Assembly (NCBI GenBank): GCA_023267975.1
Contig: JALNLA010000001.1
Span: forward strand, 310,001-374,000
Reading direction: 5' to 3'
DNA length: 64,000 bases
Source: Candidatus Terraquivivens ruidianensis
GTDB lineage: Archaea; Thermoproteota; Nitrososphaeria_A; Caldarchaeales; Wolframiiraptoraceae
The notes below the pieces were generated by a model, which searched no databases, was not told where the DNA came from, and was given only the letters and a program-made list of their open reading frames with translations. Below are positions 1 to 64,000 of this stretch, piece after piece (position 1 is the stretch's first letter; each line of letters starts with the position of its first letter). The translations under genes and the position numbers were made by a program.

Positions 1-276
1 AAGCGGTTCTCTCCAAAGACGGTCGTCGTCGGGTTCAAGGCAGAGTATGGCGTCGACGACGTAACGCTGGTTGAGAGTGCTAAGGAATATCTAGAGTTTG
101 CGGACGTCGTTTACGCCAACGATGTAGGAAGGGAGGGCGTGGGCTTTGGTTCAGATACGACGGCTGGCATAATATTAAGAAGGGATGGAAAAATGGACGA
201 GATAAAATTGGTTAAGAAACTCGATGCCGCCGAGCTCATACTCGACGCGGCCATGTTTATGCTTAGATACGTTTAG
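1..276 (+). CDS. coaBC: Phosphopantothenate-cysteine ligase domain of CoaBC, C-terminal fragment
   Basis: This reading frame is open from the window edge and stops at 274-276, so only about 91 C-terminal residues are present. The sequence has the late CoaB-domain pattern: a VGFKAE strand, a helix, FADVVYANDV (the D-x-V-x-x-N element), a GF..DTTAGIIL strand, and a KLDAAELILDA helix. In the family this domain joins cysteine to 4'-phosphopantothenate in coenzyme A synthesis. The CoaC decarboxylase half would lie before base 1 and cannot be seen. It ends 11 bases before the stop of the convergent SIMPL gene. The assignment rests on the pattern of conserved elements in a short fragment. Confidence 0.78.
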   Translation, partial: KRFSPKTVVVGFKAEYGVDDVTLVESAKEYLEFADVVYANDVGREGVGFGSDTTAGIILRRDGKMDEIKLVKKLDAAELILDAAMFMLRYV

Positions 277-287
277 GTCTGCTATCG

Positions 288-1031
288 CTATCCGATGACG
301 TACGTCACCTGAACGCTCACCGACACACTAGTCACACCGGGGACTATCGGCGTCTCTACACCCATGTATTCCGCCTTATAGACAGGTATCGGCTCGTAAC
401 CCTCGATTATAGAGGCCGTCTTGACCCTTATAATCCTAAGACCGAGCGGTCCAAGAAGCGCATCGGCCTTAGCTTTTGCATCTTCCAGTGCACTCTCCAT
501 GAGTTCAAGCCTCAGCTGCTTTGCCTTCTGCTCGGAGAGATAAAAGTTCAGGCCGTATATTCGGTTGGCTCCGGCTTTGACAGATTCGTCGACGATTTTC
601 CCAGCCATATTTAATTTATCGGTTGTGACTGTCAGCATGTTGACCACTCTGAAGCCGATTATGTCTTTACCGAACTCATCATATACAGGGTATATGGTGT
701 ACATCGACGTTGAGATTTCCTTATCCGTTAAGCCTATGACCTTTAGTGCAGAAATTATTTCGTTCATTACTCTAGCGTTCTCCGTAGCAGCATCTGCGAC
801 GGTCTTTGCCATAGTCTCGACACCAAGCGTGGCCGTGAACACATCTGGCATGACGTAGGTCCTAGCGGAACCTATGACTGTTATGATTTCTTCCTCTTTT
901 GGCTGGACAGGTACCTCCTTACCACCCGTTATGGCAAGCACGTTCGTCACTATAGCAGTGACGGCGACGGCGGCTAGCAGACCTAGTACGACGTAAAAGG
1001 CGACGCCTCGTGTATCAGTTTGCATGACCAC
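288..1031 (-). CDS. SIMPL-domain (DUF541) membrane-anchored protein
   Basis: The 247-residue product has one N-terminal membrane segment (about residues 9-33) followed by a SIMPL/DUF541 domain. Family signatures are the opening ITVIGSARTYVMPD strand, the DAATENARVMNEII helix and the late AKAKADALLGPLG stretch. SIMPL proteins are widespread envelope proteins, and E. coli YggE has been linked to oxidative stress, but no reaction is known. The topology suggests an anchored domain facing outside. It converges with coaBC and is codirectional with the phosphoribosyltransferase upstream, with a 58-base gap. The family call is confident; the role is not. Confidence 0.85.
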   Translation of the reverse strand: MVMQTDTRGVAFYVVLGLLAAVAVTAIVTNVLAITGGKEVPVQPKEEEIITVIGSARTYVMPDVFTATLGVETMAKTVADAATENARVMNEIISALKVIGLTDKEISTSMYTIYPVYDEFGKDIIGFRVVNMLTVTTDKLNMAGKIVDESVKAGANRIYGLNFYLSEQKAKQLRLELMESALEDAKAKADALLGPLGLRIIRVKTASIIEGYEPIPVYKAEYMGVETPIVPGVTSVSVSVQVTYVIG

Positions 1032-1089
1032 TTCATCACCTCAAGGTTTACTACAACAAAGGAGCATTTATTTCTAGAAATCAGAACAC

Positions 1090-1710
1090 CTATTGTTCCA
1101 CCGTCTCCTTGTCCTTTATTTTCTCGCTGGGCAGGTTTCTCCTTACCACATCGGCGTTCGAAACTATCTTCATAAGCTCCTCAAAAGTTTTAGAAATTCC
1201 AAGCCTTGGAATCATATCGGGTGCCAGCTTCCTGACGAGCTCATTGATACCCCAGGGGTAAACTATCCAAGCGTTAACATTCTCAACGTAGAAGTCAGGA
1301 AGAAAGGAGGTATGGGGCTTAATATGCAGCGTAGCCGTCTTGATGCTTTTTGGGTATAGGCTCTTGACGTACTGTACTATGTGCTTCATGGTCTCGCCCG
1401 TGTCGGCAACGTCGTCGACTATGAGGACGTCCTTATCCCGCAGGGAGTTCAGCGAGAGATGTTGGTATATGAAGACCGTCTCCTTTTTTTCAACTCCCAC
1501 GTAGGACCTGCAACCTATTGTGTAGACTTCGCGCATATCTAGGACGTCGGAGAGCATGCTGGCCACTATCGCGCCCCCTCTAAGAATCCCCACCAGCATG
1601 TTAGGCTCGTACCTAGAAGAAATACGCTCAGCTAACTTATCTACAAGCATCTCTATGTCGGACCAGCTTAGAGATAGGTATCGACGGCCATCAACTACCT
1701 TTAAATCCAT
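1090..1710 (-). CDS. Purine-type phosphoribosyltransferase (xanthine/hypoxanthine PRT family)
   Basis: A 206-residue type I phosphoribosyltransferase. The PRPP loop is clear at about residues 95-107 (VLIVDDVADTGET), with a preceding GILRGGAIVA element at 41-50 and a hood or C-terminal region ending in WIVYPWGINE. Such enzymes salvage purine bases by transferring phosphoribose from PRPP. The sequence is closest in pattern to the Gpt/COG2236-like group, whose substrate may be xanthine, guanine or hypoxanthine; the base cannot be chosen from sequence. The gene stands alone and diverges from the ABC transporter at 1832. A hairpin, CTTATT at 1770-1775 and AATAAG at 1780-1785, lies in the shared upstream region. 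Confidence 0.85.
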   Translation of the reverse strand: MDLKVVDGRRYLSLSWSDIEMLVDKLAERISSRYEPNMLVGILRGGAIVASMLSDVLDMREVYTIGCRSYVGVEKKETVFIYQHLSLNSLRDKDVLIVDDVADTGETMKHIVQYVKSLYPKSIKTATLHIKPHTSFLPDFYVENVNAWIVYPWGINELVRKLAPDMIPRLGISKTFEELMKIVSNADVVRRNLPSEKIKDKETVEQ

Positions 1711-1831
1711 ACCAAAACTTCTTCGGTCTTACATGTAAATGTATCGTTGGGCTTTATGACCCTTTAACCTTATTATTTAATAAGCACACCATCCGAGTCC
1801 GAGTGACCCGTACGGGAGCCGTGAGTTTCCT

Positions 1832-2563
1832 ATGAGCGTGGCTGTGGAGGTTTCAGAGGTTACAAAAGTTTTCGGTAATATTCGTGCTTTAGATGGATTA
1901 TGCCTCGAAGTGAAGCCCAAGGAAATCTTCGGGCTTATAGGTCCTAACGGAGCAGGAAAGACAACCGCTTTACGGATAATTTCGACACTTCTTCTGCCCA
2001 CTTACGGTATGGTGAGAGTTTTTGGGCTGGATACTGTGAAAAACGCCGACGCCGTCCGTAGCATCATCTCTTACCTTCCGGAGGAAGCCGGTGCCTACAG
2101 GTACCTATCGGGCTGGGAATACTTGGAGTTCATGGCCAAATTTTACGCGAAGAACAATGACGAATTGCGTGAAATGATTAGGGAGGCTGCTATAATCTCC
2201 GGGCTGGGTGAGAGGCTGAAGGATAAAACGAGCGCTTACAGTAAGGGAATGAAACGTCGCCTTTTGGTAGCAAGGGCACTCATGAGTAAGCCGAAGCTGG
2301 CCATCCTCGACGAGCCCACCAGCGGTTTGGATGTTATCCACTCTTATCATATTAGAGAAATAATAAAGAAATACGTTAGAGAGCACGGGGTAACGGTCCT
2401 CCTCTCAAGCCACAACATGCTTGAGGTTGAGCACATTTGCGACAGGGTTGTTCTGATAAACAAGGGCAGGGTTGTTGCCGAGGGAACGCCGCAAGAGCTC
2501 AAGGAAAAATTTGAAGGCGAAAACTTGGAAGAAGTCTTCGCTAAGGTGGTCAAGCTTGCTTAA
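1832..2563 (+). CDS. ABC transporter ATP-binding protein (ABC-2 exporter type)
   Basis: A 243-residue nucleotide-binding subunit. Walker A is GPNGAGKTT (37-45), the signature region is YSKGMKRRL (136-144, SKG in place of SGG), Walker B is LAILDEP (156-162) with SGLD after it, and the switch histidine lies in SSHNM. The ending (EEVFAKVVKLA) resembles NatA-like exporters. Its stop at 2561-2563 overlaps the start region of the permease gene that follows, so the two are almost certainly one transcript and one complex. The substrate is unknown; family members move sodium, drugs, lipids or peptides. ATPase identity is certain, cargo is not. Confidence 0.93.
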   Translation: MSVAVEVSEVTKVFGNIRALDGLCLEVKPKEIFGLIGPNGAGKTTALRIISTLLLPTYGMVRVFGLDTVKNADAVRSIISYLPEEAGAYRYLSGWEYLEFMAKFYAKNNDELREMIREAAIISGLGERLKDKTSAYSKGMKRRLLVARALMSKPKLAILDEPTSGLDVIHSYHIREIIKKYVREHGVTVLLSSHNMLEVEHICDRVVLINKGRVVAEGTPQELKEKFEGENLEEVFAKVVKLA

Positions 2564-3851
2564 AGGGTTTAGAAACTTTTTGTTGAAGGAGCTTAAAGAA
2601 CTCGCCAGAGACCCGAAAATACTCTTAGGAATAGTTATTGTACCCCTCATATTGTTTCCAGTTTTAGGCGGGATAATGGGTTATGCCGCACAGTCCGCGA
2701 AGGAGAGCGCAGCAAAAGCGAACTTCGTTGTTGTAAACAACGATCGTGGGGAATGGTCTTATGTTTTCATGAAGTTCCTTTCAGATTCAGGAGCCAAGGT
2801 CTTTGTCGAAGAAAGTGTGGAGTTAAGCGACGAGAAGCTCTTAGAGCTTTTGTCGAAGTACAACGTTGCTCAGGTTTTAGAGATTCCAAGAGGTTTCAGC
2901 TCGAACGTAACGATGCATGCCAAAGATCATAACGTAACCGCCTCCGTTAAATTCTATGTATACGTCACGACTACAAACATTTTTGATACCGCTAAATCCC
3001 TATCGATAGATGTCGTGGTTACGCAGTTTAACAGAGCGCTGGCACCCGACATTCTTAATGTCAAAAAGTCAACTGTCGTTAAAGGAGAGGTCAAACGTGG
3101 CGTTGATCCTGCTATGGTATCGGGGCTGATGATATCCCAGTCTATTGCCCTACCTATCGCCATAATGATCCTACTCGTCTACTCCGTGCAAATAGCCGCC
3201 ACATCGGTAGCTATGGAGAAGGAGGAAAAAACTCTAGAAACTCTTCTGACGCTGCCGATAGACCGTCTTACCATACTTTTCGGTAAGCTCTCGGGCTCCG
3301 TGATAATTGCTGCGGTTGGTGCGGTGGCTTACATGATAGGTTATGTATACCTCATGCAATCATTAATCAGCGGAACTTCCACGACTTTTGCCGCGACCGT
3401 GGATTTGGCCTCATTAGGACTAGCCCCATCCTTCCTGGGTTACATACTTCTAGGCATATCGCTTTTTGTCACGATGCTTTCAGCTTTGGCTCTGGCCGTT
3501 ATCCTTTCAGCCTTTGCAGGAGATGTTAGAAGCGCCCAATCACTTGTTGGTTACATCTATCCTATCATCTTCCTTCCAACTTTTGCCCTGATGTATATAG
3601 ACATCAACACGTTGCCTTACGCACTTAGGCTGCTTTTGTATGCAATCCCCTTCAGTCATCCAATAATAGCGTCAAAAGCAGTCGTAATGGGAGACTACAT
3701 AACACCAGTCCTTGGCATACTCTATGTCTCTTTCTTTACAGTAGCTCTCATGTATGCGGCCTCGCGGCTTTTCGCCACGGAGAAAATCTTAACTGCAAAG
3801 CTGAGGTTTAAAGGGTCTATGAAATATGGCAAAACTACTGAAGAGTTTTGA
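2556..3851 (+). CDS. ABC-2 family transporter permease
   Basis: The membrane partner of the preceding ATPase. I choose TTG 2556 as the start: it lies 5 bases before the ATPase stop, has a GGTGG ribosome site at 2545-2549, and gives a product beginning LLKGFRNFLLKELKEL. The longer frame from 2472 adds a basic, unlikely sequence that only shadows the ATPase gene. The 431 residues have the ABC-2 layout: one N-terminal membrane segment (ILLGIVIVPLILFPVLGG), a large outside loop of about 150 residues, then about five segments. The VAMEKEEKTLETLLTLPID stretch is typical of NatB/YhgE-like permeases. Confidence 0.88.
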   Translation: MLKGFRNFLLKELKELARDPKILLGIVIVPLILFPVLGGIMGYAAQSAKESAAKANFVVVNNDRGEWSYVFMKFLSDSGAKVFVEESVELSDEKLLELLSKYNVAQVLEIPRGFSSNVTMHAKDHNVTASVKFYVYVTTTNIFDTAKSLSIDVVVTQFNRALAPDILNVKKSTVVKGEVKRGVDPAMVSGLMISQSIALPIAIMILLVYSVQIAATSVAMEKEEKTLETLLTLPIDRLTILFGKLSGSVIIAAVGAVAYMIGYVYLMQSLISGTSTTFAATVDLASLGLAPSFLGYILLGISLFVTMLSALALAVILSAFAGDVRSAQSLVGYIYPIIFLPTFALMYIDINTLPYALRLLLYAIPFSHPIIASKAVVMGDYITPVLGILYVSFFTVALMYAASRLFATEKILTAKLRFKGSMKYGKTTEEF

Positions 3852-3870
3852 GAACCGTGGATGTAGGAGT

Positions 3871-3889
3871 GGGGTCGCTGGGATTTGAG
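3871..3889 (-). repeat. Partial copy of the tRNA-Pro 3' end
   Basis: Plus-strand bases 3871-3889 match 4227-4245, the 3' end of tRNA-Pro(GGG), at 17 of 19 positions and in the same orientation, 356 bp away. The match covers the discriminator, acceptor strand and part of the T arm; the rest does not fold as a tRNA. This could be an attachment-site remnant left by a lost element or a decayed tRNA copy. Chance cannot be excluded. Confidence 0.4.
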
Positions 3890-4010
3890 CATTGGATGCT
3901 TAAGTTCTGCGCTAAGGGCCATGATTAACGCCTTAACTTCGGTGAGTCTCGACTCTTGAATCTTTTCTTTCGATGGCTTTAAAGCCCCTTAGAAGAATTT
4001 GGGCGACTCG

Positions 4011-4046
4011 GTGAAAAATTTTTCCTGTCATGCAGACAGAATTCAC
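4011..4046. repeat. Nested inverted repeat
   Basis: GTGAA and TTCAC form the outer arms and CTGTC/GACAG the inner arms around ATGCA, with an AAATTTTTC run between. The A/T core resembles that in the elements at 4078-4124 and 53777-53825. It may be a transcription end or a degenerate member of that repeat family. Confidence 0.4.
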
Positions 4047-4077
4047 TTTAGAGGCTTGCGAAAGGTTAAGGGAGCGC

Positions 4078-4124
4078 ATTAGTTACGATAGCCGGTGAAA
4101 TTTTTTCTTGCATGCGCAACTAAT
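4078..4124. repeat. Dispersed 47-bp palindromic element, copy 1
   Basis: The element begins ATTAGTTACGA and ends in AACTAAT, with a GAAATTTTTTC core and CTTGCATG after the core. A related element at 53777-53825 has the same ends, the same ATTAGTTACGA opening, an A/T core and a GTGCAAGATG stretch. Ends that are inverted repeats of each other suggest a miniature mobile or structural element. Confidence 0.5.
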
Positions 4125-4226
4125 TTAGTGAACCATGGTACCATCGACCCATAGTTCGATAGTGTTGTAATAAAAACCTCTAAAGTCATCCAAGGATAGG
4201 ATGCCGTGGACGCTTCCGTTTCTTGA

Positions 4227-4330
4227 TGGGGCCGCTGGGATTCGAACCCAGGATTTCCAGCGCCCCAGGCTGGAGTGTTCTACCTCGCAGCAATGCTGCG
4301 AAGACATAGACCATGCTAGACCACGGCCCC
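4227..4330 (-). tRNA. tRNA-Pro (GGG) with a 28-nt intron in the D arm
   Basis: On the minus strand the acceptor GGGGCCG pairs with CGGCCCC, the T arm is CTGGG-TTCGAAT-CCCAG, and the anticodon arm is CCAGC-CTGGGGC-GCTGG, giving anticodon GGG. The D stem GTC/GAC forms only after removing 28 nt (plus coordinates about 4277-4304), between positions 23 and 24. The junctions fit a textbook bulge-helix-bulge: a central TCTA/TAGA helix, 3-nt bulges TG|T and AC|A, and a 9-bp CTTCGCAGC/GCTGCGAGG stem. No CCA is encoded. Identity and intron are both well supported by pairing. Confidence 0.92.
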
Positions 4331-4383
4331 TCTGAGACATAATCCCTTTAGCTGTATTTCAAATTTTATTTGGCGACAATGGT

Positions 4384-5370
4384 TTAAAGCGCTCTAAAAA
4401 TGGACTTGGGTGGCGGCTCAATCGCCGCCAGCACAGCTCCTAATAGGGGCGCATCGTGACCCAGCGGTGTGGAAACTATCTGGGGGACCCTATTTAGCGC
4501 ATATTTTTCTACGAACGGCTTAAGCCTCTCTACCACGAGGTCGACGTTATTAAGGGCCACGCTACCGCCGATCGAGATCACGGATGGGTCGAATGCGTCT
4601 ACGACATTTGCAACACCGATTCCGTTTATCTCTGCGATCGTGTTGACGAATGTGAGCGCGAAGCTGTCACCAGCCCTCGCATACTCGAATAGATCTTTGG
4701 CTGAAATGGTTTGTACGTCCTTCCTCAGCTTACGGACGAGCGTCGAGTCCACATGACTATATTTTTCCTCCGCGAGAAACTTGGCGAACTTAGGCATGGA
4801 ATTTCCACCACAATAAGCCTCCCAGTGTCCCTTTTTTCCGCAACCGCATACCATATCCGTGCCCATGTCCACGACCATATGCCCTATCTCAGCAGCATTC
4901 CCATCCTTTCCCAAAAGTAGCCTACCATCGACTATTGCACCCCCACCAATCCCGGAGCTTATGGTGATGTAAACTATATCGTCAACGTCTTTTCCCACCC
5001 CGATACGTTTTTCAGCTATCGCAGCGGCGTTGCAGTCATTCAGAAGAATGAAGGTGGCATCAAAATAATCGCTAAGGACGTCCATTATGGGGACCACGTC
5101 GTACGGCATGTTAGCAGGTCGGACTATCGCCCCCTTTACCATGTCTAAAGGACCTATGGCCGCAATGGATACTTTAGATATCGAGCCTCTACCGCCGTAC
5201 TTAGCAGATATGGCATCACAGAGTTCAACAACCTTCATGAGTACATCCCTAGCGTCGGGCCCCCTCGGAACAGGTGCACTCGTCTTCTCGAATATGCGGC
5301 CTTGGGAGTCAGCAATGGCTACCCTCATCATCGTACCACCGATGTCTGCGGCCAAGATAAGCTCTTTCAT
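4384..5370 (-). CDS. glcK: ROK-family glucokinase/sugar kinase
   Basis: A 328-residue ROK kinase. The phosphate-binding DIGGT is at 9-13, the catalytic aspartate is in LLND at 109-112, EIGH (161-164) supplies the zinc histidine, and CGCGKKGHWEAYC (175-187) is the zinc loop. The usual third cysteine of CxCGxxGC is a histidine here (182), a mild deviation that may keep zinc binding. ROK kinases phosphorylate glucose or related sugars with ATP; glucose is the most likely substrate in archaea but is not proven. The start ATG lies one base past the stop of the upstream folate gene, so the two are probably co-transcribed. Confidence 0.88.
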   Translation of the reverse strand: MKELILAADIGGTMMRVAIADSQGRIFEKTSAPVPRGPDARDVLMKVVELCDAISAKYGGRGSISKVSIAAIGPLDMVKGAIVRPANMPYDVVPIMDVLSDYFDATFILLNDCNAAAIAEKRIGVGKDVDDIVYITISSGIGGGAIVDGRLLLGKDGNAAEIGHMVVDMGTDMVCGCGKKGHWEAYCGGNSMPKFAKFLAEEKYSHVDSTLVRKLRKDVQTISAKDLFEYARAGDSFALTFVNTIAEINGIGVANVVDAFDPSVISIGGSVALNNVDLVVERLKPFVEKYALNRVPQIVSTPLGHDAPLLGAVLAAIEPPPKSIFRAL

Positions 5371-5371
5371 C

Positions 5372-6100
5372 TCAAGCCCACCTTCTACCTTTCAAGAGTT
5401 GCTGGAGGATGGGTATTTCCTTTACCTTCTCAGCAGGCAACTTCTCCCAATATATGCCGCTGGGCTTTGCCTTGTGTGGCTTAATCTCATAAAGTTTGTT
5501 TCTGGTTATTATGTAGTCCACAGGCACATCATAGCGGTCATGCGGTACAAATTCGACTATTTGGAACTCATGGACGGTTGTCGCAACGGGAACGCTCTCA
5601 TCAACCTTCTTGAACTCTCTTAATATGGCATATTCTATCTCACCATACCCCTCACCCTTACCTAGTCTCCAACCTTCCCAGGATACAGCTACCGAGCCTA
5701 GGACGATTAAGTCTACGCTAGGAATCTCCGAGGGTGGCATCGGTCTGCCAAACTTAAAGCTACCCTTTATGGTAGCAGCCTCGTCTACGCTACCACTAGG
5801 TACCTTCTTCGGGTCGAGCAACAGAAAACCTGAGCTTAACCTTGGCGTCGGCATCAGGAGCGCCTTTCCATCCCTCAGCGTCATACGTCTGACCTCGAGC
5901 TGGGGCGAATCTGGATTCACCTTTACTACTTCGGCTTTTCTGTATATGGGCGCACGACATAACGTATACGCGGCCTCCTCAGCGCCCACGAAATTCGGTA
6001 TTCTTCCAAATATGGGCTTTGGGAATCTTGCTACGCCCTTTTCCTCAAGCAACCTCCATACGGTTTTTCTTATTTCGTCTTTTGAGGCACCTGTATACAT
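5372..6100 (-). CDS. 5-formyltetrahydrofolate cyclo-ligase-like protein
   Basis: A 242-residue member of the MTHFS/NagB-like fold family. It has the basic N-terminal helix KDEIRKTVWRLLEEKG, the LLMPTPRL strand in the middle, and the DLIVLGSVAVSWEGWRLGKGEGYGEIEY stretch with the glycine-rich nucleotide loop GKGEGYGD/E that marks the family. Classical members convert 5-formyl-tetrahydrofolate to the methenyl form using ATP. Archaeal relatives of this longer type may work on other C1 carriers, so the substrate is tentative. It sits 1 bp upstream of the ROK kinase gene in the same direction. Confidence 0.8.
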   Translation of the reverse strand: MYTGASKDEIRKTVWRLLEEKGVARFPKPIFGRIPNFVGAEEAAYTLCRAPIYRKAEVVKVNPDSPQLEVRRMTLRDGKALLMPTPRLSSGFLLLDPKKVPSGSVDEAATIKGSFKFGRPMPPSEIPSVDLIVLGSVAVSWEGWRLGKGEGYGEIEYAILREFKKVDESVPVATTVHEFQIVEFVPHDRYDVPVDYIITRNKLYEIKPHKAKPSGIYWEKLPAEKVKEIPILQQLLKGRRWA

Positions 6101-6142
6101 CTAACGCTACCCATGCTTTGACGTTAAGCAGGGCAAAAACGT

Positions 6143-8398
6143 TTACGTCGGAGCGCCGTAATATCTCCTTACCGGTTCTGGCTTTTTCGGCCTGTAACGT
6201 AGGTACATGATCGCAGCTACAATGGCTAAGACTGCGGCAACGCCTGCAAGGGCCATCACTTGCATCTGAAGGGGTTCTAAAGATCTCTTTGCCGCATCGA
6301 GTTCCTCTTTAGTGCTGTTCAATTCATTTTGTGCTGCCACGAGAGCTTCTTTGGTAGATTTTAGCTCACTTTGTGCCTTAGCAAGCGAGCTCTCCGCATC
6401 CTTTAGTCTCGATTCCAGAACGGAATTCAGCCTTTGCGCATTCTCCAACTCGCCCTGGAGTCTTTCTGCATCATCTTCTAACTTACTAATCTGTTGCTCC
6501 AGCTGTGCGATGAGCTGAGCATCGATCTCTCTGCTGGTTATGAAACCATCCACAAAGTCTGAGATGACATTTATATAATAGAAAGCCTCCCAAGCATAGT
6601 CGAACGCTGAAACGAGCTGGGCACCCAAGCCAGTGAACGAAAACCTATCGAAGTAGTTGTGCTTCTTGAACTCGTTGACAGCTTTCGATGCCATAGCATC
6701 GGCTCTCTCTAAGATTGATTGTATTTCTTTAACGTCAGAAGGATCGATGCCGGCTCTCTCTAACCTATCAATAACGTCTGCGCGGGTTTGGGCGTAGTAG
6801 GAGAGAATTATTGCCACGATTGCCCTGTCGAGTGCGTCTAGGTCGAACTTACTGAAGTAAGTCTTCATGGGATACATACCGACAAACAGACTTCTATCCT
6901 CCATAACAGGAAATACGTTTGCGTATGCCATGACGGTATCGGTCCATGAATATATCCACCTCGTCCTAACCTCCATTTTGACTTTGCCCGGACCAACTAT
7001 TCTAATCTGCGTCTCGTCTATGTCGTCATGTGGATGAGCAAGGCCAAGCGTATGTCCCACTTCATGCGTGACCGTAAACGTGAGCCCCTCTTCCCTTACA
7101 GTCTCAAAAGATAAACCCACGGCCACACCTCTCGGCTTGCCAGGGTCTTCTTCTAAGGGAATGGCCTTTCCGATCACATACTTCTCATCTACGTACATGC
7201 TCTTCTCACCGACGAATACAAGCGCGGGGATATGTACGACGCCTTCTGGTGCCTCCTCTATTAGGTTAAGGTTCTCGGCTACAGTGAACGCTTTCTCCGA
7301 GTTGATAGTGATGTACTCACCCCAATCGAATAGGGCCGTTCTGAGCTGTGGTGCATCCCTCTTCATCCAGTAATAGAAGTAGCGGAAGGTGTAGAAGTTA
7401 TAGGGTGCGAGTTTCTTTAATGCTGCCTCCATAAGCTCTACAGAGAGGTATCCCCTTACGACCTCTGAGCCGATTCCCCAATCAGTTGCATCCACGACTA
7501 TCACATCTATCAGCGTGTTTACTCTGTAGGTTGGTATGTACAAAAGACTCTTAACAAACAACGTGTCGATAACCTCGTCAACGTAATTCGCAAGAAGCTT
7601 ACGTTGCTGGGTAGCATCTCTGTATGCCCACACGGGCGGATAATCGTATGGTGGGTTCTTTAATCCCACGTAGTTTCCGTAAGGGTTCGGTATAGCGCAG
7701 ATGTCTATTACTGCCTGCCTGCCAGTCCACATGCCGCCATACATGTTCATACCAACCATTCCTACCAAGTTATGTTGTTCTGGAGTCCTACCATACAAGT
7801 AATAGACAGGGATGTATCCGCCAGTGAACGTGTTTCCACACATGAAGTATATGTTATACTCGTCAGAGATATCTGGCATGTACCGCTCGGTATAGTAAGC
7901 AAGTTGTTGAAGTACGTAATCCATTCTGGTCAGACCTTCATACAAATTATACACAAAATCCGTCCCAAATACGCTCGCAACATACTGCTTATATCTCTGT
8001 AGGCTAAGTTTAAGCTCGTCAGGTATGTATCCGGCCGGTGTTGTGAAGTAACGCAAATAATCGTCAACAAACTCTGAGGTCATCCTTATGGGAGCCGTTA
8101 TAACCGAAAGCCTAACATCGAACTTTGCGACGAGAAGCGGCTCATCGAGGAATATGCCAGCGTAGGATGCTGCCTCTTTCCTAACGAGACCTTTGAGTAT
8201 GTTGGTTAGCTCGGCTGTTGTCTCAACTCCAAAGTCACTTGGCTGGATTCCAACCAATACGACGTTAACATCCAATGGTGCCGAAAGCGGAAATTGCACG
8301 ACTTCGGTCTGCGGTTCTGCTTGAACTAGTAAGAACCACGACGGTGTAATGAATAAGGCTAAACAGAGCAATGCGACATATAGGTTTGAATATTTCAT
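6143..8398 (-). CDS. Membrane-anchored metzincin-type zinc protease with coiled coil
   Basis: The 751-residue product starts with a signal peptide or anchor (LYVALLCLALFITPSWFLLV). At residues 445-455 it has HEVGHTLGLAH, the full HExxHxxGxxH zinc motif of metzincins, followed by a PHDD stretch and, about 45 residues later, a SWTDTVMAY segment that may hold the Met-turn. Residues about 640-712 form a heptad-rich coiled coil, followed by a membrane segment (about 717-736) and a basic tail ending in PKKPEPVRRYYGAPT. The model is a protease held outside the membrane on a coiled-coil stalk. The gene stands alone with an 8-bp inverted repeat just before its start. No precise family name is claimed. 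Confidence 0.85.
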   Translation of the reverse strand: MKYSNLYVALLCLALFITPSWFLLVQAEPQTEVVQFPLSAPLDVNVVLVGIQPSDFGVETTAELTNILKGLVRKEAASYAGIFLDEPLLVAKFDVRLSVITAPIRMTSEFVDDYLRYFTTPAGYIPDELKLSLQRYKQYVASVFGTDFVYNLYEGLTRMDYVLQQLAYYTERYMPDISDEYNIYFMCGNTFTGGYIPVYYLYGRTPEQHNLVGMVGMNMYGGMWTGRQAVIDICAIPNPYGNYVGLKNPPYDYPPVWAYRDATQQRKLLANYVDEVIDTLFVKSLLYIPTYRVNTLIDVIVVDATDWGIGSEVVRGYLSVELMEAALKKLAPYNFYTFRYFYYWMKRDAPQLRTALFDWGEYITINSEKAFTVAENLNLIEEAPEGVVHIPALVFVGEKSMYVDEKYVIGKAIPLEEDPGKPRGVAVGLSFETVREEGLTFTVTHEVGHTLGLAHPHDDIDETQIRIVGPGKVKMEVRTRWIYSWTDTVMAYANVFPVMEDRSLFVGMYPMKTYFSKFDLDALDRAIVAIILSYYAQTRADVIDRLERAGIDPSDVKEIQSILERADAMASKAVNEFKKHNYFDRFSFTGLGAQLVSAFDYAWEAFYYINVISDFVDGFITSREIDAQLIAQLEQQISKLEDDAERLQGELENAQRLNSVLESRLKDAESSLAKAQSELKSTKEALVAAQNELNSTKEELDAAKRSLEPLQMQVMALAGVAAVLAIVAAIMYLRYRPKKPEPVRRYYGAPT

Positions 8399-8401
8399 GC
8401 T

Positions 8402-8420
8402 TTATATCATTCTGATATAA
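8402..8420. promoter_or_regulatory. Inverted repeat, possible operator of the metzincin gene
   Basis: TTATATCA and TGATATAA form a perfect 8-bp inverted repeat around TTC, three bases before the metzincin ATG (8398, minus strand). It lies between an AT-rich TATA-like stretch (about 8421-8433) and the start codon, a position where a repressor would block initiation. No protein is assigned. Confidence 0.5.
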
Positions 8421-8465
8421 TATTTTAACTTTTTCCTTTGTGTTTTAGTGGCCGGGTAAGGTTTT

Positions 8466-8852
8466 TCACTCCAACTTTGTTGTCTTGATTGTTTCACGCT
8501 TGGGTATGACGCATATGAATTCAGCATCTTCAGGTCCGGGATTTGAGTACCAGTGCGGTACGTTTGATGGTATATACACAACATCGCCGGGTTTAACCCT
8601 ATACGTTATATCACCTATACCCACCAAATAACTTCCCTTTAAGACGTATTGCTCGTGCTCCACGTCTTGGTGCATGTGCTTTGGTATCCGCCCTCCGGCT
8701 TTTATCACAAACTTTCTCATCTCGAAGTTCTCAGCACCATCGTGTCTACTTATCAACCACTTCATCTCCGTCTTTACAGCATCAGGAACGGTTTCCCATC
8801 CTATACTATCGCTACTTTTAACAGACATCACTAAAGTTTTATAATGATGCAA
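8466..8852 (-). CDS. Small cupin-domain protein
   Basis: A single-domain cupin of 128 residues, or 120 if translation starts at the second methionine (MSVKSSDS). Cupin motif 1 is seen as HMHQDVEHEQYVLKG and motif 2 as PGDVVYIPSNVPHWYSN, supplying metal-ligand histidines and a glutamate. Such proteins bind a metal and may be isomerases, dioxygenases or ligand sensors; nothing here decides among them. It is transcribed toward the kinase-like gene with a spacing of 14 bp to that gene's stop, but the kinase gene belongs to the operon upstream, so this cupin lies downstream of it in the same direction. Confidence 0.85.
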   Translation of the reverse strand: MHHYKTLVMSVKSSDSIGWETVPDAVKTEMKWLISRHDGAENFEMRKFVIKAGGRIPKHMHQDVEHEQYVLKGSYLVGIGDITYRVKPGDVVYIPSNVPHWYSNPGPEDAEFICVIPKRETIKTTKLE

Positions 8853-8866
8853 CTAATAAATGTTGT

Positions 8867-9583
8867 TTATAATCCAAGATTTATCATCAGACGGATAAAG
8901 TTTTCCTCTGAAATGCGTTGTTTGTATGCTCTCACAACGTCGATATCCTGTTCTTTCATTCCCAAAATTTGTCTGATAATCTTTGCAACTCTGCCATATG
9001 TTATGTAGCTAAGGAACGATGTAACATTCGATACCTTCCTAGTGGTGTTGGCGTTGCTAAAGTCTATGACGACGGGCCTGAGCCCTTTCTCAACGATCAC
9101 GTGCTTGGATGCATCAGAAAGCTCGCCGTGGTCCAGACCTATACTGTCAAGTTTGAAGCATTCCTCAAAACACATCCTAAGAACTTTTCTTAAATCTTTA
9201 GAATATTCGAGGCTTAAAGAAGAAATCCACGAGCTTATCTCAGGACCTTGGATGTATTCCATGATTATAGCTTCGTTTGTGTAGGAGAGGATACGAGGTC
9301 CGACGTTAACGTTATTGGCAATCCCAAGCATCCTTGCCTCATGTTCCATGGACTTAACGGGCGAATCACTCCTCAGCACTTTTATGGCTACCAGCCTGCC
9401 TCCAGATGTGCCGACGAGGACCACGCTCCTAAAGCCCTTTCTAGCAAGCAGCAGACCCCCCTCGGTTACCATTAACGAATCAATGCCCAAAGATTCTAGC
9501 TCTCTAACCCTTCGCATACCTTCCTCTAAATTACACGAGGGATAGCACAAAGTGGATACTAAATGCGCATACTCCTTAAGCAA
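8867..9583 (-). CDS. Predicted archaeal Ser/Thr protein kinase-like protein (COG2112 type)
   Basis: A compact 238-residue kinase-fold protein. The VAIKVLR lysine, a conserved glutamate in HEARMLG, the hinge-like IIMEYIQGPE, a catalytic-loop equivalent LDHGELSD, and VVIDFSN as the DFG-like metal site are all visible. Archaeal proteins of this kind are annotated as predicted Ser/Thr kinases; substrates are unknown. The gene starts 11 bases after the cca stop and is the last gene of the tmk-thpR-cca block, which suggests a link to tRNA or nucleotide metabolism, but that is inference from position. Confidence 0.75.
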   Translation of the reverse strand: MLKEYAHLVSTLCYPSCNLEEGMRRVRELESLGIDSLMVTEGGLLLARKGFRSVVLVGTSGGRLVAIKVLRSDSPVKSMEHEARMLGIANNVNVGPRILSYTNEAIIMEYIQGPEISSWISSLSLEYSKDLRKVLRMCFEECFKLDSIGLDHGELSDASKHVIVEKGLRPVVIDFSNANTTRKVSNVTSFLSYITYGRVAKIIRQILGMKEQDIDVVRAYKQRISEENFIRLMINLGL

Positions 9584-9594
9584 TTGCTTTAGAC

Positions 9595-11016
9595 TTATTG
9601 GGCATGCCTGGCCAAGAATGGTGGTCTCGCCTCCAAGAACTCAAAAATAAACTGGCGAAAGTTGATGTTTTTTGAGGCAAGCTTGGCAATTTCCTCGCCA
9701 GATTTGTATATCTTAACTCTCTTAATGGCGTCCATAAGACCAGCCGATACTCTAACATCGCCTTTTGTCAGCCTAATCCTAAGTATGTCCTTCACCGATG
9801 TCTTAGCCCTTGACTTGAGCACGTAAAGTCTCGATCCGCTAACCCATGGGCCTGCAACGGTATCCTGTGCCCTAGAGTGCTTTTTTACAAACTCTAACGC
9901 GTTCGCAAGATATGTCGGCGGACCATGGTGGAGGTAGTAGGCAGGCAGGTTTAACTCTTGAAGCTCAAAAAGCATGACGCATAGGTCGCCCTCAGACCAT
10001 GCATCGTACCTGAACGTCCTAAAGCCCTCGTGCTCCAGAGCTCTGCGGATTCCCTTCAATGTGTGCTTTATCTCGCCCCAGAGAACATCTGGCGGCTTTT
10101 GCTGAACCCTCAACCTCAGTCCGAGTATGCATCTGCCCCTTAAGGCCCTCCTAACCTCAGTCATTGTTCTGTATCTGTTAACATGTTCGGGAGTATAGAA
10201 GAACCTCTCACTTGGCGAGTCAAAAAACATCTTCGAGGCGAGTATAAACTCTGACAGCTTTGTATCGGTTACGGCCGCGGCAACATTTCTTTTCTTATCA
10301 ACAGGGTCAACAACCAAGAGACCAGGTCTACCAAATGCCTCCAATGCCTCTTTCCTATCGGTATAATGCCCCTCAATGTCTATGTATACAGGAGGTCTCC
10401 AATTTGAGACCGCTACAACCGCATTGGAGAAGCCACCATAGTTTATCGTGAGAAGCTCGGAAAGGTAACCGCTAAAGCCACCGACCCTTATCTCGGCACC
10501 GTAGACGCCGCAAGCGAGCATAAAAGCCTTCATCAACCTAATCTCGTCTGCAATAGTCCCAGTGAGCTTTGATTTGATGTAGTCGGTGTGATATGGCGTT
10601 CTATCAACGGCACTCAACCACATGCCAGGCTCAACCTTATAGCAAGCTACGATGTTGACCCTTATGCTGTCCAGCGTGCCCTCTACGTATGGATGCTCAG
10701 CATACCTGAGCCTCGTCTTTCCGCCAAACTTCTTAATGACAACGTTGCCAATCTCCAGAATCGTCTTCTCCAGCTTTTCCTTCTCTATCTCCTTCGAGAA
10801 TTGAACAAATACGTCTACCTCTTCTCTGCCCCTTATCCATGTACCTTTTGCCACAGACCCTTCAAGCCTAGCGTCGAGAATGCCCTCGTAATTTCTCGAT
10901 ATCTCCTTCACGACCTCCAGCAGTCTATTGGCCAACCGCATGAGTTTCTCCGATTCAACGAGCGAAGGTCTTATCTTCTGTAAAACTTGTGTTGTAACCT
11001 CTTCTATGTTCTTCAA
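9595..11016 (-). CDS. cca: CCA-adding enzyme (archaeal class I tRNA nucleotidyltransferase)
   Basis: A 473-residue protein of normal length for archaeal CCA-adding enzymes. The nucleotidyltransferase signature is GSVAKGTW (53-60) followed by EVDVF (66-70), which carries the metal acidic residues E66 and D68. Later regions include the central PHTDY-like segment and the tail domain typical of class I enzymes. It builds or repairs the CCA end of tRNAs. All four tRNA genes in this window lack an encoded CCA, so the enzyme is needed for them. It follows thpR by 3 bp on the same strand. Confidence 0.94.
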   Translation of the reverse strand: MKNIEEVTTQVLQKIRPSLVESEKLMRLANRLLEVVKEISRNYEGILDARLEGSVAKGTWIRGREEVDVFVQFSKEIEKEKLEKTILEIGNVVIKKFGGKTRLRYAEHPYVEGTLDSIRVNIVACYKVEPGMWLSAVDRTPYHTDYIKSKLTGTIADEIRLMKAFMLACGVYGAEIRVGGFSGYLSELLTINYGGFSNAVVAVSNWRPPVYIDIEGHYTDRKEALEAFGRPGLLVVDPVDKKRNVAAAVTDTKLSEFILASKMFFDSPSERFFYTPEHVNRYRTMTEVRRALRGRCILGLRLRVQQKPPDVLWGEIKHTLKGIRRALEHEGFRTFRYDAWSEGDLCVMLFELQELNLPAYYLHHGPPTYLANALEFVKKHSRAQDTVAGPWVSGSRLYVLKSRAKTSVKDILRIRLTKGDVRVSAGLMDAIKRVKIYKSGEEIAKLASKNINFRQFIFEFLEARPPFLARHAQ

Positions 11017-11019
11017 ACT

Positions 11020-11592
11020 TTACTCGCCCTCGACCGTCAAGAGGTTGCTATAGATAGGACCCCTTGGTGTTAAGACGCTTCTTTTGAGGAAAAGCCTTTC
11101 TACAGGTTGCAACCCGAACTCCAGAGCTTCCACACTCTTGATGAATGATACTAGCCTCGCCTTGTCCTTTGCAGACTTGACCCTGCCTATCGTGAGATGT
11201 GGTGTAAACTCCCTCTCTTCGGGTCTGAAGCCTATTGGTTCCAGTAGTTTCACAAGTTGTAAGTATATCGACCTCAGCGAGCCGCTTGGGTCCTCCACAC
11301 CCACCCATACAACATTAATCCTTCCGCCCCCTGGGAAGTATCCTAGGCCTTTTAAGTTAAGACGAAACTTACCGAACCTCACCTTCTTTATCGCCTCCAT
11401 AACTTCTCTAAGCTTTAATTCCGTTATCTCTCCTAGGAACCAAAGCGTTAGGTGTAGGTTGTTAGGTTCAACGAGTTTAATATCGACACCGGTTGACTCG
11501 AGCTTAGATTGGACACCCGATATTTTCTCAACTATTGCAGGGTCAGAGACTTCGACGGCTATGAAACACCTAATCAGGTTTTGCGAACTCAT
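11020..11592 (-). CDS. thpR: RNA 2',3'-cyclic phosphodiesterase
   Basis: A 190-residue 2H phosphoesterase. The two active-site motifs are HLTL at 47-50 and HLTI at 132-135, set in the usual LigT/ThpR spacing, with the opening RCFIAVEV strand. The enzyme opens 2',3'-cyclic phosphates on RNA and was first seen as a tRNA-half ligase. The adjacency to cca recurs in archaea, and in this genome, with its many tRNA introns, a role in cleaning splicing ends is plausible but inferred. It sits between tmk (9 bp upstream) and cca (3 bp downstream). Confidence 0.93.
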   Translation of the reverse strand: MSSQNLIRCFIAVEVSDPAIVEKISGVQSKLESTGVDIKLVEPNNLHLTLWFLGEITELKLREVMEAIKKVRFGKFRLNLKGLGYFPGGGRINVVWVGVEDPSGSLRSIYLQLVKLLEPIGFRPEEREFTPHLTIGRVKSAKDKARLVSFIKSVEALEFGLQPVERLFLKRSVLTPRGPIYSNLLTVEGE

Positions 11593-11601
11593 GGGGATAC
11601 C

Positions 11602-12324
11602 TCACAGCATGCTCTGGCGTAGCTCCATCAGCTTATCTGCCACTGATACGGCGTTCTCCTTAAGTTTATTTTCGACGTTATCGACCCAGATGGCCCTTAT
11701 AGACCTCCTTTCTACTAATAACCTATAAAGCTTCCTTACCTCTTCCTGCAAGCTGGAGTCAAGCTCGTATGAGAAGTCGGCTGAACTCGTCTTGCTCGAT
11801 TTTGACTTGGCACGTCTTAACCTCACGTTTTCCTCCACGTCGACTATGACGTACAGGTCTGGCTTAACAAAAACATCTTCTCCTAGCTTTTCGAATACTC
11901 CAAGAACGTTTTCAGCATCCTCAACGTTCACTGCTTTGCTGTGCCTAGTTTTCAGTACTGCAATCCCATACACTATCGAGCATAGATAGTATCTATCTAT
12001 AAACTCGAAATGCGGTCTTAAACGCTCTATCTGCATGCGTATGAACTTAGAATCGTCGGCGGTGTTGGCGGCAAAGAGAAGCATTCTCGTCAGCCCGTCA
12101 ATTCCTTGCATATTTCCGTACTCTAAAGCGAACCTGCCCGTCTGGGTTTCTCCCGGCGTCTTATATGTCTCGACGTGATAGCCCCTCGCCGAAAGCAAGC
12201 CCTCCACGCTCCGCATCAAAGTTGTCTTTCCAGAACCATCAGTACCCTCCCAAACCACGATCAAAGTTTCGCAGAACAACTTTGATTCACCATCAAACGA
12301 AGCCTTTTTCCCCGTAATCCTCAT
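11602..12324 (-). CDS. tmk: Thymidylate kinase-like protein
   Basis: A P-loop kinase of 240 residues. The P loop is GTDGSGKTT at 27-35 and the dTMP-kinase pattern continues with a DRYYLCSIVY element (the DR[YF] motif) and a lid region containing RRAKSKS. dTMP kinase makes dTDP for DNA synthesis. The first 20 residues before LIVVWEG are not typical; no better ATG is present, so a TTG within this segment may be the real start. It heads the tmk-thpR-cca-kinase run. Archaea often have more than one tmk homologue, so a paralogue with a different role is possible. Confidence 0.83.
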   Translation of the reverse strand: MRITGKKASFDGESKLFCETLIVVWEGTDGSGKTTLMRSVEGLLSARGYHVETYKTPGETQTGRFALEYGNMQGIDGLTRMLLFAANTADDSKFIRMQIERLRPHFEFIDRYYLCSIVYGIAVLKTRHSKAVNVEDAENVLGVFEKLGEDVFVKPDLYVIVDVEENVRLRRAKSKSSKTSSADFSYELDSSLQEEVRKLYRLLVERRSIRAIWVDNVENKLKENAVSVADKLMELRQSML

Positions 12325-12419
12325 GCACCCTATAAATAAGCTTACTTAGCCCAAAAGGGTTTAACGGCCAGAAACATTTATCGAGAACCCGTTTCTCAAA
12401 ACTTTGCAGGCGATAAACC

Positions 12420-12611
12420 ATGTCCGAGCAGCGTATACTATACGAGTGTGTCTGGTGTAGAAAGGTATTCGAAAAGGACAAGCTCTCGAAGGTTTCCGAG
12501 ACGAGATGCCCATACTGCGGCTTTAACGTCATCAGGAAATCGAAGGCCGGGAGAACGAAGCTCATAGAAACGTCGAAGATAGACATGGAGAGCAAGGGCC
12601 TCATCGGCTAG
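12420..12611 (+). CDS. rpo12: RNA polymerase subunit Rpo12 (RpoP/RPB12)
   Basis: The 63-residue product has the RPB12 zinc ribbon: C10-x-x-C13 in YECVWCRKVF and C30-x-x-C33 in RCPYCGFNVI, then a basic tail KSKAGRT. The subunit bridges Rpo3 and Rpo10 in the archaeal RNA polymerase. Its TAG (12609-12611) overlaps the stop of the convergent gene at 12608 through a shared CTAG, leaving no room for a separate terminator between the two. Confidence 0.9.
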   Translation: MSEQRILYECVWCRKVFEKDKLSKVSETRCPYCGFNVIRKSKAGRTKLIETSKIDMESKGLIG

Positions 12612-13300
12612 CCTATGAGGGGGTAAACTTCTTCGAATATACACTGCACGAAATCTTCCTCCGGCATCTTGGTGAACGAGGTAACTACGCAATTCCGAGT
12701 CAAACCCATGACTGCCCCCCTCCTCCTACTTGTGAAGACTATGTACCATATCTTTCCATGCGTTAGATATTCTTCATACAATGGTGAGCCCTTAAGCGCA
12801 TCGCCGTAAAGCGCAAGCTTGTTCACAGATGGTATGTCGATGTTGTCAAAGTATATGACCTTTGTCCCCTCCGGGTTCCTTTCGTGGAACTCTTGAAGGG
12901 TCTCAGGTTTAATGTTTGCCTCCACAATTGCCTTATAGGAGAGGAATAGCAGGTGGCTGAGCATAGATGCTATGGCATTCGCAAAATGCTTCTCCTGAAC
13001 TACTGTGAGAAGCAACTTATCCTTAAGCTTACTGAAGATTATCCTAGCTTCCACAGTCTTCAGCACTGGCCTAAGCTTGCCACGCTGGTTAACCAAAATT
13101 AGCTTATCCTTACTCATTATACCCGATAAGTGGCCGTCCTCGATGCCAAGGTCCCTTACTTCCGTGATGAGTTCAAACTCTTCTTCACCCTCTTTCTGAA
13201 CTTCAACCGACCTATAATCCCTTAACTTGTCCGCTAACTCCTCTAACGACACCTCACTCTTAATCCTGAATATCTTAGCTGCTAACGGCATCCTGAACAA
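12608..13300 (-). CDS. Conserved protein of unknown function (230 aa)
   Basis: I do not recognise a family. The 230-residue product looks soluble, with no signal or membrane segments. It begins with a basic strand-helix (AKIFRIKSEVSLEELADKL), contains an EARIIFSKLKDKLLLTVV strand pair, a helix rich in histidine and leucine (KHFANAIASMLSHLLFL), and a basic SRRRGAVMGLTRN loop near the end that may bind phosphate or nucleic acid. It converges with rpo12 and shares stop-codon bases with it. Codon use looks like its neighbours, so it is probably a resident gene. Confidence 0.7.
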   Translation of the reverse strand: MFRMPLAAKIFRIKSEVSLEELADKLRDYRSVEVQKEGEEEFELITEVRDLGIEDGHLSGIMSKDKLILVNQRGKLRPVLKTVEARIIFSKLKDKLLLTVVQEKHFANAIASMLSHLLFLSYKAIVEANIKPETLQEFHERNPEGTKVIYFDNIDIPSVNKLALYGDALKGSPLYEEYLTHGKIWYIVFTSRRRGAVMGLTRNCVVTSFTKMPEEDFVQCIFEEVYPLIG

Positions 13301-13432
13301 CCGAGAATTCTAAGAATTCGTAGCCTATTTTACCTTTAATGAGTATACCTTTATATTAACTTCTAACCTAATGACCCTTGCATCCCTGCTTTGGCGGCTA
13401 TGTAAAGGAGAGCCTAGAACTTTTAGATAATC

Positions 13433-13699
13433 TTAAGGTGTGGTATACTCTACTAACTTAGCTTCCTTAAGCTTACCAATTAATTCTGAGAGTGCCTCCT
13501 TTACTTCTACTGCGTCTCGGTTTACGGCCTCTGCAATCTCTTTGGTAAGCTCATCGAGTGTCTTACCATCGCATACGTTCCAGATGTACACGACCATTTC
13601 GCTGGCTATGTAGGCTTCGTTGTCCTCGTTGACTAGCAATAGCTTTCCTTCGTCGTCCCTTAACACGCCGCCCTTTCGGGCCATCCTAACTTCTTCCAT
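13433..13699 (-). CDS. PqqD-like peptide-binding protein
   Basis: An 88-residue protein with the PqqD pattern: a short N-terminal beta pair (LLLVNEDNEAYIASEM), WNVCDGKTLDELTKEIAE, and a winged-helix-like end (DAVEVKEALSELIGKLKEAKLVEY). Family members usually act as RiPP recognition elements that bring a precursor peptide to a radical SAM enzyme. No radical SAM maturase or precursor peptide is adjacent, so this copy is an orphan. The nearest radical SAM gene in the window (33510-34586) is not of that type. Confidence 0.72.
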   Translation of the reverse strand: MEEVRMARKGGVLRDDEGKLLLVNEDNEAYIASEMVVYIWNVCDGKTLDELTKEIAEAVNRDAVEVKEALSELIGKLKEAKLVEYTTP

Positions 13700-13759
13700 A
13701 ACTTTTCTTTAAAATTATACTATTTAAAGCATTCCTTCAAACTAAACACATGGGACAGA

Positions 13760-14365
13760 TTAAGCATTCATCTTCTTTTGAAGAATTTTCTTCATGAAGT
13801 AATAGGACAGATAGATCGCAATGACTGCACCAGCCACCACGAGTGTCAAGTTCGTGAAAGATTGTGTTACAAAATCCAAAATCATTTCACCGTACTGCAT
13901 GATCAGCGCAGCCACAATCATAAACCTGCCTCCCCTTCCTACCAAAGATACCAAGAAGAACTTTAACAAGTTTTGCAACCGGAAAACGCCAGACGCTATC
14001 GTAAAGACTTTGTAAGGAATCGGTGTGAACGCCGATATGCCGACGGCCCAAAGTCCGTACTTGTTAAAGTACTCCTCGACTTTCGCCACCTTTTCTTTCG
14101 ACACTAAGTGGAGCAGGAGCGGTCTACCTCCCTTCAACCCTATCCAGTATCCAAACAGCGCACCAACGGCTGAGCTGAAAGTCGTGATAAAACCATACAG
14201 CAAGCTCATTTGTGGACTCGAAAGACACATGGGTATCAAGAGGACGTCCGGAGGGATGGGAAAAAACGACGCCTCCATGAAGGAAAGGGCAATCAGGGCC
14301 AATATGCCGTATTGGCCTAAAATACCGTTAGCCCACTCCAAAAGCGTTTCAAGCATGCAAGCCAC
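13760..14365 (-). CDS. DedA/VTT-family membrane protein (YqaA-like)
   Basis: A 201-residue integral membrane protein of the VTT family. It has the pattern ALIALSFMEASFFPIPPDVLL, a GxxxGYWIGLKGGRP element, and TPIPYKVFTIASGVF with the conserved proline and basic residue, then GRGGRFMIVAALI. DedA/VTT proteins move or flip lipids such as polyprenyl phosphates in bacteria; the archaeal substrate is unknown. The gene is a single transcription unit flanked by 60 bp to the PqqD-like gene and about 220 bp to asnA. Confidence 0.85.
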   Translation of the reverse strand: MACMLETLLEWANGILGQYGILALIALSFMEASFFPIPPDVLLIPMCLSSPQMSLLYGFITTFSSAVGALFGYWIGLKGGRPLLLHLVSKEKVAKVEEYFNKYGLWAVGISAFTPIPYKVFTIASGVFRLQNLLKFFLVSLVGRGGRFMIVAALIMQYGEMILDFVTQSFTNLTLVVAGAVIAIYLSYYFMKKILQKKMNA

Positions 14366-14585
14366 CGAATATTGTACCTTTTCGGAACGTTAACGGTTAG
14401 ATTTTAAACCTTTTGACCGCCACATGTAATCCACCGGGAGCACTTGAGGATATTGCATTTATATGTCTAATTGACGAAAAAAATAGAATTTACAATCAAA
14501 AAACCGACAAAATGATGCATATTTTGTATAAATGCTTAATAGTAACCCGTTCTACTGGCATGATAACAAATGGGTGTAACAAACA

Positions 14586-15566
14586 ATGGAAATGTTAATC
14601 CCAGACGGGTTGGAGAAATCGTACCTTTTCGTAAGAACCCAAAAGATGAAAACTGTGCTAAAGGTGCAGGCTGAAGTCTTTAAGGGGATAAGGGATTACC
14701 TAGACTCGGAGGGCTTCACGGAACTCTTGCCGCCGATAATAGGTCCGGTTACAGACCCGGGCATAAGGGGTGCCAAGCAGGCTACGATAAACTTCTACGG
14801 CAGAGAATACAAGGTAATGAGCAGTGCGATACTCTACAAACAGATGATGGCAACGGCTTTGGGAAAGGTATACTTCTTCTCACCCAACGTCAGACTTGAA
14901 CCGCTTGAGACGGCTTACACGGGCAGACATCTCGTGGAGTTCGTTCAGGTAGACCTTGAAGAAGCATACGTTGACTACCGAGGTGCGATGAGGACGGCTG
15001 AGAGGTTGGTGGCGCACACACTCGGTTATGTTAAGGATAAATGTTCCAGACAGCTTGAGGAGTTGGGTAGGGAGTTGAAGGTATACAAGCCGCCATATCC
15101 TAAGCTGACTTATGCCGAAGCTCTGGATATGCTCGCCAAAAATGGACACCCGATTAAGTACGGCACTGAGATACCTTGGGAAGAGGAGGAAATAATATCG
15201 AAGTTAATGCCTGAGCCCTTCTTCATAATGGACTACCCGAAGGGCTCCAGAGGTTTCTATGATATGGAAGACCCTACGAGACCTGGGATACTCAGGGACT
15301 TTGACCTGCTTTATCCTGAGGGTTACGGTGAGGCACTTTCTGGAGCTGAGCGTGAATACACCTATGAAAAGGTAGTAGAGAGGATACATGAGAATGGTGA
15401 TGACCCCACTAAGTATGGTTGGTACCTTGAAATGCTTCGAGAAGGTATCTCACCCACGTCCGGCTTTGGGATAGGTGTGGAGAGGCTCACCAGGTTTGTA
15501 TGCGGCTTAAAGACTGTTTGGGAGGCAAGGCCCTATCCAAAGGTAGCAGGAATTTATTCACCGTGA
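14586..15566 (+). CDS. Archaeal asparagine synthetase, AsnRS-derived
   Basis: A 326-residue class II synthetase core without the N-terminal anticodon-binding domain of AsnRS/AspRS. Motif 2 is FFSPNVRLEP and motif 3 is SGFGIGVERLTRF. This short form matches the archaeal asparagine synthetase A lineage, which makes asparagine from aspartate and ammonia by an aspartyl-adenylate. A truncated tRNA-charging enzyme is less likely because nothing could read the anticodon. Translation may begin at 14586 or at ATG 14592, six bases later. GGGTG about 10 bases upstream serves as a ribosome site. Confidence 0.83.
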   Translation: MEMLIPDGLEKSYLFVRTQKMKTVLKVQAEVFKGIRDYLDSEGFTELLPPIIGPVTDPGIRGAKQATINFYGREYKVMSSAILYKQMMATALGKVYFFSPNVRLEPLETAYTGRHLVEFVQVDLEEAYVDYRGAMRTAERLVAHTLGYVKDKCSRQLEELGRELKVYKPPYPKLTYAEALDMLAKNGHPIKYGTEIPWEEEEIISKLMPEPFFIMDYPKGSRGFYDMEDPTRPGILRDFDLLYPEGYGEALSGAEREYTYEKVVERIHENGDDPTKYGWYLEMLREGISPTSGFGIGVERLTRFVCGLKTVWEARPYPKVAGIYSP

Positions 15567-15611
15567 TTCCAAAAAGATATATTCTACATAGGCTATCCGA
15601 TAGCGATAGAT

Positions 15612-16427
15612 ATGGTGCCTGCTACCGAGGTCTTAAAGATTAATTTGGGTGAGACCAAGTTAGTAATACTCGAATTTCTAAGGAAACTACTCGAGGAGTC
15701 CGGAGCAGACGGCTACGTCTTGGGTCTAAGCGGTGGCGTTGACTCATCGGTCGTGGCAAAGCTTTGCGTTGAAGCGGTCGGACGGGAAAAGGTCTTAGGT
15801 CTTATCATGCCCTCCAACACAACGCCCCAAGAGGATACGCTGGATGCCGAGCGTATTGCATCCATGCTGGGTATAGAGTACGAGGTCATAGACATCACGA
15901 CGATCTCGGATTCTTTGGCCAGTATATGTAAACACGAATCTCAAGCGTCGATGATAGCTAAGGGCAATATAAAGTCTAGGGTCAGGATGATCGTACTATA
16001 TTATCACGCGAACATACTGAATAGGCTGGTAGCCGGAACGGGGAATAGGAGTGAAATTTTAATCGGATACTACACAAAATACGGAGATGGTGGTGTTGAT
16101 TGTTTGCCGATTGGCAACCTATACAAAACACAGGTGAGGCAACTAGCAGAGCACTTAGGAATACCAGCGAGCATAATCTGGAAGACACCATCAGCCGGGC
16201 TCTGGAAGGGCCAGACAGACGAGGACGAGATAGGCTTGAAGTATGAGCAACTTGATTTGCTTCTATATTACTTATGCGATTTGGGCATGAACGCTGAAAC
16301 TACTTCGAAATTGGTTAGTATACAAACGGAGCTCGCGGAGAAAATACTCATGAAGATAAAAATGAGCGAGCACAAAAGGCGGCCTATACCGATGCCGCCC
16401 ATCCCCACCGTGCTCACTTGGAGATAA
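15612..16427 (+). CDS. nadE: NH3-dependent NAD+ synthetase
   Basis: The 271-residue product has the ATP pyrophosphatase P loop SGGVDSS at 40-46, the VAGTGNRSEILIGYYTKYGDG stretch that binds deamido-NAD, and the SAGLWKGQTDEDEIG element. It lacks a glutaminase domain, so ammonia is the nitrogen source, as usual in archaea. It is the last step of NAD synthesis. A TATA-like GATATATTC lies about 20 bases upstream. The end overlaps the convergent EVE gene by 14 bp. Confidence 0.95.
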   Translation: MVPATEVLKINLGETKLVILEFLRKLLEESGADGYVLGLSGGVDSSVVAKLCVEAVGREKVLGLIMPSNTTPQEDTLDAERIASMLGIEYEVIDITTISDSLASICKHESQASMIAKGNIKSRVRMIVLYYHANILNRLVAGTGNRSEILIGYYTKYGDGGVDCLPIGNLYKTQVRQLAEHLGIPASIIWKTPSAGLWKGQTDEDEIGLKYEQLDLLLYYLCDLGMNAETTSKLVSIQTELAEKILMKIKMSEHKRRPIPMPPIPTVLTWR

Positions 16428-16863
16428 TGCGCTCGAAATCCTCCTGGGTTATGGCCCTTATGCTTCCCCTGAAGCATCTTATATAATTTGATTTACCTTT
16501 AAGAAAGCTCAGCGTGGATACGAACTCCTCTACCGGCTTTAGCCTCGGCCAGAACTCGGCCACTTTGAAATCCACGGCAAAGTCGAAGAGTATCGAGGGC
16601 TTGCCGAAGGCATAGAATCTTTGATTTGGTGTAAGCGGATGCGGCTCCGTAGCCAGCTCTCCCCAACCGCAGAACCCTCTACCCTCAAAGCTCGCGGCAT
16701 AGAAGACGGCCTTATCCCCTGGTTTAAGCTTCTTGATTCCAGGCGTGTTCTTATTGAGCATCCAAAACTTATACTCAACCCTGTTTTTGATGATCGTTAT
16801 TGCTGAAACAACAGAACCATCATAATTGTGGTCTTTCGCTATGAGAATCCAATAATTTACCAC
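16414..16863 (-). CDS. EVE-domain protein
   Basis: A 149-residue PUA-like EVE domain. The opening NYWILIAK strand, the LKPGDKAVFYAA turn, the FCGWGELAT strand and a FRGSIRAITQEDFERI end fit the family. EVE domains are related to YTH domains and bind modified bases in RNA or DNA, and occur in restriction and RNA systems. No effector domain or neighbouring nuclease is present here, so the function is open. A second, more divergent member lies at 52573-52977. Confidence 0.78.
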   Translation of the reverse strand: MVNYWILIAKDHNYDGSVVSAITIIKNRVEYKFWMLNKNTPGIKKLKPGDKAVFYAASFEGRGFCGWGELATEPHPLTPNQRFYAFGKPSILFDFAVDFKVAEFWPRLKPVEEFVSTLSFLKGKSNYIRCFRGSIRAITQEDFERIISK

Positions 16864-16905
16864 GAATTGAGCAAAACTTAAAAAATATTTAAGGCTTTTC
16901 TCACA

Positions 16906-18726
16906 TCACAAGACCGTAACGGACTTTGCGAGGTTCCTCGGCTTGTCTGGGTCTAAGCCTCTCTCAACCGCCAAGTAGTATGCCAATAACTGGAACGGTA
17001 GCACGTAGACGATGGGGCTTAACAACTCATGAACGTCCGGCATTCCGATATAATCGTCAGATATTTCCATCAATTCCCTATCATCCTTGCTGCCTATGGT
17101 TATTATTCTTGCGCCCCTGGCCTTCATCTCTTCGATATTGCCGAGAATAGCTTTCCTAGTGTCATCCTTCGGACAGATGAAGAACACGGGTACATCCTTC
17201 TCCACAATGCTTATGGGCCCATGCTTACTCTCACCTGCGGAGTATGCTATACACGGTATGTAAGAGAGTTCCATGACCTTCAGCCTGCCCTCGAATGCAG
17301 TCGCGGTACTCATCCCCCTCCCAAGAAATAAGAAAAACTTCTCTTTGGCATACTTCTTCGCCAAATCCTGTACAGAGGCCCTCACATCCTCAATGATATT
17401 TGAGACTATGTCCGGTACCTCGTACAGTCTATCCTTAAACTCGTCCATCTCAAACTGTGCTATTTTCCCCCTTTTCTTTGCTAACCTTAAAGCGAGCTGA
17501 GCGAGTACAATAAGCTGGGACGTGAACGTCTTGGTCGCGGCCACGCCGATCTCTGGTCCAGCGTTCTGGAGTAGGTAAGCCCTGGAGATTCTCGTCAAGG
17601 TTGAACCAACGACGTTTGTTATCCCAAGTATCGTAGCCGCCCTTAGCCTAGCAAACTCGAGGGCATTCAAAACGTCAGCAGTCTCGCCAGATTGGCTCAC
17701 TGCCAAGATAACTGTGTTTATGTCTATAGAATGGCCATAATTATCTACGAATTCTGATGCTATGACCGGATAGGTCGTGAGTCTAGCTAGCTTCGAAAAC
17801 ATGTAAGAAGCAGCAAGGCACGCATGGTAAGAGGTTCCGGCTGCGAGCAGGAAAATTTTCTCACCTCTGTCCAAGAACTCTGTCAAGAGGTCAACGTAAG
17901 CATCTTGCAGTCTAAGGGCACTCTTTAGAGTTATGGATTGCTCGAATATCTCTTTTAGAGTGTAGTGTGGGAAGCCTTGCTTTTCAGCCATATCCACGGT
18001 CCAATTAAGCACTATTGGACTCCTCGTGACCCTCGTACCATCTTTAGCACGATAAATCTCATAGGATTTTGTTGTTATGATGGCAACCTCACCATTCTGA
18101 AGGATGACTGCTTTATTGGTCTCTTCTATGAAGGCAGCAGCATCGGAGGCAACGAACATGCCCCCATCGCCAACACCTATCAGAATTGGCATGTCCTGTT
18201 TTGCGACCAAAATCTTTTCAGGCTCTCCGACATATACCACAGCGAGGGCATAAGACCCACTTAATCTCTTGACCGTATTGACGAACGCTGAGAAAAAGCT
18301 CTCTCCCTTCCTCAAATTTTCTTCTAAAAGATGAGCAATAACCTCAGTATCAGTCTTTGAGACAAACTTATGGTTAAGATCGAGTAGCTCCCTTTTGAGC
18401 TCCATAAAATTCTCTATAACTCCGTTATGCACGACTGCCAGCATGTTATTGCAATCCGTGTGCGGGTGGGCGTTAACCTTCGATGGAGCACCGTGTGTTG
18501 CCCACCTTGTATGCGCTATGCCTATGCTACCGGGCATGTCATTGAAGTTCAGGCGTTCATTCACCTCGTCTATTTTCCCTTGGTCCTTTTTTACATAAAG
18601 GGTTCCGCTAGATATCGTGGCCATACCGGCCGAGTCGTATCCTCTGTACTCTAGGCGCTTAAGCGACTTGTAAAGTATGTTGGCAACAGCCCTGCCATCA
18701 GTTATACAACCCAATATGCCGCACAT
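16906..18726 (-). CDS. glmS: Glutamine-fructose-6-phosphate aminotransferase (isomerizing)
   Basis: The 606-residue enzyme has the normal three-part layout. The N terminus MCGILGC gives catalytic Cys2 after methionine removal, with HTRWATHG for the glutaminase site. Two SIS domains follow, with LLAAGTSYHA and VSQSGETAD in the first and LGRGMSTATAFEG in the second, ending in PDKPRNLAKSVTV. It makes glucosamine-6-phosphate for amino-sugar and glycan synthesis. The gene diverges from cdvB with 241 bp between them that contain three inverted repeats. Confidence 0.97.
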   Translation of the reverse strand: MCGILGCITDGRAVANILYKSLKRLEYRGYDSAGMATISSGTLYVKKDQGKIDEVNERLNFNDMPGSIGIAHTRWATHGAPSKVNAHPHTDCNNMLAVVHNGVIENFMELKRELLDLNHKFVSKTDTEVIAHLLEENLRKGESFFSAFVNTVKRLSGSYALAVVYVGEPEKILVAKQDMPILIGVGDGGMFVASDAAAFIEETNKAVILQNGEVAIITTKSYEIYRAKDGTRVTRSPIVLNWTVDMAEKQGFPHYTLKEIFEQSITLKSALRLQDAYVDLLTEFLDRGEKIFLLAAGTSYHACLAASYMFSKLARLTTYPVIASEFVDNYGHSIDINTVILAVSQSGETADVLNALEFARLRAATILGITNVVGSTLTRISRAYLLQNAGPEIGVAATKTFTSQLIVLAQLALRLAKKRGKIAQFEMDEFKDRLYEVPDIVSNIIEDVRASVQDLAKKYAKEKFFLFLGRGMSTATAFEGRLKVMELSYIPCIAYSAGESKHGPISIVEKDVPVFFICPKDDTRKAILGNIEEMKARGARIITIGSKDDRELMEISDDYIGMPDVHELLSPIVYVLPFQLLAYYLAVERGLDPDKPRNLAKSVTVL

Positions 18727-18779
18727 GTCTTCATATATCAGGTTTCTTAGGGTTTGATAAGCTTACTCATTATCTAATG

Positions 18780-18835
18780 CGTTAGAATCAAAGGCCAAAA
18801 ATTCTAAGCGTTAGTATACGTCGTTCGATATACTA
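18780..18835. promoter_or_regulatory. Two tandem inverted repeats in the glmS-cdvB intergenic region
   Basis: CGTTAGAAT (18780-18788) and ATTCTAAGCG (18801-18810) form one near-perfect inverted repeat with a one-base offset. TAGTATA (18812-18818) and TATACTA (18829-18835) form a perfect second one. They lie 54-109 bases upstream of glmS and could bind a regulator for one or both divergent genes. Confidence 0.4.
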
Positions 18836-18907
18836 GAAAAGCCGTCTTTGGGGCGTTTAAAGTTAGACTCATGAGATTATTAGGGTATAACGCATGAACT
18901 ATGTGGT

Positions 18908-18940
18908 AGCAAAGTTAGTGAAAAGGTATTAGTCTTTGCT
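18908..18940. promoter_or_regulatory. Inverted repeat upstream of cdvB
   Basis: AGCAAAG (18908-18914) and CTTTGCT (18934-18940) are perfect 7-bp arms with a 19-nt spacer, ending 27 bases before the cdvB start. It may be a leader hairpin or an operator for division-gene control. Confidence 0.4.
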
Positions 18941-18967
18941 GAAATCCATCCCCTCGGGTCGTAAGAT

Positions 18968-19750
18968 TTGGTGAAGTTTTCCTTAAGGCGCATTCAGGAG
19001 ATGCTCGCTCCAAAGCCTGAAAATCAGGATAATGTAGCCGCTCAAAGTTATGAAGCTCTAGTACAGAAGATCGAGGATTCTCTAACAAATCTGTCCGTTC
19101 AGGTTGACAAGTTGCGGATGAGGTATCAGAACATGGTATCAAGGAGCAAAGAGTACTTTGAGAAGTGTATAGAAGCTTTGGTTGCTAGAGACAACGAAAG
19201 GGCCAAAATGTATGCGATCGAAATAGCAGAGATAAAAAGGCTGGCCGACATAGTTATGAGGTGCTCTCTCGTCCTTGAACAGATAAAGGTTAGACTCGAA
19301 ACCATACTGGAGCTGGGCGAGATAATGGGTTTGATGGTCCCATTGACCTCAATCATAGAAGCAGTCGAGAAAGAGGTATCGCTCGTGGTTCCAGAAGCAT
19401 CAAAGAACCTTAAGGAGCTTGTGGAGAGCATAGAGGACTTTACAACGTCCTCCTCAGTATACGTTGACACTGTACCGATGGGTGACGTTGAGATTAACAA
19501 AGATGCAGAAAGCGTCCTCGAGGAGGCAAAAAGAATAGCCGCAGAGCAGGTGAAGAAGAGCTTCCCAGAGGTACCCGTCCTAACAGAAGAGGAGCGCGTA
19601 GTTTATTCTTACATCATGAAGTGTGGCGAGGAGTTAGACGTGGCAAAATGTGCATCGGAGCTTGGACTTGATGTATCGCAAGTAAAGGTTACCATAAACA
19701 GCCTTCAGGAAAAAGGACTGATAGAGGTGCAGAAGGCCGAGGCTACGTAA
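18968..19750 (+). CDS. cdvB: CdvB, ESCRT-III-like cell division protein
   Basis: A 260-residue ESCRT-III-type protein. It has a basic N-terminal helix (KFSLRRIQ), long helices that fit the Snf7 core (about residues 25-170), a proline-containing FPEVPVL stretch (about 198-204) that resembles the MIM2 site bound by Vps4/CdvC, and a C-terminal winged helix (EERVVYSYIM to GLIEVQ). In Sulfolobus, CdvB polymers constrict the division neck. The start is TTG 18968 or GTG 18971; there is no ATG near the expected N terminus. Its stop lies 4 bp from that of the convergent cdvC gene. Confidence 0.88.
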   Translation: MVKFSLRRIQEMLAPKPENQDNVAAQSYEALVQKIEDSLTNLSVQVDKLRMRYQNMVSRSKEYFEKCIEALVARDNERAKMYAIEIAEIKRLADIVMRCSLVLEQIKVRLETILELGEIMGLMVPLTSIIEAVEKEVSLVVPEASKNLKELVESIEDFTTSSSVYVDTVPMGDVEINKDAESVLEEAKRIAAEQVKKSFPEVPVLTEEERVVYSYIMKCGEELDVAKCASELGLDVSQVKVTINSLQEKGLIEVQKAEAT

Positions 19751-19754
19751 ATCT

Positions 19755-20894
19755 TCAAGTTGCGTATCTGGCTGCCCACTCGTCTAACTTCTTGAGATTT
19801 TCCAGAATTATTGACGACTTCCTCTTGTTAATCACTTCCAAGAAATCTTGCATTTCTATCACTCTGGGCTCAGCCTTTTCAGCATTCCCCTCCTCAAAGA
19901 ACTCCCTAGCAATCTTCAGCTGAACCTCCATGCATATATCATGAATATCGGCTGCCGAATATCCTTCAGTCATGACGGCAAGCTGCCATATATCAACGGA
20001 TTGACCGAGCTTAAGGTCTTTGGTGTAGTAAGAGAATAATGCAGCCCTCGCATTGAGATTCGGCAGGGGAACGTATATCCTCTTCTGAAAGCGCCTTATG
20101 AAAGGTTCATCCAACATCCAAGGCTTATTCGTCGCACCTATCACGTAAAGGTATTCTTTCTTACCCTTATCGGTCAGGCTGTCCATCTCTTTAAGTAGCT
20201 GGTTCCTCGCCCTAGCCTCGCCACCCACCTCAACATACCTAACGGAGGTCAGAGAATCTATCTCATCAATAAAAATTATGGCTGAGCCCTGTTTTTTGCA
20301 TGCACCCCTAGCCATTGTGAAGAGCTGCGCTATGTTCTTCTCAGACTCTCCTAACCATTTCGACATGACGGTAGCGGCATCAACATAGAAGAACGCGGCG
20401 TCCATCTCATTGGCTACTGCAGCGCCTATGAGCGTCTTACCGCAACCAGGGGGGCCAAATAATAGTATACCAGTAGGCCAGCCTAAGGGGAATAACTCCG
20501 GCCTCATCTTTGGATACACTATGCTTTCCCTTATAGCCCTCTTTGCCTCATCTATCCCTATTATATCCTCCCAGTTAACCCTAGGTCTGTCCTTAAGTAT
20601 CCATTCGGCACTCTCTTCAGCGCTAGCAGCCTTAACATCACCCTCAGAAACCATGACCCTCTTTGTATCTATAAGTTGAATCCTTCTTTGATATTCACGA
20701 ACCTTCTCGAGGTACACTGAACGTATAGCCTCGTCATCGGCCATGAAGTAAAGCTTCGTTAAAATATCTATAGCCTCCTTGTACCTTACGTAGGCCTTTT
20801 CCCTTGCGCCTATCCTATCTAGATAAACTGCTTCCTTAGCCTTCTCTGCCGCCATTCTTTCAAGTTCGTTAAACATCACGATGTTGAAAAACAA
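19755..20894 (-). CDS. cdvC: CdvC, Vps4-like AAA ATPase
   Basis: A 379-residue Vps4-type ATPase, possibly starting at the second methionine (20876). The N-terminal MIT domain is a three-helix unit (about residues 8-76) ending in VREYQRRIQLID. The AAA module has Walker A GPPGCGKT (147-154) and Walker B IIFIDEID (206-213), then an ATNKPWMLDEPFIRRFQKRI second region of homology. CdvC remodels CdvB filaments at division. Finding cdvB and cdvC tail to tail, rather than in one cdvABC operon as in Sulfolobus, is unlike the classical arrangement. cdvA is not in the window. Confidence 0.92.
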   Translation of the reverse strand: MFFNIVMFNELERMAAEKAKEAVYLDRIGAREKAYVRYKEAIDILTKLYFMADDEAIRSVYLEKVREYQRRIQLIDTKRVMVSEGDVKAASAEESAEWILKDRPRVNWEDIIGIDEAKRAIRESIVYPKMRPELFPLGWPTGILLFGPPGCGKTLIGAAVANEMDAAFFYVDAATVMSKWLGESEKNIAQLFTMARGACKKQGSAIIFIDEIDSLTSVRYVEVGGEARARNQLLKEMDSLTDKGKKEYLYVIGATNKPWMLDEPFIRRFQKRIYVPLPNLNARAALFSYYTKDLKLGQSVDIWQLAVMTEGYSAADIHDICMEVQLKIAREFFEEGNAEKAEPRVIEMQDFLEVINKRKSSIILENLKKLDEWAARYAT

Positions 20895-21056
20895 GGCAGC
20901 TAATATAAACTACTGTAAGGGGTTTAGGACAAATTCTGAGAATAACTCTGATGTATTACCGTAGTAATAACATTCAAAAACCATGGTATTGAAAGGTCAG
21001 CAAAAACGATTTAAAGACCATTCATCAATTAATAATTAAAATAGGGTGAATAAGGC

Positions 21057-21090
21057 GACAGGTTGGAAAATGGGGTGACAGGTTGGAAAA
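21057..21090 (+). repeat. Short tandem duplication at the island start gene
   Basis: GACAGGTTGGAAAA occurs at 21057-21070 and again at 21077-21090. The second copy contains the proposed TTG start (21083) and the first carries a parallel, out-of-frame TTG. It may be a duplication of the initiation region or a protein-binding pair. Confidence 0.6.
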
Positions 21091-22414
21091 ATGCGAGATT
21101 TTAAGTCCTAAGGTGGAAATATTACCCGAAGAGCCCGTAAACACCATAGCTATAAGAAAGAACTATTGGAAAGAGGGGTTAAATTCGTTATATAAGTTGT
21201 CAGCATTTGCCATCTTAGCGTTCTTAAACAAAAACGAATCCATGAAGCTCAGAAGATCTATAGCAATGTTACGTAAAATAATAGTAGCATACGACAGAAT
21301 GCTTAGAGGATTATCTAAGAGGTCCTATTGCCTAAGTTATCAAGAAATTATAAACCACGGATTCATGAAGAAAAAACACTGGATGTATGCAGCCTACATG
21401 TCATTAATTAGCTCATTACCCTTACTCTATAAACTATGCAAAGAAGACGACATCTTACAGGCTGCTATTGCAAAAACATCTTTTGGAGCTGGCGTAAAGT
21501 TACTTGATAATTTAAATGATTACTGCCATAGCGTAGAGGATGCAATCTACTCCTTAAGAAACTTGCTATCTGCATATATCTCAGGGCTCTACGAGCCAAA
21601 AGTTAACGGGAATAATAAGATAATTAATATGGCAGAAAACTCAGCGCTTGATATAAGCGCATGGATATATAACATACTGAATGTACTGAGGTTAGAAAAT
21701 AAAATCGATATAACATTTGATTGGTATGTAAATGATGCTAAGAAGTTGATAATGGGACAGATAGAGTCTTTAATGCATAAAAAAGGAAGCGATGAAGCTC
21801 CGACCATGAAGAACTATATAGAAAGAATAATAGAAAAAAGTATTGGCGATGTTTGGATAGATATTGATTTATGTTTCATGGAGTCTGCGATGAAAGACTG
21901 TATGACAGGTAAGTTAGTAAACTCGTTGATGTTGTTAAAATCTGGAATTTCGATGGTATTTAAGGCAACGATACTTTATGATGATATAGTTGACATTTAC
22001 GAAGATATAAGGTCTAACTCCATTAATAGTATGCTGTTGCTTGGTATGGAAAGAGGTTTAATAAGGCAAAATGTTATAAAAGACGTCAATGCAAAAGAAC
22101 TCATCAATTTCTTAATTTCAAGCGGAATATTGAAGGATATTGTTAAGCTTGGAGATGTCATGCATATTACGGGAATTGAACTCATTCAGAAAAGTATTAG
22201 TGAGGGTTTAGAAGATATCGTTGATGAGAACGCAATAATCGATTTCTGCGACATAATGAGGCTCTTTGTCGTCAGGAAATTTTTGATAAGAGAAAAGGAC
22301 ATACCATTAACTTGGCATTTTGTTAGATGCCCAAAAAATAACATAAGGCTCCCTAATGACTTAGAAGAGGTTTGGAAAAATTATCAAAAATGTCTCGTAC
22401 TTATGCCTGCCTAA
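21083..22414 (+). CDS. Helical protein resembling class I isoprenoid synthases, divergent
   Basis: I do not recognise a defined family for this 443-residue protein. It is nearly all alpha-helical. YDDIVDIYED (299-308) looks like the second aspartate-rich motif of trans-prenyl synthases, with KSGISMVFKATIL before it as in the lG..fQi.DD pattern. LLDNLND (140-146) could be a degenerate first motif, 158 residues earlier. If so, it binds a prenyl diphosphate, but the first site lacks the full DDxxD, so activity is doubtful. The start TTG 21083 follows GGGGTGA by 6 bases. It is followed by the V4R gene 52 bp on, in the same direction. Confidence 0.5.
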   Translation: MEKCEILSPKVEILPEEPVNTIAIRKNYWKEGLNSLYKLSAFAILAFLNKNESMKLRRSIAMLRKIIVAYDRMLRGLSKRSYCLSYQEIINHGFMKKKHWMYAAYMSLISSLPLLYKLCKEDDILQAAIAKTSFGAGVKLLDNLNDYCHSVEDAIYSLRNLLSAYISGLYEPKVNGNNKIINMAENSALDISAWIYNILNVLRLENKIDITFDWYVNDAKKLIMGQIESLMHKKGSDEAPTMKNYIERIIEKSIGDVWIDIDLCFMESAMKDCMTGKLVNSLMLLKSGISMVFKATILYDDIVDIYEDIRSNSINSMLLLGMERGLIRQNVIKDVNAKELINFLISSGILKDIVKLGDVMHITGIELIQKSISEGLEDIVDENAIIDFCDIMRLFVVRKFLIREKDIPLTWHFVRCPKNNIRLPNDLEEVWKNYQKCLVLMPA

Positions 22415-22466
22415 AACCAAATTTTATTCTTTATAAACCTATAAAAACATGTAAATTAATTATTTA

Positions 22467-23933
22467 TTGAGGGGCATGAAAAAATTCTTTACCGAGCACG
22501 AGGTATTTGATGAAATATCTAACATACAAGTAGGAAACTCAATATTGGTACTGGATGGTGGTTATGGTGAAGCGTTATACTTTTTAGAAAAGCTATTAAA
22601 ATCAAAGTATTATATTGTAATAAGGCATAAAATTGAACAGCGGGTTATAGGCAGGCAAATTACAATCGAATTTTCAACACTTAACGACTTGAGTATAAAA
22701 GTAAATAATATAAGGAGAAGCAATGAAGAAAAAATAATTATACACGATTATTTATCGGATTTATTAATAAATTTTGATCCAGATTTAGTGCTTAAATTAT
22801 TACTTGTATGGAAAGAAGAAGCTCAAAAGAATGAAACTGTTGAATTTTATATATTAACAAAGGATGCCTTCACAATTATTGAGAAAAAACTTTTATCATT
22901 AATGGACGGTGGGATTGAAGTAGAGGTAAAGCTTCAAAAAGAAATAAAACAACTGAGTTTTACTCTGATAAAATGTTGCAAACCTGAGTACAACCTCAAG
23001 CCAATAAAGTTCATCGTAAGTGACGATGAGCTTTTGATCGAGTGGATGGGCGAATTTACGAACAAAATACCGGCAATCACAGCTGAAATGCTTAAAGAAA
23101 AAATCAGATTTTATGAAGAAAATCTAAACAATTTGAGAATCGTAAAAGGAGAGAAAGATTATGTTAATGTGTCATTTGAGAATCTTTGGATTTTTTCTCA
23201 AATAGATGGTATGCATCTTTTAATGGTAAAGATGCTCTATCCGGACATCTTTAATTCGTTGCTGAGAAAGATAGCTACTTGGGATATTCTAGGTTATATT
23301 AAAGTGGTTGCAGATGAGGGTGACGATCCGTGGTTAAAAAATGCTAAAAAATTAATGAGTAAAAATGGAATAAGTCTTAAGACTAAGGTTGCACTAAATC
23401 TTCCATCAAGGTTCTTTCATACCATACAAGGTATATCAGGTTTACCAAAAGTTCCTGCTAAGATTTACACGATGGAGAAAAGAAGTATCTTCGAATTTCT
23501 TAGACATATAACGGCAGGTGGTAAGGAAGAGCACGATGCGATGTTTGAGAATCTTTTGAGGTTAGAAGAGAAATTCCATGAATTTGTCAGCAGGAAAAAA
23601 GCCCTGGAAGATATAGTCGTTCAAAAAGAAAATCCGTTAAATTCTCTTGAACCAAAATACATCTCTAAGATTATAACGCTAACGCTTTATTACGGTTATA
23701 GATTAAAAGTTGATGTTAGGTCTCTGAATAATGAAAAGATTAGGGTGACTGTTCCAGACTGCTATATGTGTGAAGGTATCTCGTCAAGTTTAGCGATATG
23801 CACAGCAATTACTGGTGCGATAAAGGGTACCCTGTCTGTAGTATTTAAGAGACCAGTCGATGGAAAGGAGATAAAATGCAAAGCTGTTGGAGATGACGTA
23901 TGCGAGTTTGAATTTAATTTCCTAAATCCTTAA
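22467..23933 (+). CDS. V4R-domain protein with a degenerate RecA/KaiC-like N-terminal region
   Basis: The last 90 residues of this 488-residue protein match the V4R (4-vinyl reductase) ligand-binding domain: VPDCYMCEG (with C432 and C435), a following IC, GAIKGTL, and EIKCKAVGDDVCEFEF with C471 and C479. V4R domains bind small hydrophobic molecules or metals and often act as sensors. The N-terminal 190 residues (GNSILVLDGGYGEALYFLEK, then IIIHDYLSDLL) look like a KaiC/Rad55-type domain that lost its P loop. The middle is helical and unknown. Start TTG or GTG near 22467. It probably forms an operon with the preceding gene. Confidence 0.6.
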   Translation: MRGMKKFFTEHEVFDEISNIQVGNSILVLDGGYGEALYFLEKLLKSKYYIVIRHKIEQRVIGRQITIEFSTLNDLSIKVNNIRRSNEEKIIIHDYLSDLLINFDPDLVLKLLLVWKEEAQKNETVEFYILTKDAFTIIEKKLLSLMDGGIEVEVKLQKEIKQLSFTLIKCCKPEYNLKPIKFIVSDDELLIEWMGEFTNKIPAITAEMLKEKIRFYEENLNNLRIVKGEKDYVNVSFENLWIFSQIDGMHLLMVKMLYPDIFNSLLRKIATWDILGYIKVVADEGDDPWLKNAKKLMSKNGISLKTKVALNLPSRFFHTIQGISGLPKVPAKIYTMEKRSIFEFLRHITAGGKEEHDAMFENLLRLEEKFHEFVSRKKALEDIVVQKENPLNSLEPKYISKIITLTLYYGYRLKVDVRSLNNEKIRVTVPDCYMCEGISSSLAICTAITGAIKGTLSVVFKRPVDGKEIKCKAVGDDVCEFEFNFLNP

Positions 23934-24698
23934 GACATTTAAAATATCCAGTAAATTTCTTGAATTAATGGTGACATCAGCATATTTCTTGATGTATCTT
24001 TTATGGAGTTCTAGTTTAATCTTCAACCGAAGTTTGTCAATAAAATTCATCTTTAGTTTACTTAGCTCATGTTCAAGACATTTGGAATTAAAGAGTATGC
24101 TGTACCCAACAATTTTAAAGAGTGAGATATTCGAAGCATCGTCTCCAACAGCGGCACATTGGAACAAGGGTATTCTATAATTAGAGGCGATTTCAGATAA
24201 TATCATGCCCTTATTTTCCATGTCAATTATTGGGAATCTTATACCAGCAAACCTTCCATCTTTTATCAATATGCCTGTTCCAACACAAAAGTCCAATTCA
24301 AGTAATTCCTTTAATATGTCTAAAAAATACTGCGATGCGCCAGTACTTATTACACCTACGATTACACCAGAATCCTTTAATAGCCTAATCATCTCCTTCG
24401 CTCCCTTCATTATAGGAACTTGTAACATAAGCTCTCTTGCTATGCGTTCCTCGAGCCCAAGGAAAATCTTTAACAACTCAGCTACGGCATCATCGAAATT
24501 CTTTTTACCATTTATCACTTCTGCGTAGACCTTCCTGACTTTTGATCCGAACCCAAGTTTATCGGCAACGAAGATGGATATGTAACCATCAACCAAAACA
24601 CCGTCACAGTCTAGCACAACGAGTTTGGGCACGTTTTTTCTAGGCATGGAATCTACATTCGCATGTGTTTTATTTAATGATGACGGAGATAATGACAT
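23922..24698 (-). CDS. HAD-superfamily phosphatase, SerB-like
   Basis: A HAD hydrolase with motif I DCDGV (D30 and D32), motif II VISTG, and motif IV VGDDASNISLF. The cap between motifs I and II is helical and the spacing resembles phosphoserine phosphatases. A 54-residue C-terminal helical tail with basic residues (KLRLKIKLELHKRYIKKY) is added. The substrate is unknown; next to an isoprenoid-synthase-like gene and a VanZ gene, a lipid or prenyl phosphate is one idea. Its end overlaps the V4R gene by 12 bp. The start may be ATG 24644 (MPRKNVPK), which avoids overlap with the VanZ-like gene. Confidence 0.75.
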   Translation of the reverse strand: MSLSPSSLNKTHANVDSMPRKNVPKLVVLDCDGVLVDGYISIFVADKLGFGSKVRKVYAEVINGKKNFDDAVAELLKIFLGLEERIARELMLQVPIMKGAKEMIRLLKDSGVIVGVISTGASQYFLDILKELLELDFCVGTGILIKDGRFAGIRFPIIDMENKGMILSEIASNYRIPLFQCAAVGDDASNISLFKIVGYSILFNSKCLEHELSKLKMNFIDKLRLKIKLELHKRYIKKYADVTINSRNLLDILNVLRI

Positions 24699-25029
24699 GT
24701 CCGGTAAGACCGCCGGCAGAGTTCCATAAGATATCCAGTGGGCTGAAGCTCCTCCAAGGTAAAGTCAATTGGATGAGCTCAAGTATGGCGCCTGTTAGGA
24801 TTGTGGCAAGCAGAGACTTATAACGGTCTCTAATGTTAAAAAACCAGATACCAAAAAGTACTAGCATGGCAAAGTAATGGACGATACCGCCTTCCGAGAA
24901 CTTACCTGCACCGATTAAGAACTCACCCGCCATCGGTGTACTTTCAATTAGCTTGGAAGGGACTATACTGAAATAGAATAACGCCACATTATAGCAAAGA
25001 AGGAGAAGCTTTAGCGGCGACATCATCAT
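24670..25029 (-). CDS. VanZ-like membrane protein
   Basis: A 119-residue protein with about four membrane segments. The VanZ family pattern E-x-x-Q (LELIQLTLPWR) followed by SPLDILWNSAGGLTG is clear. VanZ gives low teicoplanin resistance in enterococci by an unknown route, and relatives in archaea have no known role. The short length is normal. The first three codons are ATG. It lies 95 bases from the 3' end of tRNA-Pro(TGG) and is upstream of the HAD gene on the same strand. Confidence 0.8.
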   Translation of the reverse strand: MMMSPLKLLLLCYNVALFYFSIVPSKLIESTPMAGEFLIGAGKFSEGGIVHYFAMLVLFGIWFFNIRDRYKSLLATILTGAILELIQLTLPWRSFSPLDILWNSAGGLTGHVIISVIIK

Positions 25030-25124
25030 AGCCCTTTACGTATGCATATGTGTTTATATGCTTTCTAACGTCAACAGCGCAAAAATATAGACCAGTCATG
25101 ACTTTACTAAATTTTTGATGGAAA

Positions 25125-25199
25125 TGGGGCCGCTGGGATTCGAACCCAGGACCTCCTGGGCCCAAGCCAGGTGTCATAACCATGCTAGACTACGGCCCC
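25125..25199 (-). tRNA. tRNA-Pro (TGG), no intron
   Basis: GGGGCCG/CGGCCCC acceptor, GTC/GAC D stem, anticodon arm CCTGG-CTTGGGC-CCAGG (anticodon TGG), and CTGGG-TTCGAAT-CCCAG T arm. It is 75 nt with discriminator A and no encoded CCA. It shares the acceptor, D and T arms with tRNA-Pro(GGG) and shows what the intron-free D arm looks like. Its 3' end faces the AT-rich island. Confidence 0.96.
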
Positions 25200-25348
25200 T
25201 ACGAGTTTTAATGATAGCTGCTTTATTAATCCTTTTACGCGATAACCCTTATGAAAGCATGTGCTCTAATGTTCAAATGTTCGTAGCTGATGTCATGTTA
25301 TTTTTACACCAAAAAATGAACCTTATTTTGGGAAAATATTATACTAAA

Positions 25349-25358
25349 GGTTAAATAC
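25349..25358 (+). promoter_or_regulatory. TATA box for the AbrB-like gene
   Basis: GGTTAAATAC is centred about 26 bases before GTG 25380, which places transcription start at or next to the start codon. A leaderless mRNA is predicted. Confidence 0.5.
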
Positions 25359-25379
25359 TGTCTTTGCTAAAAATTTTAT

Positions 25380-25613
25380 GTGACACTTACGAGTATTACG
25401 AAGATTCAAAGGAAGCCCGCTTACGATAAGAGGACTGGAAAAAAGTACGAGTATCACGTGATAGCTATACCCAGAGCTATATCAGAGGACAGCCAGTATC
25501 CTTTCAGGGTCGGTGAAAAGATAAAGATCAGCATAGAGCCAAGGGATAAGAAGATTGTAATAGTCAAGCTTAAAGGATTAACTTCAAAAAAGAAAAGGGT
25601 TAGCGCTCGTTAG
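25380..25613 (+). CDS. Small AbrB-like DNA-binding domain protein
   Basis: The 77-residue basic protein starts at GTG 25380. It has a strand-rich pattern, TKIQRKP..., YEYHVIAIPRAISED, FRVGEKIKISIEPRDKKIVIVK, that resembles the swapped-hairpin AbrB/SpoVT fold, with a lysine/arginine tail (KKKRVSAR). Such archaeal proteins may act as transcription factors or chromatin proteins. The gene stands alone between two minus-strand tRNA genes and likely has a leaderless transcript. I am moderately sure of the fold and have no evidence for a target. Confidence 0.6.
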   Translation: MTLTSITKIQRKPAYDKRTGKKYEYHVIAIPRAISEDSQYPFRVGEKIKISIEPRDKKIVIVKLKGLTSKKKRVSAR

Positions 25614-25623
25614 CCAAAAGTTA

Positions 25624-25720
25624 TGGGACCGGTGGGATTCGAACCCACGACCTTTCGGTTATCAGCATCGTCGCCGTTTTTGACGGCTCGAACGCTCTAA
25701 CCATGCTGAGCTACGGTCCC
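25624..25720 (-). tRNA. tRNA-Ile (GAT) with a 22-nt intron at position 30/31
   Basis: The acceptor is GGGACCG/CGGTCCC, D arm GCTC/GAGC, T arm GTGGG-TTCGAAT-CCCAC, and loop CTGATAA gives anticodon GAT. The anticodon stem TTCGG/CCGAA exists only if 22 nt (plus 25667-25688) are removed between positions 30 and 31. The junction is a proper bulge-helix-bulge: central CGTT/GACG helix (one T-G pair), bulges CG|A and AT|G, and stem GCCGT/ACGGC. No CCA is encoded. Confidence 0.93.
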
Positions 25721-25786
25721 CCAACATTGTTCTACCCAACGGCTGATTTTTAAGTTTTCAGATAAGCACAACGACGATTTGTTTAT

Positions 25787-25865
25787 AGGTCTGAGTTTCT
25801 GAGACCTGAAGAAGAAAGCGTTAAAATAACGGCTCTTCAATAAGGTGAAGAACACAATCTGAACA
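25787..25865. other. Two hairpins between tRNA-Ile and the RAM gene
   Basis: AGGTCT (25787-25792) pairs with AGACCT (25802-25807), and CTTCA pairs with TGAAG around 25837-25853. Three CTGA motifs lie in the first hairpin but no good C box is present. It might be a small RNA or a terminator; the strand is unclear. Confidence 0.3.
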
Positions 25866-25898
25866 CTTTCAACGTAGCTAAACCATGTTTTCCATAAG

Positions 25899-25908
25899 GC
25901 TTATAAAC
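25899..25908 (+). promoter_or_regulatory. TATA box for the RAM-domain/Sua5 operon
   Basis: GCTTATAAAC is centred 27 bases before ATG 25931, so the transcript is probably leaderless. Confidence 0.5.
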
Positions 25909-25930
25909 CCTGTAAGTTGAATTTAGTTAT

Positions 25931-26170
25931 ATGCCCATAATTGCTTACGTGTTGGTGGAAACGACACCGGGAAAAGCAAAGTTTGTCGCAGAGGAGGCAT
26001 CCAAGATAGAGGGCGTTAAGACGGCACACGCGGTAATGGGGCGGTTTGATGTAATACTTCTTGTTGAGTCCGAGGATACAAAATCGTTAAGCGACCTAGT
26101 ATTGTCCAAGATACATGCAATCGACGGTGTTTTAAAGACACAGACGGCCGTAGTCGTTATGAGTAAATGA
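25931..26170 (+). CDS. Stand-alone Lrp/AsnC ligand-binding (RAM) domain protein
   Basis: At 79 residues this is only the effector-binding half of an Lrp/AsnC regulator: IIAYVLVETTPGKA, a GVKTAHAVMGRFDVILLVES pair, and KIHAIDGVLKTQTAVVVM. There is no helix-turn-helix. RAM domains bind amino acids and oligomerise; single-domain forms may tune full-length Lrp proteins or act alone. ATGA overlap with the next gene (26167-26170) shows translational coupling to Sua5. Two more such proteins occur at 41710-42323. Confidence 0.88.
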   Translation: MPIIAYVLVETTPGKAKFVAEEASKIEGVKTAHAVMGRFDVILLVESEDTKSLSDLVLSKIHAIDGVLKTQTAVVVMSK

Positions 26171-26826
26171 TTATTAAGTTAGGCGTACGATACATGCGGC
26201 TACTAAAGGTTAGCAAAGAGGCAATAAGGGTGGCTGCTCTCATGATTGAGGATGGCAACCTCGTAATCTATCCTACCGATACCGTTTATGGTCTAGGGTG
26301 CAACCCACTTGATGACGTGGCGGTTTCTAGGGTTTTCCTGTTGAAAGGACGTAAGGACGTTCCAGTCCCGATACTGGGCGACTCTATGGAGAGTCTCGAG
26401 AAGATAGCAGAGTTTGATGAAGTTGCTTACGAATTCTGCTCAGTATTTTGGCCGGGAGCGCTGTCGGTCGTCCTACCGAAGAAGTTACCGCTCGAGAAGA
26501 TAACATGCGGAGGTCCAACCGTTGCCGTTAGGATTCCGGCAAGCCAAGTAGCGATAGAGCTAGCAAGACTCTCAGGAGGTTTACTCGTTGGAACTAGCGC
26601 CAACGTCAGCGGAATGCCACCAGCTTGCGACGTCTCAGAGCTGGACAAGCGTGTAGCAGAGGGTGTCAAGATAGTACTGGACGGAGGAAGATGTGTTCAC
26701 TGCACTGCTTCAACCGTCGTGAAAATAGAGGGAAAGACTGTAAAGGTGTTGAGGGAGGGTGTCATGCCCTTAAGTACGATAAAGGATAGGGTCGCTAAGG
26801 CAAGACTTGACGTAAAACTTGAGTGA
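26167..26826 (+). CDS. tsaC: Threonylcarbamoyl-AMP synthase (Sua5/YciO/YrdC)
   Basis: A 219-residue YrdC domain with KST-like ATP site pattern VYPTDTVYGLGCNP and later ISPSANVSG-like TSANVSGMPPA, and DGG for the end of the core. It makes threonylcarbamoyl-AMP from threonine, bicarbonate and ATP for t6A37 on tRNA. The C-terminal Sua5 domain of longer archaeal forms is missing, so this is the short TsaC-like type. The first methionine is the RAM stop overlap; ATG 26194 (MRLLKVSKE) may be the better start. It converges on Cgi121, the KEOPS subunit of the same pathway. Confidence 0.9.
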   Translation: MIIKLGVRYMRLLKVSKEAIRVAALMIEDGNLVIYPTDTVYGLGCNPLDDVAVSRVFLLKGRKDVPVPILGDSMESLEKIAEFDEVAYEFCSVFWPGALSVVLPKKLPLEKITCGGPTVAVRIPASQVAIELARLSGGLLVGTSANVSGMPPACDVSELDKRVAEGVKIVLDGGRCVHCTASTVVKIEGKTVKVLREGVMPLSTIKDRVAKARLDVKLE

Positions 26827-27405
26827 TTATCTAGAAATGAGCGAGATGGCAACTTTTTCCATTAAGAAAAGTTCAAGAGCTTTGAAGCTGTTATCGGCCT
26901 GAATGGATTTTAAAGCCTGCTCGGGCACATCGTAAACCTTCGATAGTACACTAACCATGTAATCGCTCTGGTTATCAACGAACGGTATCAGTTTGCAACC
27001 TAACAGTACCTCAAGCTTTGACTTTACCGTCTCTATTTCTTCCACGCTCTTCGACACGATGCAGACGCCAACCCTATTAGCTTCATAGGATACGCCCACG
27101 AGTTCTATCGCTCTGCTTATTTGGTCCTGAGCCGATAACTTAACGAGGAATTCTACCTCAAGCCTTTTGGCGACGTTCGTTTTAGACCTCCACGCAACTA
27201 TCGCGGCAGTTGCCGCGGTGGCCACGTAAAGGGCAGATATTACCCTATCGGCGTTGAAAAACTGACAGATAGGTGACTTCAATGACCCGTAAGCCTCGTT
27301 TAATCTTCCTAGGAGTTTTTCCAAATCTTGCCTTTTCATCCTAGTTTCGTAGACTCCGACCAACAAGTCGGATGTAGCCGTGAAGTAACCCAACCTAGCC
27401 ACCAT
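26827..27405 (-). CDS. cgi121: KEOPS complex subunit Cgi121
   Basis: A 192-residue protein with the Cgi121 core: a hydrophobic DRVISALYVATAATAAI helix, then ARRL-like KRLEVEFLVKLSAQDQISRAIELVGVS, and a closing LEL-FLMEKVAISL helix. Cgi121 binds the 3' CCA end of the tRNA and brings it to the Kae1 active site for t6A formation. It starts inside the end of the MoaD-like gene (11-bp overlap) and stops exactly next to the Sua5 stop on the opposite strand, so two t6A pathway genes meet tail to tail. Confidence 0.82.
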   Translation of the reverse strand: MVARLGYFTATSDLLVGVYETRMKRQDLEKLLGRLNEAYGSLKSPICQFFNADRVISALYVATAATAAIVAWRSKTNVAKRLEVEFLVKLSAQDQISRAIELVGVSYEANRVGVCIVSKSVEEIETVKSKLEVLLGCKLIPFVDNQSDYMVSVLSKVYDVPEQALKSIQADNSFKALELFLMEKVAISLISR

Positions 27406-27670
27406 GTATTATAGGTATTGCTGTTAGCGTGTCCTCGTCTGATACCAAAGTCTCCATGCCCTTCTTGAGCGAGCGGACCTCCGAGCCGTTAAGGAGTAGG
27501 AGGAAGCCCGGCTTAAGCTTTCCGTCGTTTAAAAGAATGTCCCTTAAGTTCTCGGGAAGCATTCTGAGCACTTCGACGACCGTTGCTTGCCCTTCTATCT
27601 TAATCTCGATTACTCCTCCATCCACAACGGACCTCAGATGCCCTATCAGCTCTACTTTCATTATGACCAC
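27395..27670 (-). CDS. MoaD/ThiS-family ubiquitin-like protein
   Basis: A 91-residue beta-grasp protein ending in the free HGG needed for C-terminal adenylation. VELIGHLR, VVEVLRMLPENL, and EDTLTAIPIIHGG show the fold. Such proteins carry sulfur for molybdopterin, thiamin or tRNA thiolation, and in archaea may also be attached to other proteins (SAMP-like). Overlap with cgi121 implies one transcript and suggests a link with tRNA modification. No E1 gene is near. Confidence 0.85.
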   Translation of the reverse strand: MVIMKVELIGHLRSVVDGGVIEIKIEGQATVVEVLRMLPENLRDILLNDGKLKPGFLLLLNGSEVRSLKKGMETLVSDEDTLTAIPIIHGG

Positions 27671-27689
27671 GCTGCTGTAGAAGTTGAGG

Positions 27690-27752
27690 CTTCAGTAAGG
27701 TGTATGCTCTTCATAGAGCTCATGCTCTCGGTGCAGGTCAGCCTCATCACAC
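27690..27752 (-). ncRNA. Probable C/D box small RNA
   Basis: On the minus strand: C box GTGATGA (27750-27744), a 12-nt guide, D' CCGA (27731-27728), 13 nt, C' ATGAAGA (27714-27708), another 12-nt guide, and D box CTGA (27695-27692). The 59-nt length and equal 12-nt guides match archaeal C/D sRNAs for 2'-O-methylation. Target cores would read TAAGGTGTATGC (D) and TGCAGGTCAGCC (D'). The terminal stem is weak and D' is CCGA rather than CTGA. Confidence 0.6.
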
Positions 27753-27772
27753 AATAGAGAGGCATGATGGTT

Positions 27773-28033
27773 TTATTTTGGTTTTTCGGCTGTGGCGTCA
27801 GCCTGAGCTGCAGCGCTTTCTACCTTCAGTTCTGCCTCTTTCTTCGCCTGCAACTTAGTCAAGGTTGTAAGATATCCTGCAACACGATTCGCTAACTTCT
27901 TAGAAATTCCACTTACGAACACTTCCCACACGAGCTGTTTGTTCTTTTCAAAATCTTCGCTTACCCTCTCTCGGTAAAGCTCCAAAACCTCTTTGGCGAG
28001 CCTCTTGACCTTCCTAGTCCTTACCTTGCCCAT
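27773..28033 (-). CDS. rps17e: 30S ribosomal protein S17e
   Basis: The core MGKVRTRKVKRLAKEVLELY and DFEKNKQLVWEV, then SKKLANRVAGYLTTL, is the S17e pattern. I start at ATG 28033 (MGKVRT) rather than the upstream 28048 because family members begin at that methionine. The tail is an alanine/glutamate-rich stretch of about 20 residues (AAQADATAEKPK). It lies downstream of sdhB on the same strand, with the probable C/D sRNA 20 bp past its stop. Confidence 0.93.
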   Translation of the reverse strand: MGKVRTRKVKRLAKEVLELYRERVSEDFEKNKQLVWEVFVSGISKKLANRVAGYLTTLTKLQAKKEAELKVESAAAQADATAEKPK

Positions 28034-28078
28034 CTTGGACAACCTCAAACATGGCTGACTAAAAAATATAACGGAAGT

Positions 28079-28894
28079 TTACTGCCAGCCCTTTGGAAGC
28101 TCGAGCTTGCCTTTTATGTGCCCCATAGGTATTAAATCCACCTTCTTTGAGCTGGAAGTCCCTAGGACCGCCTTCTTAACCAACATCCTCCTGAGAAGCT
28201 GTATTGCCTTAGCGGGGTCAACACCTTTGGGGCACACGGCGCTGCAGGAGGCCGCGAAGTGACATCTCCAGCAACCATGCTCAGAGTCTATGACCTCGAG
28301 CCTTTGCTCTAAGCCGAGGTCCCTGGGGTCAGAGATGAATCTATATGCCCTATTCAGAACCATGGGCCCGAGATAAAGCGGGTCTGTTGCGGAAACTGGA
28401 CAGGCGGAGCTACACATTCCGCACTCTATACAATCAGCAAACTGAATGTATCCTAAAAGCTCGTCCTCTGTCTGCTTGTACGTACCGGTTGGGTTCAAAA
28501 GCTCCTCGACCTCGTGCCTGATTACGTAGGGCTTTACCTGTCTTTCCTTCTGGAAAAGTTCTTCGAAGTCCGTCACGAGGTCTTTAATGATGCGGTAGTT
28601 CTTGAGCGGTGCGACCTTTACGACGCTGCTGCCGAGCTCGAGTACCCTCGTGAAGCAAGCCAGCATTTGCTTATCGTTAATCATCATACCACATGAACCG
28701 CAGACTGCCTGTCTGCAGGAGTACCTGATTGTCAGCGTCGGGTCCTGTTCTTCCTTTATCTTAAGGAGAGCGTCAAGGATTGTTGTGCTTTTATCCACCC
28801 TCACATTGTACTCTTGCCATCTTGGTACGAAGTCAATCTTGGGATTAAACCTAAAAACCTTGAACTTTACCTCAACTTCCTTATCGACCGACAT
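28079..28894 (-). CDS. sdhB: Succinate dehydrogenase iron-sulfur subunit SdhB
   Basis: The 271-residue subunit has three cluster motifs: [2Fe-2S] SCRQAVCGSCGM with a later C, [4Fe-4S] CIECGMCSSACP, and [3Fe-4S]-type CWRCHFAASCSAVCP followed by KGVDP. The C-terminal 35 residues after the last cluster are an extension (LVKKAVLGTSSSKKVD). It passes electrons from SdhA to quinone at the membrane. It is the last gene of sdhA-C-D-B. Confidence 0.96.
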   Translation of the reverse strand: MSVDKEVEVKFKVFRFNPKIDFVPRWQEYNVRVDKSTTILDALLKIKEEQDPTLTIRYSCRQAVCGSCGMMINDKQMLACFTRVLELGSSVVKVAPLKNYRIIKDLVTDFEELFQKERQVKPYVIRHEVEELLNPTGTYKQTEDELLGYIQFADCIECGMCSSACPVSATDPLYLGPMVLNRAYRFISDPRDLGLEQRLEVIDSEHGCWRCHFAASCSAVCPKGVDPAKAIQLLRRMLVKKAVLGTSSSKKVDLIPMGHIKGKLELPKGWQ

Positions 28895-28900
28895 GTACCA

Positions 28901-29224
28901 TCACTCCACCGGCCAGAATAGGTTCAGGAAAACTTGGAGGCCGTAAATGTATAGGGCGATGCCCACCAAGAAAACTATCCACGTTATGGCCTTCGCGGCA
29001 CATCTGCCAGGTATCAGCTCCATGAGTATGACTCTGGCGCCGTTTAGCATGTGGTACATGAGCGCCGATAATAGCACGATAAGGTTTACAGGATATATGG
29101 CGCTTTCGTGGATAGCCGTGCCGATACCCGGAAGGTTGTTCGATATCAGATGAATGAAGCCCGTTACTAATATGATTAGGCCAGAGACATAATGCAGGAA
29201 CATTCTTTTAGATTCTTTCAACAA
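28901..29224 (-). CDS. sdhD: Succinate dehydrogenase membrane anchor SdhD
   Basis: A 107-residue, three-segment membrane protein. FLHYVSGLIILVTGFIHL and MYHMLNGARVILMEL hold the histidines expected to bind heme b between SdhC and SdhD. The pattern mirrors the related SdhC gene product and its place between sdhC and sdhB supports the name; sequence alone would not. Confidence 0.85.
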   Translation of the reverse strand: MLKESKRMFLHYVSGLIILVTGFIHLISNNLPGIGTAIHESAIYPVNLIVLLSALMYHMLNGARVILMELIPGRCAAKAITWIVFLVGIALYIYGLQVFLNLFWPVE

Positions 29225-29225
29225 A

Positions 29226-29618
29226 TCACCCTCCTGATATCACCAGAGCCACGTAAGACCATATTAAAAGGAATATTACGAACAGGGCAAGGATCACCAT
29301 CGTAAGATATCTTTGTGAGCCGTAGAGTGTGCCTTTCCGGTATGGATATATGGCCCTGATTGGTTTTCCTATCAAGAAGCCGTGCTCCGTCAGCACAAGC
29401 CTAAGCCCGTTCATCGTGTGATATACCACGAGGACTCCTAAGATGACATCTCCCCATCCACCAGGATGCCAGCTCGTATACAATAAGTGGGTGAACGCAA
29501 ACACCACGATACCTATTCCGGTCAACCTCTGCAGGAGGTAGAGCGTCCTCTCAACGGAGTAGCGCCTTAGCCTGAACCATCCGCTCACACCCTCTCTATT
29601 CTCTTCATAAATTGCCAC
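29226..29618 (-). CDS. sdhC: Succinate dehydrogenase cytochrome b subunit SdhC
   Basis: Three membrane segments follow a short cytosolic N terminus. YLLQRLTGIGIVVFAFTHLLY and VVYHTMNGLRLVLTEHGF carry the likely heme ligands and the family's RLTG pattern. I choose GTG 29618: GGGGTGA lies 5 bases upstream, whereas the longer frame from 29744 runs far into sdhA and adds an arginine-rich, unlikely sequence. The product is about 130 residues. Confidence 0.88.
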   Translation of the reverse strand: MAIYEENREGVSGWFRLRRYSVERTLYLLQRLTGIGIVVFAFTHLLYTSWHPGGWGDVILGVLVVYHTMNGLRLVLTEHGFLIGKPIRAIYPYRKGTLYGSQRYLTMVILALFVIFLLIWSYVALVISGG

Positions 29619-29631
29619 ATGCTTCACCCCC

Positions 29632-31344
29632 TTAATACTTCCTTTCTGCCGGAGGCCACTTCGTAATCCTAACCGGTATGTAGTCAAGCCTAGGTCCCTC
29701 CGTAGTCCTGTAGGCCAACGTGTGCTTAAGCCAGTTCGCATCATCCCTTTTCGGGTAGTCGAGCCTGTAATGCGCTCCCCTGCTTTCGGTTCTTGCTATG
29801 GCTGACACGAGCACAACCTCCGCAACCTCGAGCATCATATCGACTTCGAGGACGTTTATCAGGTTCTGGTTAAACTCGCGGCTCTTATCCGCCACACGTC
29901 CTGTGCCGAACCTCTGCCTGAGCTCCCTGAATTTCTTCAACGCTTTGTTTAATCCTTCACTATCCCTGAAGACGTAGGCATAGTTCGACATAGTTTGCTG
30001 CAGTTCTCTCTTAATCGTGTACGGGTCTTCACCGCTGCCACCTTTCAGTATGCCGTCGAATATTCTCTTCTCCTCTGCCAATACGAGTTCCGGTGATGGA
30101 TCGCTTCTGCTTTTCTCCTTCGTATACTCAGCCGCTTGTTTCCCAGTCAGGTATCCGTATACGAGACATTCCATCGTAGAGTTGCATCCGAGCCTATTCG
30201 CGCCATGCACGCTGACACATGCAGCCTCACCGGCCGCAAACAATCCTCGAACCTGCGTTCTACCGTATGTGTCCGTGTGAATACCACCCATAGTGTAGTG
30301 GGCCACTGGTCTGACGGGTATCGGCTCTTTGGCCGGGTCTATACCACCAAACCTGATAGCTATCATCTTTATCTCGGTAAGTTTCTCGTCTATTACTTCT
30401 TCGCCAAGGTGCGTGAGGTCAAGGTGGACGTAGTCAAGACCGTTCGGACCTAGAAAACCCTTACCATCCAATATCTCCCTCATCATGGCCCTAGATACTA
30501 TGTCCCTCGGTGCGAGCTCCATCTTCTGCGGCGCGTAATCTTTCATGAATCTCTCGCCCTTGTTGTTCCTAAGATATCCCCCCTCTCCCCTCGCCGCCTC
30601 AGATATGAGTATGCCCTGCGGAACGAGGCCCGTTGGGTGAAACTGGATGAACTCCATGTCCTTCAGAGGAATCCCGGCCCTATATGCCATAGCCAGGCCG
30701 TCGGCAGTCGCCGAGTGTCCGTACGTCGTGAACGAGTAAAGTCTACCAGCGCCGCCGGTTGCGATTATTCCTGCCTTAGCCTCGAAGGCATGCAACTCGC
30801 CGTTTTTCATGTCTATGGCCGTAACCCCTTTGAACTCACCATCTTCTACCAGCAAGGATGTGACGTACCATTCGTGGAATACCTCGATATTGTCGTACTT
30901 ATGCGTCGTGTTGTACAACGTTTGCATGGCATAAAGACCTGTCTTGTCAGCAGCGAAGCACGCCCTATCGAAGCTATGTCCTCCGAAGGGCCTCTGGGCA
31001 ATTCTTCCGTCAGGCCTCCTGCTCCACGGCATTCCCCAGTGCTCAAGCCTGAGTATCTCCTGCGGTGCGACCTCTACCATTAACTCGATAGCATCTTGGT
31101 CTCCGAGATAGTCAGAGCCCTTTACCGTGTCAAACGCATGTAGCTCGAAGCTGTCCCCTTCCTCGGGATATAGGACCGCGGCCGTGCCACCGGCATATGC
31201 TACGGAGTGCGAGCGCATGGCGTGGACCTTTGTCAACACGGCCACTTGGATGCTGTTATCGTTACTCGCCGCCTCTATGGCAGCCCTAAGGCCGGCGAGA
31301 CCAGAGCCGACGATCAGGACGTCAGCCTCCAGCTTATCGGGCAT
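29632..31344 (-). CDS. sdhA: Succinate dehydrogenase/fumarate reductase flavoprotein SdhA
   Basis: The 570-residue flavoprotein has the FAD motif VLIVGSGLAGLRAA, the SHSVAYAGG stretch with the histidine that usually holds FAD covalently, HPTGL and the SEAARGEGGYL region near the active site, and SVHGANRLGCNS at the end of the capping domain. It ends in RITKWPPAERKY. It oxidises succinate to fumarate for quinone reduction, or the reverse. It is the first gene of the operon and diverges from the Rieske gene with 104 bp between. Confidence 0.97.
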   Translation of the reverse strand: MPDKLEADVLIVGSGLAGLRAAIEAASNDNSIQVAVLTKVHAMRSHSVAYAGGTAAVLYPEEGDSFELHAFDTVKGSDYLGDQDAIELMVEVAPQEILRLEHWGMPWSRRPDGRIAQRPFGGHSFDRACFAADKTGLYAMQTLYNTTHKYDNIEVFHEWYVTSLLVEDGEFKGVTAIDMKNGELHAFEAKAGIIATGGAGRLYSFTTYGHSATADGLAMAYRAGIPLKDMEFIQFHPTGLVPQGILISEAARGEGGYLRNNKGERFMKDYAPQKMELAPRDIVSRAMMREILDGKGFLGPNGLDYVHLDLTHLGEEVIDEKLTEIKMIAIRFGGIDPAKEPIPVRPVAHYTMGGIHTDTYGRTQVRGLFAAGEAACVSVHGANRLGCNSTMECLVYGYLTGKQAAEYTKEKSRSDPSPELVLAEEKRIFDGILKGGSGEDPYTIKRELQQTMSNYAYVFRDSEGLNKALKKFRELRQRFGTGRVADKSREFNQNLINVLEVDMMLEVAEVVLVSAIARTESRGAHYRLDYPKRDDANWLKHTLAYRTTEGPRLDYIPVRITKWPPAERKY

Positions 31345-31448
31345 AACAACCGCCCTATCCCTTAGCAGGCATGACCCTGATTTAACTATTTTTAAGATAG
31401 TTTTTAAGAAATAAATGTTTATGTTTTACTTGATGAGGAAGTAGGTGT

Positions 31449-32120
31449 GTGAGCACTGTAGAGCATTTTTTCGCAAATTTACTCGCTGCCACCTCTTTAA
31501 CAAATTTAAAAAATTTAGGTATAGCTCTATTCTTGGCACTTGTTGTGGGCGTCGGTGCAATAATATACTACTTTTACACTAAGTCCTTAAGACCGAAGCA
31601 CAACAATCCTGGAAGTAATGAACGCACGAGCAGTAGGAGGAGTTTTTTAGCTGGAGTTTTTGTGCTAGCCTTGGCCGGCGTTGTAGCTCAGTTTCTACTA
31701 CCGCTACTTGAGCTACTCAGGAAGGGCACGGTAGTTACTGGCGAGATATCTTCGGGCCAGGAGATTCCACCCAAGATTGCGAACGTTGCAGAGATGCCTC
31801 CAGACTCCCAGGTTTCCTTTGTGATGCGGCGAAACCCGGACGGCTCACCCGGCCAGCATCCGGCAATTCTAATACACCTTCCCGAGGATAAGGTTGCGTT
31901 AGCGGGCAAGGAGTTCGTGGCATACAGTGCCGTGTGCACACACCTCGGCTGCATAGTCGGTTATAGAAGTGAAGAAGATGTGTTGTTCTGTCCGTGCCAT
32001 GCAGGATACTTTGACCCTACGAATGGAAAAGTCATAAGCGGACCTCCGAAAAAGCCTCTACGTGAGATAAAATTACGCATCGAGGAGAACGGTGATATAT
32101 ATGCGGAGGGCTGGGCCTGA
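31449..32120 (+). CDS. Rieske iron-sulfur protein
   Basis: A 223-residue protein with two motifs for the [2Fe-2S] cluster: C163THLGC168 and C181PCH184, so the ligands are C163, H165, C181 and H184 and a disulfide C168-C183 is likely. There are two membrane segments, about residues 23-43 and 65-90. SSRRSFLAG (61-69) before the second is a twin-arginine-like signal, so the cluster domain probably crosses folded by Tat. The extra first segment is unusual for Rieske proteins. It overlaps the cytochrome b gene by 29 bp. Confidence 0.93.
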   Translation: MSTVEHFFANLLAATSLTNLKNLGIALFLALVVGVGAIIYYFYTKSLRPKHNNPGSNERTSSRRSFLAGVFVLALAGVVAQFLLPLLELLRKGTVVTGEISSGQEIPPKIANVAEMPPDSQVSFVMRRNPDGSPGQHPAILIHLPEDKVALAGKEFVAYSAVCTHLGCIVGYRSEEDVLFCPCHAGYFDPTNGKVISGPPKKPLREIKLRIEENGDIYAEGWA

Positions 32121-33507
32121 GGAAAGCTGTATCAAGAAGTTCGTCAGGTGGCTGATAGAGAGGACCGGTGCCAGTGACTTCACGAAAACCATCATACCAA
32201 GGCATGCACTCCATCCGATGTACAGCCTCGGCGGTCTCGCCTCGCTCATGTTCTTCCTGCTAGCTTTCACGGGAATAATCCAATTGATGTTTTACACTCC
32301 AGCCTTCGGTGAGGAGAACATCGCGTACGAGAGCGTGAGACACTTCACAGAGTCTGTTCCTTACGGCTTTGTAGTGAGGGGGATTCACAGCTACGCTGCG
32401 ACGCTTCTGGTACTGTTATCCATGCTACACTTTCTCAGGGTTTACTTTACCGGCGCTTATGCGAAGCCGAGGGAGCTTACGTATGTCGTAGGGATAGCAG
32501 CTGGGCTGTTCTCGATAGCCTCAGCATTTCTCGGCTACTCGCTCCGCATGGATCACATATCCGTGGAGGCTATGAGGATAGGCCAGTTCCTCGTACTCCA
32601 ACTACCTGGCGGCAACTGGCTATACTCTCTCATATTCGGCTCAGGCTCGTTCGACGAGATAATTCCCAGGTTCCTCGCACTGCACATCGGAGTAGCAGGC
32701 CTTATCGGTGTAGTCCTTTTGCTCCACTTCTACATGATACATGCCCATCACATATCGCCACCGTACGACGACAACGACCCAGAGCCTGCGATACCTTTCT
32801 ATCCCAACTTCCTGCTCACAGAACTAGCGGCTGCCGTGGTCGTCATAGGTGCTTTGGTGATGTTCTCAGCGGCGTTTCCACCCGAGCTCGGCTTTAAGTT
32901 CGTCTTCGGAGAGGAGCTTCCGGTCGGACAGCCCGAATGGTACCTGATGGCCCTGTATGCCTTGATAAAGACGGGAATAGACCCCGTGCTGGCGGGCTTT
33001 GTTATACCTAGCATAGGGTTGTTGATATTCGTCATCATGCCGTGGGTTGACCCGCTCTACTCTAGGCATCCGATGAACAGGAGAATAGCGACGACATACG
33101 GCCTGATATTCGTGGGCGAGTATGTCATGCTCTTCATGTACGGCCAGCTGACGCCGGGCGAGCAGATTCCTTTAATCAACGCTTTGCTCTTATCCATCGC
33201 AGTCGCGACCGTCATGGGTTACGTTGGTATTAGGCTTACCTCAAGACCAGTTCCACCGAAGAGGACACCAAAACAATCGTCGAATGGTAACCCCTCATAC
33301 GCTGTAAGGGTTTTGTTAAAAAACGTTTGGTGGATAGCGGGTCTTCTGTTGGCCCTCGCCTTAGTGCTGGGCGGGCTTGGTATGATGAGCCATCTATCGG
33401 AGAGCTACTACGACGCTGCTATGCTATTCGGCGGCTCCATAATCTTACTGGGATGGGCCTTCTTCGTGGCTAAGGTAGGTCTTGTAGACGCCAAGTATCT
33501 GACTTAA
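32092..33507 (+). CDS. Cytochrome b of a bc1/b6f-type complex
   Basis: The 471-residue product has about ten or eleven membrane segments. IHSYAATLLVLLSMLHFLRVYF and LALHIGVAGLIGVVLLLHFYMIHAHH hold two pairs of heme-ligand histidines. FGEELPVGQPEWYLMALYALIK replaces the PEWY quinol site and keeps PEWY. The C-terminal part contains a full set of additional segments. GAGGAG at 32082 fits GTG 32092 as start. With the Rieske protein it would move electrons from quinol to a carrier and pump protons; no cytochrome c1 gene is here. Confidence 0.94.
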   Translation: MIYMRRAGPEESCIKKFVRWLIERTGASDFTKTIIPRHALHPMYSLGGLASLMFFLLAFTGIIQLMFYTPAFGEENIAYESVRHFTESVPYGFVVRGIHSYAATLLVLLSMLHFLRVYFTGAYAKPRELTYVVGIAAGLFSIASAFLGYSLRMDHISVEAMRIGQFLVLQLPGGNWLYSLIFGSGSFDEIIPRFLALHIGVAGLIGVVLLLHFYMIHAHHISPPYDDNDPEPAIPFYPNFLLTELAAAVVVIGALVMFSAAFPPELGFKFVFGEELPVGQPEWYLMALYALIKTGIDPVLAGFVIPSIGLLIFVIMPWVDPLYSRHPMNRRIATTYGLIFVGEYVMLFMYGQLTPGEQIPLINALLLSIAVATVMGYVGIRLTSRPVPPKRTPKQSSNGNPSYAVRVLLKNVWWIAGLLLALALVLGGLGMMSHLSESYYDAAMLFGGSIILLGWAFFVAKVGLVDAKYLT

Positions 33508-33509
33508 GC

Positions 33510-34586
33510 CTACCAAAACACTGGCACGAAGCGTTCTTCTTTTGATGTAGGGTTTAGATTTCCGACGATCGCTATGGTGTAGCCACAGTTCAGGCACCTG
33601 TTCTTCTCGTCCATGTTCCAGCTCACTATATCGAACCCGTACCTCTCGACAACTACGTTGCCGCATTCAGGACAGTAAGTATGTTCGAGCGGATGCCCGG
33701 GAACGTTTCCGACGTATACATATCTCAGCCCCTCATCCTTTGCAATCTGGCAGTGCTTTTCCAACGTCTCGGTCGGTGTCCAAGGTAGGTGCATCAGCTT
33801 GTAGTCCGGATGGAAGCGAAGGAAATGTATAGGTGTATCGGGTCCAAGGTTCTCGTATACCCATCTGCAGAGTTTCTTTGCCGCATCGAGGTCTTCGCCC
33901 ACTTTAGGTACGACCAAGTCGGTTATCTCTATGTGCACTTTAGTCTTTGCTTTGATTTCCAGCAACGTTTGGAAAATTGGCTCCGGCTCGGGTATCCCAA
34001 CATACTGCCTAAGGAAGTTTCTCTCACCGTTTCCTTTAAAGTCCACGGTTATGCAGTCAAGGAAGTCCCGCATCATGTTGACACTTTCTGGGGTGCCGTA
34101 GCCGTTTGACACGAAGACGTTGAATAGACCGTGCCTCTTTGCCAAGACACCAATGTCATGTGCGAACTCCATGAATATCATAGGCTCGTTGTAAGTGTAC
34201 GCTATGCCATGGCTCTTGTACTTGGCGGCCAACTCTACGATTCTCTCAGGCGTCACTTCTATGCCTTCCACCTTACGCCTTTGGCTGATGTCAAAGTTTT
34301 GACAGTAAGCGCACATCCAAGAGCAACCAGTAGTGGCTATCGAGAAGACCCTACTTCCTGGCATAAAGTGCATAACTGGCTTCTTCTCAATTGGGTCGAC
34401 ATGTGCGGTAATTATTCTCCCGTAGACAAAAAGGTAAAGCTTTCCGTCAACTACGCCCCTTATACCACAAAAGCCTATCTTCCCCTCGCCTATTTGGCAG
34501 TACCTAGCGCAAGCCTTACACTTTATTCTGCCAGAAGGTAGCTTCTCAAACAGCTGAGCTTCCTTTCCCATAGCCCTAATAACCAT
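33510..34586 (-). CDS. AmmeMemoRadiSam-type radical SAM protein
   Basis: A 358-residue radical SAM enzyme with the N-terminal cysteine pattern [21 protein letters not shown], the cluster motif [11 protein letters not shown], and the PFL-activase-like YTYNEPMIF. The C-terminal region has CPECGN and CLNCGY, a zinc ribbon. The family is conserved next to AMMECR1 and Memo proteins, but its reaction is unknown. Those partners are not adjacent. The convergent cytochrome b gene stops 2 bp away. Confidence 0.88.
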
Positions 34587-34634
34587 GACCCAACCTTCAA
34601 AATGTATACCCTACTTATATAGCTTAACGGGTGG

Positions 34635-35102
34635 TTATTTTGATACATCTACGATTTCTGCTGCGGTAAGGCGTCTCAGCTCGTTGACCGAAATCTTAAG
34701 AAGGGTATCCGGAGAGCCACCGGACGTGTATACCTCGCTAAACCTCTCGACCGACCTATCCAAGAAAGTTTTCATGCGCTTTTTATGTCCAAACGGTGGT
34801 ACACCGCCCACGACGTATCCGGTCTCCTCTAATACGTTTTCCGGGCTTGCTAGTTTTAAGTTAGCTCCTACGAGCTTGGAGACCTTTGAGAGGTCAACTC
34901 TCTTGTCGCCCGATATGATTACCAAGAATACATCGCCGCATTCCGTCTCCACGACGATGTTCTTAGCTATCTGAGTAACGGAGCAGCCTACCGCCAAGGC
35001 GGCGAGCACGGAGCTTCTTGCTTTACCTTCTCCTAGCTCTATTATCGTACCGTTTGCTCCCTTTTCCTTCATGAATTTCTTTACGCTATCTATTCCTAGC
35101 AT
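34635..35102 (-). CDS. YbaK/ProX-type aminoacyl-tRNA deacylase
   Basis: A YbaK/EbsC-fold protein. SVKKFMKEKG, ALAVGCSVTQIAKNIVV with the catalytic-lysine neighbourhood, VGGVPPFGH, and the closing ELRRLTAAEIVDV are typical. I start at ATG 35102 (155 residues) because the first 15 codons of the longer frame overlap the dehydrogenase gene and lack family features. Such proteins clear Cys-tRNA(Pro) or Ala-tRNA(Pro). It is downstream of the FAD/FeS dehydrogenase on the same strand. Confidence 0.83.
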   Translation of the reverse strand: MLGIDSVKKFMKEKGANGTIIELGEGKARSSVLAALAVGCSVTQIAKNIVVETECGDVFLVIISGDKRVDLSKVSKLVGANLKLASPENVLEETGYVVGGVPPFGHKKRMKTFLDRSVERFSEVYTSGGSPDTLLKISVNELRRLTAAEIVDVSK

Positions 35103-35139
35103 CGTAGTCTCCCATGGAGAACCCTTTGAAAAAGTTTTG

Positions 35140-38100
35140 TTAAACACCGTAAGCCTTTCTAAGGACGTCTACAGTTAAGCCTATCTTCTTTCCGGAGCCT
35201 GCCTCTATCTGGAGCTTGCAGAGTTCGCCGGTCGTGTAGACTGGCCTATCGCTTTGCTTGACGGTCTCGAACAACCTAGAGCCAATCTTAAGCGACTTCT
35301 CAAAGTTTCCCCTAACGAAGCTGAAGGCACCTCCAGAGCCGCAGCATCCCTTTTCAAGCTCCGAGATGGATAGGCCGGGCACAAGCTCCAATAACCCCAG
35401 GACCTTGTCTTTTATACACTGGACGAGCGTATGGCAGTGAAGGTGAACGTAGACGTCTTCCTGCACCGTACGAAAGTTTCTGTTAAGCGTGCCATCCTCG
35501 CAAAGTTTGTACAAAAACTCATGGAAGTCGTAGGTGTTTTCTGAGACCACATGGGCGTCATCCGTATCAAGCAGGTCAAGGTATTCATGCTTCAAGGCAA
35601 GGCTTGCCGCGGGTGAGAAGCACACTATCGGCACGCCGCTTCTGGCATACGGCGCAAGGTTCGTGACATTAAACTCGGCAATTTTCCTACCGATGGAGGG
35701 AGCGCCCTCGTTAATCGCTGGTAGCCCGCTTGAGAGTTGTGGAGGCACAAGTACCCGAAAGCCGTTGAGCTCGAGGATTTTCACGATAGCCATTCCGAGC
35801 TCTGGGTCGTTGTAGTTAATGTACGTGTCATAGAAGAAAACGGCACGCCTGCCGTCATTTGCCTGATGCGTCTTACTGTACTCTTCAAACATTTTTTTGA
35901 AGGTTTTCCTATGAAACGGCGGTAGGTTTCTGTTCCTATCCAGCCCAACGAGATATTCCGTCAGAATTCTAAAGAACTTATTCCTCATCATCCAATTCGA
36001 TACGGGTGCGAGCATCGAACCAACCTTCGCATACTTGTCTATCTCTATGAGATACCCGTACCCCTTGGGTATGCCCTTGATGCTCGAGTACCACGCCCGC
36101 ATCTCGGCCATAATCTTACCCACATCAACGTTGGCGGTGCATTCGAGGAGGCACATACGGCACTGTATGCAGTGTTCATAAACTATCTCTTTATAGACTT
36201 CCGAAGAAACGAATTTCTCGGGCGAACTCTCGGCTCTGAGCAACCACCTCAGCAAGTTTATCCTTCCCCTACAACCATCGACCTCGTCGCCCAGGGCAGC
36301 GAAGACTGGGCACATGCGACTCGTACCCGTGAATGCGCCGCCCTTGCATAGACCACACCCTATGCATAGTTCCGCCTCTTCTACAAGGGAAGGTTTTTGG
36401 TTATAGCCGCTCAGTAGCCTCCTGATATGACTTGTCCGGCCATCCCAAAGCAATTGCGTCCTAATTTCCCTCAGGCTTGTATCCGGTCTTGTCCTCAGCC
36501 CCTCGAGTTTCATGTCATCCAAGTCAAGCTTCTTTCCTGGGTTCATTATGTTAATGGGGTCGAAGATGCGTTTTATCTCCCAGAATACTTTCAGAAGCTC
36601 TTCGCCGTACTGAATCTTCAGATACTGCGCTCTAATCATTCCGTCACCATGCTCACCACTTATGCTCCCGCCAAGGCTCTTCGTGAGCTCAAAGACCTCT
36701 GACGCAACGATGGGTACGAGCTCGAAGTCTCTTTTGTCGCTAAGGTTCAAGAGCGGCCTTATGTGGACGTTCCCATCTCCGGCGTGGCCCGATATGAGGA
36801 AGTTAAGGCCATGTTTCTTTAATATATTGCTGACAGAGTCAACGAGTTCTGCTAATCTTTCGGGCGGGACGACCAAGTCTTCGATGAATGTAAAGTTTGC
36901 GCTTTTACCATCCTGCTTAAATTTATAAGCAAAACCGAGACTCTTCTTCCTTACAGACCAGAGTTTCTTCATACTCTCAGAGTCGAATGCCCTAAAGGTA
37001 CTGACCACCAAGTTTTTGTCCTTAAGAAACGCTTCCATCTGCGATATATTCTTCTCAATTTCTTCAGCACCACCATCAAACTCCACATATAGCGTTGCTG
37101 CTACCCCACCCGGTATGAACTCGTTTATTTCAGGATAGAGGTCCCTCGAGGAGTCTACGAGGCTCTTGTCCACCATCTCGATGGCTGATGGCTTAAGCTT
37201 GAGTATCTCTTGAACGGCTATGCCAGCCTTATGAAGGTCGTCAAAGTTTAGGAGTACCAGCCCTGTGTGCTTAGGCTTATTAATGACCCCCAGCTTAGCT
37301 GATACTATTATACCGAGCGTGCCCTCAGACGCGGCGAAAAGCCTCCCTAAATCTATGAAACCATCGTCGAATGCCTTGTCAACTCTGTAGCCGGCGGAGT
37401 TCTTGCTAAGCCTCGGGAACCTGTTGCGTATCAGTTCACCATATTTTTCCATTAGCTTCCTTAACCCTTCGTATATTCTGGCCTCGTGCGTATTCTTTGA
37501 GACGAGCTCTTTCCACTCGTCAGAATTTGGCTTAAGCCTTTTACACCTTATTATCTCACCCGAGCTCAAAACGACCTCAAGGGATAGTATGTAATCGATG
37601 GTGGTACCGTACTTTACTGTGTGAGAGCCAGCAGCATTCGTTGAGATCATCCCGCCGATCGTGCAAAAGTCGGAGCTCGAAGGGTCCGGCGGAAACACCT
37701 TACCATATTCCGCAAGGGCCTTATCGAGTACAGATTTGTAAATGCCCGGCTCTACGACTACGTAGTTTTCGTCGGGATTTATCTCCAAAATCCTATTCAT
37801 GTACTTAGAAAAGTCGATAATTATTCCCTCTCCAACGGATTGGCCCAGAAGGCTACTGCCACCACCCCTTGCGGTCAAAGTTATTCCGTTCTCAGAAGCG
37901 TACTTTACGACCTCCACGACGTCATCTTTTGACCTCGGAAGCACGACGCAAAGAGGCATTATGAAGTATGCGCTGGCATCCGACGCATAGAGCGCTCTTT
38001 GCCAAGCCTCGGACAGCACGTCGCCAGATATCCGCTCCCGTAAGTCTGAAGCGACCTTTTCAGGTGTCTTGGTCAACATTTTATCCGATTTAGACATCAC
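35140..38100 (-). CDS. FAD/Fe-S D-2-hydroxyacid dehydrogenase (YdiJ/GlcD-GlcF fusion type)
   Basis: This 986-residue protein joins an FAD-binding oxidase and a CCG-domain Fe-S region. The first half has the PP-loop GGGSSLLGQSV and HAGDGNVHIRP near residue 450. The second half has ELCIGCGLCKGG and HCIQCRMCLLECTANVD for two [4Fe-4S] clusters and two CCG-like domains ending in CCGSGGAF. Proteins of this layout oxidise D-lactate, glycolate or D-2-hydroxyglutarate and give electrons to quinone or another carrier. The substrate cannot be set. It leads a two-gene unit with the YbaK gene. Confidence 0.87.
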   Translation of the reverse strand: MMSKSDKMLTKTPEKVASDLRERISGDVLSEAWQRALYASDASAYFIMPLCVVLPRSKDDVVEVVKYASENGITLTARGGGSSLLGQSVGEGIIIDFSKYMNRILEINPDENYVVVEPGIYKSVLDKALAEYGKVFPPDPSSSDFCTIGGMISTNAAGSHTVKYGTTIDYILSLEVVLSSGEIIRCKRLKPNSDEWKELVSKNTHEARIYEGLRKLMEKYGELIRNRFPRLSKNSAGYRVDKAFDDGFIDLGRLFAASEGTLGIIVSAKLGVINKPKHTGLVLLNFDDLHKAGIAVQEILKLKPSAIEMVDKSLVDSSRDLYPEINEFIPGGVAATLYVEFDGGAEEIEKNISQMEAFLKDKNLVVSTFRAFDSESMKKLWSVRKKSLGFAYKFKQDGKSANFTFIEDLVVPPERLAELVDSVSNILKKHGLNFLISGHAGDGNVHIRPLLNLSDKRDFELVPIVASEVFELTKSLGGSISGEHGDGMIRAQYLKIQYGEELLKVFWEIKRIFDPINIMNPGKKLDLDDMKLEGLRTRPDTSLREIRTQLLWDGRTSHIRRLLSGYNQKPSLVEEAELCIGCGLCKGGAFTGTSRMCPVFAALGDEVDGCRGRINLLRWLLRAESSPEKFVSSEVYKEIVYEHCIQCRMCLLECTANVDVGKIMAEMRAWYSSIKGIPKGYGYLIEIDKYAKVGSMLAPVSNWMMRNKFFRILTEYLVGLDRNRNLPPFHRKTFKKMFEEYSKTHQANDGRRAVFFYDTYINYNDPELGMAIVKILELNGFRVLVPPQLSSGLPAINEGAPSIGRKIAEFNVTNLAPYARSGVPIVCFSPAASLALKHEYLDLLDTDDAHVVSENTYDFHEFLYKLCEDGTLNRNFRTVQEDVYVHLHCHTLVQCIKDKVLGLLELVPGLSISELEKGCCGSGGAFSFVRGNFEKSLKIGSRLFETVKQSDRPVYTTGELCKLQIEAGSGKKIGLTVDVLRKAYGV

Positions 38101-38219
38101 AACGGTCTCTATTTAAACTGGAGTTCCTAAGAAATACATGTAATGATTCTTACAATAATCTATACTCGTCTTATACTGCTTAAAGCTAGTGAACTCAAGG
38201 ACGTAATATCGACAAGTGT

Positions 38220-39353
38220 TTACCTTCTTGTTTTTTCGGCGACCTTTATAGCTATGCCCTCAGCCATCTCCGCTGTAGTGGTCTGTCCTCCCATGTCATA
38301 TGTCCTTAACCTTCCCTCGAGTATCGCTTCCGCTACGGCATCCTCTATGACCTTCGCAACCTCAACCTCGCCGAGCCACTCTACCATCATCTTGCCAGCC
38401 ATTATCGCCGCTATTGGATTAGCCTTGTTTTTGCCAGCATGCTTTGGCGCAGAGCCGTGGACGGGCTCGAAGACCGCATAATTGTCACCTATGTTGCCAC
38501 TGTACGCGAATCCGAGACCTCCGACGAGTTGCGCCGCCAAATCTGAAAGTATGTCGCCGAACATGTTCTCGGCTACTATCACGTCATGGTCGAGCGGATT
38601 CTTCAGCATCCACATACACATGGCATCCACGTTCGCCTCCCTATACTCTATATCTGGATACTCGCGTGCTATCTTTCTGGCAACGTTCAGCATCAGCCCG
38701 CCCGTCTCCCTTAACACATTCGGTTTATCGACGACCGTGACCGACCTCCTCTTGTACTTTCTCGTATACTCGAAAGCAGCTCTAACGATCCTCTCACAGG
38801 CCTGCCTCGTCATAACCCGGAGAGAAACCGCCACGTTTTCAAGGCCAAACTTTTCAAATTCCTTCATCCTATTGTTCTCGCATAGTGCGTCGAACACGTT
38901 TCTACTCAGCGGGTAGAACTCGACGCCTGCGTAAAGCCCCTCGGTGTTCTCTCTGAATATCACGATGTCTATGCCATCTCTATAGTTGAGGGGATTCCCT
39001 GGAAATGCTTTACATGGTCGCACGCACGCATAAAGGTCCAGCTCCTGCCTCAGTCGAACGATTGGGCTGTAGTACGTGAAGCCCTTTCCCCGAAGCTCTG
39101 GTGCGAGCTCCCTTTCAGCATCTTCCTTGGGCTTCGAGGTTATAGCGCCGAAGAGCGCGCAATCCGTCTCCCTTATAATTTTGAGCGTTCTGTCAGGTAG
39201 AGGGTTTCCTTCTTTGCACCAAAATTCCCAGCCTATATCGCCATGTATGTATTCTGCATCGAAGTTTGCCGCCTCCAAGACCGTGAGCGCTGCCCTTATC
39301 ACTTCGACACCTATCCCATCACCCGGTAGCACAGCAATCTTGTACTTTACCAT
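38220..39353 (-). CDS. Isocitrate/isopropylmalate dehydrogenase family protein
   Basis: A 377-residue decarboxylating dehydrogenase. It has [11 protein letters not shown] at the start, [15 protein letters not shown] (the substrate-binding arginines), [22 protein letters not shown], and [16 protein letters not shown]. The [18 protein letters not shown] pattern is closer to NAD-dependent isocitrate dehydrogenase than to LeuB, but homoisocitrate or isopropylmalate use is possible. No Leu or Lys pathway genes are nearby; the SDH genes suggest the citric acid cycle. Confidence 0.85.
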
Positions 39354-39464
39354 GGGATTACGGCGTAAACCTCAGTTTTAAAACGTTTTCTATCCACGAC
39401 TCTTCTGTTGACTTTAAAGTAAAAATTGCAGCTTTAGGCGATGCTTGTCATGTCGATATGCTAG

Positions 39465-39815
39465 TTAAGAGCCGCCGAGCAATAACTTCTGCTGCTTCTT
39501 GAATTCTTCTAAGACTATTTTTTTGACGAGGTCGCAGGCCTCAACGACTTTTGGGTTCGCTATCCTATAGTAGACGTTTGGCCCTTCTCGCCTTGTCTCG
39601 ACTATACCTACATCACGGAGAATTGCGAGATGCTGAGAGAGATTTGCTTGAGCGACTCCGACTTCTTCGATCAATTCATTCACCGTCTTTTCACCTAATT
39701 TCAGCAGGTCAAGTACGTGAAGCCTCGTCGGATGGGCCATGGCTTTACAAAACTTTGCATGGACCTCGTAGAATGTTTTACTGGCTTTGACCTCCGTATT
39801 CTGTTTCTGCCTCAT
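39465..39815 (-). CDS. ArsR-family winged-helix repressor
   Basis: A 116-residue ArsR/SmtB-type regulator: KAMAHPTRLHVLDLLKLGEKTVNELIEEV, QANLSQHLAILRDVGIVETRREGPNVYYRI, and a C-terminal helix. There is no CxC metal site in the DNA-binding region and no obvious thiol sensor, so a persulfide/disulfide-sensing BigR-like type is less certain. It follows the SQR gene directly and is last in the sulfur operon, whose promoter has a 12-bp palindrome that may be its operator. Confidence 0.9.
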   Translation of the reverse strand: MRQKQNTEVKASKTFYEVHAKFCKAMAHPTRLHVLDLLKLGEKTVNELIEEVGVAQANLSQHLAILRDVGIVETRREGPNVYYRIANPKVVEACDLVKKIVLEEFKKQQKLLLGGS

Positions 39816-40946
39816 TTAAGCCCATCCTTTCAAGACTGCACTCCAATATAGCTTTCCAACCAGCATCTTCGCATAATACCACTTTCTGCTCAGCTTCGTC
39901 GGCTTTGGCGGGTTTTCGTAGTCGAAGACCATTGTTATGCCCTTCTTGAACCCTGCGTCGCAGAAGCATCGAACTTTACCATCATAACGCCTTATTGTAT
40001 CACTTCCCTTTATATCTGCCGCGATGTTTTCTGCCACGACCTTTGCTTCATAGTGGGCCGTGGCGCCCGCTTTCGATATCGGTATATCTGTAGCATCTCC
40101 GACAACATGAATATCATCGTAACCCTTTGCTCTGAGTGTATGCTTATCTGTCGGTATCCAGCCTCCCCTATTGCCCAGGCCCGAATCTTCTATTACTTTA
40201 GCGCCCCTATGGGGTGGGACAATTATCAGCAGGTCGTACTTTAGCGATTCACCCTCCAGCGAATGAACGAGCCTCTTCTCCGGCTCTATACGCTCTACGT
40301 TGAAAAGCTGTGTGTATTGGATGTCCTTTTTCTCCATAATCTCTTGGACTAGGGGTGCTACGGACTCCAGAGGGAAAACCCTCGGTAGAGGCGATAGGTA
40401 GTGGATCTCTATTTTGTGTCTAGAACCACGTTTCGTGAAGTAGTAATCGAGCTGACAGGCAGACTCCGCCGGTGCAGGTGGACATTTGTAGGGTATGCCG
40501 CCTATGCCAATCACAACCCTGCCGCCCGGAAAGCTATCGAGCGCCCTCCTCAGCCTTACTGAGGCATCAAGGTCGTAAAAGTGATGCGCGGCCTCGAAAC
40601 CCGGCAACTCTTCAGGACACAACCTAGCACCTGTGGCCACGACCAAGTAATCGTAGCCCAAGATTCTGCCGGACTTTAAACGGACTTTTCTATCGTCGGG
40701 CTTTATTAACGTAGCCTCGTCGATGATTAAGTCAACACGCCTATCGAGTAAGCGCCGTTCATCTCTGATCAAGTTCTCTGGCTTCTCGTCACCGAAGGCG
40801 ACATAGATAAAACCCGGCTGGTAAACGTGTTTTCCTGTTGCGTCGACAAGCGTTATATTCACTTCGCTCGGAGAGACTTTTCTTGCTAGGACATTCGCTA
40901 CTATCGTGCCACCTACTCCGCCGCCGAGTATCAGGACTTTCTTCAT
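39816..40946 (-). CDS. sqr: Sulfide:quinone oxidoreductase family flavoprotein
   Basis: A 376-residue FAD protein of the SQR/FCSD family. It has GGGVGGTIVANVLAR, TGARLCPEELPG, GIPYKCPPAP with the conserved cysteine, GDATDIPISKAG for the second FAD site, and VRCFCDAGFKKG with the last cysteine. In the family sulfide is oxidised to polysulfide and quinone is reduced. It sits directly between tusA (upstream) and the ArsR gene. The membrane-binding C-terminal helices are short, which fits types III-VI. Confidence 0.9.
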   Translation of the reverse strand: MKKVLILGGGVGGTIVANVLARKVSPSEVNITLVDATGKHVYQPGFIYVAFGDEKPENLIRDERRLLDRRVDLIIDEATLIKPDDRKVRLKSGRILGYDYLVVATGARLCPEELPGFEAAHHFYDLDASVRLRRALDSFPGGRVVIGIGGIPYKCPPAPAESACQLDYYFTKRGSRHKIEIHYLSPLPRVFPLESVAPLVQEIMEKKDIQYTQLFNVERIEPEKRLVHSLEGESLKYDLLIIVPPHRGAKVIEDSGLGNRGGWIPTDKHTLRAKGYDDIHVVGDATDIPISKAGATAHYEAKVVAENIAADIKGSDTIRRYDGKVRCFCDAGFKKGITMVFDYENPPKPTKLSRKWYYAKMLVGKLYWSAVLKGWA

Positions 40947-40948
40947 GG

Positions 40949-41191
40949 CTAACGTTTCTTCCGAACGATAAACTCTGCATAGCCGTTACGGTCGAAAACC
41001 CCGATCAGCTCATGGCCAGCCTTCTCGACCCAGAGAGGTATATCACGCTTTGAGCCGCTGTCGGAAGAGTAAACACTGACAACCTCGCCGACCTTAGCCT
41101 CCCTGATTGCCTTAATCAGCTCCATCAGAGGTCCTGGGCAGAAACTTCCTCTAGCATCGATTACCCTATCGACCTTAACGTCTTGGCTCAT
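40949..41191 (-). CDS. tusA: TusA-like sulfur carrier
   Basis: An 80-residue TusA-fold protein with the catalytic cysteine in the family motif [17 protein letters not shown]. TusA proteins pass persulfide sulfur to or from partners such as DsrE. It is between the DsrE2-like gene (18 bp upstream) and sqr (2 bp downstream). This triad is a known arrangement in sulfur-oxidising archaea. Confidence 0.93.
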
Positions 41192-41209
41192 GCCGTTTCA
41201 TCCCTCATC

Positions 41210-41626
41210 TTATATGAACAACGTTATCTTAGCATCCTTTGCTATATCGATGAACTCACCAACAGCTACGACATCGTCAACGAAGTCCGCAAGGTCTTCT
41301 TTCTTCATCCCCATAAGGTCAAAGGTCATGGCGCATGCGTGCACCCTTACTTTTCCCAGCTCCTTTGCTTTCTTAAGTATCTCGTACCATGGCTGGACGT
41401 TCTTCTGCTTCATCAGCTGCATCATGGCCTGGCCCATATCCTCAAAGTCCTTCGAGATTTTCATATTGGTGGTCAGCATATCTTTCCTTAGCGCGTTTAA
41501 ACCCCAGAAAGTCGCAAAGATGTCAACTTCCATACCCATCGCGACGGCACCGGAGGCGATTATGCTGACTGGGTAGAGCTTATCGACAGTTCCCGAGAAG
41601 AGCACTATGGCAAGTTTCTCTACCAT
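41210..41626 (-). CDS. DsrE2-like protein
   Basis: A DsrE/F-fold protein of 138 residues from ATG 41626. I prefer this start because GGTGGTGAG lies 5 bases upstream; the frame reaches GTG 41638 too. CAMTFDLMGM is the DsrE2 cysteine motif and the FATFWGLNALRKD stretch fits the family. DsrE2 proteins trap and pass sulfur in cytoplasmic sulfur oxidation. It is the first gene of the DsrE2-TusA-SQR-ArsR operon. Confidence 0.9.
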   Translation of the reverse strand: MVEKLAIVLFSGTVDKLYPVSIIASGAVAMGMEVDIFATFWGLNALRKDMLTTNMKISKDFEDMGQAMMQLMKQKNVQPWYEILKKAKELGKVRVHACAMTFDLMGMKKEDLADFVDDVVAVGEFIDIAKDAKITLFI

Positions 41627-41644
41627 CCAACTCACCACCTTAGT

Positions 41645-41656
41645 ATATTCGAATAT
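41645..41656. promoter_or_regulatory. Palindromic operator candidate of the sulfur operon
   Basis: ATATTCGAATAT is a perfect 12-bp palindrome. On the minus strand it lies between the TATA-like TTTATATATT (about 41664-41673) and the DsrE2 start (41626), around the expected transcription start. The operon's own ArsR-type protein is the obvious binder. Confidence 0.55.
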
Positions 41657-41663
41657 TATTATA

Positions 41664-41673
41664 ATATATAAAC
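41664..41673 (-). promoter_or_regulatory. TATA box of the sulfur operon
   Basis: TTTATATATT on the minus strand is centred 26 bases or so upstream of the expected start point near 41643. Confidence 0.5.
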
Positions 41674-41709
41674 CTTAACTCACTACATTGGGTTAAGGTA
41701 TAACCCTGT

Positions 41710-42072
41710 TTATTGGAATACGTATCCGCAGAATGGACAGATGGTTGAACCCTGCTCGACTAGATGGTGGCAGCTCGGACAGTGAAACGAAACAACTCTG
41801 TGTGGTTTTTCTGCAGGCTGCTTGACCTCCGGGAGTGGGTAGGGTATGGCTATCAACGTCTCTGTATGTATAACGTTTGGATGCTTCTCGACAACCTCAT
41901 ATATGGTTTTTGATAGCTCCTCGAAATCTTTTGCGGCTAACACTAGGACAGCATCGTACCTGCCGAACACACTATGGGCCATCTTAACGCCCTTGATCTT
42001 CCTAGAGGCTATGAGCTCATGCGATGTACCAGGAACAGTCCTGACCAAGACGAACGCTATAACGGGCATCAT
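41710..42072 (-). CDS. RAM domain fused to a C-terminal zinc ribbon
   Basis: Residues 1-80 are a Lrp/AsnC-type ligand-binding domain (VIAFVLVRTVPGTS, MAHSVFGRYDAVLVLA, HTETLIAIPYP). After a proline linker, residues 96-120 carry CPSC and CPFCG, a small zinc ribbon. No helix-turn-helix is present. Fusing this sensor domain to a ribbon is unusual and could let the ribbon bind nucleic acid or protein in place of the HTH. It starts in ATGA overlap with the next RAM gene upstream (42069-42323). Confidence 0.82.
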   Translation of the reverse strand: MMPVIAFVLVRTVPGTSHELIASRKIKGVKMAHSVFGRYDAVLVLAAKDFEELSKTIYEVVEKHPNVIHTETLIAIPYPLPEVKQPAEKPHRVVSFHCPSCHHLVEQGSTICPFCGYVFQ

Positions 42073-42323
42073 TTCTCACTTTTGGAGCCAGTAAGCACTA
42101 TAGCAGTCTCTGTATGAATCACGTTAGGAACCTTCTCGATTACCTTATAAACAACCTCACTCAATTTTTCTAAGCTCGGTACTTCAACCACGACTATTGC
42201 ATCAAACCTTCCAAAGACCGAGTCAGCTTGGACAACACCTTCGAGGCTGCCAACCTCTTTTATGTATTTCAGAACCTCCATGGACGTGCCCGGCTTTGTC
42301 GTGAGCATCACATAAGCCCTCAA
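42069..42323 (-). CDS. Stand-alone Lrp/AsnC ligand-binding (RAM) domain protein
   Basis: An 84-residue RAM domain: RAYVMLTTKPGTSMEVLKYIKE, GVVQADSVFGRFDAIVVVEVPS, and HTETAIVLTG. It lacks an HTH. Its stop and the start of the RAM-ribbon gene share bases (42069-42072), so both are made together and could form mixed oligomers. It shares the VFGR-D pattern with the two others in the window. Confidence 0.86.
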   Translation of the reverse strand: MRAYVMLTTKPGTSMEVLKYIKEVGSLEGVVQADSVFGRFDAIVVVEVPSLEKLSEVVYKVIEKVPNVIHTETAIVLTGSKSEK

Positions 42324-42384
42324 AACTTTTCACGACTAACCTTAAGCACAAAGTAGTATTTATGCGCTTTCTAGGTCTCGGTAA

Positions 42385-42395
42385 AAATTATAAAT
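42385..42395 (+). promoter_or_regulatory. TATA box for the atpH-atpC unit
   Basis: AAATTATAAAT is centred about 34 bases before ATG 42424, implying a short leader of under 10 bases. Confidence 0.45.
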
Positions 42396-42423
42396 CCCAC
42401 AATCACCACTAAGTTGGCTTGAG

Positions 42424-42771
42424 ATGGCACTCGTGGACAAGGAAGGGTTCGAGAGCATCATCTCCCTGTTGGTAAACGTCGATAAAGAGCTGGACGAGTT
42501 GAGGGCATATGCCGAGAAGGCTAGGAGGGAAATCTTAGAGTTGGCCAAGAACGAAGTGGCCGTTGCTAAAGAGGAAGCGCTGAAGAGGGTGAGGACAGTA
42601 GCTGAGGAAATTATAAAACATGCCCAAGAAGAAGCCAAGGTTGAGGCGGAGAGAATAATAAAGAAGAATAAGGAGCTCTTGATGAAGCTAAAGGCAAATA
42701 TGGAAGTTAGGCTTAGCGAGGCGATTCAGTTCACGATGGATGTGTTGCTGGGAAAGAAGGAAATAACATGA
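42424..42771 (+). CDS. atpH: A-type ATPase peripheral stalk subunit H (AhaH-like)
   Basis: The 115-residue product is almost wholly a charged coiled coil (KELDELRAYAEKARREILEL to IIKKNKELLMKLK) with a short end that would bind subunit E. Coiled coils are poor for homology, but the gene overlaps atpC by 4 bp and another subunit E is at 57049, so H (peripheral stalk) is the best reading. In A-ATPases EH pairs hold the stator. Confidence 0.75.
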   Translation: MALVDKEGFESIISLLVNVDKELDELRAYAEKARREILELAKNEVAVAKEEALKRVRTVAEEIIKHAQEEAKVEAERIIKKNKELLMKLKANMEVRLSEAIQFTMDVLLGKKEIT

Positions 42772-43817
42772 TGCTTCGAGATTTGGGATACGTCGTAGGG
42801 AAGAGTTATGGCCTAAAGGGCAAATTGCTCCCGTACGCTACGCTGGAGGAGTTAGCCGGCTCCAAAAACCTCGAGGAGCTGGTCGAGAAGCTAAGGCCGA
42901 CAGATTATGGTCCGTACGTATCTGGTCTCCCAAGACCGTTGAAGCCCACGAATATAGAGTTAGCGCTAAGAAGACACTTAGTCGAGGTTCACTTCGACCT
43001 AGCCATGAAATCAGAGAATGCTGGCATAATCCAGGCCTACTACATGAAATACTTGGCATCGAACCTCAAGACCATTCTAAAAGGCAAGGCCTTGGGCAAG
43101 GGCCACGAGGAGCTTTTGGAATTCGTTGACCTTAGGGCCGAGGAGCTAGTAAGAAGGAGGGATATGGTGGTAAGGGCTATGGCAGCAAAGGACCTGGCAG
43201 AGGCCGTAAGATCATTGTCCGGAACGAAGTTTGGCGATGTGGCGGGCATGGCTATGGATCTTTACGAGAAAGAGAAGGATCTAGTCGTCTTCGACGTAGC
43301 CATGGATAAGGCGTACTTCTCGGAGGTTCTGGGGGAGTTCAACAAGCTACGTTTCACGGAGCGTAAGAGGATCAGGCAGATGGTGGCCGCCGACATAGAC
43401 GGCTACACGGTATTGGCGATTATGAGGTCTAAATTGTGGAGGCTTACCGTCGCTGAGGCCAGACGCTTCTTGCTGGACAAAGCGATAAACATTCCGAGAG
43501 AAATTGTTGATATGATGCTCGAGGCCGAGAACGTGTCAGACATCCTATATATTTTAAAGGAAACTCCCTACAAAACCATGCTGCCTGAGCCGTCAGCACA
43601 GGATGCCGCCACGATAAGGTTACTCGAGGAAGCCTTCGAGAGGTTAGCCTTGAAGAAAGCATCGGATGCATTTTTGAGGGATATATTCAGCGTCAGCATT
43701 CCCCTCGCACTCATTAGGCTCAAAGAGCTTGAAATAAGGAACGTGTCTATCATAACCGCGGGCGTCGATGGAGAGCTTGGCACCTCTAGAATACTTCAGA
43801 GGGTCGTGAAGCTTTAG
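42768..43817 (+). CDS. atpC: A-type ATPase subunit C
   Basis: A 349-residue all-helical protein of the V/A-ATPase subunit C/d family: YGLKGKLLP, LGNLDELAE-like repeated helices, SEVLGEFNKLRF, DIDGYTVLAIMRSKLW, and a matching second half. Subunit C links the central rotor axle to the membrane ring. It overlaps atpH; its stop and that of the convergent acylphosphatase gene (43814) share bases. The rest of the ATPase genes are not in this locus. Confidence 0.87.
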   Translation: MMLRDLGYVVGKSYGLKGKLLPYATLEELAGSKNLEELVEKLRPTDYGPYVSGLPRPLKPTNIELALRRHLVEVHFDLAMKSENAGIIQAYYMKYLASNLKTILKGKALGKGHEELLEFVDLRAEELVRRRDMVVRAMAAKDLAEAVRSLSGTKFGDVAGMAMDLYEKEKDLVVFDVAMDKAYFSEVLGEFNKLRFTERKRIRQMVAADIDGYTVLAIMRSKLWRLTVAEARRFLLDKAINIPREIVDMMLEAENVSDILYILKETPYKTMLPEPSAQDAATIRLLEEAFERLALKKASDAFLRDIFSVSIPLALIRLKELEIRNVSIITAGVDGELGTSRILQRVVKL

Positions 43818-44098
43818 TAGAGTATTCTGAAGTCTTTAAACTCGCCCTTGTATTCATCCCACATAACATCTACCTTCTCTACGATAGCATCCGGAGGTCC
43901 TTTGCGACACCACTCTATCATGGAAATGACTGCCTCCCTTTCGCCCTCGAAGACCGCCTCGACCCTGCCGTCAGGAATGTTCCTGACCCAGCCTTTCACG
44001 CCCAGCCTATCTGCCATCCTCTTTGTGTTGGACCTAAAGAATACGCCCTGTACGAGGCCGCTCACATATACATGGGCTCTGGCCTTCATACCGCTCAA
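43814..44098 (-). CDS. acyP: Acylphosphatase
   Basis: A 94-residue single-domain acylphosphatase. ARAHVYVSGLVQGVFFRSNTKRMAD has the phosphate-cradle arginine (in VFFR) and VKGWVRNIPDGRVEAVFEGE holds the catalytic asparagine (VRN). It hydrolyses acyl phosphates. Its stop overlaps that of atpC and it starts close to the nitrilase-family gene's stop, in the same direction. Confidence 0.95.
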   Translation of the reverse strand: MSGMKARAHVYVSGLVQGVFFRSNTKRMADRLGVKGWVRNIPDGRVEAVFEGEREAVISMIEWCRKGPPDAIVEKVDVMWDEYKGEFKDFRILY

Positions 44099-44100
44099 CC

Positions 44101-44925
44101 TTAAACATCATGTTCAACTATACATCCGTAAGCAGCCGGAACCCTTCTGGATAGCCTGTCGAACCTAGACTCAACTATGCTGAGCAGGTCTATGTCACAC
44201 GTGACTACCGTTGGCCCAGGCTGTGCTTGAGTTAAAACGACTGGATGGACGAACTTCTTGGTACCTTCCACCGGCATGCAAACGAAGGAACCCCCTGGAT
44301 GAGCATGATCGGATACATTTACAGCTACGATGGGCGTCCTATTCTCAAGACATCTTGCCTTTACGTATAGGTGCCAAGGCTCTATGGCCTCTTCTACTAT
44401 CCTTGAGGGATTGAATATTAGCTCCGCACCCCTCAGGGTTAAGCACCGGGCAGACTCTGGAAATGCAACGTCGTAGCATACCATGATGCCGAGTTTGATG
44501 CCGTTAACCTCGAAGACCTCGAAATTTGTGCCGGGCTTAAAGAACCTCTTCTCATCCCTGAACAGGTGAACCTTCTTCTGCTTTCCCACCACGCTACCGT
44601 CTGGGGCTATCACGTATGCCGATACAAACATGTCATTCTTGTCCTCCTCGTATATTGCTCCAGGAATTATCGTTACGTTCAGTTCTTTAGCAAGCCGTGA
44701 GAACGTAGACAGGACATATTCAACAGAATTAACCACTTCGTCTATATACGGGAGAGGCTCTTTATGCAACCACATCTCAGGTAGGCAAACGATTTCCGCT
44801 CCGGCCTTTGCCGCAGCCCTTACGAGCGACTCTGCCTTTACTACGTTTTCTTTTATGCTTTCACCAAGCTCTATTTGGATGGCAGCAACCCTCACGTTCT
44901 GTCTCAATCTGCCTCCATATAACAA
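44101..44925 (-). CDS. Carbon-nitrogen hydrolase (nitrilase superfamily)
   Basis: A 274-residue hydrolase with the full E-K-C triad: E50 in VCLPEMW, K118 in KKVHLF, and C150 in IMVCYDVAFPE. The family splits amide or nitrile C-N bonds. Its subgroup is unclear; omega-amidase, beta-ureidopropionase-like and N-carbamoyl-putrescine amidase-like forms are possible. It is 2 bp upstream of the acylphosphatase gene and likely co-transcribed. Confidence 0.9.
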   Translation of the reverse strand: MLYGGRLRQNVRVAAIQIELGESIKENVVKAESLVRAAAKAGAEIVCLPEMWLHKEPLPYIDEVVNSVEYVLSTFSRLAKELNVTIIPGAIYEEDKNDMFVSAYVIAPDGSVVGKQKKVHLFRDEKRFFKPGTNFEVFEVNGIKLGIMVCYDVAFPESARCLTLRGAELIFNPSRIVEEAIEPWHLYVKARCLENRTPIVAVNVSDHAHPGGSFVCMPVEGTKKFVHPVVLTQAQPGPTVVTCDIDLLSIVESRFDRLSRRVPAAYGCIVEHDV

Positions 44926-44960
44926 AGAGCTTTTTCTTAATTAATCATTATAAGCATTCT

Positions 44961-44970
44961 TTTAAATATG
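44961..44970 (+). promoter_or_regulatory. TATA box for the hydroxyacid dehydrogenase gene
   Basis: TTTAAATATG lies about 31 bases before ATG 44997, so the leader is very short or absent. Confidence 0.5.
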
Positions 44971-44996
44971 CCTTTGGGATAAAGGTATGTCATAGC

Positions 44997-45986
44997 ATGG
45001 ACAAGAAAGTCTTGATAACGGAACCTACTCCGTTTATCGAGGAAGAGTGGAAAATCCTTGAGAGGTATGCGAGCGTTAGGTTAGCGAAAGGTACAACGGA
45101 GGACGATTTGCTTGCTGAGGCAAAGGATGTGGACACGATATTGGTTGTCTACGCGAAAATCACGAGGAGAGTAATAGAATCTGCACAACGTCTGAAAGGA
45201 ATCGTGAGATATGGTATAGGCGTGGATAACGTGGATATACAGGCAGCAACGGAGAGAGGAATATACGTGGCCAACGTGCCGGATTACTGCGTAGGAACGG
45301 TTGCGGAGCATACGTTCGCACTACTCCTCGCATTAGCCAGAAGGATTATCTTAGCCGACTATACAGTCAAGAGCGCCAGTTGGAAGATTTGGACACAACA
45401 ACCGATTGAGCTCATGGGCACAGACATTGAAGGTAAGGTATTGGGTCTGATAGGTATGGGTAACATAGGGAGAACCGTCGCTATTAAGGCTAAAGCTTTC
45501 GGCATGAGGGTTATGGCATACGACCCATACCTCGAAAAATACAGGGCAAGGTTGCTGGACGTGGAGCTCGTCGACTTGGACACTTTGCTGAAGAACTCTG
45601 ACTTCGTGTCGATTCACGTACCGTTGACATCGGAGACGCGAGGAATGATAGGTGAGAATGAATTGAAGAAGATGAAGAGGACCGCATACCTAATTAACAC
45701 GTCTAGGGGGCCGATCGTGAACGAGAGAGCGCTTTACGAAGCGCTAAAGGGTGGATGGATAGCCGGTGCAGCGCTCGACGTCTACGAGAAGGAGCCGCCG
45801 GACCGAGACAACCCGCTCTTCAAGCTCGATAACGTCGTCCTGACGCCCCACGTGGCATGGTATACGGAGGAGGCTCTAAAGCGGCTTAAGAGGTCCGTGG
45901 CCGAGGAGGCAATAAGAATGCTTAACGGTATGCCGCCTAAGAACCTCGTGAACAAAGACGTCCTTTTAGGTAAGAAAACAATGTAA
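44997..45986 (+). CDS. D-2-hydroxyacid dehydrogenase (SerA-like, no ACT domain)
   Basis: The 329-residue enzyme has GLIGMGNIGRTVA for NAD, and the catalytic pieces NTSRGPIVNE, then H in TPHVAWYTEE. I start at ATG 44997 since the longer frame from 44808 begins inside the divergent nitrilase gene. D-3-phosphoglycerate dehydrogenase, glyoxylate reductase and hydroxypyruvate reductase are all possible; the lack of an ACT domain removes the usual serine feedback. The following gene begins 35 bp later in the same direction. Confidence 0.9.
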   Translation: MDKKVLITEPTPFIEEEWKILERYASVRLAKGTTEDDLLAEAKDVDTILVVYAKITRRVIESAQRLKGIVRYGIGVDNVDIQAATERGIYVANVPDYCVGTVAEHTFALLLALARRIILADYTVKSASWKIWTQQPIELMGTDIEGKVLGLIGMGNIGRTVAIKAKAFGMRVMAYDPYLEKYRARLLDVELVDLDTLLKNSDFVSIHVPLTSETRGMIGENELKKMKRTAYLINTSRGPIVNERALYEALKGGWIAGAALDVYEKEPPDRDNPLFKLDNVVLTPHVAWYTEEALKRLKRSVAEEAIRMLNGMPPKNLVNKDVLLGKKTM

Positions 45987-46021
45987 AGATAGCGCTCCGA
46001 GACCCATAGTGGCGGTACACG

Positions 46022-47194
46022 ATGCAAAACTACGATTACGACCTCGTAGTCGTGGGTGCAGGGCCTGCCGGGCTTCTCACGGCCAGGGAAGCCGCTGGCA
46101 TGGGTTGTAGGGTACTCGTCCTTGAGGAGCATGAGGAGATAGGAAAGCCCGAGAGGTGCGCTGGCCTCTTCAGTATGTCCGGCCTTAAGGCGCTTGGTAT
46201 ACCTTTGTCTCAATCATACGTTCAGAACGTCGTCAGGGGTGCAGTATTCTTCTCGCCTTCTGGAAAGGCATTCGTTCTGGATGCAAAGAGACCCGTAGCC
46301 GTCGTCTCGAATCGTGAGATGTTCGACAAATTCTTGGCACAGCAAGTAGCGCTTAATGGTGCAGAGATAGTTACTGGTGAAATGATTGTTAGAATAATTC
46401 CGGACGAAGATGTACCATCCGTCAAGACTTCTAGTTCCTCAATTTCGGCCAGAATGGTCGTTGATGCGGAAGGTCGGTCTGGATTCTTGGCAAGGCAAGT
46501 ATGGAAAGATTGGAGACCTAAAGGCTGGATACCGATAATTCAGGCGGTCGTGGAAAACCATCGATTGGATAGGGACTTCGTTTATCTGTACTTCAAGGAG
46601 TACCTCAGGGACTTCTTTGCGTACTTGATTCCAATAGACAGCGAGCTGGGAAAGCTGGGCGTTGCGGCAAGAAAGGATACGAGGAAGTTGTTCTTTCACT
46701 TCTTGCAAGAAGAGTTCGGACACGTTAAAACTCTGCTGACGACATCGGCATCCATATACACCGGTCCACCACTTGAACTTCGCCAGAGCGGTAGAGTGCT
46801 GGCCGTCGGAGATGTGGTTGGTCACGTGAAGGCTACGACTGGTGGTGGAGTAGTGTACGGCGGTCTTTGTGCCATAGAAACAGGAAGGTACGTCGCAAAC
46901 TTTCTCTTGAACGGGACAGGTATCCGTGAGTATCAGGAAAGGATGAGCAGAATATACGAACAATTGAAGTCCATACATAAGCTGCGCGTCCTTATCTCCC
47001 ATATCCCGCCGAAATTCTATGACTCCCTATTCAAGGCAGCCAGCGACGTACATCTAGATATGTGGTTAAGCACTGAAGGAGACATGGATAGGCACGGCGA
47101 TACGGTAAAGGCCATGCTCAAGTCAGGCATGGCGCTGAAGCTTTTTATGAGGACAAATTTCCAAGTACTGAAGGATGCTCTAAGCATTCCCTAG
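46022..47194 (+). CDS. Geranylgeranyl reductase family FAD protein
   Basis: A 390-residue FAD-dependent oxidoreductase: VVVGAGPAGLLTA for FAD, EIGKPERCAGLFS (the family's cysteine element), VVDAEGRSG, and AVGDVVGHVKATTGGGVVYGG. Archaeal enzymes in this family saturate the geranylgeranyl chains of membrane lipids, but related proteins act in other pathways. The PxYxWxFP element is altered here (FFAYLIP), so substrate should not be taken as settled. Confidence 0.85.
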   Translation: MQNYDYDLVVVGAGPAGLLTAREAAGMGCRVLVLEEHEEIGKPERCAGLFSMSGLKALGIPLSQSYVQNVVRGAVFFSPSGKAFVLDAKRPVAVVSNREMFDKFLAQQVALNGAEIVTGEMIVRIIPDEDVPSVKTSSSSISARMVVDAEGRSGFLARQVWKDWRPKGWIPIIQAVVENHRLDRDFVYLYFKEYLRDFFAYLIPIDSELGKLGVAARKDTRKLFFHFLQEEFGHVKTLLTTSASIYTGPPLELRQSGRVLAVGDVVGHVKATTGGGVVYGGLCAIETGRYVANFLLNGTGIREYQERMSRIYEQLKSIHKLRVLISHIPPKFYDSLFKAASDVHLDMWLSTEGDMDRHGDTVKAMLKSGMALKLFMRTNFQVLKDALSIP

Positions 47195-47208
47195 GCGACG
47201 AGCTCATA

Positions 47209-47217
47209 CTTTTATAG
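47209..47217 (+). promoter_or_regulatory. TATA box for the zinc-ribbon/aEF-1beta unit
   Basis: CTTTTATAG lies about 31 bases before ATG 47244 and predicts a nearly leaderless transcript. Confidence 0.45.
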
Positions 47218-47243
47218 CAGTTGAGCTTCCGTCATAAGCTGAA

Positions 47244-47420
47244 ATGAAGCAGATAACGCTTCCAACTTGTTCGTGGTGTCACAGGTCAATATTACCTGGC
47301 GAGAGAGCGGTGAGTTTTCCATGTCCGAACTGCGGAAGGGTGACGATATGGAGGTGCAGGGTTTGCAGGGAGCTGGCGAGGCCTTACGTCTGCCCCTCAT
47401 GCGGGTTCGAGGGGCCATAG
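47244..47420 (+). CDS. Small zinc-ribbon protein (HVO_2753-like)
   Basis: A 58-residue reading frame from ATG to TAG with four CxxC pairs: CSWC, CPNC, CRVC, and CPSCG. The order KQITLPTC...PGERAVSFPCPNCG...WRC...PYVCPSCGFEGP is that of a small archaeal zinc-finger family conserved next to the aEF-1beta gene. It may bind RNA or ribosomes. The stop lies 12 bases before the aEF-1beta start and holds part of its GGAGGAG ribosome site. The gene is short and easy to miss. Confidence 0.88.
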   Translation: MKQITLPTCSWCHRSILPGERAVSFPCPNCGRVTIWRCRVCRELARPYVCPSCGFEGP

Positions 47421-47432
47421 GAGGAGTGGCTT

Positions 47433-47699
47433 TTGGCTAAGGTACTTGTGCTCATCAGGGTAATGCCGGTCGATGAGAACGTCGATTTGGATGGGCTGGC
47501 CGATAAAATATCTAAAGGCCTTCCTAAGGGCATAGAGTTGCACGAGAGCAGAAGAGAGCCTCTCGCCTTCGGAGCGGAATCCCTTTTAATGGCGTTTGCC
47601 ATGCCAGACGAGGAGGGTCACGTTTACGCTCTTGAGGAATACCTGAAGGGCTTCCCCGAGATACAAGAGTTCATGACAGAATTCGTAACTAGGGTTTAA
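47433..47699 (+). CDS. ef1b: Translation elongation factor aEF-1beta
   Basis: An 88-residue protein starting at TTG 47433, 6 bases after GGAGGAG. VLVLIRVMPVDENVDLDGLADKI, LPKGIELHE, PLAFGAESLLMAFAMPDEEG and EEYLKGFPEIQEF fit aEF-1beta. It swaps GDP for GTP on aEF-1alpha. It is in one unit with the upstream zinc-ribbon gene. Confidence 0.93.
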   Translation: MAKVLVLIRVMPVDENVDLDGLADKISKGLPKGIELHESRREPLAFGAESLLMAFAMPDEEGHVYALEEYLKGFPEIQEFMTEFVTRV

Positions 47700-47733
47700 G
47701 GTATTTTAAACCTACCGCTTATCTCCCAAACTA

Positions 47734-47744
47734 TACTTAAATAA
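47734..47744 (+). promoter_or_regulatory. TATA box for the CDC48 gene
   Basis: TACTTAAATAA is centred about 30 bases before ATG 47769 but only 15 bases before ATG 47754, which supports the later start. Confidence 0.55.
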
Positions 47745-47768
47745 TGCACGCTGATGATTTTTGATGAA

Positions 47769-49943
47769 ATGAGCAGCAAGGAGCTTAGGCTTAGGGTCGT
47801 TGAGGCGAAGCAGCGCGACGTTGGCTATGGTATAGCGAGGATTGACAGGGATGTCGGAGCTTCCGCAGGCCTTACGACTGGAGATATAATTGAAATAAGG
47901 GGAAAGAAGGTCACGGCCGCTACGCTGTGGCTGGGCTACACAGAGGACGAGAAAGATACGATAAGGATAGACGGCTACATAAGGAGCAATGCCGGAGCAT
48001 CCTTGAACGACTATGTAACGGTCAGGAAGGCGCAGGTGAAGGAAGCCCAGCTGGTTATACTGGCGCCCGTGAATAACTCCATCAAGCCCGACGATAATTT
48101 CATAAAGCTGGTGAAGAGCAGGCTAATAGAGTATCCGACGGTTCAGAAGAACATCGTGCCCGTTCTCTTCTTCGGCAACCTATTCACGTTCGCTGTCATA
48201 CAGACAAGACCTATGGGAATCGTCAAGATAACACCTAGGACGAAGTTGATAGTGCAGGCGAGGTCGGTCCAAGAGAGGGTCTTCAGGACTAGCGTGACAT
48301 ACGAAGACATAGGAGGTCTTCAAGAGCAGATACAAAGGATAAGAGAGCTGATAGAGCTTCCGTTAAGATATCCTGAGCTTTTCCAGAAGCTTGGGATAGA
48401 CCCGCCGAAGGGCATACTGCTTTATGGCCCACCCGGCTGCGGCAAGACACTCTTGGCCAAGGCCGTCGCAACGGAGGCCGATGCCAACTTCATACTTATA
48501 AACGGACCTGAGATCATGAACAAATATTACGGCGAGACCGAAGCGCGATTAAGGGAGATATTCAGGAAGGCCGAGGAGGAAGCTCCGAGCATAATATTCA
48601 TCGACGAAATAGATGCGATAGCACCAAAAAGGAGCGAGGTAACGGGTGAGGTCGAGAAGAGGGTTGTAGCCCAACTCCTTGCGCTCATGGATGGTTTGGA
48701 GTCAAGGGGCTCCGTAATCGTTATAGGTGCTACGAACAGGCAGAATGCGCTAGACCCGGCTCTAAGAAGACCCGGTAGGTTCGACAGGGAAGTAGAGATT
48801 GGGATACCCGATAAGAAGGCTAGGAAAGAGATACTTGACATACATACGAGGGGCATGCCATTAGACGAGAGCGTCGACTTGGACAGGCTGGCCGAGATCA
48901 CCAAAGGCTACACCGGAGCTGACATAGCTGCGCTTTGCAGGGAAGCGGCCATGAGGGCCATACGCAGAATACTGCCGAGCATAGACTTCTCAGAGGAGAA
49001 GATATCACCAGAATTGCTGAACAACCTTGCAGTGATGATGAAGGACTTCCAAGATGCCTACAAGGAGATAACGCCCACGGCCCTCAGGGAGGTCGAAATA
49101 GAGACGCCGACGGTGAGGTGGGAACAGGTGGGCGGACTCGAAGATGTGAAGCAAAGGTTGAGAGAGGCAATCGAGTGGCCTCTTAAATATCCCGAGAAGT
49201 TTGAGAGGCTCGGCATAAAGCCACCGAAGGGCATACTGCTCTACGGCCCACCTGGCTGCGGCAAGACACTCTTGGCCAAGGCGATAGCGACTGAGAGCGA
49301 GGCCAACTTCATATCAATAAAGGGACCTGAGATATTCAGCAAATGGGTTGGCGAATCGGAGAAAGCCATTAGGGAGATATTCAGGAAGGCAAGGCAGGCA
49401 GCACCCTCAATAGTGTTCTTAGACGAGATAGAGTCCATAGTTCCTAGGAAGGACTTCTTAGAAGACAGCTCTGGTGTGTCGCACAGAGTAGCGAGCCAGC
49501 TCTTGGCCGAGATGGACGGAATAGAAGACCTGAATGGCGTAATCGCAATAGGTGCGACCAACAGGCCAGACCTACTGGACCCCGCTATACTCAGGCCGGG
49601 TAGGTTCGATAGGCTAGTATACGTGCCACCGCCCGACGAGAAGTCAAGGCTTCAGATACTGAAGATATACACGGCTAAGATGCCGCTTGCGGACGACGTC
49701 TCGCTTGAAGAGATTGCGAGCATGACCGAAGGCTACTCTGGCGCTGACTTAGAATCGCTGTGTAGAGAGGCTGCGTTATCCACGATCAGAAGAGGAGGGG
49801 AACCGGAAGTAGTAACAAAGCAGGACTTCCAAGAGGCCCTCAGACTCGTGAAGCCGAGCCTCTTGCCGCACATGATCAAAGAGTACGAGAAGATAGGTGA
49901 GCTACTGAGGTCTTCGGAAAAACCTTTAACCATGATAGGATGA
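47769..49943 (+). CDS. cdc48: CDC48/VCP-type AAA ATPase
   Basis: A 724-residue double AAA ATPase, started at ATG 47769 (MSSKELRLRV) because the TATA box fits and homologues begin there. The N domain has a double-psi barrel (KQRDVGYGIARID). D1 and D2 each have GPPGCGKTLLAKA, then FIDEIDAI in D1 and FLDEIESI in D2, and the GATNR... RPGRFDR arginine-finger regions. It unfolds or extracts proteins, probably with the proteasome. A 75-residue gene follows immediately and overlaps nothing. Confidence 0.95.
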   Translation: MSSKELRLRVVEAKQRDVGYGIARIDRDVGASAGLTTGDIIEIRGKKVTAATLWLGYTEDEKDTIRIDGYIRSNAGASLNDYVTVRKAQVKEAQLVILAPVNNSIKPDDNFIKLVKSRLIEYPTVQKNIVPVLFFGNLFTFAVIQTRPMGIVKITPRTKLIVQARSVQERVFRTSVTYEDIGGLQEQIQRIRELIELPLRYPELFQKLGIDPPKGILLYGPPGCGKTLLAKAVATEADANFILINGPEIMNKYYGETEARLREIFRKAEEEAPSIIFIDEIDAIAPKRSEVTGEVEKRVVAQLLALMDGLESRGSVIVIGATNRQNALDPALRRPGRFDREVEIGIPDKKARKEILDIHTRGMPLDESVDLDRLAEITKGYTGADIAALCREAAMRAIRRILPSIDFSEEKISPELLNNLAVMMKDFQDAYKEITPTALREVEIETPTVRWEQVGGLEDVKQRLREAIEWPLKYPEKFERLGIKPPKGILLYGPPGCGKTLLAKAIATESEANFISIKGPEIFSKWVGESEKAIREIFRKARQAAPSIVFLDEIESIVPRKDFLEDSSGVSHRVASQLLAEMDGIEDLNGVIAIGATNRPDLLDPAILRPGRFDRLVYVPPPDEKSRLQILKIYTAKMPLADDVSLEEIASMTEGYSGADLESLCREAALSTIRRGGEPEVVTKQDFQEALRLVKPSLLPHMIKEYEKIGELLRSSEKPLTMIG

Positions 49944-50171
49944 ATGCCCTTGAACGTGAAGTCAGAGGTTCACTCCGCAATCTTGGAAACTTTACGAAGG
50001 ATGGGCGGAAAGGCGCTAGAGCAGAATCTGCTGGATGAGCTCAGGGCAAGAGGCCTGGAGCTAATGCCAGAGATGCTAAGGCAGGCTCTGCTGAAGCTGG
50101 AGATACACGACAAGGTTAGGGTCATGAGCTTAGACGCTGAGCGGAAGCTGATAGAGCTCATCGAGGGCTAG
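49944..50171 (+). CDS. Small helical protein after cdc48, possible winged helix
   Basis: A 75-residue product directly after cdc48 (no gap). Helix-rich pattern EVHSAILETLRRMGGKALEQNLLDELRARG, followed by MLRQALLKLEIHDKVRVMSLDAERKLIELIEG, looks like a winged helix. The role is unknown. It may be an adaptor of CDC48 or an independent DNA-binding protein. It overlaps the stop of the convergent fen gene (50168) by 4 bp. Confidence 0.6.
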   Translation: MPLNVKSEVHSAILETLRRMGGKALEQNLLDELRARGLELMPEMLRQALLKLEIHDKVRVMSLDAERKLIELIEG

Positions 50172-51205
50172 CCCAACCAGGCATCCAAGCTCGTCTCCCC
50201 CTTGCCCTTTTCTAAGGCAACCTTCAACTCAGCAAGTGCCTTATCTACCCTGTCGGATGAAAAGTCGTACTCCTCGCAGAGTATCGACTTGGTGACTGCG
50301 TAATCTATCTCCTTCCACTTAAGCGTGTAGTTGTCCGTGACGTTCGGCCTCAAGAAGGCTTGTCTTATCACTTCTGGAGGGATTTCTAAGTTTGCGTTCA
50401 ACGCCTCTAAGACCTTTTCGGCATCTCCGTACTCCTTGACAAGCTTGAGGGCCTTCTTCGGCCCTATTCCTTTCACACCCTCGCAGTAGTCTGTCCCCAC
50501 GAGTATGCCTATGTCTATCAAAAGCTCCCTCGTTATTCCCAAAGATGAGAGCAGGGCCTCGAGGCTTATCAGTTCAGGCTCGACCTCGACGTACACTTTC
50601 TTGCCCGGAAGCTTTCGCTTTCCGACTATGGACAGGTTCCTCACGAGCCTTGGCGAGCCGAAGAGTAGCGAGTCCATGTCTTGGGATGCGGACGCGTAAA
50701 CGTCGCCCTTAGCGGTCATGTAAGCGGCTTGTGCCTCACCTTCCGACGGCGCTTGGACTGTTGGTATGCCCATGGCTTCAAGAAGCCTCCTCGAACTTTC
50801 CAGCATGTACTCTTCAAGCGTTGCCGCCCTCTGCGCGTACTTCCTGGCAGTCTCCACGTCGCCCCTCAGCAGAGCCTCCTCGTAAAGCTTCCCGGCCTCC
50901 TTCCTCAGCTCTACCCTTCTCTCGACCGTAGTTTGCTTCAGCTCCGGAGGCCTTCCGTCGAAGACATAGACCGGCTTGATTCCCTTCTCAAGCAAGTTGA
51001 TACTCCTGAAGAACAGACCGCTGAGGTGGCTGGTAATCCTGCCCCTGCTGTCCATGAGAGGCCTTCCGTCAGGGCCCCTGATCGTCGCCAAGAACTGGTA
51101 GAGCATGTTGAACGCGTCTAATGCTATGGCCCTCCCCCTGAGCGATTCCAGCGCTATCGTCTGGACAGCCTCGGGCGGAACTATGTCGCCCAGCTTCACG
51201 CCCAT
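50168..51205 (-). CDS. fen: Flap endonuclease FEN1
   Basis: A 345-residue XPG-family nuclease. VFDGRPPELK, the N region, EGEAQAAYM in the I region with ASASQDMDSLLFG, and the helix-hairpin-helix DYCEGVKGIGPKKALKLVKEYG are all present, with acidic active-site residues in place. The C-terminal GETSLDAWLG is a PIP-like tail for PCNA but lacks the usual Q and double aromatic. It cuts 5' flaps in replication and repair. Confidence 0.96.
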   Translation of the reverse strand: MGVKLGDIVPPEAVQTIALESLRGRAIALDAFNMLYQFLATIRGPDGRPLMDSRGRITSHLSGLFFRSINLLEKGIKPVYVFDGRPPELKQTTVERRVELRKEAGKLYEEALLRGDVETARKYAQRAATLEEYMLESSRRLLEAMGIPTVQAPSEGEAQAAYMTAKGDVYASASQDMDSLLFGSPRLVRNLSIVGKRKLPGKKVYVEVEPELISLEALLSSLGITRELLIDIGILVGTDYCEGVKGIGPKKALKLVKEYGDAEKVLEALNANLEIPPEVIRQAFLRPNVTDNYTLKWKEIDYAVTKSILCEEYDFSSDRVDKALAELKVALEKGKGETSLDAWLG

Positions 51206-51344
51206 GGCTCCTTCTGCACCGTAAGAAAGTGCGAGCTTGAAGTATAAGGGCGTATCTATGGTTCATGAAAAGCTGTCTTTCGGTCCCTGTAGTATGACGC
51301 TATTGAATTTCTCAGAGCAAACCCTCTCGAACTAGGAGAGAGCC

Positions 51345-51354
51345 CTTATATAAA
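51345..51354 (+). promoter_or_regulatory. TATA box for atpF
   Basis: CTTATATAAA is centred about 27 bases before ATG 51377, predicting a leaderless transcript. Confidence 0.55.
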
Positions 51355-51376
51355 ACGCGATACAATAGGATAAACG

Positions 51377-51673
51377 ATGCGGGCAGTAGCCGTAGGTAGC
51401 AGGAGCTTCGTGCTGGGCTTCAGGCTTGCCGGCGTCAGAGGAGTTGAGGTCACCAATGCAAACGAGGCACTCTCTACAGTCAACAGGCTGATGAACGACC
51501 CAGAGATAGGGCTGATAATACTATCCGAAGAGCTGACATCCGAGATAAGAAACGAAATAAATGAGATAAGGACCAAAAAGCCTATGCCGCTCATATACGT
51601 ATTACCCTCGTCCTCGACAGGCGCAAGGGATATGGACTATAGGTCTTTGCTCAGGCAAGTTTTAGGTATTTAG
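51377..51673 (+). CDS. atpF: A-type ATPase subunit F
   Basis: A 98-residue subunit F: AVGSRSFVLGFRLAGVRGVEV, DPEIGLIILSEELTSEIRNEI, PMPLIYVLPSS, and DYRSLLRQVLGI. Subunit F sits on the central axle and regulates ATPase activity. It is alone among unrelated genes, 76 bp before a MinD-like gene, and away from the other A-ATPase loci. Confidence 0.9.
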   Translation: MRAVAVGSRSFVLGFRLAGVRGVEVTNANEALSTVNRLMNDPEIGLIILSEELTSEIRNEINEIRTKKPMPLIYVLPSSSTGARDMDYRSLLRQVLGI

Positions 51674-51749
51674 GTGGGCAATTTGACGAAAGGAAAAATA
51701 AATATATTGACTCAAAAAAGTGAAAACCAATTAATAGGTCGGTGAGCCC

Positions 51750-52601
51750 TTGACTTCTGTCATTTCTTTTCAGCATGCACGAGGCGGCTCTGGCACTTCG
51801 CTCATTTCTATGATTAGCGCAAAGATCCTCTCAAGCTTTGGTAAGGTTGCTTTGCTGGAAATGGACTTCCTTAACCCTCTGCTACATCAAGTCTTTCCGC
51901 AAAAAACCTTGAAGGCACACGTTAACGACTTTATCTTTGGTGAGGCAAGCTTGGACGACGTGCTGGTAGACGTCGGACAAGAGGTTGATGCGAAGCCGAA
52001 GAATTTTTGGGTTGCTTACATGAATCCGCTTGAGGGCGCGAGGAAGAGGATGGAGTTTGCCGACGCTACACGGGATAAGCGGATAACTAAGACTTTTGAG
52101 AACGTTAGTTGGAGGGTCGAAGGCATGCCTTTAGACTTTGTTATGCTTGACATGGCACCGTGGAGTAACTACCTTAACGACATAACATCCATAATATCGG
52201 ATGTTGTATTCTTTATCATAAGGCCGAGCAGACTAGAGCTTACGTTGTTCCTCCATAGGTATGCAACGCAGCTCTCTCGTATAATAGCGAAGGTTGTGCC
52301 CATAATCAACTTCTGCCCTTCGGATGACGAAGAATATGTCCAGATGATTATTAAGAGATTACAGGAGAATTGTCCAGAATGTAAGAACGTTATCACCATA
52401 CCGTATTACCAAGACCTTGCCTCGGGTCCAAGCAAGAAGCTAATCAAAGATTGCTCGCATCCTATATGCCGCGATTTAAGTAAAGCTATACTCAGTCCCG
52501 TCCCTAGAGAGAAGCCTTTTTTCAAAAACTCAAAAAACCATGAAACAAACGGACTAGTGGAAAGGTTGCAGGCTATCCACTATCCTGAAAAAACTCCCTA
52601 A
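51750..52601 (+). CDS. MinD/ParA-like protein with an altered P loop
   Basis: A 283-residue SIMIBI-type protein. The deviant Walker A position reads ARGGSGTSL (10-18): the signature lysine is R11 and the second lysine is T16, so normal ATP binding and hydrolysis look impaired. VALLEMDFLNP and LDMAPWSNYL are the switch regions, with later NFCPSDDEEY and a CPECKNV pair of cysteines. The C terminus is lysine-rich. Function is unknown, perhaps a regulatory or structural relative of ParA. It is near atpF and cannot be tied to it. Confidence 0.7.
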   Translation: MTSVISFQHARGGSGTSLISMISAKILSSFGKVALLEMDFLNPLLHQVFPQKTLKAHVNDFIFGEASLDDVLVDVGQEVDAKPKNFWVAYMNPLEGARKRMEFADATRDKRITKTFENVSWRVEGMPLDFVMLDMAPWSNYLNDITSIISDVVFFIIRPSRLELTLFLHRYATQLSRIIAKVVPIINFCPSDDEEYVQMIIKRLQENCPECKNVITIPYYQDLASGPSKKLIKDCSHPICRDLSKAILSPVPREKPFFKNSKNHETNGLVERLQAIHYPEKTP

Positions 52602-52977
52602 AGTTTAGTATCCTGAGGGTCTCCGGCTCCGTTAGCTCTAGCCCATGGAGCACCCTTCCGAGCCTGTGGAGACCGTAGAAAACTTGTCTTACCGGTATGG
52701 GTTTAGGGAACTTCTCCATCGAATCAAAGTCTATCCTGAGTGTCCAACCCCTCCTTATGCACATCCTTATCTCCTCTTCCTCCATGTCCTTCAGGTGCAC
52801 TACGTCCTTAATCCTTCCGTAACCCACGAATGAGTCCACGTTTTTCTTCATTATAAAGAAGACCATGCTTCCGGGCTCGAACTTCCTCTTCAGGCCTGTG
52901 TAGTACCTCCTCTTGGAGAAGACATGCTCCTCGTTGTTTTCCCCGACAATCCTAAGGATGAAAGCGTTCGCCGTCAT
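52573..52977 (-). CDS. PUA/EVE-like domain protein
   Basis: A 134-residue protein resembling EVE/PUA-like folds: AFILRIVGENNEEHV, KFEPGSMVFFIMKK, GYGRIKDVVHL, and a closing arginine-rich WTLRIDFDSMEKFPKPI. It shares the small-domain topology with 16414-16863 but little sequence. RNA or modified-base binding is an inference. It overlaps the MinD-like gene's end by 29 bp on the opposite strand. Confidence 0.65.
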   Translation of the reverse strand: MTANAFILRIVGENNEEHVFSKRRYYTGLKRKFEPGSMVFFIMKKNVDSFVGYGRIKDVVHLKDMEEEEIRMCIRRGWTLRIDFDSMEKFPKPIPVRQVFYGLHRLGRVLHGLELTEPETLRILNFREFFQDSG

Positions 52978-53050
52978 TTTTAATCAACGACTTTTTGTCT
53001 ACTAATATTTAATGGAACTAATATACGTTCGGTAGCAAAGTGTTTTAGGT

Positions 53051-53098
53051 ACGTTCAGAGACTTTATTCTAAGCCGTTTCCATGTGCTCGCTGAACGT
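53051..53098. repeat. Inverted repeat ahead of the toxin-antitoxin cassette
   Basis: ACGTTCAG (53051-53058) and CTGAACGT (53091-53098) are perfect 8-bp arms with a 32-nt spacer. Their position at the left edge of the toxin-antitoxin region suggests a boundary or regulatory structure. Confidence 0.4.
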
Positions 53099-53113
53099 AG
53101 TCTCCGGTACTGG

Positions 53114-53142
53114 TTCGCCTTTCCAGAAAATTTTTCTTATGA
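53114..53142 (+). repeat. 29-bp direct repeat, left copy
   Basis: Starts TTCGCCTTTCCAGAAAA and continues through an AATTTTTCTTA run. The copy at 53711-53739 matches at 28 of 29 positions. The two flank the toxin-antitoxin module. Confidence 0.75.
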
Positions 53143-53187
53143 AGGTGGGTTCAAGCCTTAACCTTCAAAAACCTTATTATGGAGCCT

Positions 53188-53208
53188 CACTAAAATGGAA
53201 TTTTAGTG
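53188..53208. promoter_or_regulatory. Operator-like palindrome before the antitoxin gene
   Basis: CACTAAAA (53188-53195) and TTTTAGTG (53201-53208) are perfect arms around TGGAA, 7 bases before GTG 53216. This is the normal place for antitoxin autoregulation. Confidence 0.6.
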
Positions 53209-53215
53209 AAGTAAA

Positions 53216-53425
53216 GTGGTCAGAAGCTCCCTTTTAACGGACGACGACAGGGCCCTTCTCTTAAAGGTCAGCAACATGCTCGACGAGCTCTTGGAAACTC
53301 TTGGTGTCCTCGAGGATGAGGAGGCTATGAGGTCTATCGAGGAGGCCGAGGACGACGTCAAAGCTGGTAGGGTTAGAGGATATGAGGAATTCATCGAGGA
53401 GCTGAAGAAGTCTGGAGAGATATGA
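53216..53425 (+). CDS. Antitoxin of a RelBE-like module
   Basis: A 69-residue, very acidic helical protein from GTG 53216: TDDDRALLLKVSNMLDELLETLGVLED, then VKAGRVRGYEEFIEELKKSGEI. The length, charge and place before a RelE-type gene fit an antitoxin of the archaeal RelB-like kind; the C-terminal part would wrap the toxin. It is preceded by an operator-like palindrome and flanked by 29-bp repeats. Confidence 0.72.
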   Translation: MVRSSLLTDDDRALLLKVSNMLDELLETLGVLEDEEAMRSIEEAEDDVKAGRVRGYEEFIEELKKSGEI

Positions 53426-53669
53426 GCTTAAAGTTACCAAGTGTTTTGAAAAGGATTTCCGAAAACTTGACCCGCAGGTGAAAAGAAGGGTGGACTCGGC
53501 TATAAGAAGGCTTGGAGATGATCCCCGTCAAGGAAAACCCCTTAGGGGAGAGCTGTCTGGTAAATGGAGCCTAAGGGTTGGAGATTACAGGGTTATATAC
53601 GTCGTAAACGAAGCAGAAAAGGCTGTCATACTCTACACAGTGAAGCATAGGAAGGTAGCGTACCGATGA
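53422..53669 (+). pseudogene. RelE/ParE-family toxin, apparently frameshifted at the start
   Basis: A RelE-like protein is encoded in the frame that stops at 53667-53669: CFEKDFRKLDPQVKRR, PRQGKPLRGELSG, WSLRVGDYRVIYVV, and ILYTVKHRKVAYR. The conserved N-terminal part lies upstream of the first standard start in this frame (GTG 53478). ATG 53422 overlaps the antitoxin stop in the classical way but is in another frame (MSLKLPS then stop). One extra A in the AAAG at 53429-53432 would give MSLKVTKCFEKDF and a complete toxin. So a single-base loss, a sequencing error, or a CTG start at 53412 must be assumed. Confidence 0.7.
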
Positions 53670-53710
53670 ACGTATTCTTCGAACAAAAACGTTGTGGTTC
53701 TTGACGCTAT

Positions 53711-53739
53711 TTCGCCTTTCCAGAAAATTTTTCTTACGA
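53711..53739 (+). repeat. 29-bp direct repeat, right copy
   Basis: Identical to 53114-53142 except C for T near the end. It lies 42 bases after the toxin stop. Together the repeats bound a 626-bp unit with only the toxin-antitoxin genes. Confidence 0.75.
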
Positions 53740-53776
53740 TGACACTTTTGGAGCGCTCTCTATATATATAGCTGGT

Positions 53777-53825
53777 ATTAGTTACGAACACGGAAAAAAT
53801 TTTTTTCCGTGCAAGATGAACTAAT
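53777..53825. repeat. Dispersed palindromic element, copy 2
   Basis: It opens ATTAGTTACGA and ends AACTAAT, with the perfect inner palindrome CACGGAAAAAA/TTTTTTTCCGTG (offset by one T) in the middle. It is the second copy of the element at 4078-4124, 49.7 kb away. It lies between the toxin-antitoxin repeats and the glycosyltransferase stop. Confidence 0.5.
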
Positions 53826-53865
53826 CGTCCGAGGTGTTAAAGGAGTCTGGAGAGAACCTAACGCT

Positions 53866-56373
53866 TTAAGAGGGTAGCGCTCTGCTAAGGCTTGAAGCTC
53901 GGCTTTTTCGGTATGCTCTTCTGGCCAGAAGTAGCAGGAGTGCGAAAGGCAGGAATGCTAAAACGTTCTCGGGTATCACGAGGTAGGTGTATTTGCCGGT
54001 ATATCCCGTGTACATGGTTATAGGTACACGTACGACTCTAACACCTCCCGGTAATTCTTCTACTATAAATGACTGGTGTTGGAACCTGAGGTGTATGTAG
54101 CAGTTGGTACACGTCGGTAGGTTCACGGGCACGAAGACATCCTCCTCAAAGTCGCCATAATAAGTACCGCTGAAAGAACCGCTTCCTATTTGTGTGCCCA
54201 AGTTGTTGGTATCGGGTGAGACATAAACATCAACATAACCTGTCATAAAGCCTTTTTTATTACTCACCCCGGCGAAGTGGAAGACCCAAGTCCCATCGTC
54301 TGAATCCTCAAAGTTATAGGTTGACTCAGACCTCCAATAATAGTATGTAGATGAACTCAAACTTTGGGAACCGGATGGTTGGGTCGTACTCATCGTACCA
54401 CTTCCTACTGTGGTGCCACCGTTGGGGTAAAGGTACAGGGTCTGATAAGGCACGTAGGCTTGAGCCTGCTGTATCGGCTGGAAGCTCACGAGAAGCATGA
54501 GCGACGTCGTCACGAATAATATGCCAGCCTTCCTCAACATGGAGGAATCTGGGCCGAACCTCGAACCGTAGAAGAGGAGCACTCCCAAGCAAGCAGAAGC
54601 CAGGGCAGAGGCCGCATCGTAGAGCACAAGGGGCCCCATACCGAGGAGAAGCCTTAAGGGAATGTAGGAGGATACTACTGCCACGACGCTGATGAGTAGC
54701 CTCGGCATCATGGCTCCGATTCGGATGCTTCGGCCCATCAGCCAAACGAGCGTGGCGATTCCCACGGATATGCTGGCCATCAAAATGGCGTACTCGGCCG
54801 GTTGTGGTATCCTGCTCCCTGACCCTTCGATGCTCGTCAGCAAGAGCTTAAGGAGGGCGTAGGCCAAGAAGGAGGATAGGAACGATAGTATTGCGCAGGA
54901 TACTATCCCTGACCTCTTCTTCATCGATTGCCTGCCCCTGAAGATTTTCCTGATGATGAACGCAAAGATGCCCTCGGTAATCTTTCCGGTCTTCAGCGTC
55001 CTGAACCAAGCAGACTCCTTTTTACTAAACAGCCCCTTGAGCGCAGCCATTGCCTGAAAGGTTGCCAAGACATGCATGAGCGGAATGAAGGTGAAAGCTC
55101 CCTGCCAATGCCTAGACGCCCTGTACTCTAAGTATAGACCAGTCAGGTTGACGAGTGGTATGGCCATCATGTTGGTGAGCAGTAGCGACCACCCGAAAAT
55201 CGAGGTCCAGAACGGTATCTTCACCCTCAGGACTTCCGCAACCAACCATACGACCGTCCCAAGGATGAGGAACAAGCTGCTGAGGTAGTATGGGGATAGG
55301 TAGAGAAATTCCAGCTTCTCCCTCAACGATAAGAACTTGCTCCTAAGTATCTCCATGAAATAACGCTTCACAGCAAAGGTGTGGCCTTCAGCCCATCTTG
55401 CCCTCTGCCTAATCAGCGACATAAGGGTGGCGGGGCACTCGGCGGGCGCAGCTGCCAGCTGAGTGTACTTGACCTTGTAACCGTCCCGATAAAGCCTGAG
55501 CGTCAAGTCCCAGTCCTCCGTCAGGCTGTCCCTCCAGCCATACTGGCGTAGTATGTCGGCCCTTATCATGAAGACGCTACCTGATATCATACGCATGCCC
55601 AGCATCAAATCGTTCACGAGCAACCTCTCAACCAAGTAGTTGCCCGCGTACTCGGCGCTCACGGCCTTCGTTATCCAGTTCTCGGAAGCGTTCAGGACGT
55701 GCCACTGGTAACCTTGAACTACAACGATCTCCCTAGAGCTGTACAGCTCGTCCAACATCTTACGTATGCCTCTGCCGTTCAGTTGACCGTTCTCGTATCC
55801 GTTACCGAATTCGTTAAGTAGCCTCTGGATTATGTCCTTTGGTGGTATGAAGTCTGCATCGAATACAACGACGTACTCCGCCTCATCGCTCATGAACTTG
55901 AGCGCCTCACGTAGCGCTCCACCTTTGAAGCCGCTCCTACTCTTCCTGTGGATTATCTTCACGCGCGGGTCTTTTTCATAGCGTCTCAATATGGTGGGCG
56001 TCGAGTCGGTCGAGTCGTCCACGACGATGACCTCGTATTTCGGGTAGTCCAAGGAAAGGAGAGCTTCCATGAGCCTCGCCGCAACCTTCTCTTCGTTGTA
56101 GAGGGGTATGTGGATACTCACCATCGGATAGTAGCCGTTACCTAAGGGGTCGGTAGTGCCGCCGTTCGTGTTGTGCCCGTTGTGCCTTAACTTTATACCG
56201 CCGTTCGTGTGGAATTTGTTGTTTCCGTTACCGTTGTTTCCATTCCTCTTGAAAAGTATGTAGGCCGTATATGCCAGCGCTAGATAGTACCTTATCGCGT
56301 ACGTAAAGAAGAGTAAGCCGAATGCCAGGCTGAAGTACGGTAGTAGCTCAAGCACCTGCAACGCTATCGCCAC
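53866..56373 (-). CDS. Membrane family 2 glycosyltransferase with exported C-terminal domain and sorting-like tail
   Basis: An 835-residue protein. After an N-terminal membrane stretch and an Asn/Gly-rich segment (43-80), the GT-A domain has VVDDS (118-122), DAD (172-174), TED (285-287) and QRARW (323-327), a full processive-type GT2 set. Further membrane segments follow to about 640, with AQAYVPY resembling a signal-peptidase site. Residues about 645-795 form an exported, beta-rich, Thr/Ser-rich domain with TCTNCY. The tail is IPEN (800-803), a hydrophobic run, and RRAYRKSR, like exosortase/archaeosortase signals. The upstream archaeosortase gene overlaps the start by 26 bp. Product polymer unknown. 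Confidence 0.85.
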   Translation of the reverse strand: MAIALQVLELLPYFSLAFGLLFFTYAIRYYLALAYTAYILFKRNGNNGNGNNKFHTNGGIKLRHNGHNTNGGTTDPLGNGYYPMVSIHIPLYNEEKVAARLMEALLSLDYPKYEVIVVDDSTDSTPTILRRYEKDPRVKIIHRKSRSGFKGGALREALKFMSDEAEYVVVFDADFIPPKDIIQRLLNEFGNGYENGQLNGRGIRKMLDELYSSREIVVVQGYQWHVLNASENWITKAVSAEYAGNYLVERLLVNDLMLGMRMISGSVFMIRADILRQYGWRDSLTEDWDLTLRLYRDGYKVKYTQLAAAPAECPATLMSLIRQRARWAEGHTFAVKRYFMEILRSKFLSLREKLEFLYLSPYYLSSLFLILGTVVWLVAEVLRVKIPFWTSIFGWSLLLTNMMAIPLVNLTGLYLEYRASRHWQGAFTFIPLMHVLATFQAMAALKGLFSKKESAWFRTLKTGKITEGIFAFIIRKIFRGRQSMKKRSGIVSCAILSFLSSFLAYALLKLLLTSIEGSGSRIPQPAEYAILMASISVGIATLVWLMGRSIRIGAMMPRLLISVVAVVSSYIPLRLLLGMGPLVLYDAASALASACLGVLLFYGSRFGPDSSMLRKAGILFVTTSLMLLVSFQPIQQAQAYVPYQTLYLYPNGGTTVGSGTMSTTQPSGSQSLSSSTYYYWRSESTYNFEDSDDGTWVFHFAGVSNKKGFMTGYVDVYVSPDTNNLGTQIGSGSFSGTYYGDFEEDVFVPVNLPTCTNCYIHLRFQHQSFIVEELPGGVRVVRVPITMYTGYTGKYTYLVIPENVLAFLPFALLLLLARRAYRKSRASSLSRALPS

Positions 56374-56908
56374 CAGTGCGCGTGCTGATGAACCAGAAGA
56401 GCATGAGCCAGCCGAACGTGACGAAGCTACCGAAATAGTCGTGGAATATTATGGCCGGACCTTTTCCAACGTATACGGCTATGAGAGCTACGAGGGCTAT
56501 CCTAAGTATGTTTACTAGGATTGTTCCCTGAAGGCCTACCAAGGTCGTCGTGAGCTTTCCGAGAAGGGATGAGGACGATTCCTTAAGGACGAGGTAGGAT
56601 ATGGCCGAGAATATCACGATGCTCTGCCAGCCTATGCAGTTCCAAGCTATGTACAGGGCAATTGCTCCGCCCGGCGCATTTAGGTAAACGATGGGGCCCG
56701 ACAGCGTAGCCTCGAGCCCGAAAAGGGCCAGCATGGATGCCGTGAAGCGTGCCACGAGCGGAGCGATGTACGTCTCTATAAACCACCATAGGCCGATCGA
56801 CTTTATAATCTCCGTGAGAAACTCGTTAAAGGTGATGTAAAAAGGCATGATTATAAGGGTAAACGACGCGGCTATGAGAAGTACGGCGTAGCCCCTTTCT
56901 TCCCTCAA
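56348..56908 (-). CDS. Archaeosortase/exosortase family protein
   Basis: A 186-residue membrane protein with about six segments and the triad of the family in order: C91 in AWNCIGWQS, R136 in NILRIALV, and H156 in FHDYFGSF. These proteases/transpeptidases cut proteins with a C-terminal short motif, membrane helix and basic tail. The gene is directly upstream of the glycosyltransferase, which has such a tail, overlapping by 26 bp. This suggests a dedicated enzyme-target pair, though not a proven one. The subfamily is not decided. Confidence 0.88.
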   Translation of the reverse strand: MREERGYAVLLIAASFTLIIMPFYITFNEFLTEIIKSIGLWWFIETYIAPLVARFTASMLALFGLEATLSGPIVYLNAPGGAIALYIAWNCIGWQSIVIFSAISYLVLKESSSSLLGKLTTTLVGLQGTILVNILRIALVALIAVYVGKGPAIIFHDYFGSFVTFGWLMLFWFISTRTGGDSVAGA

Positions 56909-57006
56909 CGCCGTTTAGCTCCGTGTTTTTAATACTTAAAAATAAATTTTTCCCTTATATAGTTATGTTAGGAAAAGCATCGGCCCTTATCACGTCTGAC
57001 GTAGCA

Positions 57007-57017
57007 ATTTATATATT
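57007..57017 (+). promoter_or_regulatory. TATA box for the atpE-A-B operon
   Basis: ATTTATATATT lies about 37 bases before ATG 57049, so a short leader is expected. Confidence 0.5.
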
Positions 57018-57048
57018 CCGAAACAAGGCAACTAATGCCTGAAAGTGT

Positions 57049-57651
57049 ATGTCGGATGCTTTGGATAAAGTTCTCAAAAAGGTCGCTGAGGAGACCATGA
57101 TGGAGTGCTTTTCTTTGTTGGACTCTGCCGAGAAGGATGCCATGGTGCTTTTGGATAGTGAAATGCGTGAGGCCAGCAGCGAGGCTGTGGAAATAATCGA
57201 ATCGGCCAAGAGGCAGGCCGAGCTGGAGAGGTCTAGGATACTTAGCGTAGCAGAGGTTGAGGCTAGGAATGAGATGCTCATACTCGTCGAGGAATACGTC
57301 AACATGGTCATAGAGCGTGCCATGGAAAAGCTGAGGCATACTCCAACCATGCCGGATTACAGGGATGCGATGAAAAAGCTACTCCTCGAGGGCCTGAACG
57401 CTGTAGGAAGCGACGTAAAGGTATGGACGAATGCAAGGAGCATAGGCCTGCTGAGGGAGCTGGCCGAAGAGGTCTCTACGAGCACGGGCTTTAAGGTATA
57501 TGTGGACGATGAAGCAATAGACTGCATAGCTGGCTTAAAGGTTAGCAGCTTGGACGGAAAGAGGGTCTTCGACAACACAGTCGAGGGAAGGCTGAGGCGC
57601 CTAAGGCCGGTCCTTAGAAGGGAAGTTGCCAAGCTGCTGGCCATCGAATAA
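57049..57651 (+). CDS. atpE: A-type ATPase subunit E
   Basis: A 200-residue peripheral stalk subunit. A long coiled coil (about 25-100, SAEKDAMVLLDSEMREASSE then IIESAKRQAELERS) is followed by a globular end with CIAGLKVSSLDGKRVFDNTVEGRLRR, the family's G-G-hhh pattern. It begins the E-A-B locus; atpA begins 42 bp after its stop. It pairs with H from 42424. Confidence 0.9.
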   Translation: MSDALDKVLKKVAEETMMECFSLLDSAEKDAMVLLDSEMREASSEAVEIIESAKRQAELERSRILSVAEVEARNEMLILVEEYVNMVIERAMEKLRHTPTMPDYRDAMKKLLLEGLNAVGSDVKVWTNARSIGLLRELAEEVSTSTGFKVYVDDEAIDCIAGLKVSSLDGKRVFDNTVEGRLRRLRPVLRREVAKLLAIE

Positions 57652-57693
57652 GATATTAATACGAATGGATGCGGCTAAGTGGGTGGACGTTTT

Positions 57694-59478
57694 ATGGGTA
57701 TCGAAGGCAAGATAATATGGGTTGCAGGACCAGCGGTAAAGGCAGATGGTATGCTCGGCGCGAAAATGTACGAGACCGTTTACGTCGGCGAGGAGAGGCT
57801 CATAGGCGAGATAATAAGGTTGACAGGAGACGTCGCCTTCGTACAGGTTTACGAGAACACTAGCGGGCTCTCGCCAGGAGAGCCTGTTTATGGTACTGGA
57901 CAACCGCTCTCGGTCATGCTTGGCCCTGGAATAATAGGAAGCATCTACGACGGAGTTCAGAGACCCTTGGATAGGATTGCGTCTGCCATCGGGCCATTCG
58001 TGAAGAGAGGGGTCCAAGCCCCTCCGCTACCGTTCGAGAAGAGGTGGAGGTTTAAGCCTCTCGTAAAGAAAGGAGATGTGCTCAGCCCAGGAGACTTTGT
58101 AGGCGTGGTCCAAGAGACGCCTTTAGTTGAGTGCAGGATAATGGTGCCACCCGACAGCAAGGGCGGAGAGGTGGTTCACATAGCGGAAGAGGGAGACTAC
58201 ACGGTCGAGGATACTGTTGCAGTACTCTCTAAAAGTGGAGTAAACGAGGAGATAAAGCTGTACCATCGCTGGCCTGTCAGGACGCCGAGACCCTTCAAGA
58301 GGAGGCTTAGTCCGGAGGTACCGCTCATCACTGGCCAAAGGGTCATAGACACATTCTTCCCGATGGCAAAGGGAGGAACCGGATGCATACCCGGAGCATT
58401 CGGGACAGGCAAGACTGTCATGCTACACAACCTCGCCAAATGGAGCGACGCCAAAGTGATATTCCACGTGGGCTGCGGCGAGAGAGGGAACGAGGAGGCA
58501 GAAGTCCTGACGAAGTTCCCGGAGCTTACAGACCCTTACAGCGGAAGACCTCTCATGGAAAGGACGGCGCTGATAGCCAACACGAGCAACATGCCCGTGG
58601 CCGCGAGGGAAGCTAGCATATACACCGGGGTCACCATGGCCGAGTTCTACAGGGACATGGGATACGACGTGCTCTTGGTTGCGGATTCGACGAGCAGATG
58701 GGCTGAGGCGCTGAGGGAGATAAGCGGTAGGCTCGAGGAGATGCCTGCAGAGGAGGGCTATCCAAGTTACCTCGCCAGTAGGCTTGCCGAGTTCTACGAA
58801 AGGGCTGGAAGGGTTGAGACGTTCGGAAGACCAGAAAGAATCGGGAGCGTCACGCTGATAGGCGCCGTCAGCCCGCCTGGCGGTGACTTCACGGAGCCGG
58901 TGACTACGCACACGATGCGCTTCATAAGGACCTTCTGGGGCCTCGACCCAAACTTGGCGTACAGCAGACACTATCCAGCCATCAACTGGATAACGAGCTA
59001 CTCGGGATACGTCGAAACCGTCAAGGTATACTGGGAGTCCCAGGTAAGCAAGGAGTGGTCTGAGCTCAGGTCCTACGTTTACTCCATACTACAAAGGGAG
59101 GAGGAGCTCTTAGAGATAGTGAGGCTCCTTGGACCAGAGGCCCTGCCCGACGAGGAGAAGCTTTTGCTGGACGTAGCCAGGATGGTAAGGGAGGGCTTCC
59201 TGCAGCAGAGCGCTTACGACGAAATGGATGCCTACTGCGACGTGAGAAAGCAGGTCAAGCTACTCGGGCTTTTCGCAGAGTTCCACAAACTGGCGGTAGA
59301 TGCTCTCAAGCGGGGTGTGCCCTTGAAGAGCATAAGGGGTATGCCGATAATATTCAGGCTCATCAGGGCTAAGTCTGAGGTCAGGAACGATGAGGTCGAG
59401 AAACTCGACGCGTTGCTCGAGACGATGAGGTCTGCGTTCGAGAAGCTCATGGCTGAGGAGGTCGTGGCGGTGAGATGA
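57694..59478 (+). CDS. atpA: A-type ATPase catalytic subunit A
   Basis: A 594-residue catalytic subunit starting at ATG 57694 (MGIEGKII), with GGTGG 8 bases upstream; the longer frame from 57679 only adds GGRFM. The nonhomologous insert of A subunits is present. The P loop is GAFGTGKTV, and the [22 protein letters not shown] and [28 protein letters not shown] regions are intact. No intein interrupts the P loop, unlike several archaeal homologues. ATGA overlap with atpB. Confidence 0.97.
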
Positions 59479-60890
59479 GCTTGAGCAAGGACAAGAGGTC
59501 AACGCCAGCTGGCCTGACGTACGGAACGATCAGCGAAATAAAAGGCCCACTCATGATAATAGAAGGCGTGACGAAGGCATCTTACGATGAGCTCGTGGAG
59601 ATAGAGACGAGGGAAGGCGAGAGACGCCTGGCAAGGGTTCTTGAGGTCGGAATGGGCAAAGCAGTTGTACAAGTCTTCGAGGGGACGCATGGTCTATCAA
59701 TAGAGGGCACGGTCGCGAGGTTCTTGGGCAGGGTCATGGAGCTTGGCGTATCGGAGGATATGCTCGGCAGGACCTTCGATGGACTCGGAAGACCGCTCGA
59801 CGGGTTACCGGAGCCGATACCGAGGGAGTTCAGGGACGTGAACGGTGAGCCAATTAACCCCGAGAGACGCGATTATCCGAGCGACTTCATACAGACAGGC
59901 ATGTCAGCAATAGATGGAATGAACTCGCTTGTCAGAGGCCAGAAGCTACCGATATTCTCCGGCGCTGGCTTGCCGCACAACATGCTGGCCGCGCAGATAG
60001 CTAGGCAGGCGACGGTTCCCGGCAAGGAAGAGGAATTTGCGGTTGTGTTCGCAGCCATAGGCGTCCAGAACGATGAGGCGAGGTTCTTCAAGGAGAGTCT
60101 CGAGAAGAGCGGAGCGATATCTAGGAGCGCCCTCTTCCTAAACTTGGCGGACGACCCGGCAATAGAGAGAATCATAACGCCGAGGATAGCGCTGACGCTT
60201 GCCGAGTATCTTGCTTTCTGGCACGACTACCACGTACTCGTAATCTTGACGGATATTACCAACTACTGCGAAAGCCTGCGGGAGATAAGCGCCGCGAGGG
60301 AAGAGGTTCCAGGAAGGAAGGGATATCCAGGATACATGTACACGGATCTTGCCTCGAACTACGAGAGGGCCGGAAGGATAAAAGGCAAGAAGGGCAGCGT
60401 GACGCAGATGCCCATACTGAGCATGCCGAGCGACGACATCACGCACCCAATACCAGACCTAACGGGCTACATCACGGAAGGCCAGATAGTTCTGAGCAGG
60501 GAGCTCTACAGGAAGGGAATATACCCGCCGATAAACGTGCTAATGTCTCTGAGTAGACTGATGGGACCCGGAATCATCGCCGAGAAAAGGACGAGGGCTG
60601 ACCACGGTGACGTGAGCAACCAGCTTTATGCAGCCTACTCAAGGGCTGTTCAGTTAAGAGCCTTGGCTGAGATAGTGGGAAGGTCTGGTTTATCTGCAAC
60701 CGACATAAAGTATCTGGAGTTCGGTGACCTATTCGAGCAAAGGTTCTTAAAGCAGGGCTATGACGAGAACAGGTCTTTGGATGACACGTTGGAAATAGCT
60801 TGGGATATACTCTCGAGCCTGCCGGAGCAGGAGCTGACGAAGATAAAGGAAGAGCATATCCACAAATACTACAAAGCAAAGAGCAGATGA
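59475..60890 (+). CDS. atpB: A-type ATPase subunit B
   Basis: A 471-residue noncatalytic subunit: [34 protein letters not shown] (the degenerate P-loop), and [20 protein letters not shown] near the end. It forms the hexamer with A. Start ATG overlaps the atpA stop. In most archaea subunit D follows; here an unrelated ECF-like gene follows after 118 bp. Confidence 0.97.
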
Positions 60891-61008
60891 TAAGCTCAGT
60901 TTTGGTATCGGCCTAAAGCTATCATACGACGCACGGTTCCTATGTAAACTACGTAATTTAATTCGGTTAGCCTTTTTACAGGTCGAATCTAAGTAACCCA
61001 AGGTAAGC

Positions 61009-61866
61009 ATGTCAGAAGCAAAGGAAGGCCGCAAGAGCTTAAGCAAGACCGTTGCGCTTATCGCGATCTGTGCTGCGCTCTACGCAGCCGCAGCGGCTGC
61101 TACCTCGCCGATACCCACTCCTTGGGGTGTAGGCCATTTCAGGCCAGGCGTCATAGTACCTGCTTTGTTCGCATTAATCTCCACACCTCTCGTAGCCGGA
61201 ACAGGTGCCGCGATAGGAACATTCATGGCCAGCTTCATCCTCGCCACGTTTGGCCTAAGCAACCCGGCTCTGAGCTTGGTGTCGGGCGTTCCCGGGAACC
61301 TCGTTGGCTTCTACTTATTGGGCTGGTTACTATCTAAGGGCAGAACATGGCGTTCCTTCGTTTCCAGTAGCATCGTATCCCTATTCGTCGGGAACTTCAT
61401 AGCGGCGACCGGTGTGACGGCGTACTTCTCCTTCGTCGTGCCAACTTGGGCGGCATGGACGATTAATGAGAAGCTTCTTACGATACTCGGCCTCACATTA
61501 TTCTGGATGGTTACGATGATTCCGTTCGTCGTTGCCCTAGTGCCTCCGCTCTACAGAGGGATAGCGCCGATCGTATCGGAGAGGTTTGCCACGGCCGTGA
61601 GGTCCGAGGTTTTCGGCAACGACAAGCCTAGGGACCTACTATACAACTCGGTCATGATATTCTTGCTATTCGTGGCCATTTATGTGGGCGTGGTTATGAC
61701 GCCCTTCGGTGACGCCATCTTTAGCAAGGTCATCAGGCCCGAATACATCTTTTGGGTCAAGAACCTGTTCATAATAGCAGGTGGTACCGTGCTGGCGTTC
61801 GGGTTGACAGCGTCGTTCTTCATGGGCAAGAAGTTGTCCCCGGAAAGCATCGGACGGAGAATCTAA
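61009..61866 (+). CDS. ECF transporter S component-like membrane protein
   Basis: A 285-residue protein with about seven membrane segments. TVALIAICAALYAAAAAATSPIP, a GHFRPGVIVPALFALI stretch, and VAGTGAAIGTFMASF followed by GNLVGFYLLGWLL fit the vitamin-type ECF S component (substrate-binding) pattern. The substrate is unknown, and no riboswitch is visible in the 118-bp leader. The second half is longer than in typical S subunits and may hold an extra module. Confidence 0.7.
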   Translation: MSEAKEGRKSLSKTVALIAICAALYAAAAAATSPIPTPWGVGHFRPGVIVPALFALISTPLVAGTGAAIGTFMASFILATFGLSNPALSLVSGVPGNLVGFYLLGWLLSKGRTWRSFVSSSIVSLFVGNFIAATGVTAYFSFVVPTWAAWTINEKLLTILGLTLFWMVTMIPFVVALVPPLYRGIAPIVSERFATAVRSEVFGNDKPRDLLYNSVMIFLLFVAIYVGVVMTPFGDAIFSKVIRPEYIFWVKNLFIIAGGTVLAFGLTASFFMGKKLSPESIGRRI

Positions 61867-61922
61867 AGCATCGCGTCTTTAAGGGTTATTTAGAAGAAGC
61901 TCAAAACGGTTAGCGAAAGACA

Positions 61923-62029
61923 GGGGCCGTGGTCTAGCGGTATGACGCGCTCGCATAAGGCCGCCCTCACGGCACCTCGATATGGCTGGGAAACGGCGGA
62001 GGTCGTGGGTTCGAACCCCACCGGCCCCA
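61923..62029 (+). tRNA. tRNA-Val (CAC) with two introns
   Basis: Acceptor GGGGCCG/CGGCCCC, D stem GTC/GAC, anticodon stem CCGCC/GGCGG with loop starting CTCAC (anticodon CAC), and T arm GTGGG-TTCGAAC-CCCAC. Two insertions must be removed: 13 nt at 61947-61959 (position 25/26) and about 22 nt at 61972-61993 (about 37/38). The first fits a relaxed motif with TATG/CATA central helix and GCGG/CCGC outer helix; the second has CTCA/TGGG as central helix. The mature length is 72 nt without CCA. The exact second cut may shift by a base. Confidence 0.9.
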
Positions 62030-62115
62030 TCCACGCGAACATTACGAAGAACCTCAGAAATATATCGAGTGAAGGTTAGAAAAACTAAAATCAAGTTGTT
62101 TACACATACCTTACC

Positions 62116-62994
62116 ATGAGTTTTGTCGGTTTCATAGGTCTCGGGCTTATGGGAAAGCCCATGGCGAGTAGGTTGCTGAAAGCTGGATATGAGGTGGTGG
62201 TGCATAATCGGAGCCCTAAGCCCGTGGAGGAGCTTGTCGCGTTGGGCGCCCTTCCCGCATCGTCACCTCGTGAGGTGGCTGAGCGGTCGGAGTTTATTAT
62301 CACGATGCTACCTGACAATCCCGATGTACGTTCGGTCATCGCTGGGACCAACGGCGTAATCGAGGGAGTTAGAAAGGGTATGGTTGTTATCGACATGTCC
62401 ACGATCTCGCCCTCTCTTGTTCGGGAGCTCCATAAGATGTTGGCCGATAAGGACGTAGATCTTCTCGATGCGCCAGTATCTGGAAGTACGATGGCCGCAG
62501 AGGCTGGTACCCTTACCATCATGGTTGGTGGAAAGCAGGAGGCCTACGAGCGAGCTCTACCGCTTTTCAGGGCTATGGGTGACAAAATCTTTTACATGGG
62601 CGACCCGGGAATGGGAGCTTACACCAAGCTTTGTAACCAGATAGCTGTTGGCCTCAACCTCCTCGCAACCTGTGAGGTCCTCCTCTTAGCCAAAAAGGTC
62701 GGCTTAGACCAGCAGAAGGTTATCGAAGTCCTCAGCACCGGCGCGGGCAACTCTTGGCAACTCACCACACTCGGTCCACGAATTATAAAGCGTGACTTCA
62801 GGCCTGGCTTCAAGGTTCAGCACTTACGGAAAGACTTACGCATCATTCGGGAGATTGCCGAGCAGCTTGGTCTACCGTTGATTGGTATCAGCTCGGTGGC
62901 CGAACTTGTCAAAGCTTTAGACCAGAAAGGACACGGGACCGATGGAACTCAATCGCTAATAACGTTACTGGAAGAGTTGGCCGGTATGGGGTAG
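62116..62994 (+). CDS. Beta-hydroxyacid dehydrogenase (3-hydroxyisobutyrate dehydrogenase/tartronate semialdehyde reductase family)
   Basis: A 292-residue NAD(P) enzyme: GFIGLGLMGKPMASRL for the cofactor, DAPVSGSTMAAEAGTLTIMVGG for the substrate, GMGAYTKLCNQ with the catalytic lysine, and GAGNSWQL. A nucleosome-binding NP60-like or glyoxylate/succinic semialdehyde reductase role is equally possible on sequence. It stands alone, after tRNA-Val. Confidence 0.93.
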   Translation: MSFVGFIGLGLMGKPMASRLLKAGYEVVVHNRSPKPVEELVALGALPASSPREVAERSEFIITMLPDNPDVRSVIAGTNGVIEGVRKGMVVIDMSTISPSLVRELHKMLADKDVDLLDAPVSGSTMAAEAGTLTIMVGGKQEAYERALPLFRAMGDKIFYMGDPGMGAYTKLCNQIAVGLNLLATCEVLLLAKKVGLDQQKVIEVLSTGAGNSWQLTTLGPRIIKRDFRPGFKVQHLRKDLRIIREIAEQLGLPLIGISSVAELVKALDQKGHGTDGTQSLITLLEELAGMG

Positions 62995-63008
62995 CCGCAT
63001 TTTTATCC

Positions 63009-63022
63009 TCAGATACCTGAGC
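63009..63022. terminator. Small hairpin after the beta-hydroxyacid dehydrogenase gene
   Basis: CTCAG-ATAC-CTGAG lies 14-27 bases beyond the gene's stop, after a short T run. It may aid termination or RNA stability; there is no strong U-tract after it. Confidence 0.3.
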
Positions 63023-63128
63023 GAAGGTTCTGTTCAGGCTAAGATAAAGGTTTGAAGACATGTTAATTTTAGGACCGATTTGCTAAGAATAAAGCTTGGC
63101 CTGATCGAAACTTTGCCTGAATAAACTT

Positions 63129-63290
63129 TTAGCGCTTTATCTCTCGCCTCTTCCACCTGAGATTCCTACTTCTGCACTTTCTGCACTTTTCTGCGGAGGC
63201 CGGATTCCTTACGCCGCAATTTCTGCATATCTTCACGTAGAGCTTGCGTCTCTGGGCCAGCTGTAGTAGCTCGGTATCCCTTATAGGCAT
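63129..63290 (-). CDS. rpl40e: 50S ribosomal protein L40e
   Basis: A 53-residue zinc-ribbon protein started at ATG 63290 (MPIRDTELL), the normal start of archaeal L40e. KICRNCGVRNPASAEKCRKCRSRNLRWKRRE holds four cysteines in two CxxC pairs. The upstream ATG at 63314 would add eight residues that homologues lack. Confidence 0.94.
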   Translation of the reverse strand: MPIRDTELLQLAQRRKLYVKICRNCGVRNPASAEKCRKCRSRNLRWKRREIKR

Positions 63291-63371
63291 GTCAGCGGTT
63301 GCCCCTAAAGCCACTAAATAAGGCCTTTCTTAAACTTTATTCTTTCAGCAAGCCCATATCCTCGGGGAAAG

Positions 63372-63382
63372 TATTTATTTAG
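63372..63382 (+). promoter_or_regulatory. TATA box for alba
   Basis: TATTTATTTAG lies about 60 bases before ATG 63437, implying a leader of about 35 bases with a GGTGAG ribosome site. Confidence 0.4.
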
Positions 63383-63436
63383 GGCTCAGAAGATATCCTC
63401 AGTAGTCCCGCTAGTAGAAAAATACTGGTGAGTAAA

Positions 63437-63718
63437 ATGTCAAAGGAGCAACCGGCGTCTACGATACTCGTAGGGAAGAAGCCTCTGATGAACTACGTGT
63501 TCGCGTGCTTGACGAGTCTTCAGAGCGGTTCTAATAACCTAGTCGTAAAGGCCAGGGGACGGGCGATAAGCAAGGCGGTCGACCTAGTCCAGATACTTCA
63601 GCAAAGGTTCCACAAAGACTTGAAGATAACGGACATAAAGATAGGTACTGAGCAGGTAACGGGTCAGGACAACCGGACGGTAAACGTGAGCACGATAGAG
63701 ATCAGCATAAGCAGGTAG
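63437..63718 (+). CDS. alba: DNA/RNA-binding protein Alba
   Basis: A 93-residue Alba. I start at ATG 63437 (MSKEQPAST), with GGTGAG five bases upstream; GTG 63428 would add three residues. ILVGKKPLMNYVFACLTSL, VVKARGRAISKAVDLVQILQ, and IKIGTEQ lie in the usual order, with the basic K residue near the N terminus that binds DNA in the homologues. It is a chromatin and RNA chaperone protein. Confidence 0.95.
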   Translation: MSKEQPASTILVGKKPLMNYVFACLTSLQSGSNNLVVKARGRAISKAVDLVQILQQRFHKDLKITDIKIGTEQVTGQDNRTVNVSTIEISISR

Positions 63719-63782
63719 CCGACATCCCGGCGACTAGAAAATGGGTAGTCATGCCGCAGCGGGCTACTTGGTGGTGTGCAGG

Positions 63783-64000
63783 ATGGAAATGCCAGTGTGT
63801 GCGTTCGACTTAAGGACTGGTATATTCTGCGAAAGGTGTGAAGAGAAGGTCAGACGTGGCGAAGTATCAGAGTTGGACATAAGGGTAATGAAGAGTCTCT
63901 TGGAGCTGGAGAAGACTTTCCACCAGCTCCAATCCATGTGCTACGTAAAGAGCGTGGACACTAAAGATACAATAGCCGTGGTGCTGAGGAATGGAAATCT
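63783..64000 (+). CDS. Zinc-finger/KH-like archaeal protein, 5' part
   Basis: The frame is open from ATG 63783 to the window end (72 codons). VCAFDLRTGIFCERCEEKVRRGEVSELDIRVMKSLLELEK resembles the start of a conserved archaeal family sometimes labelled NusA-like, with a CxxC-type metal site and a following KH domain. GGTGGTG lies 6 bases before the start. ATG 63741 in the same frame is another possible start. Direction matches alba. The rest lies beyond the window. Confidence 0.6.
   Translation, partial: MEMPVCAFDLRTGIFCERCEEKVRRGEVSELDIRVMKSLLELEKTFHQLQSMCYVKSVDTKDTIAVVLRNGN

Follow-up and report, generated by a model that had tools for sequence, protein, structure and literature searches.

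A predicted archaeosortase system whose substrate module is joined to a partner glycosyltransferase, probably recurring across two archaeal classes

Two overlapping genes of Candidatus Terraquivivens ruidianensis likely encode a dedicated archaeosortase system, in which the substrate module is fused to the partner family 2 glycosyltransferase (GT2) and its C-terminal tail would be processed and exchanged for another anchor. This arrangement, with the substrate module carried by the glycosyltransferase, probably recurs across two archaeal classes. It is a system of hot-spring archaea, and its membrane enzyme probably builds a surface sugar chain. The link between enzyme and substrate is a prediction, unusually well supported for one based on sequence, and the pairing recurs in rearranged form in distant archaea. 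To our knowledge, for most exosortase/archaeosortase families it is not known which proteins are targeted or which moiety is attached, and the long-noted link of these enzymes with polysaccharide genes is unexplained. Here, the enzyme, a single predicted substrate, and a polysaccharide synthase form one unit, and the substrate module is free, synthase fused, or peptidase fused in different lineages, which offers a minimal two-gene system for asking what happens to the substrate of an archaeosortase and why such enzymes travel with glycan synthases.

Gene pair and conserved features

On the minus strand of the window (the whole stretch of 64,000 nucleotides that was analyzed), the archaeosortase gene comes first and the GT2 gene follows. 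Their reading frames overlap by 26 bp, or by 14 bp if the glycosyltransferase starts at the next TTG. The ORF coordinates confirm both reading frames and the overlap given in the preliminary description, which had also read from this DNA an archaeosortase with C91, R136, and H156, a full GT2 catalytic set, an exported beta-rich domain, and a tail made of I800-P-E-N803, a hydrophobic run, and RRAYRK. All of these features were recovered, on the evidence given below. The features are listed by their positions in the window.

56348-56908 (-): archaeosortase/exosortase-family membrane peptidase, 186 aa, TTG start (PF09721 and TIGR04178 above cut-off; triad invariant)
56636-56638 (-): C91 of the archaeosortase, invariant in homologs
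56501-56503 (-): R136 of the archaeosortase, invariant in homologs
56441-56443 (-): H156 of the archaeosortase, invariant in homologs
56348-56373 (-): archaeosortase/glycosyltransferase reading-frame overlap, 26 bp (ORF coordinates; the genes also overlap in relatives)
53866-56373 (-): predicted membrane synthase of the GT2 family, 835 aa, GTG start, with an exported module at the C terminus (PF13641/PF00535, alignments)
55384-56127 (-): cytosolic GT2 catalytic domain, about residues 83 to 330 (motifs invariant across 16 glycosyltransferases)
54484-54909 (-): extra transmembrane bundle between the catalytic core and the exported domain, about residues 489 to 630, five helices in the model (AlphaFold helices; hydropathy, positive-inside pattern)
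54457-54537 (-): last helix before the exported domain, LRKAG-hydrophobic-QPIQQAQA, with a candidate signal peptidase site after A639 (AxA-like site in homologs; cleavage only proposed)
53983-54456 (-): exported jelly-roll domain, residues 640 to 797, with a conserved CxxC at residues 755 to 758 (AlphaFold, Foldseek)
53965-53976 (-): IPEN motif, residues 800 to 803, proposed archaeosortase recognition motif (invariant in homologs of the order; PE in all glycosyltransferases of the other class)
53923-53964 (-): hydrophobic segment after IPEN, about residues 804 to 817 (hydropathy; modeled helix from about residue 807)
53866-53922 (-): basic C terminus (RRAYRKSRASSLSRALPS) and stop codon (ORF; basic in all homologs)

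The archaeosortase belongs to the exosortase/archaeosortase superfamily by both general models, PF09721 (49.2 bits; cut-off, 25.7) and TIGR04178 (47.1 bits; cut-off, 23). C91, R136, and H156 are invariant across 6 close and 8 wider homologs, a Cys/Arg/His conservation like that of the superfamily, and their placement in the membrane near the outer helix ends is predicted only. The protein falls below the curated cut-off of every named subfamily model checked, including ArtC, ArtE (29.1; cut-off, 95), ArtF (22; cut-off, 150), XrtG (27.5; cut-off, 102.75), and thaumarchaeosortase (23.2; cut-off, 250), among others, and no sequence match to it was found among solved structures. Against the family profile, its relatives in another archaeal class score 134 to 285 bits, versus at most 65 bits for other archaeosortases. 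Judged by these model scores, it is a putative new family that remains unnamed.

The glycosyltransferase is matched by PF13641/PF00535, and its motifs D119/D120, D172xD174, T285-E-D287 (TED, residues 285 to 287), and Q323-R-x-R-W327 (QRxRW) are invariant in 16 relatives. The closest solved sequences to its catalytic domain are chondroitin and cellulose synthases. With a GT2 fold, the D, DxD, TED, and QxxRW motifs, and membrane helices, the protein fits the BcsA/PgaC/HAS type of GT2 synthase; the motifs of a processive enzyme are present in the sequence and model, and processivity itself is inferred. It scores below the cut-offs of the PgaC model (101.7 bits; cut-off, 422.3), the XrtG-associated glycosyltransferase model TIGR03111 (41.3; cut-off, 363.95), and the XrtP-associated model NF053846 (65; cut-off, 520). 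The last two models describe PgaC-like GT2 enzymes named for their association with exosortases, and both match the window protein below cut-off; however, they span about 440 positions without an exported domain or tail, whereas here the glycosyltransferase bears a sorting-like signal of its own.

Between the catalytic core and the exported domain, the AlphaFold model of the window protein has five transmembrane helices, and hydropathy gives about three in the homolog from genome G016 and one in the other class. Because all of these counts are odd, the exported domain is predicted to stay outside. The positive charges alternate in a pattern that likewise puts the exported domain and IPEN on the outer side of the membrane and the basic end on the inner side, and the topology is consistent with a PE motif on the outer face. 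The full-length AlphaFold model has low confidence (pLDDT 56.5) and is too weak for the tail to be placed against the channel. The helix preceding the exported domain resembles a signal peptide. It ends in a small residue-x-Ala in all five homologs of the order (QAQA, QVQA, HTQA, QASA, and PTEA), and an AxA-like site also precedes the domain in most homologs of the other class. The junction between QAQA (residues 637 to 639) and the following Y is a candidate cleavage site that is conserved in kind within the order. Since AxA-like sites are common, cutting by signal peptidase is kept merely as a possibility.

The exported domain is modeled by AlphaFold as a compact jelly-roll sandwich, with pLDDT mostly >90. 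No family was matched in Pfam and NCBIfam searches of this domain. Its best Foldseek match is to the jelly roll of CocE-type esterases (E, 2e-7; TM, ~0.5), followed by the carbohydrate-binding modules CBM36, CBM28, CBM4, and CBM6 (E, ~5e-4 to 2e-3). These matches make a glycan-binding role plausible, which rests on fold similarity only and is not shown.

The C-terminal tail

The glycosyltransferase ends in a tail of the general tripartite form, with a short motif lying outside, a hydrophobic segment, and a basic cluster; in the AlphaFold model, the loop at IPEN is disordered and is followed by a helix. IPEN is unchanged in all five available homologs of the order, despite an exported domain in G016 with 27% identity to that of the window protein. 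The window genome has 13 12-mers coding for I-P-E-N, and an in-frame hydrophobic run and basic C terminus follow just this one; this genome-wide survey covered I-P-E-N alone, and other PE tails were outside the scan. In the fetched loci, 19 of the 55 ORFs that encode or adjoin an archaeosortase carry strict PE-type tripartite tails, compared with 6 of the 316 remaining ORFs (P = 8e-13, ignoring the non-independence of homologous sequences), and three of those six also adjoin archaeosortases that the motif used in the script had missed. The preliminary description had proposed a search for IPEN-type C termini next to archaeosortase genes; in these loci, PE tails are concentrated there. Chance coincidence of the tail is rejected on the single tail in the genome, the PE tails of the other class, the constancy of IPEN, and the 19/55 versus 6/316 distribution.

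The tail is not recognized by existing models. TIGR02595 (PEP-CTERM) gave no match to it at E ≤ 10, which rules out a PEP-CTERM identity by model, and none was found to the existing CTERM models, Pfam, or NCBIfam. In the exosortase/PEP-CTERM systems (EpsH and XrtA), a PE-type motif likewise precedes a transmembrane helix and a basic cluster, and exosortase genes lie near glycan genes (PMC1569441). In contrast to the near-invariant Pro-Glu-Pro of those tails, the motif here is PEN, with N, R, S, K, A, or Q as the third residue in the other class, and the many targets there are replaced here by one candidate, which is part of a glycosyltransferase. By comparison with the available models, the tail appears to be of a new type.

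Distribution in the order

Among 44 genomes sampled from the order, 6 have an exosortase-family gene and 38 do not, and in all 6 the gene is this archaeosortase. The glycosyltransferase with its exported domain and tail lies downstream in five of the six; in G039, the sixth, the contig breaks off at the archaeosortase. In G004, the glycosyltransferase reading frame is split by a frameshift. The window genome itself has one PF09721/exosortase-family gene and one IPEN tail, the latter from the scan for IPEN alone. No close homolog of the glycosyltransferase was found in the 38 archaeosortase-negative genomes, whose GT2 enzymes have 29 to 34% core identity and lack the tail, versus 48 to 88% within the discrete group formed by the archaeosortase-linked glycosyltransferases. 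Close tailed homologs in genomes without an archaeosortase would have refuted the proposed relation, and this case did not occur in the 44 genomes. G002 and G005, two genomes of the same genus, have an intact V-ATPase locus from which the archaeosortase, glycosyltransferase, and ATPase are absent, leaving an empty site.

Ca. Terraquivivens tikiterensis is an aigarchaeote that genome kinship places in the genus of the window organism. Its metagenome-assembled genome contains the V-ATPase locus twice (L173 on G004:C14 and L032 on G004:C37; 97.9% identical over 334 bp), and the archaeosortase-glycosyltransferase cassette is present on the first of these contigs and absent from the second. This suggests either that strains differ in carrying the cassette or that the assembly is mixed.

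Relatives in another class

A wider search recovered relatives of the archaeosortase in another archaeal class. Where the contig permits, the neighbor is a GT2 of the discrete group, with 48 to 55% core identity to the window glycosyltransferase, and the gene order is reversed, with the glycosyltransferase first and the archaeosortase second. Every archaeosortase-adjoining glycosyltransferase of this class has at its C terminus [F]PG-x-x-x-PE-x followed by a hydrophobic run rich in proline and a basic end. The exported module of G095 is a stand-alone protein of 276 aa, with a signal peptide-like N terminus and the IPEN tail, and sits between the archaeosortase and a tail-less glycosyltransferase. 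Seven genomes (G214, G420, G426, G439, G443, G461, and G473) each have one or two archaeosortases fused to an exported domain that ends in a similar tail with the motif PE, SE, EE, or DE, and tail-less archaeosortases are also present in them. The module is thus observed stand-alone in one genome, as part of the glycosyltransferase in most, and as part of the archaeosortase in several, forms that would be difficult to account for if the module were not the substrate. The substrate relation proposed in the preliminary description is supported by this recurrence and by the co-occurrence within the order; its suggestion that the polymerase itself is the target is refined, in that a separable exported module is the better description of the substrate.

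Within the catalytic region and beyond it, the tail-less glycosyltransferase of G095 (L084:8073-10844) carries long inserts in which charged segments (ELDRSFAEDQITTDEYL-like) are repeated.

Proposed mechanism and alternative explanations

In the proposed system, the GT2 protein would make and probably extrude a cell surface glycan, and its C terminus would be a former free archaeosortase substrate, consisting of a signal peptide, the jelly-roll domain, a PE-type motif, a hydrophobic segment, and a tail of basic residues. On the outer side of the membrane, the archaeosortase would recognize the IPEN tail, cut near PE, and exchange the tail for another anchor. The new anchor is most likely a lipid, by analogy with the proposal for ArtA of Haloferax volcanii, whose substrates are lipid anchored (PMC7157517). 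The signal peptide-like helix may also be cut, which would free the domain from the glycosyltransferase. Glycan synthesis, recognition, cleavage, the lipid or other new attachment, and signal peptidase cutting are all inferred, without experiment. ArtA and its PGF-CTERM substrates are similar in combining a membrane Cys/Arg/His peptidase with exported archaeal proteins that have tripartite tails (PMC7157517, PMC11980579). They differ in that ArtA has several substrates with PGF, whereas here the motif is PE(N) and the one candidate substrate is adjoining and fused to a GT2, and in that the window archaeosortase is below all named archaeosortase cut-offs.

The main rival, unlikely and not excluded for the window protein, is that the tail is an uncleaved anchor like that of BcsB, which completes the transmembrane channel of the glycosyltransferase while the jelly-roll domain guides the emerging polymer and the archaeosortase acts on another target. 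BcsA-BcsB also combines a GT2 synthase with an exported beta domain that has a C-terminal membrane anchor, and BcsQ is its MinD-like ATPase partner (PMC7439463); the CBM-like matches of the jelly-roll domain and the linked MinD-like ATPase favor this reading. However, the present system is one polypeptide with a PE sorting motif and an archaeosortase partner, and its domain has no Pfam sequence match. The same tail occurs on the stand-alone protein and the archaeosortase fusions, where it cannot be a built-in part of a glycosyltransferase, and the constancy of PE within the tail and the joint gain and loss of the glycosyltransferase and archaeosortase also count against an uncleaved anchor.

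Two further explanations concern the role of the archaeosortase. It is improbable that this enzyme is a glycan-coupling sortase, attaching the exported domain by a covalent bond to the glycan or glycolipid made by the same polypeptide, in a self-contained machine whose product is a glycan-protein conjugate and not a lipid-anchored protein. Such coupling would suit the physical unity of enzyme, polymer source, and substrate, the CBM-like fold, and the view that exosortase-family enzymes are transpeptidases that attach a new moiety where they cut (PMC11980579), but the archaeosortase substrates studied are lipid modified (PMC7157517), no sequence feature indicates a sugar acceptor, and the domain is separate from the glycosyltransferase in G095. 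We regard it as very improbable that the genes are only linked within one surface glycan operon, with the true substrates elsewhere in the genome and the tail a coincidental anchor. Exosortases are commonly found among polysaccharide genes without a direct role in the polymer (PMC1569441); however, the pairing here persists across classes with reversed order, the genome has one IPEN tail, and PE tails are concentrated among archaeosortase neighbors.

Neighboring genes

Two more genes lie beside the pair in the window.

52573-52977 (-): small conserved protein between the glycosyltransferase and the ATPase, a recurrent neighbor (also beside the ATPase in archaeosortase-free genomes; alone in G002)
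51750-52601 (+): MinD/ParA-like ATPase, probable system partner (6/6 positive and 3/38 negative genomes of the order)

The MinD/ParA-like ATPase is present in all six archaeosortase-positive genomes versus 3 of the 38 negative ones (P, ~1e-5, uncorrected for kinship), and its homolog adjoins the glycosyltransferase in the other class. It is a probable partner of the system; strict membership is softened because three genomes carry the ATPase without an archaeosortase. Enterobacterial cellulose synthesis also requires a MinD-family ATPase, BcsQ (PMC7439463), a parallel that is offered as a likeness without a claim of membership. The small protein, for which Pfam gave no confident family, is found beside the ATPase in archaeosortase-free genomes too (L166 to L169). 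Near the archaeosortase locus, G016 (L034:2567-4756), G039 (L094:3264-5870), and G095 (L084:13054-15720) encode large membrane proteins whose matches to PTPS_related (PF10131) are weak to moderate.

Other archaeosortase arrangements

Several other arrangements were observed in the fetched loci. Tandem archaeosortases occur at L083, L137, L139, L140, L142, L143, L146, and L148, where one or two have their own exported domain and sorting-like tail, that is, a peptidase resembling its own substrate. In G065, a GT4-family glycosyltransferase is fused to an archaeosortase-like C-terminal domain in a protein of 706 aa (L086:6911-9031, minus strand), and the match in G254 is also contained in a 706-aa frame. 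In G061 (L085:5221-7196, minus strand), a short ArtF-like archaeosortase overlaps a GT2 gene whose product has neither an exported domain nor a tail.

One processing enzyme beside one target, the arrangement predicted here, is found in the single-target rhombosortase/GlyGly-CTERM genomes (PMC3237569). These differ from the present system in the enzyme family and in that the predicted target here forms part of a biosynthetic enzyme or, among relatives, of the peptidase itself. Another apparent single-target arrangement is formed by the thaumarchaeosortase-like enzymes at L087:5308-7431 (-), L088:5388-7532 (-), and L089:5391-7465 (+), each beside one secreted protein ending in FSGL(I/V)IPE(F/I).
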